The translations under genes and the position numbers were made by a program. From the IMG/VR virus record IMGVR_UViG_3300025632_000067, positions 1 through 25,290 of that record: a stretch of 25,290 nt of DNA, one strand, 5' to 3'. The stretch is from a virus. This document shows, one piece after another, positions 1-25,290 of the stretch. Each line of letters begins with the position of its first letter. Within the stretch, counting starts at the first letter, position 1. The notes under the pieces are model-generated. The model had not been told where the DNA came from, made no database searches, and was given only the letters and a program-made list of their open reading frames with translations.

Positions 1-264
1 AAAATCTTCTGAATACGTTATTAAATTTGTTGCACTATTCTCTAACAACAAACTCGGACAACCACTTACAACACCATCAATTAAAGGATAGTTAAGTCTT
101 GGAACGTTAGTTGAAACTGTTTCTATTAAGCCATCTTTGTTTATACGAGTGGCACTCCCACTTCTTGTAAAGTCAAAATCTCCACTTCCGTCTGTTGGTA
201 AAACACTATATACTTTTGATGCTTTTACTCCACTTGGTATTAAAGCTAAACTTGGCTCTATCAT
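1..264 (-). CDS. Fibre/lectin-like structural protein, N-terminal part (truncated by window edge)
   Basis: The reading frame opens with ATG at 264 (MIEPSLALIPSG) and stays open to the window edge, giving 88 N-terminal residues; the C-terminus lies outside. Recognisable elements are FDFTRSGSATRIN (about 31-43), NVPRLNYP (about 55-62) and CPSLLLE...NLITYSEDF at the end. In Bacteroidota phages this N-terminal block is usually followed by a LamG/concanavalin-type lectin or fibre domain, so a virion surface or receptor-binding role is likely, but that domain is not visible here. The ATG overlaps the stop of the preceding micro-ORF (ATGA), so translation is probably coupled. It is the last gene of the visible structural block, after portal and connector. 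Confidence 0.7.
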   Translation of the reverse strand, partial: MIEPSLALIPSGVKASKVYSVLPTDGSGDFDFTRSGSATRINKDGLIETVSTNVPRLNYPLIDGVVSGCPSLLLENSATNLITYSEDF

Positions 265-341
265 TTCTTTTCTTTTTTCGTTAAATATGTCACTAATTTA
301 ACAACATTACTTTGCTTTGGTTTATACATCGCTTTCTTCAT
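261..341 (-). CDS. Micro-ORF, 26-aa basic peptide between connector and fibre genes
   Basis: The ORF starts at ATG 341, whose A is the last base of the connector stop codon (TAATG), and ends in TGA 263-261, which overlaps the fibre start (ATGA). The peptide is MKKAMYKPKQSNVVKLVTYL plus six mostly Lys residues, very basic, with no domain I recognise. The exact overlaps at both ends are the main support. It may be a real small structural or accessory protein, or simply a translational bridge that carries ribosomes from connector to fibre gene. Confidence 0.45.
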   Translation of the reverse strand: MKKAMYKPKQSNVVKLVTYLTKKEKK

Positions 342-838
342 TACAATACCCAATTTGAACCACCTACATTTTTATCAGGATAAACATCAGGGCTTTGATT
401 ATCTGTATATTCAGGAAACTTTGTATTGTTAAAACAAATGTAATCTACAAACCTTCTCGTGTAATATTCAGCAAAATCCCTTTCTTTTTGTATTAAGAAA
501 TCAACTTCGTTTTTAGCAACAGTTTCTGCATTTTCACTATTGTGTTTAAATACACCACCATTCTTTAATTGATATGCTGCAAATGGTAAATAATCAACCA
601 TAGCATAATGTATTAACATCGGTTGTATGTACTTTGTAACTAATTCCTCATAATCACCTGTTAACGTATCGTTTAAAATATCGTTTTCAATGCGTTCATA
701 TAATTTTGTACCTAAATAGTTTTGGATATGAATTTCTTGAGAAATCTTAATAAACTGAATGAATTTATCAGTATCAACATTTCCATCCATTATAGTATTT
801 TTTACTAAATCGGTTCTACTTATAAATAGTGCTTTCAT
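341..838 (-). CDS. Head-tail connector / head completion-like protein
   Basis: A 165-residue, mostly helical protein directly after the portal gene (stop TAG abuts ATG). Visible features are a helical N-terminal half (DKFIQFIKISQEIHIQNYLG, about 25-44), a middle segment with IQPMLIHYAMVDYLPFAAYQ (about 71-90) and an aromatic C-terminal half around YYTRRFVDYICFN. Size, helicity and position after the portal fit the gp6-like connector proteins of siphophages, which join the portal ring to the neck; a matching conserved family of unknown function occurs in Bacteroidota phages. The functional call rests on context and general resemblance, not on a catalytic motif. Confidence 0.6.
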   Translation of the reverse strand: MKALFISRTDLVKNTIMDGNVDTDKFIQFIKISQEIHIQNYLGTKLYERIENDILNDTLTGDYEELVTKYIQPMLIHYAMVDYLPFAAYQLKNGGVFKHNSENAETVAKNEVDFLIQKERDFAEYYTRRFVDYICFNNTKFPEYTDNQSPDVYPDKNVGGSNWVL

Positions 839-2665
839 CTATCTCTTTTTATTTACAAATCCATTATTAGGCATATCTGTTGGTCTCATAGCAACTTCTG
901 CTTCATTTACTTGTGGTTTAAAACCTTCTTTTTTAGCCTTGTTTACACTTACCTCCGCTTTAGGATTACCTACATCAGGTTTTAAGTTTTTACCTTTTGC
1001 CATATATGTTTTACGCATCCAAAAATGATGACAGTCACCTCCACCTTTATACAACCAAATATCATAAGTATCAGCACCATTTAAACCCCAACCTGCATTA
1101 ACTGCCTTTTGACTCATTTGTTGTATATCTTCTTTACGATATATCTTTTTAGCTGATACCATTTTCTTACAAAAATCCCTACTGTTTCCCGATGCAGTTA
1201 AAGGTGCATATTGATAACGTACTTTAAAATTTAAACCCTCTTCATTTTGACCATCTTGTTCGCTATTTGCGTTTGGTCTTGCAGTTCCTGTTGTTGCAAA
1301 ATTCCAAATTTTAGATAGTAAACTTTCTTTCTTTTCGTTTAGCTTATTTATTTCAGCATCTAATTCTTCTTCGGTATCATAATCAACTTTACGTTCATCA
1401 ATCAATTCCCAATTATCTAAATCTTCATCTTCTCCAAATTCTTCTAAATCAGAAAATACTTTAGACATTTTAACACCCGTTTCCTCTTCTCTTGTTTCTT
1501 TATCTTTTACATTATCTAAATCAATAAATTCTAATGGCTGTAACGTCTTAAAGTAAAGTTTTAAGCTAATATTATTAAAAGATAGTATTGCATCAAAGGC
1601 ATCAATTAAAAGTTCTCTAAAAGGCATTATAACGGTGTTTTCCATTAATACAGAAGCAGTACGCATTTCATCAGCATTGTTACCAAAACCTGTATTGTCT
1701 TTAATACCTAATAGCATTGGACTTGTTACCCTATGTGCTACCATTATTTTCTTTTGTGCTTCTTCACTTAAAAATTGGTATTGATTATGTGCATCACTTA
1801 ATTGAACAGGTGTAATATCTGCCGCACTTTCTTTATTATCGTTAAATGCTAATATGAATTTACCTGCATTTGAACTACCGCTAAATTTACCCTTAATTTT
1901 GTTTTCAATTAATGTTTGCTTTTCTTCATCAGGTGTTCCATTATTAAAATTGATTAACATACTTGGTGCTAATCCATTCATAATGTTGTTTAAATGGTAA
2001 TTAGATATCTCTTCTTCTAATTCTGCATATTGTAAGCCACCTTGATAATCAGGAGTAGAATAATAATACATACCTATCTCGTAAGGTTTAACGTACATTA
2101 TTTCAATTGGTTGTGGCACTTTTGACGTACCATAAGCAGGAATACGTAAAGGTTTATCAGAAGGCTTTAAATTAACCCAATCAGGATGATAGTAAAAGGC
2201 TTGTACTTTTTTTTCGTCACCACTTAACTTTTCAGCACGTAGTGTTTCAATTGGCATATGCTCAACCTTTGCAATTTTCTTTCTATCTTTAGAATAAATA
2301 ATTTGTATTGCACATTGTCCTGCTAATTTTAAATCGTATGCTAATCTTCTAACAACATCTTTTCTAAATAAAGAAATCATTTCTGCATAGGCTTCAGGTT
2401 TCTTTGAACTATTAGTTGCATCTAAACCTTTTCCATATATCATTTGGCTAATACCATTGATAACTGCATTGTTTGTTGGGCTACCTTGATATCTATCAAT
2501 CAAGAATTTAAAGTAGTCATTATCAGCACCAAATTCAACCCATTCTTTATATTTGTTTTCTACAATTTCAGGTGAAGTATATGTAGATAAATTTACAAAG
2601 CTAATTTGTGATTTACCTTTTGTTTGTGTTGTATTACTTCTGTATTTATTTATACGTTTACTCAT
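839..2665 (-). CDS. Portal protein with extra Cys/His C-terminal domain
   Basis: A 608-residue protein. Residues about 40-390 have the look of phage portal proteins: DRYQGSPTNNAVINGISQMI near 58-77, RRLAYDLKLAGQCAIQIIYS near 106-125, and the segment with HRVTSPMLLGI near 311-321, typical of the wing/stem region of Bacteroidota phage portals. It would form the dodecameric DNA-entry ring in the procapsid. Residues about 385-450 are very acidic and probably helical. Residues about 478-560 form a separate-looking domain with Cys499, Cys545, His546, His547 and Trp549 (core GGGDCHHFW), which ordinary portals lack. The start overlaps the stop of the upstream gene by 4 nt (ATGA). Its position after capsid and tube genes is unusual. 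Confidence 0.85.
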   Translation of the reverse strand: MSKRINKYRSNTTQTKGKSQISFVNLSTYTSPEIVENKYKEWVEFGADNDYFKFLIDRYQGSPTNNAVINGISQMIYGKGLDATNSSKKPEAYAEMISLFRKDVVRRLAYDLKLAGQCAIQIIYSKDRKKIAKVEHMPIETLRAEKLSGDEKKVQAFYYHPDWVNLKPSDKPLRIPAYGTSKVPQPIEIMYVKPYEIGMYYYSTPDYQGGLQYAELEEEISNYHLNNIMNGLAPSMLINFNNGTPDEEKQTLIENKIKGKFSGSSNAGKFILAFNDNKESAADITPVQLSDAHNQYQFLSEEAQKKIMVAHRVTSPMLLGIKDNTGFGNNADEMRTASVLMENTVIMPFRELLIDAFDAILSFNNISLKLYFKTLQPLEFIDLDNVKDKETREEETGVKMSKVFSDLEEFGEDEDLDNWELIDERKVDYDTEEELDAEINKLNEKKESLLSKIWNFATTGTARPNANSEQDGQNEEGLNFKVRYQYAPLTASGNSRDFCKKMVSAKKIYRKEDIQQMSQKAVNAGWGLNGADTYDIWLYKGGGDCHHFWMRKTYMAKGKNLKPDVGNPKAEVSVNKAKKEGFKPQVNEAEVAMRPTDMPNNGFVNKKR

Positions 2666-3012
2666 AATATTATAAAGTCATTATTGCCACTTTTAGGCTT
2701 ATATTCATCTTTATTTACAGAATAGTATTCATTGTTTGCTTGGCTTGTTAATTGTGCAGTACAAAATATTTTATCTCTATAAATAATTTGGTCGTTTGTT
2801 GTATCAATAACTTTTAAATCGTAAAATCTACCCTCTTTTAAATCAAATACGTTTGTTATTTCTAAATAACCTTTAACAATACTTAATGTTGGCGTTATTG
2901 AAACTATTTCATTACTACTATCATCTCTTAACTTTAAAATGATAGAAGTTGTATATACTCTTGGTATAATTTTTATAGTCTGTTCGTCTGATGTTGGAAA
3001 CAAATGCTTCAT
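2662..3012 (-). CDS. Small conserved-looking structural-block protein, function unknown
   Basis: A 116-residue protein with predicted beta-rich composition: alternating hydrophobic strands (TIKIIPRVYTTSIILKL, LEITNVFDL, YDLKVIDTT, IIYRDKIFCTAQ) and a C-terminus ending in NNDFIIL. It resembles a short hypothetical protein seen in structural operons of flavobacterial phages, but I cannot name a function. It is the first gene after the terminator at 3055-3089, is preceded 3 nt upstream of its ATG by the TTGTAATATA motif, and ends inside the portal start (ATGA), so it is probably translated together with the portal. A head- or neck-associated beta-sandwich is possible. Confidence 0.65.
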   Translation of the reverse strand: MKHLFPTSDEQTIKIIPRVYTTSIILKLRDDSSNEIVSITPTLSIVKGYLEITNVFDLKEGRFYDLKVIDTTNDQIIYRDKIFCTAQLTSQANNEYYSVNKDEYKPKSGNNDFIIL

Positions 3013-3015
3013 ATA

Positions 3016-3025
3016 TATATTACAA
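3016..3025 (-). promoter_or_regulatory. TTGTAATATA motif, late start-site element
   Basis: Exact TTGTAATATA on the minus strand, ending 3 nt before ATG 3012. It lies just after the terminator at 3055-3089, so it could restart transcription for the portal group or act as a translation-initiation element. Confidence 0.5.
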
Positions 3026-3054
3026 ATAAAACTACATTATTTATTGTTTAAGCC

Positions 3055-3089
3055 AAAAAAAAGGGTAACCGTTAAGCCACCCCCTTTTT
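3055..3089 (-). terminator. Intrinsic terminator after tail tube gene
   Basis: On the minus strand a 7-bp stem GGGTGGC / GTTACCC (two G-U pairs) with a 6-nt loop is followed by eight T residues. A-rich sequence before the stem can extend it against the T-run. It begins about 25 bp past the stop of the tube gene. Confidence 0.8.
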
Positions 3090-3113
3090 GAGAAACAATT
3101 AAATTAAAAACAA

Positions 3114-3641
3114 TTATGCATTAGGGTCAATTTGACTACCTTCTGTCGCTCCTGTTACTACTGATGCAGTCACAAATGGTGCAGGTGCAATTTCTTGACC
3201 TTCAAAACTTAAAGTAAATCCGCTCAAGTCTGCCATTGCAGCACCACTTACTATAGTACCGCCTGTTACTTCTGCCCCGTGTTCTAAACCTACTAAAAAG
3301 TAGTTTCCATTATAATCTTCAATAAAGATATGCGGTCTTCCTGCCGCTAATAGTTTAACCTCTTCTTGTGTTGCTTTATCTAAAACAGGTAAAGTTAAGT
3401 TTAAAGTTTGTGTGTAAAATGTAGTTCCGTTTTCTCTTGAACTGTTGATTGTTGTTTCTAAAGATGAATTACCTTTAATGTCGTATTTGTAAAGTGTTGG
3501 TGTTCCTGTGATTGCAGTTACTTCTCCTGCTGTTTCTGTTACATCTCCTAATGTACCATAATCTGCAAAATAAACCGCTTTTAAACCACCTACAGAGCTT
3601 TTACAAGGTAAACTTCTTCCTGATGTTAATATACAAGCCAT
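3114..3641 (-). CDS. Probable major tail tube protein
   Basis: With the ATG at 3641 the protein has 175 residues beginning MACILTSGRSLPCKSSVGG. A longer frame back to 3683 is open, but its extra 14 codons run into the terminator hairpin at 3667-3700, so the internal start is preferred. The composition is Gly/Thr/Ala-rich and beta-rich (TPTLYKYDIKGNSSLETTIN, FYTQTLNLTLPVL, FIEDYNGNYFLVGLEHGAEVT), as expected of a tube subunit. Proteins beginning MAC.LTSGR.LPC occur next to the capsid gene in Bacteroidota siphophages and are treated as tail tube or abundant structural proteins. It is bracketed by terminators on both sides, which suits a highly expressed gene. Confidence 0.65.
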   Translation of the reverse strand: MACILTSGRSLPCKSSVGGLKAVYFADYGTLGDVTETAGEVTAITGTPTLYKYDIKGNSSLETTINSSRENGTTFYTQTLNLTLPVLDKATQEEVKLLAAGRPHIFIEDYNGNYFLVGLEHGAEVTGGTIVSGAAMADLSGFTLSFEGQEIAPAPFVTASVVTGATEGSQIDPNA

Positions 3642-3666
3642 TGTGTTATATTTTTTTAAAGTTATT

Positions 3667-3700
3667 AAAAAAGGGGTGGGCAAATTATCACCTACCCCTT
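3667..3700 (-). terminator. Intrinsic terminator/attenuator between capsid and tail tube genes
   Basis: On the minus strand a 9-bp stem AGGGGTAGG / CCCACCCCT (one internal mismatch) with a 10-nt loop is followed by six T residues. It starts about 20 bp after the capsid stop codon and finishes about 25 bp before the tube start, leaving little room for a new promoter. Partial readthrough or 3'-end protection of the capsid mRNA is therefore likely. Confidence 0.75.
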
Positions 3701-3721
3701 CTTATTAATTATTAATTGTTA

Positions 3722-4645
3722 TTAGTTAGCTCCGTTTACAATTCCGTAAGTAACTATATCTTCTACAACTGCGTATTGTACTCCTGCAGTATATCTCATA
3801 ATAAATCTAACATTTTTAGAACCATCTAAATCTGCCATATCTAAAACCTTAACTTCGTTGTGGTCAGAAATTAAACCTGTACCAAAGAATAAGTTAGATT
3901 TTTCAGCAGCAACCATTGTGTTGTTTGCTAATCCATTTGCCATAACAACTTTGATACCATCAAAATACTCAATATTGATATCTTGGTTATTACCTTGAAT
4001 GCTTCCATTTGTTGCAGCTAATGCTCTTTTGTATGCTCTAAATACATTTTGTGCTACATAGATATATAAATCTTCTGAACCATATAATGCACTTGGAATA
4101 GCATCTGCTACTTTTCCTAATTCAACTACTACGTTTGCAGCAGTTACAGCCGTTCCTGTTACTTCTTGTGCAGCAGGTAAGTCAGCATCTGCAGCTAATA
4201 AAGTTGCGAAACCATCAAATGAACCTGCTCCTGCAGTTCCACTCCAAATATCTTGCTCTGTTTTTTCAGCTACTTTAGCAGCAATGTGTCCAATAAAGTA
4301 ATCAGAAAAAGTTTTAGGTAAGTTATCGTGTGCTGAATAACCCATTGATACTGCTTCCCAATCTGATTGGAATGGAGTTTTACATAATTCTAAATTAACT
4401 TGTAATTCTTTTGGTTCAAGAATTTTTTCAGTTAAATCTAAAGTAGAAGTGTCTGAAAAGTCACAAGATGCATTAGCAGTAATACCATCTAATGATACTC
4501 TCTTTAATACTTCTTTGTACTTTACATTTGGTTTTACTTCGATTAAACCATTTGCGATTGTGTTACCACTCAATAAAGCTGCTGATACATATTTACTTGA
4601 GAATTCCCCTGAATAAGAGGTTGTGATGTTTGTTGTTGTTGCCAT
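3722..4645 (-). CDS. Major capsid protein (HK97-fold type)
   Basis: A 307-residue protein beginning MATTTNITTSYSGEFSSKYV. It has the hallmarks of Bacteroidota phage major capsid proteins: an N-terminal segment KYKEVLKRVSLDGI, the segment LELCKTPFQSDWEA near 86-99, a helix AAKVAEKTEQDIWSG (spine-helix-like), the domain with LYIYVAQNVFRAYKRALA, the short motif YFDGIKVVMANGL, and the C-terminal strand KNVRFIMRYTAGVQYAVVEDIVTYG. It forms the icosahedral shell. It follows the acidic scaffold gene by 2 nt and is followed by an intrinsic terminator. Codon use looks like its neighbours. Confidence 0.9.
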   Translation of the reverse strand: MATTTNITTSYSGEFSSKYVSAALLSGNTIANGLIEVKPNVKYKEVLKRVSLDGITANASCDFSDTSTLDLTEKILEPKELQVNLELCKTPFQSDWEAVSMGYSAHDNLPKTFSDYFIGHIAAKVAEKTEQDIWSGTAGAGSFDGFATLLAADADLPAAQEVTGTAVTAANVVVELGKVADAIPSALYGSEDLYIYVAQNVFRAYKRALAATNGSIQGNNQDINIEYFDGIKVVMANGLANNTMVAAEKSNLFFGTGLISDHNEVKVLDMADLDGSKNVRFIMRYTAGVQYAVVEDIVTYGIVNGAN

Positions 4646-4647
4646 TT

Positions 4648-5232
4648 TTATCTATTTATTCTATTAAAAATATTGTTTAATACGTTGTTCTTACCTTTTT
4701 GTGAGTAAAGGTGTAACTCTTTTTTGTTTACTTCATTTTCAGGTGTGTGTGTAATACCTTCAACTTCTTCTGATAACTCAACAGAAACTTCTGCTTTTAC
4801 TTTTTCAGCCTTTACTTCTTGGCTTGAAAGTTTTAATGCTTCAATTTCTTTTTTAAGTTCTTCAATTGCCGAAAAAAATTGTTCCTCACTAATTGATTTT
4901 ACAATCTTTTTAGGTGATGCAGTTTCTTCAGACATTTCTTCTTCAACTACTTCTTCAGGTGCTTCTTCTGCAGGTGCTTCTTCTTCAGCTTCTGCATCTT
5001 TAATTTCAGCAATTACTCCTTCTTCTGAAACTACAATAATTTTACCATCTTCAGTTTCATATTCTCCAACAGGTACTGCAACTCTTTCATCATCTGCGAC
5101 AACGAAAACTTCTGCACCCGCTTCAAATACTTCTGCTTCAAAGATAGTACCATTATCAAGTTTCATTTGTTCTAACTTTACTTCTATCCCAAGTAAGGTA
5201 CGAACCTTGTTTAATGTTTGGTTTGTGTTCAT
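4648..5232 (-). CDS. Capsid scaffold-like acidic protein
   Basis: A 194-residue protein in three parts. Residues about 1-78 hold a small beta-rich unit with NGTIFEAEVFEAGAEVFVV and VPVGEYETEDGKIIVV. Residues about 79-103 are almost entirely Glu/Ala/Pro. Residues about 113-160 form a predicted coiled coil (EEQFFSAIEELKKEIEALKL), followed by a Lys/Asn-rich basic tail ending NIFNRINR. This arrangement, and the position between prohead protease and capsid gene, match scaffolding proteins of Bacteroidota phages, which help capsid subunits assemble and are then removed by the protease. The basic tail could contact the shell. Start ATG 5232 has the TTGTAATATA motif 3 nt upstream. Confidence 0.75.
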   Translation of the reverse strand: MNTNQTLNKVRTLLGIEVKLEQMKLDNGTIFEAEVFEAGAEVFVVADDERVAVPVGEYETEDGKIIVVSEEGVIAEIKDAEAEEEAPAEEAPEEVVEEEMSEETASPKKIVKSISEEQFFSAIEELKKEIEALKLSSQEVKAEKVKAEVSVELSEEVEGITHTPENEVNKKELHLYSQKGKNNVLNNIFNRINR

Positions 5233-5235
5233 AGT

Positions 5236-5245
5236 TATATTACAA
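5236..5245 (-). promoter_or_regulatory. TTGTAATATA motif, late start-site element
   Basis: Exact 10-mer on the minus strand, 3 nt before the scaffold ATG at 5232, in the 23-nt gap after the small Cys protein gene. Confidence 0.5.
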
Positions 5246-5255
5246 TTTATATTAA

Positions 5256-5396
5256 TTAATTTACATTTTCATCAGAATTTTTATAAATACTCCCAATGCC
5301 TTGTTTCCAATATTCAGGTGCATTACAATTCTTTTTATCACATCCTTTTATAGTGTATGTGTTTTTACATTTGCAATATTTAGCTCTTTCAGCCAT
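5256..5396 (-). CDS. Small zinc-knuckle-like protein, 46 aa
   Basis: The frame starts at ATG 5396 (MAERAKYCKCKNTY) and ends at TAA 5258-5256. Four cysteines at 8, 10, 19 and 24 in the pattern CxC...C....C suggest a zinc-binding knuckle. The start overlaps the end of a 19-codon micro-ORF by 8 nt (ATGGCTGA). It sits between the prohead protease and scaffold genes, so it is presumably expressed with the head genes. The role is unknown; a small DNA- or protein-binding accessory is possible. Support comes from the Cys pattern and tight gene packing. Confidence 0.55.
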   Translation of the reverse strand: MAERAKYCKCKNTYTIKGCDKKNCNAPEYWKQGIGSIYKNSDENVN

Positions 5397-5448
5397 ATTG
5401 CTTTAGTTTTACTTCAACACTACTTCTTCTTGTTGATATTCTACTCAT
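5389..5448 (-). CDS. Micro-ORF, 19 aa, between protease and zinc-knuckle genes
   Basis: The ATG at 5448 lies inside the last codons of the protease gene (AATGAGTAG) and the TGA at 5391-5389 overlaps the next start. The peptide is MSRISTRRSSVEVKLKQYG: basic, with no recognised domain. Overlap at both ends suggests either a real tiny protein or a translational bridge. Confidence 0.35.
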   Translation of the reverse strand: MSRISTRRSSVEVKLKQYG

Positions 5449-6034
5449 TTTTTAATATATTTATTAGTTCTTTTAATAATTCCTCATCTTTAGATAGGTT
5501 TTCTTCAATCTCTTCTTTTGGTCTTTCCATTTTATCTGCAAAGTAACCTTCAATTGAAAAGCCTTTTACTTTACCTGTTTTTACATAGTCATTCCAAATC
5601 TCATCGTTGTTTACCTTAACACTACCCATCCAAGTTCCAACAGGTACATCTAAACTATATAAAGCAGTTTTATCTTTTTGTTTATCTTCAACAATCCAAC
5701 TTTCTACTAACGTTAAACCTTCTAATTGTTTATCGTGTTCTAATGTAGATTGTGATTGATTACCATTCTGTAAATACATTTGAGATGCTTTTAAGACAGT
5801 ATCTTCTGAAAAGAATATATAATACTCATCTTCTCCATTACGTCTGTATATAGGCTTCTTTGGTATTAATAAAGCACCCATTAATAAACGTTTCTCTTTG
5901 TCTATTTCTGCAAGTTTTATTTCTTGTGTTTTTAGTGCAATGAAGTCACTTTCAATAGCAGGATTTTCTACAACTGATATTGCTTCAACTCCTATTGCTT
6001 CATCTTCATCTAAAATAAGTTCAATCATTTTCAT
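5441..6034 (-). CDS. Prohead protease, XkdF-like (S78_2 type)
   Basis: A 197-residue protein with the layout of XkdF-like serine peptidases (Pfam Peptidase_S78_2), which cleave scaffold and capsid during maturation. Visible are VEAISVVENPAIESDFIAL (about 16-34), LLMGALLIPKKPIYRR (about 50-65), YYIFFSEDTV (about 71-80), the LEHD motif with His100, and KGFSIEGYF with the probable nucleophile Ser160. The acidic C-terminal helix is short. It is followed by the scaffold and capsid genes, as usual for this family. Start ATG 6034 is chosen over the ATG two codons later because the TTGTAATATA motif lies exactly 3 nt upstream of it, as at three other late genes. Confidence 0.85.
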   Translation of the reverse strand: MKMIELILDEDEAIGVEAISVVENPAIESDFIALKTQEIKLAEIDKEKRLLMGALLIPKKPIYRRNGEDEYYIFFSEDTVLKASQMYLQNGNQSQSTLEHDKQLEGLTLVESWIVEDKQKDKTALYSLDVPVGTWMGSVKVNNDEIWNDYVKTGKVKGFSIEGYFADKMERPKEEIEENLSKDEELLKELINILKNE

Positions 6035-6037
6035 AAT

Positions 6038-6047
6038 TATATTACAA
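6038..6047 (-). promoter_or_regulatory. TTGTAATATA motif, late start-site element
   Basis: Exact 10-mer on the minus strand, 3 nt before the protease ATG at 6034, inside the 36-nt gap after the tape measure gene. It fixes the choice of the first of two closely spaced ATGs. Confidence 0.5.
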
Positions 6048-6070
6048 TTTTATGTTTATATTTTGCATTT

Positions 6071-7861
6071 TTAAATAGATGCACTATCTACAATATTTCT
6101 ATCTAAACTTTGTGCAGTTGTTACATCGTTAGAAACTACGTAAGCCTTAACAGGTTCTTTTGATTGTCCACCTATTGCTTCTGCTAATTGATTTGTACTA
6201 CTTGCGCCTACTACGTTAAATGCAGGGGGTTGAGATACACTCGGTGCAGAACCACTACCACCTGAAATACCCGTAGAACCACCACCACTTGACGCAGGTA
6301 TTTTAACGCTTTTTATTTGTCCAACCGTTTTTAAACCACTCGACAATATTAAAGCAGCATTAACGAATTTTAAAGCAGTATCAAATGGAGTAAATGTTTT
6401 AGCAGCTAATGCATCTGTTACCCCTTGATATGTATTTATAGTCGCAGCAGCAATTGCCATTCCTTTACCCGCAGCAGTACTTTCTCCTAATATTCCACTT
6501 AATTGGTTTAAAGCACCTCCAACTGCTTTGGTTTTTTCTTTATTAGATTTTATTTCTGCTTTATTTAATTTACCTAAAGCCTTTGTTTTAGCTTCCTCTA
6601 AAGCAACAGTAGATAAACCTTGTGCCCTTGCAAGTTCTATTAGCTTATTGTAATGCTCTGTTGTTTTTTCTATTTCTAATAACCTACGTTCATCTTCTGT
6701 AACCGATTCTGCATCTCTTATTTGTTTCTTTAAATCGGCTAATTCTTTAGTTTTTTCATCTTCTTTAGCTTGTATTGCTTTTTTCTTTTCTTCATCTTCC
6801 TTGTCAAATATATCTTGTTGATTATTAATAGCATTTTTTTGTGACTTCCTTAAAGCTAAAACTTTTTCACTTTCTTCTCCGTAATATTTTTCAGCTAATT
6901 TTATTTTTTCATCATAATCAGCTTTTATTTCTCTTAATTGCTCTTTTCTTCTTTTATCTTCTGTGTCTATTAATGCTTTTCTTATTTTTTCTAAATCATC
7001 CGAATTTTGTTTTTCTCTTTCTTTAGCTTTATCTTCATTTGTTTTTTTTCTATCTACTGCAGCTTTATCAATTTGTGCTAATTCCAAATCAATTGTACCC
7101 GCCCTCTTTTTAGCTTCATTTATTTTTTCTTGAATTTCTTCTTCTTTTTCTTTTGATTTTAATATTAAAGAATTAGCAGCTTTTTGTCCAAATAAAAGTT
7201 GAACAAGTTTTTCTTGTTCTTTACGTTTACTTTCGTTTCCTTTTGCTAATTTTAATTGTGTTTGTAGATTTTCTAAATCTGCAATGTTTATCTCACGTTG
7301 TATTAATAATTGCTTTTTTAATTCAGCTGTTAGTTTTGGACTAAAACCATTTCTTAATTCCTCAATGGCTAATTGTTGTTTTAATAAATCTAATTTAATA
7401 GTTTGTGTCTTTAATTGTTTTTGTAAATTTTCCTCTTGTTTCTTTAATTCAGAATTTACACCACTTATTAATTCTTTAATATCATCCCAATAAGCAATAA
7501 CTAACCCAAGAGAAACAACTAATGCTCCTATACCTGTAGCTATAAGTGCCTTTCTTGTACTCTTTAAAGAAAAGTTAAATAGTTTAGTAGCTTCAGCTGC
7601 ATCTCTAACACGTGAAGCTAAACCACCTGTTAAACTGTCAAGTATAGCAATAGCACCACCATTGTCTTTAACTTCTCCTAAACCTGATGCTAATTTTTTC
7701 GCACTATTAGAAGAACTATCTAATGAACCTGATGTATTATTTAAACTATCAGACGCATCTTTAGAAAAGTTTGATGTGTTGTTAAGTTCTTTATTTAGTT
7801 TCTTAATATCATCTACCGCTTTATCTGTTTTAGCTTCTAAATCTATTATTATTTTCTCCAT
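6071..7861 (-). CDS. Tail tape measure protein
   Basis: A 596-residue protein. The N-terminus (1-60) is Ser/Asn/Lys-rich. A hydrophobic segment at about 105-124 (KALIATGIGALVVSLGLVIA) is membrane-like. Residues about 133-445 form a long Lys/Glu-rich coiled coil. A second hydrophobic stretch lies at about 465-520 (AAATINTYQGVTDALAAKTF and following), then a Gly/Ser-rich linker at about 525-545 and a polar tail. This is the classic layout of tape measure proteins, which set tail length and help DNA cross the host envelope. At about 0.15 nm per residue a tail near 90 nm would be expected if unprocessed. The start overlaps the previous 47-aa gene by 13 nt. Confidence 0.85.
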   Translation of the reverse strand: MEKIIIDLEAKTDKAVDDIKKLNKELNNTSNFSKDASDSLNNTSGSLDSSSNSAKKLASGLGEVKDNGGAIAILDSLTGGLASRVRDAAEATKLFNFSLKSTRKALIATGIGALVVSLGLVIAYWDDIKELISGVNSELKKQEENLQKQLKTQTIKLDLLKQQLAIEELRNGFSPKLTAELKKQLLIQREINIADLENLQTQLKLAKGNESKRKEQEKLVQLLFGQKAANSLILKSKEKEEEIQEKINEAKKRAGTIDLELAQIDKAAVDRKKTNEDKAKEREKQNSDDLEKIRKALIDTEDKRRKEQLREIKADYDEKIKLAEKYYGEESEKVLALRKSQKNAINNQQDIFDKEDEEKKKAIQAKEDEKTKELADLKKQIRDAESVTEDERRLLEIEKTTEHYNKLIELARAQGLSTVALEEAKTKALGKLNKAEIKSNKEKTKAVGGALNQLSGILGESTAAGKGMAIAAATINTYQGVTDALAAKTFTPFDTALKFVNAALILSSGLKTVGQIKSVKIPASSGGGSTGISGGSGSAPSVSQPPAFNVVGASSTNQLAEAIGGQSKEPVKAYVVSNDVTTAQSLDRNIVDSASI

Positions 7862-7992
7862 TCTTTTTCTTGTTTAAGTCTTTTAAATGCTTCGCTAAAT
7901 GTATCAGGAAACTTATATTTACCCTTTGCTTGTTGTACTACTTCTGCTTTGCTATCTGTTACTGCTAATAAATCTAATATCTGCTTTATCAT
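7849..7992 (-). CDS. Small protein, 47 aa, upstream of the tape measure gene
   Basis: The frame runs from ATG 7992 (MIKQILDLLAVTDSKAEVVQ) to TAA 7851-7849, overlapping the tape measure start by 13 nt and starting 1 nt after the preceding tail gene. It is predicted helical, ending in a Lys/Glu-rich helix (FKRLKQEKEWRK). The close packing supports expression. The function is not recognised. Its position just before the tape measure is where tail chaperones often sit, but the frameshifted chaperone is found elsewhere in this genome. Confidence 0.6.
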   Translation of the reverse strand: MIKQILDLLAVTDSKAEVVQQAKGKYKFPDTFSEAFKRLKQEKEWRK

Positions 7993-7993
7993 T

Positions 7994-10015
7994 TTATACT
8001 TCGTTTAATAGTTCTAATTCAGATTTTCCATTTTCTAAATTTGTTGTTATTGAATTAATCTTATAAGAAACCCCACTAACTATAAAAGTATCTAAAAGAT
8101 TATAATTTAATAAAATTCTTAAAGGTAAATAAGCAGTCATTTTTATAATTCTTCTTTTTAAATTAAATACATCTTGTATATAGCTTGAATAATAGTTTTC
8201 AAACAAACTTTGTGTATTTACATTTGGATTTTCTCTTAAATTATATTCACTAACCTCTTCACCGAAATGTAATGACTGAACACTTAATGTAATCCCATTT
8301 TGATTTAAAGGTATATAGTAAGTAGTTAATCGGCTATGACCTCCATCTTCATTTACAAAAGATAAAGGAGTGCCCCCAGTTTGACTATTCGCATAATGAA
8401 TTAAAGGCTTGCCAATGTAAGGCTCTAAACTATCATCTACAAAATAACCATATTGAATTGTTGTTAGTACATTTGTTTCTAAATTAGGCAGCCTTTCGTA
8501 TTGTATTTTTTGAAATGGCAATGTTACTTTATAAACATCACCCACCCAGTTTTGCTTCTCTTCTCCTTTATATTTTAACTCCCCAAACTGCTTTGCATTT
8601 AATTGATTAAATATTGAAGCTAAAAAAGTTTCATAATCTGAATATTCAAAATCAATTTGTTTATAAGGCAACGCAACATTAGCACTTGATTTATTTACAT
8701 CAATAAATTTAGTTATATCATAAGATGCACCAGATGAGTAAAAACTATCTAATGTTTTAACCACAATAATACCATCTTCTACATAAGCAGTTAAATTAAA
8801 CATCTTAAAAATACCAGTTAGAAAATCAATTACTTTTATTTCAGGTAATTGTTGAGTTGGATAAAAACTAAAGGTTGAAGGAATTAAAACGCTTGTAGCA
8901 GTAAAACTTTCAGTAGTTGCTCCTTGTGTAAATTCCCATACAACAGATGAGAATGTAATTGAAAATTCAGAAATTAAAGTTATTGAGTAGTTCCCATTAT
9001 GAACCCTACCCAAGTCAACCGTATAATTACCTACTAAATTATTTTCTTGCTCTAAAATCTCTCCATCTTTATAAACGATAACAGAATAAGGATTTGTTGA
9101 TGCAGTTGATATTATTACTTCTGAAAAAGTTGGAGAAGAAACATCTACGGATATTGTAGTTCCATCTGATTCTATGTTAGAAATACTTAAACTTCCAACA
9201 TTAAAATTATTAACAACTTTCGAAAATGTTTGAGGTGCAATTCCACTTTCAACATTTCCCTTCTTTCTATGCATCCACATATAAAGATTATGCCAAGCAG
9301 AATTTGAATCACTAAAAAAATCAGAACTAAATTTAATTTTGTAGTTTTCTTCTATTGCTTTTATAATCAAATGCAATCTTATGGAATATTTTAATTGACT
9401 CCATAATACTCCGTGCTCGTTACCAGCTCCAGAATGATAGTAAAGGTTGCTTGAATTATCGTGTGCGTGTCCACTTGTACTATCATAAAACAATCTATCT
9501 GTGTGAGTTATTAAAGGGGTAATAATAGCACTTGTATATGTAACCCCTCCAACAGTTTTATTAAATCCGTTTTGAAGATATACTCTTACATAAGTATCAT
9601 CATAGGTTACAGTAAAATTGTCCAACCAACTTAAAGCACTTAATTTGTCCTCGCCAACTAAATCTTTTAAATTTACGGTTTCTCCAAAGAAAGTAATTCT
9701 ATAAACATCTGCTTTATTATTTTTTAAGTCAACGCCATTTAATTGTATAAAGCCATTTCTAAAAGGTAAACTATTTAATTCTATGTTTGCAGAAACTTTT
9801 ACACGTGCATCAAAACCATTTTCAATATCAAAGTTATAATAATGTTTAAATATTTTATTATTAACTTTTGAAGCTGGTACTGTAAATGATTTAGAGAAGT
9901 CTGTAAATATCTTTGCTGGGTCTTTTGCATTCTGTATAGACTGCGTTAAACTTACAGATTCATCTTTAAACATATCCACTCTTTGACCATCTATATATAA
10001 TTGAATTGTTTGCAT
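7994..10015 (-). CDS. Large tail structural protein, probable tail tip/hub component
   Basis: A 673-residue protein. The N-terminus (MQTIQLYIDGQRVDMFKDES, then SLTQSIQNAKDPAKIFTDFS and SFTVPASKVNNKIFKHYYNF, about 1-68) is a block I associate with large tail proteins of Bacteroidota siphophages; the rest is beta-rich, with a centre rich in Ser/Thr/Asn (about 270-370) and a C-terminal segment LRILLNYNLLDTFIVSGVSYKINSI. No enzyme motif is visible. It lies between another tail protein and the tape measure, so it is probably part of the tail tip, hub or distal tail complex. It directly follows the upstream gene with no gap. Confidence 0.65.
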   Translation of the reverse strand: MQTIQLYIDGQRVDMFKDESVSLTQSIQNAKDPAKIFTDFSKSFTVPASKVNNKIFKHYYNFDIENGFDARVKVSANIELNSLPFRNGFIQLNGVDLKNNKADVYRITFFGETVNLKDLVGEDKLSALSWLDNFTVTYDDTYVRVYLQNGFNKTVGGVTYTSAIITPLITHTDRLFYDSTSGHAHDNSSNLYYHSGAGNEHGVLWSQLKYSIRLHLIIKAIEENYKIKFSSDFFSDSNSAWHNLYMWMHRKKGNVESGIAPQTFSKVVNNFNVGSLSISNIESDGTTISVDVSSPTFSEVIISTASTNPYSVIVYKDGEILEQENNLVGNYTVDLGRVHNGNYSITLISEFSITFSSVVWEFTQGATTESFTATSVLIPSTFSFYPTQQLPEIKVIDFLTGIFKMFNLTAYVEDGIIVVKTLDSFYSSGASYDITKFIDVNKSSANVALPYKQIDFEYSDYETFLASIFNQLNAKQFGELKYKGEEKQNWVGDVYKVTLPFQKIQYERLPNLETNVLTTIQYGYFVDDSLEPYIGKPLIHYANSQTGGTPLSFVNEDGGHSRLTTYYIPLNQNGITLSVQSLHFGEEVSEYNLRENPNVNTQSLFENYYSSYIQDVFNLKRRIIKMTAYLPLRILLNYNLLDTFIVSGVSYKINSITTNLENGKSELELLNEV

Positions 10016-11098
10016 TTATCTAATATTGTTTATAGTGTCGTAAGCAAATGATAAATCTAATTTGTAGTCTACTAATTTATCGTTAACACTTGTTTTAAAA
10101 GTTAAACTCTTTGTATCTACATTCATAGGTGTTGTTACATCATCCATCTCCATCCAAACTTGCTCACTTAATAAAAGTTCCTGCATAACCTCATTATAAC
10201 TTTCATCAACGTATCCTGTGTTTAACGTTATCTTCTTATTACCTTGTACATTAAAAGTCTGGTATTGGTGTGAAAGCCTATCATAAGTACCTACACTTGT
10301 AATAAAATTAGATTTGTATTTTTCTGTTGTTGTACTTAAACTTTCAATAGACTTTTTAAAGAACCATAAATCTTGTATTGCACCAAACCTGTTCACAAAC
10401 CTAACTTTAGCAGGTGTATATCTACACTCGCTTATTGTTTTAACATCTATCCTGTCAGTTGAATTAGTACCCTCTATAATAATTGCATCAACACCATTTA
10501 AGTCTATATTGTCATCAAACCTTTGAATACATAGATTGCCCTCAAAAATACCACCATCACTTTCTACTCTATCTTTAAAACCATCTTGGTTTTTCCCTAT
10601 GTAATAAATATTATTTGCAACGCTTGTTGTTATATTTTCAGAACTTACAATCTCGCCACTTTTAAGATAGGTAACTCTACTTGTTTCGTTTCTGTCTATT
10701 GGTATTCTTACGTCACTATCCTCTAATCTATAAATAATATTATTGCTTTGTAAGTAACTTCTACCATTTAAAACACCATCAGGCTCTTCAAAATATGTAT
10801 AACCATCATTCATAAAACCACCATCTGATAAGGTTGATAGAGGTAAATCATATGAATTTAAAAACGTTAATGTGTAATAATAAGGCACACTATGTGTGCT
10901 ATCTGTATCAACGCTTAAATCAAGGTAATCTCTAAACAATTCTGAAACCTCAAATAAAACAGAAGAAGCTGCAGATGTTGTTTTTTCTAAAGTGTAAATA
11001 ATTGAACTATCTACTACTAATTCTAATTGAACTTTAACTGCGTTTGTAGGTGCAGTTGCTGAAATGTATTTCGGACTTCTTAAATATATGTTCGCCAT
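10016..11098 (-). CDS. Tail structural protein, unknown exact role
   Basis: A 360-residue, beta-rich protein (MANIYLRSPKYISATAPTNA at the start). It contains CRYTPAKVRFVNRFGAIQDL (about 218-237), WFFKKSIESL and a C-terminal block with KSLTFKTSVNDKLVDYKLDL, features that recur in a tail-region protein family of Bacteroidota phages. The start codon shares a base with the stop of the preceding HK97-gp10-like gene (TAATG) and its stop abuts the next large tail gene, so the two large tail proteins are likely made together. A baseplate or tail-tip partner is plausible. I see no catalytic or membrane motif. Confidence 0.6.
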   Translation of the reverse strand: MANIYLRSPKYISATAPTNAVKVQLELVVDSSIIYTLEKTTSAASSVLFEVSELFRDYLDLSVDTDSTHSVPYYYTLTFLNSYDLPLSTLSDGGFMNDGYTYFEEPDGVLNGRSYLQSNNIIYRLEDSDVRIPIDRNETSRVTYLKSGEIVSSENITTSVANNIYYIGKNQDGFKDRVESDGGIFEGNLCIQRFDDNIDLNGVDAIIIEGTNSTDRIDVKTISECRYTPAKVRFVNRFGAIQDLWFFKKSIESLSTTTEKYKSNFITSVGTYDRLSHQYQTFNVQGNKKITLNTGYVDESYNEVMQELLLSEQVWMEMDDVTTPMNVDTKSLTFKTSVNDKLVDYKLDLSFAYDTINNIR

Positions 11099-11613
11099 TA
11101 TTTCTTTAAATTATCTTTTGTTGTTGTAGTTAATAGCTTCTCCATATCTAATCTAAACGCTTTAACTAAATCTTCATCTAAATTCTTAAATGCTTTTTCA
11201 AATGGTTTTGTAAAGAATAAACTTGGTTTGATGCCATTATTGTAAATACTTCTTGCAATCATATATTGTAAACTCTTTCTGCTTATAAATTTACCATCCT
11301 TACCTCGCACCCCTTTTAAATTTCTTTTTACAATCCACTTGTCTAAACTTTTAACAGGCGGCATTTTATCTTTGTAACTATATGGAGTATTATATTTCTT
11401 CTTAACACCACTTACACCTTTGTCTTGAAAGATACCATAATCTTCCATTAAGAACTCTAATTGGAAACTATTTTTACTTTCCTTTACTTTATATTCAATA
11501 CTATTATAAAGTCGTTTAGAAGCGTTCTTTTTGCTTCGTGTTAAATTTGCTCTTGATTGTGATACAACATACTTTGCAAATCTATTCAATTCATCTGTAA
11601 CATTGCTTAACAT
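11098..11613 (-). CDS. HK97 gp10-like head-tail joining / tail completion protein
   Basis: A 171-residue basic protein. The core DYGIFQDKGVSGVKKKY (about 58-74) and the terminal half with SIYNNGIKPSLFFTKPFEKA (about 122-141) match the pattern of HK97-gp10-like neck or tail-completion proteins, in which a YG...D.G segment and a later P..F..PF..A helix are typical. The N-terminal SRANLTRSKKNASKRLYNSI segment is strongly basic. It overlaps the upstream gene by 7 nt and the downstream one by 1 nt. It would act at the head-tail joint or cap the tail tube. Confidence 0.7.
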   Translation of the reverse strand: MLSNVTDELNRFAKYVVSQSRANLTRSKKNASKRLYNSIEYKVKESKNSFQLEFLMEDYGIFQDKGVSGVKKKYNTPYSYKDKMPPVKSLDKWIVKRNLKGVRGKDGKFISRKSLQYMIARSIYNNGIKPSLFFTKPFEKAFKNLDEDLVKAFRLDMEKLLTTTTKDNLKK

Positions 11614-12062
11614 ATATTAGTATCATTTGGTATTATAACATCTAACGACAATGCCCAGCCTGCTAATTCATTTTCAAACCTATCATAAAAAGGTTCAAAC
11701 GTTGGTGTGCCATCTACTTGATATAAATCAACGTGTAAATTACCTCCTCTTAAAACTTGTACCAATTTATTTAATACTGCTAATTGTGTGTTTAATATAT
11801 CTTGTTCGTTGTTATTACCTACAAATATATCAACTACTTCTTCTTTACTAACATCAACAATATCCATCGACAGAATAGATAGATTAAAACGCAATACATT
11901 ATCTTCATTACTTGCAGTATTTATTATAATATGTGATAAAGGAAACAAAGTTTGTTTGCCTAAATCTATTCTTGTAATATCTCCCGTAGTAACTGTATTT
12001 ACATTTGGGTCTGATAATAGTTGTTCTTTTATCGTTTCTGTAACTTTATAAAAACCTTGCAT
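11607..12062 (-). CDS. Tail terminator-like / neck protein
   Basis: A 151-residue protein of alpha/beta composition: N-terminal helix (KVTETIKEQLLSDPNVNTVT), strands around FPLSHIIINTASNEDNVLRF and LSILSMDIVDVSKEEVVDIF, helix TQLAVLNKLVQVL, and a C-terminal strand AGWALSLDVIIPND. Size, fold pattern and position between the tail chaperone and the gp10-like gene fit tail terminator proteins, but this is inferred from context. Its ATG shares one base with the stop of the -1-frame chaperone product (TAATG), which ties its translation to frameshifting ribosomes. Confidence 0.55.
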   Translation of the reverse strand: MQGFYKVTETIKEQLLSDPNVNTVTTGDITRIDLGKQTLFPLSHIIINTASNEDNVLRFNLSILSMDIVDVSKEEVVDIFVGNNNEQDILNTQLAVLNKLVQVLRGGNLHVDLYQVDGTPTFEPFYDRFENELAGWALSLDVIIPNDTNIC

Positions 12063-12795
12063 TAGAATTTATTTTTTATTTGTTGTGCTTCTAATTGTGC
12101 TTTCTCTTTCATAAAAGATAACATAGTGAAACATTGATTAACATTTAATTTAGTGATATCTTCAAACTTTGTAATATCTCCGTTAGCGAGTCCATAAATT
12201 GATTGATACCAACCCCACTTTCTTGAGAAGTTGGATGCTGCAGATAAATCTCCATTTCCTGTTTGTCCAAAGAGTTCAGAGTATGCATCGATAACTCCCT
12301 CCCTAAATGATAAAAAAAAACAATAGAACCTAATGCAGCACCTAAAGGCATATCCTTCATTTTATCCTCATTGCCTACTTCGTATTCTACAATGTTGTAT
12401 CTACCTGCTTTGTCTGTAACAATTGTTCTGTATAGTACATTCATTGCATAGTGCATATTTTCCCAATTACCAATATGATTATCTAAATCAATATACTCTC
12501 CTAAACTCATTTCGTTTAAGTCAGGGATAAAACCATAATCAACACCATTCATTTTAAACTTTGTTTGGTGGTTAGGTTGTGTATTTAATAACTCATCTAA
12601 AATACCTAATATAGTCTTAACACTTGACATCTTTAATTTGTAACTATCACTTAACGGGATGCCACAAAATATCTCAATCATTTTAGCATCTAAAAAAGAA
12701 CTATCTTCATTGTTTTCTGCTATCTTTAAAAACTTTTGATATTGACCTAAAGTAATATCGTTTAATGTTGTTGGTACATTTATTTCTATCTTCAT
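12062..12795 (-). CDS. Tail assembly chaperone, -1 frameshift long form (gpG-gpT type)
   Basis: After about 161 codons in the frame starting at ATG 12795, a slip back by one base at the T9 run opens an 83-codon extension ending at TAA 12064-12062, for a product of about 244 residues. The extension looks like a real domain: FREGVIDAYSELFGQTGNGD, then KWGWYQSIYGLANGD and a helical end MLSFMKEKAQLEAQQIKNKF. Its stop codon overlaps the next gene start by one base (TAATG), as at other junctions here, while the zero-frame stop at 12145 leaves an 82-nt gap. Short/long chaperone pairs made by frameshift are the rule in siphophages; they hold the tape measure during tail assembly. A homopolymer length error is the main alternative. 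Confidence 0.75.
12145..12795 (-). CDS. Tail assembly chaperone, zero-frame short form (gpG type)
   Basis: A 216-residue product beginning MKIEINVPTTLNDITLGQYQ. The first 160 residues contain FLKIAENNEDSSFLDAKMIE, FIPDLNEMSLGEYIDLDNHI, ENMHYAMNVLYRTIV and MPLGAALGSIVFF, a layout seen in a conserved protein next to the terminase in Bacteroidota phages. Beyond the T9 slip site (after residue 161) the zero frame continues for 55 codons with sequence that looks less constrained. The gene starts 21 nt after the small ORF behind the large terminase, with the TTGTAATATA motif 3 nt before ATG. Confidence 0.75.
   Translation of the reverse strand: MKIEINVPTTLNDITLGQYQKFLKIAENNEDSSFLDAKMIEIFCGIPLSDSYKLKMSSVKTILGILDELLNTQPNHQTKFKMNGVDYGFIPDLNEMSLGEYIDLDNHIGNWENMHYAMNVLYRTIVTDKAGRYNIVEYEVGNEDKMKDMPLGAALGSIVFFYHLGRELSMHTLNSLDKQEMEIYLQHPTSQESGVGINQFMDSLTEILQSLKISLN
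12312..12320 (-). promoter_or_regulatory. Slippery T9 run for -1 frameshift
   Basis: On the minus strand the codons read GTT TTT TTT TAT, so a T TTT TTT heptamer is in the correct phase for tandem slippage. Slipping back one base gives TTT TTA TCA TTT AGG and the conserved-looking T domain. I cannot judge a downstream stimulatory structure by eye. Confidence 0.7.
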
Positions 12796-12798
12796 ATA

Positions 12799-12808
12799 TA
12801 TATTACAA
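12799..12808 (-). promoter_or_regulatory. TTGTAATATA motif, late start-site element
   Basis: Exact 10-mer on the minus strand, 3 nt before the tail chaperone ATG at 12795. Confidence 0.5.
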
Positions 12809-12816
12809 TTATTTAA

Positions 12817-12969
12817 CTATAATTTATGGAAAAAGCCAATACAATTTTCGTATGCTTTTGTAAGTAACAAATATTGTTGAGGTGTTTTAGGTTTTGCTAT
12901 TCTAACTTCTTTATTTGCCTTATGGTGTATATAGCATTCTATAACTGCTATCATTTGTTCGTTACTCAT
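12817..12969 (-). CDS. Small protein, 50 aa, downstream of large terminase
   Basis: The frame starts at ATG 12969, sharing its A with the terminase stop codon (TAATG), and ends at TAG 12819-12817. The product begins MSNEQMIAVIECYIHHKANK and is Lys-rich with two Cys (12 and 43). No domain is recognised. The one-base overlap with terminase and the following 21-nt gap to the chaperone gene support a real, co-translated gene. Confidence 0.6.
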   Translation of the reverse strand: MSNEQMIAVIECYIHHKANKEVRIAKPKTPQQYLLLTKAYENCIGFFHKL

Positions 12970-14180
12970 TATCGTATACTATAATTGCCTTTATTTGGAT
13001 TATCTAAATTGTATATTACATTATATCGTATTCCATCAATTGCGTGATTAAAGTCATCTAAATATAACTTACTACCTTTGTCTAAATAAACATAGTTGTT
13101 TAATTCTTTTGCTATGTTACTTGAGTTAGGTTCTACCACTATTTCAAAGTCTTGCATTGTTGTTACACCACTTTCAATAGTACCTTTTTTAACCGCTTGT
13201 ATATTTACTCCTTTGTATTTTAAGTCTGATATCAAACGTGGTTCAGCACTATCTGCTACGATTAAAGTTTTACCAACCCTACTTAATATTATCTGTGCCA
13301 ATTCTGTTGTACCTAAACCATTTCTGTACAAATGTTCCTTAACATATATCTTTCTTTTACTTTTATCAATAGCTACTTCTGTTAATGTATCAGGGTCAAT
13401 ACTGAATCCAAAGTCCATTCCGCAAGTTGTTTGTAAACCATCAGGATTAAACTCTCCAAATGACCAATTGGTAAATACAACACCCTCTGCTTTATCTAAC
13501 CAACCGCCTAATATTTTATGCTTGTATTTATTAGGGTTTGTTTCTCTTATGTTCTCAATGTTGTTTAAGAACGATTTGGGCAAGTTTAAGCGATTATCTA
13601 AATAAGTTGTATGAATATAACATACATCATCTTTAATGCCATTAAAACCCTCCTTAACACCTTTAGATTCAAAGAAGCGTTTATATATCCAATGTTCTTT
13701 TGTAGTTGGATTCAATATAAGTATAATTCTATTCTTTTGTACATTAGAACGTACTGATAAATCAATAGTATCAAATTCATTCTCATCTACCATTTCTTCT
13801 GCTTCATCTAATACCCAAGTTGATATACCTTGTAATGATTTAAGGTTTGCAGTTTGATTACCTGCACTTGTTTTAATACCTCTAAATAGTATTTTACTAC
13901 CTGTAACTATATTAGTTATTTCTTTACGATTGACATCAAATATACTATCTAAATTAAGTAGTTCTATCTTCTCTTTAAATTCAGGTATAATTGATAGTTC
14001 TGCAGAAGTCATTGTATATCTTGTATACAAACAATTGTAACCTTGTGATAAAGTATTCGTAGCTTCTATTAGTGTTGTACTAAAACTCTTGCTTGAACCT
14101 CTTCCACCTGTTACAATATAGTATCTTGCATTACTATCTTTTAAAGGTAAAAACTTTTCATTGATTATAATATCACTCAA
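12969..14180 (-). CDS. terL: Terminase large subunit
   Basis: A 403-residue packaging motor. The ATPase half has Walker A GGRGSSKS (25-32) and Walker B TWVLDEAEE with Asp125/Glu126; NPTTKEHWIYKRFF (157-170) resembles the coupling segment of Terminase_3 (PBSX/XtmB-like) enzymes. The nuclease half has acidic residues in the expected places: Asp256 in MDFGFSIDPD, Asp310 in VADSAEP and Asp382 in the C-terminal HAIDGIRY. It cuts concatemers and pumps DNA through the portal. The first codon of the frame after an in-frame stop is TTG at 14180, two bases past the small terminase stop, so a UUG start is inferred. It ends in TAATG, shared with a small ORF. Confidence 0.95.
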   Translation of the reverse strand: MSDIIINEKFLPLKDSNARYYIVTGGRGSSKSFSTTLIEATNTLSQGYNCLYTRYTMTSAELSIIPEFKEKIELLNLDSIFDVNRKEITNIVTGSKILFRGIKTSAGNQTANLKSLQGISTWVLDEAEEMVDENEFDTIDLSVRSNVQKNRIILILNPTTKEHWIYKRFFESKGVKEGFNGIKDDVCYIHTTYLDNRLNLPKSFLNNIENIRETNPNKYKHKILGGWLDKAEGVVFTNWSFGEFNPDGLQTTCGMDFGFSIDPDTLTEVAIDKSKRKIYVKEHLYRNGLGTTELAQIILSRVGKTLIVADSAEPRLISDLKYKGVNIQAVKKGTIESGVTTMQDFEIVVEPNSSNIAKELNNYVYLDKGSKLYLDDFNHAIDGIRYNVIYNLDNPNKGNYSIR

Positions 14181-14182
14181 AT

Positions 14183-14473
14183 CTATTCTGACTTTTTAAA
14201 ATGAATTACAGGTATATTCAACATCTCACCATTAGTTGTGATATCAACCTCATCTTTAGGTTTACCAATGTAGTATTCTAAAAATAATTTAGCTGCTTGC
14301 GTATCTTGGTCTTTAATTGCTTTTGTCTTAATCATTTTAATGACATCAATAACATCTTGTTTTGTTGCAGCTTCTTTTAATGCACTTCTATATTCGTTCT
14401 TACGTTTATCTATCTTACCTTCTTTGGCTTTGGTTGAGTGACCATTATTTCCGTTGTTCTTTCTGTTGTCCAT
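14183..14473 (-). CDS. terS: Probable terminase small subunit (short)
   Basis: A 96-residue protein, short for a small terminase. The N-terminus is basic and Asn/Gly-rich (NNGNNGHSTKAKEGKIDKRK), followed by helices EYRSALKEAATKQDVIDVIK and TQAAKLFLEYYIGKPKDEVD. The AAKLFLEY..GKPK pattern is common in small terminase-like proteins of Bacteroidota phages and prophages. It would recognise packaging sites on phage DNA. It lies directly before the large terminase and after a terminator, so it probably begins the late transcription unit. Confidence 0.7.
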   Translation of the reverse strand: MDNRKNNGNNGHSTKAKEGKIDKRKNEYRSALKEAATKQDVIDVIKMIKTKAIKDQDTQAAKLFLEYYIGKPKDEVDITTNGEMLNIPVIHFKKSE

Positions 14474-14503
14474 ATTCTAATACATTCTAACTATTTGATT
14501 AAT

Positions 14504-14513
14504 TATATTACAA
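14504..14513 (-). promoter_or_regulatory. TTGTAATATA motif, candidate late promoter
   Basis: Exact 10-mer on the minus strand, 30 nt upstream of the small terminase ATG and touching the T-tail of the terminator at 14512-14543. Unlike the other four copies it is not 3 nt from the start codon, which favours a promoter role for at least this copy. Confidence 0.45.
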
Positions 14514-14543
14514 AAAAAAGACTCTAATTTAATAGAGCCTTTT
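14512..14543 (-). terminator. Intrinsic terminator at early/late boundary
   Basis: On the minus strand an 11-bp stem AAAAGGCTCTA / TAGAGTCTTTT (one G-U pair) with a 6-nt loop runs into eight T residues. It begins about 10 bp past the stop of the 62-aa gene and separates it from the terminase genes. Confidence 0.85.
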
Positions 14544-14552
14544 AATTAAAGT

Positions 14553-14741
14553 TTAAAAAAGTACATTATCTAATTGTTCAATCCACTTTCTTATATTTCT
14601 TTTATTACAAGTACAAGGTTCATAATATTTATGATTGAAGTATTTAGAATGTAGTTCACACATTAACTTAAAATCTTCATTAGTCATTCTTGTTTTTGTA
14701 CGGTATTTAATACCTTGCCATATTATTTTATCTTCTACCAT
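14553..14741 (-). CDS. Small hypothetical protein, 62 aa
   Basis: The product begins MVEDKIIWQGIKYRTKTRMT and contains NHKYYEPCTCNKRNIRKWIE (about 36-55), with a CxC pair. It overlaps the end of the 43-aa gene before it by 7 nt and is followed by the terminator at 14512-14543, so it closes the sigma-factor operon. I do not recognise a function. The CxC pair with nearby His residues could bind a metal. Confidence 0.65.
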   Translation of the reverse strand: MVEDKIIWQGIKYRTKTRMTNEDFKLMCELHSKYFNHKYYEPCTCNKRNIRKWIEQLDNVLF

Positions 14742-14866
14742 AACTCAATATCATTTAATTGTTCTTGTCTTTTATCACACCCACAATCTTTTCCAAATAG
14801 TCTTTTAACAAGCCATTTAATTCCAGTGTAATATGTTATGCGTTCTATTAAATCTCCAAGTTTCAT
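14735..14866 (-). CDS. Small CGC-containing protein, 43 aa
   Basis: The ATG at 14866 overlaps the stop of the sigma-like gene (ATGA) and the TAG at 14737-14735 overlaps the next gene. The product MKLGDLIERITYYTGIKWLV... contains DCGCDKRQEQLN near residues 27-38. Short proteins with this MKLGD...TGIK...CGC...R...LN pattern recur in Bacteroidota phages; no function is known to me. The CxC pair might bind a metal. Confidence 0.7.
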   Translation of the reverse strand: MKLGDLIERITYYTGIKWLVKRLFGKDCGCDKRQEQLNDIELW

Positions 14867-15336
14867 AATTCTTTTTTTAATTGTTCTTTAACTTTCCTAA
14901 AGGTATTGTATAAACTATGGTATGTTATACCCGTTTTATTAGAAAGTTCTCTTATACTGTAATCCTCCTGTAGTATATTATAAACCTTTCTATCGTACCA
15001 ATGCAATTTATCTAGGGCAGCTTCAACCTTTTCATTCTCTCTTTCAAAATCAATATATGCACCATCTTCTAATTCCAAAGCATTGTCTAAAGATACTTTA
15101 CCTTCTTTCTTTTGTTTGTTTTTTAAATTTAAAAATATATTTCTTAATGCTCTGTAAATATAAAAGTAGTTAATTTCATCTCCATAAAATGGGACTAAAC
15201 CATTATTGACTAATTCACCTACCTTTACGTACATCTCCCCAACGATATCTTCGGCTTCTTCTTGGGAACTACCCATCTTCTTGACGGTATTAATCCATTT
15301 TTTATGGTCCTTATAAACTAATTCTAATGTTTTCAT
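14863..15336 (-). CDS. Sigma-70-like factor, probable late-gene regulator
   Basis: A 157-residue protein with the two-domain layout of small ECF-type sigma factors. Residues about 25-80 resemble region 2 (SSQEEAEDIVGEMYVKVGEL, then YFYIYRALRNIFLNLKNKQK). Residues about 103-155 resemble region 4 with a helix-turn-helix (LDKLHWYDRKVYNILQEDYS, then IRELSNKTGITYHSLYNTFR and a basic last helix). It would redirect host RNA polymerase or bind DNA directly, as late activators of this shape do. The gene has a 360-bp AT-rich upstream region, so it is probably under its own control, and lies right before the terminase and structural genes. Confidence 0.7.
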   Translation of the reverse strand: MKTLELVYKDHKKWINTVKKMGSSQEEAEDIVGEMYVKVGELVNNGLVPFYGDEINYFYIYRALRNIFLNLKNKQKKEGKVSLDNALELEDGAYIDFERENEKVEAALDKLHWYDRKVYNILQEDYSIRELSNKTGITYHSLYNTFRKVKEQLKKEL

Positions 15337-15696
15337 AATTCTTTATTTAAAAACAATGTTATTATTGTTTTGTTATATTAATATAATTACACAAGTAATT
15401 TAATATTTACGTAAATTTAATAAAATAATTTGAGAAAGTTGTACAAAGTTTTAAACTATTTTAAAAAATAGTATACCTTGGCCAAAACATTAGAATAATA
15501 TAATTGTAAAAAACATATTTAGGTAAACATATATACCCAATGTTGAATATAATATATTAAAAATATATTTAAATAAAAGAATAAAATATATGTTGATAAA
15601 AAGATTATCTTATTATAATACAATTCTAAGAGGACTTTTTGCAAATATTTCAATACTTTTTTCTTATAGTTACTATAAGTTTTATTTATAGTACAT
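15337..15696 (-). other. AT-rich non-coding region with inverted repeats
   Basis: No convincing ORF. The stretch is nearly all A and T, with three near-perfect inverted repeats: 15455-15472 (ACTATTTT, 2-nt spacer), 15663-15679 (CTTATAG, 3-nt spacer) and 15691-15707 (GTACATT, 3-nt spacer, spanning the stop codon of the next gene). A TTGTATTATA copy at 15614-15623 differs from the late motif by one base. It likely carries the promoter and operators of the sigma-like gene; a replication origin is possible. Confidence 0.55.
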
Positions 15697-16176
15697 TTAA
15701 AATGTACCTACTCCTTCTATTATTTCACATCTATCTTCTACCTTCCAAGACCAAGATTTAATTCGTAGGTTGACCATTTCATATAGTTCATCTCTTCTAA
15801 TTTTACATTCAACTGTATCAATTAAGTTGTCTAATTTATCTTGTTGTCTATCTAATTTATATTGTATTTGGGGTTCTTTTAAATCATAAAAATACAAATC
15901 ATATATTTTCCTGAAGTAATCAAAGTTTGAATAGTAGTGGTTTATTTTAGTCAATGATATGTATATGCTACTTCTGTCTCTTCTATCTCCCATCTCTGTA
16001 AAGAACTCTGCTATCTCTCTATCATTCATAAAATTATTATCTTGTAACACTCTATAAAACAATGAACGTAATACCATTATTTTGGTTTCCCTTGAACGAT
16101 TAAATACATCTACTTTAGTAAGTTGTTTAAAATCTTTGTATAATTCTATCGCTTTATCTTTATTATATGTTCTCAT
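15697..16176 (-). CDS. Putative DNA-binding protein, DnaA C-terminal-like HTH
   Basis: A 159-residue protein. Residues about 33-82 (VLRSLFYRVLQDNNFMNDRE, then IAEFFTEMGDRRDRSSIYIS and LTKINHYY) resemble the helix-turn-helix of DnaA domain IV, including the RD.SSIY segment that reads DnaA boxes. The rest is helical and charged, with no AAA+ ATPase domain. It could bind the origin or regulate transcription; the adjacent AT-rich region with inverted repeats is a natural target. Its start overlaps the upstream gene by 14 nt. Confidence 0.5.
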   Translation of the reverse strand: MRTYNKDKAIELYKDFKQLTKVDVFNRSRETKIMVLRSLFYRVLQDNNFMNDREIAEFFTEMGDRRDRSSIYISLTKINHYYSNFDYFRKIYDLYFYDLKEPQIQYKLDRQQDKLDNLIDTVECKIRRDELYEMVNLRIKSWSWKVEDRCEIIEGVGTF

Positions 16177-16549
16177 CTTTTGCTCCGTTTTTAATTAATA
16201 TCTCATCTGTTACTTTTGTTACTGCTTCTTTATCCATTGAATAAGCTACCGCAATTTCTTGCATCTTACTAAAATCATTGAATCTAAACATCTTTAATAA
16301 GAACGTAATAAATTCTAAATTGTTAGCCACTAATTTATCCCCAAGTTCTGCCTCATCAACCTTTTCTATTTCGTTGAAGTATGTAGTCTCTAAATGAATT
16401 AAATCATCTAATGTACGTTTTACATTCTTTCTTACCCGTTGTCTAAATAAACCACTTTGTGCTGCTTCTTCTAAAAAGTGTAGGTTAATAAATGAAGTTA
16501 TGATTGCTCCTGTGATTTGTTCTAATTGTACTTCGTTATAGTTTCTCAT
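16163..16549 (-). CDS. Hypothetical helical protein, 128 aa
   Basis: A mostly helical protein: MRNYNEVQLEQITGAIITSF, then NVKRTLDDLIHLETTYFNEI and LEFITFLLKMFRFNDFSKMQ. No motif I recognise. It overlaps the start of the DnaA-C-like gene by 14 nt and follows another unknown gene by 9 nt, so it belongs to the same early operon. The leader AATAAACAAACATT before ATG matches the A-rich leader seen at other early genes. Confidence 0.6.
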   Translation of the reverse strand: MRNYNEVQLEQITGAIITSFINLHFLEEAAQSGLFRQRVRKNVKRTLDDLIHLETTYFNEIEKVDEAELGDKLVANNLEFITFLLKMFRFNDFSKMQEIAVAYSMDKEAVTKVTDEILIKNGAKDENI

Positions 16550-16558
16550 AATGTTTGT

Positions 16559-16879
16559 TTATTCTATATACCAATTTATTTCATTCTCGTATTGTTCAGC
16601 CTCATAATACATTTTAGTGAGTTCTATTTGATTAATTAATAATTCATCTAAATATGTATACAACCACTTTATTTCTTCGTTAGATAGCTTTATTTTATCT
16701 CCTCCAATATGTATGTTTACTTCCAATATACTATCGGTTAATGATATATCGATTAAGTATTCGTTATTATTTAAATATAATGCTACTTGATTAGGTAAAG
16801 ATATTCTGCTAATATTAGCATCTGTATCTGTAAATTCAGGTTCAATTGATTTAATTTTTGATTTTAATTGTGTGTCCAT
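16559..16879 (-). CDS. Hypothetical protein, 106 aa
   Basis: The sequence has a beta-rich middle (RISLPNQVALYLNNNEYLID, then ILEVNIHIGGDKIKL) and a helical, acidic C-terminus (IKWLYTYLDELLINQIELTK) ending ENEINWYIE. No function recognised. It overlaps the preceding coiled-coil ORF by 16 nt, indicating a tight early operon. Confidence 0.6.
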   Translation of the reverse strand: MDTQLKSKIKSIEPEFTDTDANISRISLPNQVALYLNNNEYLIDISLTDSILEVNIHIGGDKIKLSNEEIKWLYTYLDELLINQIELTKMYYEAEQYENEINWYIE

Positions 16880-17019
16880 TTTAATTCTGCTTTTGCTATT
16901 TCTAATTCTATTTCGTTTTCTAATAATTCTATCTTTGATTTTAAATATACATTATCAGCATATAATAAATCAAAAGTCTGTTTAAAGTTTTCTAATGTTA
17001 TTTTTAAAGGTTCGCTCAT
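16864..17019 (-). CDS. Small coiled-coil protein, 51 aa
   Basis: The frame from ATG 17019 (or the adjacent ATG at 17022) ends at TAA 16866-16864, overlapping the next gene by 16 nt. The C-terminal half (KSKIELLENEIELEIAKAEL) has heptad-like spacing of Leu/Ile and is probably a coiled coil. Function unknown. It may pair with the adjacent unknown proteins. Confidence 0.55.
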   Translation of the reverse strand: MSEPLKITLENFKQTFDLLYADNVYLKSKIELLENEIELEIAKAELKWTHN

Positions 17020-17046
17020 CATATCTTTATTATTTAATTATTATTT

Positions 17047-17247
17047 TTATACACAAGGTTTAACTTCAGTCCATCCTGCAATGTAAATTTTATTACCATA
17101 TTTATCTACTGCGTTGCAATACATTCCATCAAGTTTGTATATCGTAATTTCATCACCTTTATTTACAGGTATTGAAGATGTTGGAGTCTTTACGTTTTCA
17201 TCAGTTACTATTACTTTTGTTCCGTATTTTACGTTATGTGCTTCCAT
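17047..17247 (-). CDS. Small beta-rich hypothetical protein, 66 aa
   Basis: Begins MEAHNVKYGTKVIVTDENVK and continues with SSIPVNKGDEITIYKLDGMY and KIYIAGWTEVKPCV. The spacing of short strands, Gly turns and a final W-T-E-V-K strand resembles SH3-like barrels, but this is a visual impression only. Its ATG shares a base with the stop of the upstream 42-aa gene (TAATG). Confidence 0.55.
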   Translation of the reverse strand: MEAHNVKYGTKVIVTDENVKTPTSSIPVNKGDEITIYKLDGMYCNAVDKYGNKIYIAGWTEVKPCV

Positions 17248-17375
17248 TACCTTACCTCTATTTTACCATTTCTATAATGTTGACATATAATACCTGTATC
17301 TAAAATAATTGTCTTAAATGGTATTAAATTCTTGTTTTCCTTGTACTCTTTAATAAATCTTCTAATTGTTTTCAT
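17247..17375 (-). CDS. Small basic hypothetical protein, 42 aa
   Basis: The frame starts at ATG 17375 (MKTIRRFIKEYKENKNLIPF) and ends in TAA 17249-17247, overlapping the next start by one base (TAATG). The leader CTAAAAACAAAATATT before ATG matches the early A-rich leader. A basic N-terminal helix is followed by short strands (KTIILDTGIICQHYRNGKIE). No function recognised. Confidence 0.55.
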   Translation of the reverse strand: MKTIRRFIKEYKENKNLIPFKTIILDTGIICQHYRNGKIEVR

Positions 17376-17428
17376 AATATTTTGTTTTTAGTTTATTAAT
17401 TGGTGGCTTTTACACCGCCTTTTATTAT

Positions 17429-17683
17429 TTATTTTTTTAATAATTCCTGAATTATTTCTGTTTGATACCCGATATGGTTATTTAAAACATAAATAGAATC
17501 TAACTTATCCGAGGTTAATATAACCTCATTTTCATATTGTCCATCTCTTGTATAAATCATAATCTCTTGACCAAGAGCGTTAAAGTTTCTGTCATAAGAT
17601 AAACCTTCATAAGAATTACTTAATGCGTGGTCAATATGCTCTTTTATTACTAATACGTCTGCGATATTTTCGAAAGTTGTCAT
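17429..17683 (-). CDS. Hypothetical protein, 84 aa
   Basis: Begins MTTFENIADVLVIKEHIDHA and ends in a helical IGYQTEIIQELLKK. Mixed alpha/beta; no motif recognised. It is the first gene after the terminator at 17769-17792 and the promoter-like element at 17707-17748, so it likely begins a new early transcript. The leader AATTAAAAACAAACATT before ATG is a clear case of the early leader pattern. Confidence 0.6.
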   Translation of the reverse strand: MTTFENIADVLVIKEHIDHALSNSYEGLSYDRNFNALGQEIMIYTRDGQYENEVILTSDKLDSIYVLNNHIGYQTEIIQELLKK

Positions 17684-17706
17684 AATGTTTGTTTTTAATT
17701 ACACTG

Positions 17707-17748
17707 TAAATATACAACACATTTAAATACTATAAAAACTTTTTAACA
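17707..17748 (-). promoter_or_regulatory. Candidate early promoter (repeat element)
   Basis: On the minus strand TGTTAAAAAGT (17738-17748) is followed by TAGTAT and then GTTGTATATTTACA, whose TATATTTA (17707-17714) is one base off the Bacteroidota -7 box TAnnTTTG. The 14-bp core TGTAAATATACAAC (plus strand) recurs exactly at 25225-25238. It follows a terminator and precedes the 84-aa gene. Confidence 0.55.
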
Positions 17749-17768
17749 AATTTTAGCGTTTCTTTAAC

Positions 17769-17792
17769 AAAAAAAGAGAGCTATTGCCCTCT
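17769..17792 (-). terminator. Intrinsic terminator overlapping end of DUF3310 gene
   Basis: On the minus strand the stem AGAGGGC / GCTCTCT (one G-U pair) with a 4-nt loop is followed by a T-run. The DUF3310 stop codon TAG lies within the hairpin. Confidence 0.8.
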
Positions 17793-18020
17793 TAATCTTT
17801 CTATTTCACTTTTTTGTATCTGTTCCTCGTGTTCTATTTCACGTTGTAGATAGTCCAATGCTTTCCGTAATTCTCTTAACTTCTCATCTTTCTTACCTAA
17901 TCTTGAAATGTACTTGACCACATTACCTAAATTAAAATTTAGTTCGTAATCTTTAATAAAATCAATTACATCGTAATTACTATTGTTTCTGTTTTCGTAA
18001 TGCATTTGTGTGCTTCTCAT
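17781..18020 (-). CDS. DUF3310 family protein
   Basis: A 79-residue protein with the DUF3310 signature: YDVIDFIKDYELNFNLGNVV (about 16-35) then KYISRLGKKDEKLRELRKAL (about 36-55) and DYLQREIE. This small family is common in phages of many hosts, usually among nucleotide-metabolism and replication genes; its biochemical role is not established to my knowledge. It ends inside the terminator hairpin. The preceding gene ends 1 nt before its ATG. Confidence 0.85.
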   Translation of the reverse strand: MRSTQMHYENRNNSNYDVIDFIKDYELNFNLGNVVKYISRLGKKDEKLRELRKALDYLQREIEHEEQIQKSEIERLRGQ

Positions 18021-18021
18021 A

Positions 18022-18177
18022 TTAGTTATAAATTAATGTTATTATTATTTTAAAGAAAGGAAAATGTATTTCAATATCCTTTTCATAAACGTTTTCTTCT
18101 ATAAATTCTAATTCTTGTACACCTAACAAAATACCTTTTGTTGTTTGTAAACTTATTTCCCACCCTTGTAATTCCAT
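18022..18177 (-). CDS. Small hypothetical protein, 51 aa
   Basis: The frame starts at ATG 18177 (MELQGWEISLQTTKGILLGV) and ends at TAA 18024-18022, immediately before the DUF3310 start. It starts 4 nt after the previous gene. Acidic middle, hydrophobic end (FPFFKIIITLIYN). Function unknown; support is from packing and codon use like its neighbours. Confidence 0.55.
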   Translation of the reverse strand: MELQGWEISLQTTKGILLGVQELEFIEENVYEKDIEIHFPFFKIIITLIYN

Positions 18178-18181
18178 ATTC

Positions 18182-18415
18182 TTATTTTAAATGTTCGTAA
18201 ATCTTATTATATAAATCCCACATCGCTTGAAATGATTCTTGTATGTTAAACAACTGTCCTTTCATATAGTATTGTTTTTTATGTCCACGTTGATACACTA
18301 TCTTGTATTCATTACCAAATAGTTCAGGGTAAATAATAAAGCCTTCTTTAAAACAAAATTGTTGTGCTTTATAGTTTGGATTTTTTATTACTATCTGTTT
18401 TTTTAGCTTTGGCAT
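18182..18415 (-). CDS. Small basic hypothetical protein, 77 aa
   Basis: Begins MPKLKKQIVIKNPNYKAQQF, Lys/Tyr-rich, with YKIVYQRGHKKQYYMKGQLF in the middle and a helical end ESFQAMWDLYNKIYEHLK. Strong positive charge suggests nucleic-acid contact, but no known domain is visible. It follows the preceding gene directly (TAAATG). Confidence 0.55.
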   Translation of the reverse strand: MPKLKKQIVIKNPNYKAQQFCFKEGFIIYPELFGNEYKIVYQRGHKKQYYMKGQLFNIQESFQAMWDLYNKIYEHLK

Positions 18416-18604
18416 TTATTCTTTTATCTCTATGTAAATATCAATTAGTTCTAATGCTTTCTCAACACCTTCTGCTTCACACCATCTTTCTTTTTCTAAT
18501 AGATAAACCCAATATTCAACAATATCTTCTCTATCTTTTGAATTAAAATAACTATCTATACAGCTTTTATAAGCTATGTTTTGTAGTTCTTTACAAGTAT
18601 TCAT
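18416..18604 (-). CDS. Small acidic hypothetical protein, 62 aa
   Basis: Begins MNTCKELQNIAYKSCIDSYF; helical and acidic, ending ALELIDIYIEIKE. Its start overlaps the end of the exonuclease gene by 14 nt, indicating co-translation. It has three Cys (4, 15, 42). No function recognised. Confidence 0.55.
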   Translation of the reverse strand: MNTCKELQNIAYKSCIDSYFNSKDREDIVEYWVYLLEKERWCEAEGVEKALELIDIYIEIKE

Positions 18605-19328
18605 CTTTATATTTTAAATAATTATCAGTAGCTAATTGTAATTTATTATAACCGCTTTGTATAAATTCATCTGAGAAAGAATAAAATCCAATTTCTTTAG
18701 TTCTTTTATCCACTACAACATACTTAAATTCAAATGCGCCAAACAATTCTAAATACAATGCTGCTTGTACATCATAGTTCCAATACATTGCTGCTTCATC
18801 AAATCTATTAATATCACTTGTAGTTTTTAAATCAATAACAATCCCCGGTAATGATATATCCGCTTTACCTCTAAATGGCAAACCATTGTAATAACCAATC
18901 TCAGGTTTTTCAAAATGAGCAAACCTAACTAATTCTCTATATTCATCATTATCCAATACGGCATCAGCTATATCTTTACATCTATTTAATTCTGAACGTG
19001 TATATACTGTTTGAGGTAATTGTTCTTCGACTGCTAACTTATAAGCTTTACTACCTTTTGTGCTATCAATAATAGTAAGTTCATCAATACGATGTGGCTC
19101 AAGAGACAGTAAGTGTATTAACCTACCATCTCTCAAAGCTTGATGTTCTTTACCTTCTTGTTTATTCAACATATTATAATATGCCTCAGGACCTTCTAAT
19201 AAACTTTTACAAGTAGAACTTGATAAAGCATTCTTACCTAAATACCCATAATAAAAAGTATCATCCATCATTTGTTTTAGGATATCACTTTTCTCAAAAG
19301 TATCTCCATTCAATAGTTGAATATCCAT
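18591..19328 (-). CDS. PD-(D/E)XK exonuclease, RecE/exonuclease VIII-like
   Basis: A 245-residue protein. N-terminal half: LGKNALSSSTCKSLLEGPEAYYNM and ALRDGRLIHLLSLEPHRIDE, in which the G..IH segment is typical of this family. Catalytic core: FRGKADI (about 153-159), then IVIDLKTT with Asp and Lys of the PD-(D/E)XK site (about 164-171), then NYDVQAALYLELFG (Q..A.Y helix). It matches the putative exodeoxyribonuclease VIII group found in phages (DUF3799-like). It likely resects double-stranded DNA ends to feed single strands to the ERF annealing protein encoded at 23230-23760, with the SSB-like protein assisting. Confidence 0.8.
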   Translation of the reverse strand: MDIQLLNGDTFEKSDILKQMMDDTFYYGYLGKNALSSSTCKSLLEGPEAYYNMLNKQEGKEHQALRDGRLIHLLSLEPHRIDELTIIDSTKGSKAYKLAVEEQLPQTVYTRSELNRCKDIADAVLDNDEYRELVRFAHFEKPEIGYYNGLPFRGKADISLPGIVIDLKTTSDINRFDEAAMYWNYDVQAALYLELFGAFEFKYVVVDKRTKEIGFYSFSDEFIQSGYNKLQLATDNYLKYKDEYL

Positions 19329-19329
19329 C

Positions 19330-20097
19330 TTAGTTATTCTTCACATAAGTTCCATTAACCATCTTACCCGTTCTGTTCTTTATAACATCATAAGCAGATT
19401 GTATGCACTCTTCAATTGTCAACCCTTCTAAGTGAGCTAAGTTTGTTAATACAACAACCATATCCCCAATAGCATCTTCAATCTCAGGTTTGTCATTCTT
19501 TAAAATAGCTTTAGCTAATTCCCCTGACTCTTCCTGTAATTTAACATATTGTGTTTTTGTATCTCCTTTATCATATAAATCTCTCTGTTTAGCCCAATCT
19601 CTAATATTATTAAATACATTATCTTCTGTTTGAAAACTCTTATGTGCTTCTAAAAATGCTCCATTATAAATAAAAAAACCATATTTATCTCCATATTGAG
19701 AAGTCTTTAAATGTTGTTTAATCCATTCACAATGTTGTTCTGTTAAGTTTATAGCTTCACCCTCTATTTCTAAAAACATTATTTTGTTTAATAAAAAATC
19801 ATTTGTTACTTCTTCTTTACTTTTTATCTTAAAAGTTACTGTTGTGTTTGTAGTGTGTATCATTTCGTTTTTGTTTTTTAATTGTTTATTTTTAACTGTT
19901 AATTCTTCGTAAGTTTGTTTATCTACTTTGTATCCTAGTCTCTCTTGATAATATCTTTCAGCATTAGAAGCTTTTTTAATATCAGGTGACTCAAATAGTA
20001 TCTGGTAATCTTTATAACCTTGTTGTTCTTCTACTCTTTTTTTAAGGTTATTAGTACAACCTATTTTTTTTCCTTTGATGTAATATACGTAATACAT
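19330..20097 (-). CDS. GIY-YIG-like / MazG-like nucleotide pyrophosphohydrolase fusion
   Basis: A 255-residue protein in two parts. Residues 1-58 resemble a GIY-YIG nuclease core: YYVYYIKGKKIGCTNNLKKR with the VYYIK and KIG strands, Arg21 and an ASNAERYYQERLGY helix with Glu47. Residues about 95-252 are a MazG-like domain: VKLQEESGELAKAILK with Glu189, Glu190 and Glu193, and IEDAIGDMVVVLTNLAHLEG with Asp208 and Asp212, the metal-binding acidic set, then IQSAYDVIKNRTGKM. MazG domains hydrolyse (d)NTPs to NMP and pyrophosphate. The internal Met79 would start a stand-alone MazG protein. It follows the ThyA homologue by 9 nt, suggesting a shared nucleotide role. Confidence 0.75.
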   Translation of the reverse strand: MYYVYYIKGKKIGCTNNLKKRVEEQQGYKDYQILFESPDIKKASNAERYYQERLGYKVDKQTYEELTVKNKQLKNKNEMIHTTNTTVTFKIKSKEEVTNDFLLNKIMFLEIEGEAINLTEQHCEWIKQHLKTSQYGDKYGFFIYNGAFLEAHKSFQTEDNVFNNIRDWAKQRDLYDKGDTKTQYVKLQEESGELAKAILKNDKPEIEDAIGDMVVVLTNLAHLEGLTIEECIQSAYDVIKNRTGKMVNGTYVKNN

Positions 20098-20106
20098 AGT
20101 TTTTGT

Positions 20107-20877
20107 TTATATAGCTACAGGAGCTGTTATTAATTTATGAAATTTATAATTTGTTATTTTAAGTTCTTTGGCAATATAAGAATATTTTGGTAAACTATAT
20201 GTTTTAGTTTTTAAATAGTCTTTTACACTGTCTAATTGATTTTTATATACGTGTGCATCTACTATTTGCAAGTCTATCTTATTTGCTTTTAAATTGGCCT
20301 CGTCAGATACATACAATAATAGTTTTGAAAATAATGCAACATCATAAGGTATACCTAAAAATAAATCACCCGAACGTTGTACAGCAAACATATTCAATTT
20401 ATCACCCTGAACAAAGAATTGAAAATATAAATAACAAGGGGGTAAAGCCATATCCTCTAACTGTTGTGGATTCCATAAAGTTACAATATGTCTTCTTGAA
20501 TCAGGATTTGTTTTAAGACTCTCTAACAAGCTTTTAAGTTGGTCGATACCATTACTATTAAAGTTTCTTAATTGATAACCATAAACAGGCCCTAAATCAC
20601 CATTAGCATCTGCCCATTCATTCCATATCTTAACATTGTTATCTTTGAATCTTTGTATGTTTGTTTCACCATTAATAAACCAATCAAATTCTGTATTAAA
20701 TACTTTTTGATATATTTTACGACCGGTCATCATTGGAAAATTATTTTTTAAATTCCAAGATAATTGTTGATTAAATAAGGAGTATGAACCTACACTTGTT
20801 CTATCGTCTCTAAATTGTCCTTTAGTAATTGCTTTGTGCAATATTTTTTTATATTGTTTTTCTATTTTATTTTTCAT
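20107..20877 (-). CDS. Thymidylate synthase-family protein with Asp at the base-selecting site
   Basis: A 256-residue ThyA-fold enzyme. Visible landmarks: EFDWFINGETNIQRF with the family Glu, NVKIWNEWAD, GDLGPVYGYQLRNF, DSRRHIVTLWNP, catalytic Cys148 in LPPCYLYFQF, RSGDLFLGIPYDVALF, HVY at 209-211 and the C-terminal APVAI. In thymidylate synthases the G-[LIV]-P-[FY]-N-[IV]-A motif carries Asn (E. coli Asn177), which reads uracil; here that residue is Asp179. T4 dCMP hydroxymethylase also has Asp there, and Asn-to-Asp mutants of thymidylate synthase accept dCMP. So a dCMP hydroxymethylase or methylase is likelier than a dTMP synthase, although the PVAI tail is TS-like. Its start overlaps the upstream gene by 11 nt. 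Confidence 0.85.
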   Translation of the reverse strand: MKNKIEKQYKKILHKAITKGQFRDDRTSVGSYSLFNQQLSWNLKNNFPMMTGRKIYQKVFNTEFDWFINGETNIQRFKDNNVKIWNEWADANGDLGPVYGYQLRNFNSNGIDQLKSLLESLKTNPDSRRHIVTLWNPQQLEDMALPPCYLYFQFFVQGDKLNMFAVQRSGDLFLGIPYDVALFSKLLLYVSDEANLKANKIDLQIVDAHVYKNQLDSVKDYLKTKTYSLPKYSYIAKELKITNYKFHKLITAPVAI

Positions 20878-21133
20878 TTTCTAATACGTTGTTTAGTGAA
20901 CCAATGTAAGCCAATGCATCCAACAAGTTATCTTCTTTGTGTGCATTAGATTGTCGAGCTAATTTAAGAGCTATTAGAACATTGTAGGCATCTACTATAT
21001 TAATTTCTTTATTACTCATTAAAGAAGCTATATCAGCTGTTTTTTGCATACACTCTTGAAAGTCTCCATACATTCTTTCTTTTTCTTCTGAACGTTCATT
21101 TACAATTTCGTTTGCTTTTTTTAATATATTCAT
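20867..21133 (-). CDS. Small conserved phage protein (DUF6378-like)
   Basis: An 88-residue, mostly helical protein: MNILKKANEIVNERSEEKER then YGDFQECMQKTADIASLMSN and LIALKLARQSNAHKEDNLLD followed by ALAYIGSLNNVLENEK. This RSEEKERMYG...LKLAR...HKEDNLLDALAYIG pattern is a recurring phage family, usually next to nucleotide-metabolism genes; I associate it with DUF6378 but cannot verify this. Role unknown. It overlaps the ThyA-family gene by 11 nt, so the two are co-translated. Confidence 0.75.
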   Translation of the reverse strand: MNILKKANEIVNERSEEKERMYGDFQECMQKTADIASLMSNKEINIVDAYNVLIALKLARQSNAHKEDNLLDALAYIGSLNNVLENEK

Positions 21134-21156
21134 TGTTTTTATTTTTTAATTATTGT

Positions 21157-21166
21157 GCAATATACA
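21157..21166 (-). promoter_or_regulatory. Weak candidate early promoter box
   Basis: On the minus strand ATTGTATATTGCAC shares the TTGTATATT core of the early elements at 17707 and 25227 but lacks a good TTTG end. It lies in the 42-nt gap between the ATPase gene and the next gene. Confidence 0.3.
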
Positions 21167-21175
21167 ATTTTATTT

Positions 21176-22045
21176 TTAAAATTCAAAATCATCTTTAATA
21201 AACTTTGGCAAACCGTTTTCTTCAAAGCCAAAACTAAATGTATCGAAGTTTCTGTTTCTACCTCTTTTACATTCAACTGTTACCCAACCTTGATTAGCAT
21301 TGTTTTTTTCTAACATAATTTGTGTTTCCGCCTTCTTCTCAAGCGATGACCCTAACACTCCAGTCGGTTTAGTTGAACCATAATTAGAATGTATTATTGT
21401 TGATATGTGGCATTGTAAATCATCTGTCCAACGCATTAATAATTCTTGCACTTCTGTTGATTGTTCCATTGAATTTACATCTGAAGTTAAATCTGCAATA
21501 CCATCAATAATTACCAAACCTATTTTTTCTCCTGCAAACTTTGTATATAAAATGTATTCTATAAAGTTCCTTCTTTGTTTGTAATCCATAGCACGTAATG
21601 CATAAAAGTGATAGTTTTCGTCTTGCATATAACCATTCATCACTAATGGTCGTCTTGCTACTTTACTTGCGTGAAACTTACCTTGTTCAGTATCAAAGTG
21701 TATTATCTTTCTACCTTGTCTATGCCCTTTTAATTTACCAGTGTAATCATTTTGACCACCTTGATAAGCAGATACTAATAAAGACATAAAAAATGATTTT
21801 CCAACTTTTGGATGAGCGTGTGTAAAACTAAAGTTACCATAAGTACCAATTGGAATTGGGTAAGTTCTTCTTGTACCATCAGTACCAACATCTATATATG
21901 TACCACAACTAATTGCGACAGGTGGATAAGCAATATCTTCCGCAACATCTAATTCAGCATCTTTTTCAAGCTCTTCCATCTGCTGAATAATCAACATTCT
22001 TTCTACTTCTTTTTCATCATCAGTTTTTGTTTTTTGTTTTTGCAT
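21176..22045 (-). CDS. RecA-fold AAA ATPase, putative replication helicase/recombinase
   Basis: A 289-residue protein. Residues 1-37 are charged and helical. The ATPase core has Walker A AHPKVGKSFF (Lys83, Ser84), a catalytic-type Glu120 in IIHFDTEQGK, Walker B IGLVIIDG (Asp181) and a sensor region ISTIIHSNYGSTKPTGVLGS (about 214-233), then TVECKRGRNR. The pattern matches the RepA/DnaB-like RecA-fold group (AAA_25) often annotated as phage helicase or DNA repair ATPase. No separate primase is visible in the window. It overlaps the GIY-YIG-like gene start region by 26 nt and works in the replication/recombination block. Confidence 0.75.
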   Translation of the reverse strand: MQKQKTKTDDEKEVERMLIIQQMEELEKDAELDVAEDIAYPPVAISCGTYIDVGTDGTRRTYPIPIGTYGNFSFTHAHPKVGKSFFMSLLVSAYQGGQNDYTGKLKGHRQGRKIIHFDTEQGKFHASKVARRPLVMNGYMQDENYHFYALRAMDYKQRRNFIEYILYTKFAGEKIGLVIIDGIADLTSDVNSMEQSTEVQELLMRWTDDLQCHISTIIHSNYGSTKPTGVLGSSLEKKAETQIMLEKNNANQGWVTVECKRGRNRNFDTFSFGFEENGLPKFIKDDFEF

Positions 22046-22451
22046 CTTGTTTATATTTTAAAATTGTTTTTTTATAGAACTTCCCTGCTATGTTATCATT
22101 TATGTATTTATCACTTTCTAAAACATTTTCAATAAATTGTAGTTTAGTCTCATAATATGACATCATCGTCCTGTTATAGCAAATATATAAAATTTCTCTA
22201 TAACATTCTTCTATTTTCCATTTTTTTGTTTCTTCATTACTACCTGTGTACTTTAACCAATTGCTTTCTACATAGTCAACACGTTTACGCTTGTATCCTT
22301 TTAGAGGCTTTCTTGTGCGCTTATTAACCAATATCTTCTTACCAATATAATGTTTGTCATTTAATGTGTTTGTAATGCGATATACGAAGCCTATTGCATC
22401 TTCAGATAATTGTTTTCTGTCTGTAATTTGTTTTCCTTTGTAGTGCCACAT
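22020..22451 (-). CDS. GIY-YIG-like endonuclease
   Basis: A 143-residue protein. GFVYRITNTLNDKHYIGKKI (about 21-40) carries both GIY and YIG strands; MMSYYETKLQFIENVLES (about 95-112) carries the family Glu, followed by NDNIAGKFYKKTI, typical of a T4-like phage family of small GIY-YIG proteins. A Lys/Arg-rich stretch (KRTRKPLKGYKRKRVDYVES) lies between. It may nick host or phage DNA; homing or recombination-linked roles are both possible. It is preceded by a terminator at 22462-22489, so expression depends on readthrough or on a weak promoter upstream. Confidence 0.7.
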   Translation of the reverse strand: MWHYKGKQITDRKQLSEDAIGFVYRITNTLNDKHYIGKKILVNKRTRKPLKGYKRKRVDYVESNWLKYTGSNEETKKWKIEECYREILYICYNRTMMSYYETKLQFIENVLESDKYINDNIAGKFYKKTILKYKQDAKTKNKN

Positions 22452-22461
22452 AAAGTAGAAT

Positions 22462-22489
22462 AAAAAAAGGGGTAGCCTAAACCACCCCT
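22462..22489 (-). terminator. Intrinsic terminator after SSB-like gene
   Basis: On the minus strand the stem AGGGGTGG / CTACCCCT (one G-U pair) with a 6-nt loop is followed by seven T residues, starting about 13 bp past the SSB-like stop codon and ending just before the GIY-YIG gene start. Confidence 0.85.
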
Positions 22490-22502
22490 ATTTAGTTAGT
22501 AA

Positions 22503-22877
22503 TTAAAATGGTAAATCCGATGTTACAACAGTTTCTTGTACTGCTTCTTGTTTGTTTTCGTTTCTTTGAACAAAACCTTGCAAGTCATCTGATGCATAAA
22601 ATATTTTACCATTGGCAACATACTTCTTTGGTTCTTTTGCATCTCTTTGTTCTTTAGATTGTGGTAATGTAAACGATACATTTTTACCATATCTGCCTTC
22701 TTCAAAAATTGAAAAGTTTAATGTTAGCTTTTTCATAGCTTCACCATTTTCATCTTTTTTTGGTACTAACTTTTTGTTAGCATCATACGTTAAAACGTGT
22801 TGAAAGTACTGATTTAACTTTTTAATTTCGTTGATTGATAATTCAACGTCTCCTAATAAATACGATTTGTTACTCAT
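22503..22877 (-). CDS. Single-stranded DNA-binding-like protein
   Basis: A 124-residue protein with a beta-rich body (KLTLNFSIFEEGRYGKNVSF, then KKYVANGKIFYASDDLQGFV) and a flexible polar tail ending VVTSDLPF. The acidic-hydrophobic DLPF tip resembles the C-terminus of bacterial SSB (DDIPF), which recruits partner proteins. No canonical OB-fold motif can be proven by eye. The genomic setting between ERF protein, exonuclease and ATPase supports a single-strand-binding role. Leader AACAATTAAATTTAAAATT before ATG. It is followed by a strong terminator, suiting a highly expressed early protein. Confidence 0.6.
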   Translation of the reverse strand: MSNKSYLLGDVELSINEIKKLNQYFQHVLTYDANKKLVPKKDENGEAMKKLTLNFSIFEEGRYGKNVSFTLPQSKEQRDAKEPKKYVANGKIFYASDDLQGFVQRNENKQEAVQETVVTSDLPF

Positions 22878-22901
22878 AATTTTAAATTTAATTGTTAATT
22901 G

Positions 22902-23045
22902 TTATATTCCTACATTAATTGTGTTATCTATTTCTTGGATGATTTGTCGAAAAACACTTCTTTCTTGTTCCCCTGTTACATCTACTCCATTAAAAAATAG
23001 TCTATAATGGTCTTTCTTTGTTTTCCTTAATTCGATTGCGTTCAT
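22902..23045 (-). CDS. Small hypothetical protein, 47 aa (start moved inward)
   Basis: The frame is open from 23174, but ATG 23045 (MNAIELRKTKKDHYRLFFNG) is preferred: the sequence before it, CAACAAAAAATAATTAAT, matches the early A-rich leader, and the longer version would overlap a zinc-finger ORF for 92 nt. The product has a beta-strand pair (HYRLFFNGVDVTGEQE) and a C-terminal helix (SVFRQIIQEIDNTINVGI). Function unknown. Confidence 0.55.
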   Translation of the reverse strand: MNAIELRKTKKDHYRLFFNGVDVTGEQERSVFRQIIQEIDNTINVGI

Positions 23046-23082
23046 ATTAATTATTTTTTGTTGATATGTTAAATGTGCAAAA

Positions 23083-23217
23083 TTATAGTTGTCCAGCTTT
23101 ATAGCAATCCCTACTGCAATATCCTTCCTTTGATATGCTTTTTTCACATTCGTAACACTTAAACTCTTTATCAAATTCGCTTAAATAATTGTCTAAATCA
23201 TAATCTAATTGTGTCAT
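23083..23217 (-). CDS. Small zinc-finger protein, 44 aa
   Basis: The frame starts at ATG 23217 (MTQLDYDLDNYLSEFDKEFK) and ends at TAA 23085-23083. Residues 21-38 form CYEC...CSRDC, a CxxC-x9-CxxxC zinc-finger pattern. The N-terminus is acidic. It sits 12 nt after the ERF gene and 37 nt before the next start. Probably a small regulator or adaptor; partner unknown. Confidence 0.6.
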   Translation of the reverse strand: MTQLDYDLDNYLSEFDKEFKCYECEKSISKEGYCSRDCYKAGQL

Positions 23218-23229
23218 CTTGTGCTGTTT

Positions 23230-23760
23230 TTATTTAGTTAATAATTCTTTTACTTCTTTACTAATTTTATATTTAGCTTCTATATTGCTAATGTTACCTC
23301 CACCTTTTAAATATACTTGTGCTTTCTTAAATTCAGGTGTATCTTTATTTAACCACTTCTTTTCAATAACTGCTTTTGTGCTATGGTCATTTGTTGCATC
23401 TACATCTTTAGTATCATCAATTAAGAATAAACCATTTAAAGCATACTTTCTTGCATAGGATGAACTACTACCAAAACTTTGTGCAATGTCCATACCTTTA
23501 CGATTTACATCAATTCCTGCTTGTGCTTTAGTATGTACTTGGTTTTCTCCATCAGATATAATTGCTATTGCTTCAACATACATTATATCTCCTGCTTGTT
23601 TAATTTCATCTGATATTGTTAACGTGCAATTGTATTTACTTAATAGTGGTTTAACTGCTTCTAAAATATCCTCACAACTTCTGTAGTTGTACTTACCAAA
23701 GTTGTTACGTTGATTCTTTGGTGCTTTTAATTCTGCTTGAATTTTGTTTAATTTTTCCAT
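23230..23760 (-). CDS. ERF family single-strand annealing protein
   Basis: A 176-residue protein with the ERF core: MEKLNKIQAELKAPKNQRNN, FGKYNYRSCEDILEAVKPLL (about 21-40), SKYNCTLTISDEI, and the diagnostic QSFGSSSSYARKYALNGLF followed by IDDTKDVDA (about 94-122). These proteins anneal complementary strands during phage recombination and replication. The C-terminal 50 residues are a basic, less conserved linker and tail. Partners in this window are the PD-(D/E)XK exonuclease and the SSB-like protein, although they lie 1-4 kb apart. Confidence 0.9.
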   Translation of the reverse strand: MEKLNKIQAELKAPKNQRNNFGKYNYRSCEDILEAVKPLLSKYNCTLTISDEIKQAGDIMYVEAIAIISDGENQVHTKAQAGIDVNRKGMDIAQSFGSSSSYARKYALNGLFLIDDTKDVDATNDHSTKAVIEKKWLNKDTPEFKKAQVYLKGGGNISNIEAKYKISKEVKELLTK

Positions 23761-23763
23761 AAT

Positions 23764-23913
23764 TTACTTGTTTAATATTTGTTTTCTAATTAATTGTTTG
23801 TACTCTTCTGTACATTCTTTATCTGTTACTTCTAATAACTTTAATTTAAGTTCTGAAACTATTTTGTCTAATGCTACAATACGATGATATTGATAGTCTA
23901 TAATGTCTTTCAT
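23764..23913 (-). CDS. Small coiled-coil hypothetical protein, 49 aa
   Basis: The frame starts at ATG 23913 (MKDIIDYQYHRIVALDKIVS) and ends at TAA 23766-23764, 3 nt before the ERF start. Helical with heptad-like spacing (LDKIVSELKLKLLEV). The leader AATTAAAAACAAGAATT before ATG matches the early type. Function unknown. Confidence 0.6.
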   Translation of the reverse strand: MKDIIDYQYHRIVALDKIVSELKLKLLEVTDKECTEEYKQLIRKQILNK

Positions 23914-23924
23914 AATTCTTGTTT

Positions 23925-24092
23925 TTAATTGTTGTCTATTTTTACACTTAATCTTAAATAATTTTTTATTTCTCTTTCAGGTATTCTAACTTGATAATTA
24001 ATTGCTATATCAGTTAAATTGGGGTCTTGTTCTAAATGGTATTCCATTTGTTGTTTAAGTTCTTTCCACGCTTCGTTGTTAATCTTGCTCAT
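23925..24092 (-). CDS. Small hypothetical protein, 55 aa
   Basis: Begins MSKINNEAWKELKQQMEYHL and continues with DPNLTDIAINYQVRIPEREI and NYLRLSVKIDNN; helical with a possible HTH-like turn around LTDIAINYQV. A 9-codon mini-ORF (MKTLKAIKK, 24118-24089) ends in ATGA over its start and may act as a leader for coupled translation. Function unknown. Confidence 0.55.
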   Translation of the reverse strand: MSKINNEAWKELKQQMEYHLEQDPNLTDIAINYQVRIPEREIKNYLRLSVKIDNN

Positions 24093-24141
24093 TTTTTAAT
24101 TGCTTTTAAAGTTTTCATTTGTTTTGTTTTTTTCTGTTCTA

Positions 24142-24252
24142 TCATTGTAATGTAAAATCAAAGTCATTTATTAATTGGTTTACTATTAGAATAATGCCTA
24201 AAATTACAAAAATTAATATAGTTACTTTTTGAGAGTTATTAAATGTTTTCAT
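24142..24252 (-). CDS. Small membrane protein, 36 aa
   Basis: The ATG at 24252 (MKTFNNSQKVTILIFVILGI) is preferred to an upstream in-frame ATG at 24348, because the sequence CTTAAAAACAAACAAA before it fits the early leader and the longer version overlaps a zinc-ribbon ORF. One hydrophobic helix (about 10-28, VTILIFVILGIILIVNQLI) is followed by a short acidic end. It probably inserts in the inner membrane; early phage micro-membrane proteins often act on host functions, but the role here is unknown. Confidence 0.55.
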   Translation of the reverse strand: MKTFNNSQKVTILIFVILGIILIVNQLINDFDFTLQ

Positions 24253-24268
24253 TTTGTTTGTTTTTAAG

Positions 24269-24364
24269 TTAATAATCTGTTTCATAAAATTCAGCGTGTT
24301 CTCCACAGTCTGAACATATATCTGTTTCCCATAGTGGTAATGCACCACAACAATTGCTTTCCAT
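24269..24364 (-). CDS. Small zinc-ribbon-like protein, 31 aa
   Basis: The frame runs from ATG 24364 to TAA 24271-24269. The product starts MESNCCGALPLWETDICSDC and continues GEHAEFYETDY, with Cys5, Cys6, Cys17, Cys20 and His23. Such CCGA...ICSDCxEH minis recur in Bacteroidota phages and prophages and look like stripped-down zinc ribbons. Function unknown. Confidence 0.65.
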   Translation of the reverse strand: MESNCCGALPLWETDICSDCGEHAEFYETDY

Positions 24365-24373
24365 AATTTTTAT

Positions 24374-24490
24374 CTATTTAGTTATTCGTCTTCTGTTCCA
24401 AGATTTGTTCTTGTTTATAATTGCATTTGGTTTACTATACTCAACTGCCTCTTTACGTTTGTTAAAACGGTCTTCTGTTTTTGTTATCAT
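24374..24490 (-). CDS. Small basic hypothetical protein, 38 aa
   Basis: The frame runs from ATG 24490 (MITKTEDRFNKRKEAVEYSK) to TAG 24376-24374. Strongly basic, ending NKSWNRRRITK. The leader AATTAAAAATAAGAATT precedes ATG and a TATTTTTG promoter box lies about 40 nt upstream, so it is likely the first gene of an early transcript. Possible nucleic-acid binder. Confidence 0.5.
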   Translation of the reverse strand: MITKTEDRFNKRKEAVEYSKPNAIINKNKSWNRRRITK

Positions 24491-24527
24491 AATTCTTATT
24501 TTTAATTATTATTATTGTTTTACCCTA

Positions 24528-24535
24528 CAAAAATA
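24528..24535 (-). promoter_or_regulatory. Candidate early promoter, TATTTTTG box
   Basis: A perfect match to the Bacteroidota -7 box TAnnTTTG on the minus strand, preceded by TTAGTATGTAAAAACC and GTTAAAA, elements shared with 17707-17748 and 25227-25273. It lies in the 82-nt gap between the HNH gene and the small-gene string. Confidence 0.6.
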
Positions 24536-24572
24536 CAAGGTTTTTACATACTAAAAAAACTTTTTTTAAATT

Positions 24573-25061
24573 TTAACATTTTTTTAGCATTTCAAGTTCT
24601 TTCATATAAACTAAATGTGCTTTGTATTCATCTTCAAATAAGCCTAAATATTTACGTTTACCTTTTATTAAAATTTGTGCAATCCACTTTTTAGCAGCTT
24701 TATGCCAAGTTATACCAACATATTTACTTGAATATCCTTTTTTGTCTTTAGATAAGTTTTGTCTTGCGGTTACAACCTGTAAGTTGGATAACTTATTATT
24801 TAAAGGATTGTTATCTATATGGTCAACTACTAATTTATGTCCATTAATTTTATGCTCTAAAAAAGCTATTGCAACTAATTGATGAACTTGCCAAACTTTT
24901 CCCTTATTATTTAAAAATAAATTAACAACCCTATATCCTGTGTTCATAGCAGCACCTTTTAATATCTTTTCTTTTTTAAACTTAATGCTTTTTACATTAC
25001 CTAAATTTGATATTTGATAATGTCCTTCATAACCTACTATGTCTTTATAAATTTCTTTCAT
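24573..25061 (-). CDS. HNH endonuclease with NUMOD4 and AP2-like DNA-binding parts
   Basis: A 162-residue protein in three parts. Residues about 3-36: NUMOD4-like IYKDIVGYEGHYQISNLGNV. Residues about 58-106: HNH core with VHQLVAIAFL, LVVDHIDNNPLNNKLSNLQV and TARQNLS (His81, Asn84/Asn85 region and Asn92 are typical). Residues about 111-155: AP2-like, SKYVGITWHKAAKKWIAQIL then KGKRKYLGLFEDEYKAHLVY. This is the layout of free-standing homing-type endonucleases in phages. It has its own promoter box and follows a terminator, fitting an inserted, independently transcribed selfish gene. Confidence 0.9.
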   Translation of the reverse strand: MKEIYKDIVGYEGHYQISNLGNVKSIKFKKEKILKGAAMNTGYRVVNLFLNNKGKVWQVHQLVAIAFLEHKINGHKLVVDHIDNNPLNNKLSNLQVVTARQNLSKDKKGYSSKYVGITWHKAAKKWIAQILIKGKRKYLGLFEDEYKAHLVYMKELEMLKKC

Positions 25062-25088
25062 AATGTGTATTTAATTATTATTATTTAA

Positions 25089-25096
25089 CAAATATA
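25089..25096 (-). promoter_or_regulatory. Candidate promoter of HNH gene, TATATTTG box
   Basis: A perfect TAnnTTTG box on the minus strand, 27 nt before the HNH ATG, after the terminator at 25129-25161. No clear -33 TTG at the usual spacing. Confidence 0.6.
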
Positions 25097-25128
25097 ACAC
25101 TTTTATTTGAATAAAAAAAATATTAAGC

Positions 25129-25161
25129 AAAAAAAAGAGGATACCATTTCTGATACCCTCT
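25129..25161 (-). terminator. Intrinsic terminator at right end of window
   Basis: On the minus strand a 10-bp stem AGAGGGTATC / GGTATCCTCT (two G-U pairs) with a 6-nt loop is followed by eight T residues. It stops transcription entering from the right. Confidence 0.85.
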
Positions 25162-25220
25162 AAAAAACAAAATTAAAAACAAAAGTCACTTTATTTAAAA
25201 ACAAATTAAAAGATTAAAGT
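25129..25220 (-). ncRNA. Candidate short untranslated RNA between promoter-like box and terminator
   Basis: A TATATTTA box at 25227-25234 would start transcription near 25220, and the terminator ends it about 90 nt later. There is no ATG in the transcript before the terminator hairpin. A CACTTTA / TAAAGTG inverted repeat lies in the 5' half. It could be a small RNA or an attenuated leader, or merely the 3' end of a gene beyond the window. Confidence 0.35.
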
Positions 25221-25226
25221 GTTATG

Positions 25227-25273
25227 TAAATATACAACCTATATACTATATTATAATAAAATACTTTTTAACA
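25227..25273 (-). promoter_or_regulatory. Candidate early promoter (repeat element)
   Basis: On the minus strand TGTTAAAAAGT (25263-25273) is followed by TAGTATATAGGTTG and TATATTTA (25227-25234). The 14-bp core TGTAAATATACAAC (plus strand) is identical to that at 17705-17718. No gene of the window begins before the next terminator. Confidence 0.45.
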
Positions 25274-25290
25274 GATATAAACACTTTTTT

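Follow-up and report, generated by a model that had tools for sequence, protein, structure and literature searches.

Few phages (XP12 and T4) have been examined for pre-replicative replacement of cytosine. Cells infected with XP12 harbor a THF-dependent dCMP methyltransferase, and 5-methylcytosine (5mC) replaces cytosine in the DNA (PMC8543423, PMC7653180). AXL1 gp63 and PaMx28 gp52, both presumed deoxycytidylate methyltransferases, were used herein as stand-ins for XP12, whose own enzyme gene is deduced from relatives. The dCMP hydroxymethylase of T4 (gp42), which is devoid of a C-terminal tail, activates water via Asp145, three residues before the catalytic Cys, with the help of Ser94; in the thymidylate synthase ThyA, Trp83, Leu143 and the tail hold the site closed for methylation (PMC6400193). 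Within the thymidylate synthase (TS) family, positions 177 and 147 (E. coli numbering) show the strongest association with modified cytosine among viral contigs; Asp at the former marks modified viral contigs, a PRA-PH domain co-occurs with TS, and replacing the Asn by Asp redirects ThyA to dCMP, yielding 5-methyl-dCMP (5mdCMP) as the product (PMC8670742). Our literature search retrieved no paper in which flavobacterial phages were tied to both TS and modified cytosine.

The stretch of DNA studied here (the window) is 25,290 bases long and makes up an entire IMG/VR virus record. Its features of interest are the following:

18591 to 19328, minus strand: RecE/exonuclease VIII-like gene (DUF3799) bordering the module slot on the left.
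19330 to 20097, minus strand: gene for a 255-residue protein with a C-terminal MazG/PRA-PH NTP-pyrophosphatase domain (residues ~160-255), a proposed dCTPase on the basis of profile matches and linkage.
20107 to 20877, minus strand: gene for a ThyA-fold enzyme, a predicted dCMP 5-methylase (Asp179, Tyr149, Cys148, PVAI tail) from its open reading frame, Pfam match, alignment and structure model.
20341 to 20343, minus strand: GAT codon for Asp179, which sequence and alignment place at E. coli Asn177.
20431 to 20433, minus strand: TAT codon for Tyr149, which sequence and alignment place at E. coli His147.
20434 to 20436, minus strand: codon TGT of Cys148, equivalent to E. coli C146, read from the sequence.
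20867 to 21133, minus strand: gene for a DUF6378 protein of 88 residues, overlapping the start of the ThyA-like gene and a member of the module.
21176 to 22045, minus strand: AAA_25-like ATPase gene bordering the module slot on the right; its match fell just under the cut-off and that of a homologue above it.

The ThyA-like open reading frame is full-length, encodes 256 residues without internal stops, and its product matches the Pfam Thymidylat_synt profile at 4e-76 as well as PHROG 160. When a family profile was used to align the product with E. coli ThyA (1qqq), the motif around the catalytic cysteine (APCHAFFQ in E. coli, PPCYLYFQ in the window) and that around position 177 (LGLPFNIASY and LGIPYDVALF, respectively) aligned without a gap, such that Cys148, Tyr149 and Asp179 of the window enzyme correspond to C146, H147 and N177. 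The sequence-only reading had placed Asp179 at the Asn177 site, next to a catalytic Cys148 and a canonical PVAI C-terminus; all three assignments held, no other residue falling at the Asn177 site and the tail reading APVAI. Two further features, the change of His147 to Tyr149 in the active site and the adjacent MazG/PRA-PH gene, had escaped that reading. Superposition of an AlphaFold model of the enzyme (pLDDT 93.8) with E. coli ThyA spanned 251 residues and gave 1.2 A. The window enzyme thus resembles ThyA in its fold, catalytic Cys, folate-site Trp and C-terminal tail, but is missing the Asn177 and His147 pair of the dUMP-specific ThyA. Relatives were found on some two dozen other virus contigs, and every clade relative on other contigs, at identities of 53-55% to 73%, has kept both Asp and Tyr, which argues against chance or a sequencing error as the origin of the two residues.

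Across the family, positions 177 and 147 were found to change together. Asn177 and His147 were present in 80 of 80 bacterial ThyA sequences, a set fetched with canonical queries and hence biased toward canonical ThyA. The viral sequences, scored after leaving out two truncated ones, comprised 23 with Asn and His, one with Asn and Val, 22 with Asp and Tyr, 27 with Asp and Pro, and four with Asp and Thr. Asp177 was thus paired solely with Tyr, Pro or Thr in the alignment and Asn177 with His, save for the single Val; neither Asn with Tyr nor Asp with His occurred among the scored bacterial and viral sequences. The two positions may serve as a signature for sorting TS-family genes by substrate. 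It is against this background that an ordinary thymidylate synthase, tolerating Asp and supplying dTMP to the phage, appears improbable: although thymidylate synthases are the closest characterized relatives of the window enzyme by overall sequence, residues of this kind were found in none of the 80 bacterial and none of the 24 scored Asn-type phage enzymes, and Asp is fixed in the clade along with Tyr147. Separately, Microbacterium phage Huwbert (L031, 647-1498) carries two adjoining TS-family genes, one of them with Asn and His and the other scoring as Asp and Thr, albeit on a very long branch.

A tree built with both specificity columns masked placed the window enzyme in a clade of ten rows (bootstrap/SH-aLRT 99/98), to which the enzyme of a marine MedDCM phage attached with a support of 87/82. 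The remaining viral Asp-Tyr proteins group in a single clade with the window enzyme. Tree groups were named after inspection of the sequences, and several rows sit on long branches. The comparison with ThyA and T4 gp42 proposed in the sequence-only reading gave a separate clade, adjoining ordinary ThyA and sharing its Asp with T4, distinct from both the XP12/Pamexvirus type (Asp with Pro147, where the window has Tyr147) and the T4 type (Asp with Thr). Union of the window clade with the XP12 type was rejected (p-AU 0.008). A tree holding all Asp-type rows on one side, in contrast, was not (p-AU 0.163), and we therefore do not claim convergence, with Asp arising independently from one clade to the next. 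A first scan of a genome collection yielded no bacterial relative of the window clade.

Individual comparisons were in line with this placement. The XP12-type enzymes share with the window Asp177, within a GLPYDV motif, and an adjacent PRA-PH pyrophosphohydrolase gene, but are only ~28% identical to it, harbor Pro at 147 and have no PVAI tail; a dCMP deaminase gene, present nearby in XP12-type phages, is missing beside the window enzyme. T4 gp42 (~23% identity) has the TS fold, the Asp (T4 Asp179) and a catalytic Cys148 in common with the window enzyme, and differs from it in Asp145, Ser94, Val85, Thr at 147 and the absence of a C-terminal tail. The ThyA of phage MedDCM-OCT-S28-C10 (AP013540; 42% identity) also combines Asp177 with Tyr147 and has an NTP pyrophosphohydrolase gene nearby, together with genes for a dTMP kinase and a dCMP deaminase, but carries Tyr at position 83 and is devoid of the PVAI tail. 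Taken as a comparison of sequences, the locus is probably a new branch of the known XP12 strategy, and well supported as such.

The residues that distinguish methylation from hydroxymethylation point to the former. In a dCMP hydroxymethylase, water rather than hydride would add to the methylene intermediate, yielding 5-hydroxymethyl-dCMP as in T4; the window enzyme shares its Asp with T4 gp42, and among the Asp-type enzymes encoded by modified viral contigs, some are regarded as hydroxymethylases (PMC8670742). The T4 signature is nonetheless missing from the window enzyme, which has Leu145 in place of the acid three residues before the Cys, Pro97-Val98 where a Ser or Thr would stand two residues before the catalytic Tyr, and a PVAI tail instead of the short C-terminus of the T4 type. 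The residues that seal the ThyA site for hydride transfer are, on the other hand, retained (Trp80, Trp83, Leu143, corresponding to Leu145 of the window, and the C-terminal tail). Furthermore, none of eight records encoded a carbamoyltransferase (PF16861), and a PRA-PH neighbor was missing from both T4-type records. Hydroxymethylation is thus unlikely, and Leu145, Pro97-Val98, both Trp residues and the full tail predict 5-methyl-dCMP as the product. The tail is supporting rather than decisive evidence since the XP12-type enzymes are without it, indicating that methylation does not require it. Activity on ribonucleotides, as in the CMP hydroxymethylases MilA and BcmA, was also considered: the Asp is common to both of these enzymes, and the ribose preference of MilA is set by Lys133 and Ala176 (PMC5175136). 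At these two sites, however, the window enzyme has Arg and Ser, as do deoxyribonucleotide enzymes, making an enzyme of the MilA/BcmA kind very improbable. Dihydrofolate reductase, looked for as an indicator of methylation, was not found in the Asp-Tyr records and was patchy in those of the XP12 type, and is hence uninformative.

We thus consider it likely, from sequence comparison, that the window gene encodes a dCMP 5-methylase producing 5-methyl-dCMP. The earlier suggestion that the enzyme acts on dCMP, and may methylate rather than hydroxymethylate it, is strengthened in both parts by comparative evidence, namely the covariation of positions 177 and 147, the absence of the T4 signature, the preserved sealing residues and tail, and the linkage to MazG/PRA-PH.

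This linkage is tight. The MazG/PRA-PH gene is the next gene downstream of the ThyA-like gene, nine bases apart, and the EXXE and EXXD residues of its domain are invariant. All ten other Asp-Tyr records (11 of 11 including the window) and 13 of 13 Asp-Pro records had a MazG/PRA-PH match no more than ~1 kb from the TS gene; overall, adjacency was seen in 24 of 24 records of these two types vs one of 14 Asn-type phage records and neither of two of the T4 type (Fisher p 3e-9 for the linkage, a guide only as the rows are related). Gene order differs between subclades, reading DUF6378-TS-MazG in the window and MazG-DUF6378-Dam-TS in contig L003, indicating that the association of TS with MazG has outlived rearrangement. 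T4 gp56 is a dCTPase. By analogy, the MazG/PRA-PH protein plausibly hydrolyzes dCTP to dCMP, which would both supply the substrate and lower the competing dCTP; MazG enzymes can be broad in substrate, which weighs against a firm assignment as dCTPase. A MazG/PRA-PH neighbor may, as the distribution suggests, mark the methylating Asp-type enzymes. The N-terminus of the window protein resembles, by eye, a GIY-YIG nuclease domain, which the shorter L003 homologue is missing.

The third member of the module, DUF6378, is conserved beside the ThyA-like gene in several subclades and missing in one. Its predicted fold is a four-helix one, and Foldseek and VIA returned merely weak matches to the four-helix model; that it might be a second MazG-like enzyme was discarded, as profile comparison found no match.

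The closest cultured phage is Nonlabens phage P12024S, a 35.7 kb marine phage that infects a flavobacterium and has no annotated TS, MazG or DNA polymerase, whose terminase and a second virion-region protein are 62% and 35% identical to those of the window; the window phage is probably a marine flavobacterial phage as well. Two uncultured sisters, G041 and G043, are closer (terminase 92%) and share the gene order on both sides of the slot, with a RecE-like protein and an AAA protein 55% and 82% identical to their window counterparts. In both, a single open reading frame of 130 residues replaces MazG, TS and DUF6378. Since syntenic sisters are without all three genes, these are accessory and gained or lost as a unit, a status more in keeping with a role in modification than with supplying dTMP as a core function; that close sister phages do without the gene also speaks against an ordinary thymidylate synthase. 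The 130-residue frame lies between the RecE-like and AAA genes at 27756-28148 in G041, 23360-23752 in G043 and 22364-22756 in G045, where it adjoins a possible HNH endonuclease gene. Record G001 (L173, 10324-19953; L172, 568-15347) seems to carry virion structural genes in two sets that differ in type, and may be a chimeric assembly. Searches with the PADLOC models yielded no matches.

In the pathway that we propose for the predicted dCMP 5-methylase, the MazG/PRA-PH neighbor would hydrolyze dCTP to dCMP; the ThyA-fold enzyme would then take the one-carbon unit from methylene-tetrahydrofolate, attach it at C5 of dCMP and reduce it to a methyl group, 5-methyl-dCMP being the product expected from the residues and the clade. 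Kinases, probably those of the host, would convert this product to 5-methyl-dCTP, which a polymerase, again probably the host's, would insert in place of some or all of the cytosine in phage DNA; the likely benefit would be a shield from cytosine-sensitive nucleases of the host. Incorporation would rely on host enzymes because neither a dCMP kinase nor a DNA polymerase (PF00476 being the sole profile searched) was found in the window record or its relatives. More tentatively, and with rather less confidence than we place in the reaction itself, the Asp177-Tyr147 enzymes may form a separate class of TS-like dCMP methylases that corresponds in nature to the laboratory N177D mutant and moves, as a plug-in module together with a MazG dCTPase, among small polymerase-less phages, leaving it to the host machinery to build a 5mC genome. 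With the window clade, cytosine replacement would reach small uncultured phages whose hosts are probably marine flavobacteria; if so, the nucleotide pool, instead of DNA methyltransferases, could be the source of 5mC signals in marine viromes, and the methylase and MazG pair would represent a compact system for making 5mC-containing DNA.

Whether such DNA is spared by restriction bears on the anti-restriction trait suggested in the sequence-only reading. The window contains no CATG (~56 expected), no GATC (~47 expected) and two CTAG (~48 expected). CATG is likewise wholly absent, and GATC absent or rare, from the related contigs L172/L173, L178-L182, L187 and L189, with or without the module, and CTAG is nearly absent too from some related phages. 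Sister records in which the TS gene was not found avoid CATG and GATC equally, whereas G002, a carrier of the module, does not. Avoidance of these sites thus reflects the host or lineage rather than the enzyme, and was set aside as a sign of modification. GATC and CATG enzymes commonly have an adenine-acting cognate methylase. Restriction enzymes of this kind can cut 5mC DNA, as data from XP12 indicate (PMC7653180), and 5mC need not, therefore, protect GATC or CATG sites. An anti-restriction role is plausible but limited in reach, for with CATG and GATC fully avoided despite the putative modification, any modified cytosine that the phage may carry has left some restriction pressure in place. 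At the typical C5-methylase sites AGCT, GGCC and CCGG, avoidance was too variable or too sparse to be informative. Record G003, which encodes a Dam-type methyltransferase, keeps GATC (40 vs ~59 expected). The module-less P12024S (L184) does not strongly avoid CATG or GATC, has no GGCC and strongly avoids CCGG (two found, O/E 0.06).
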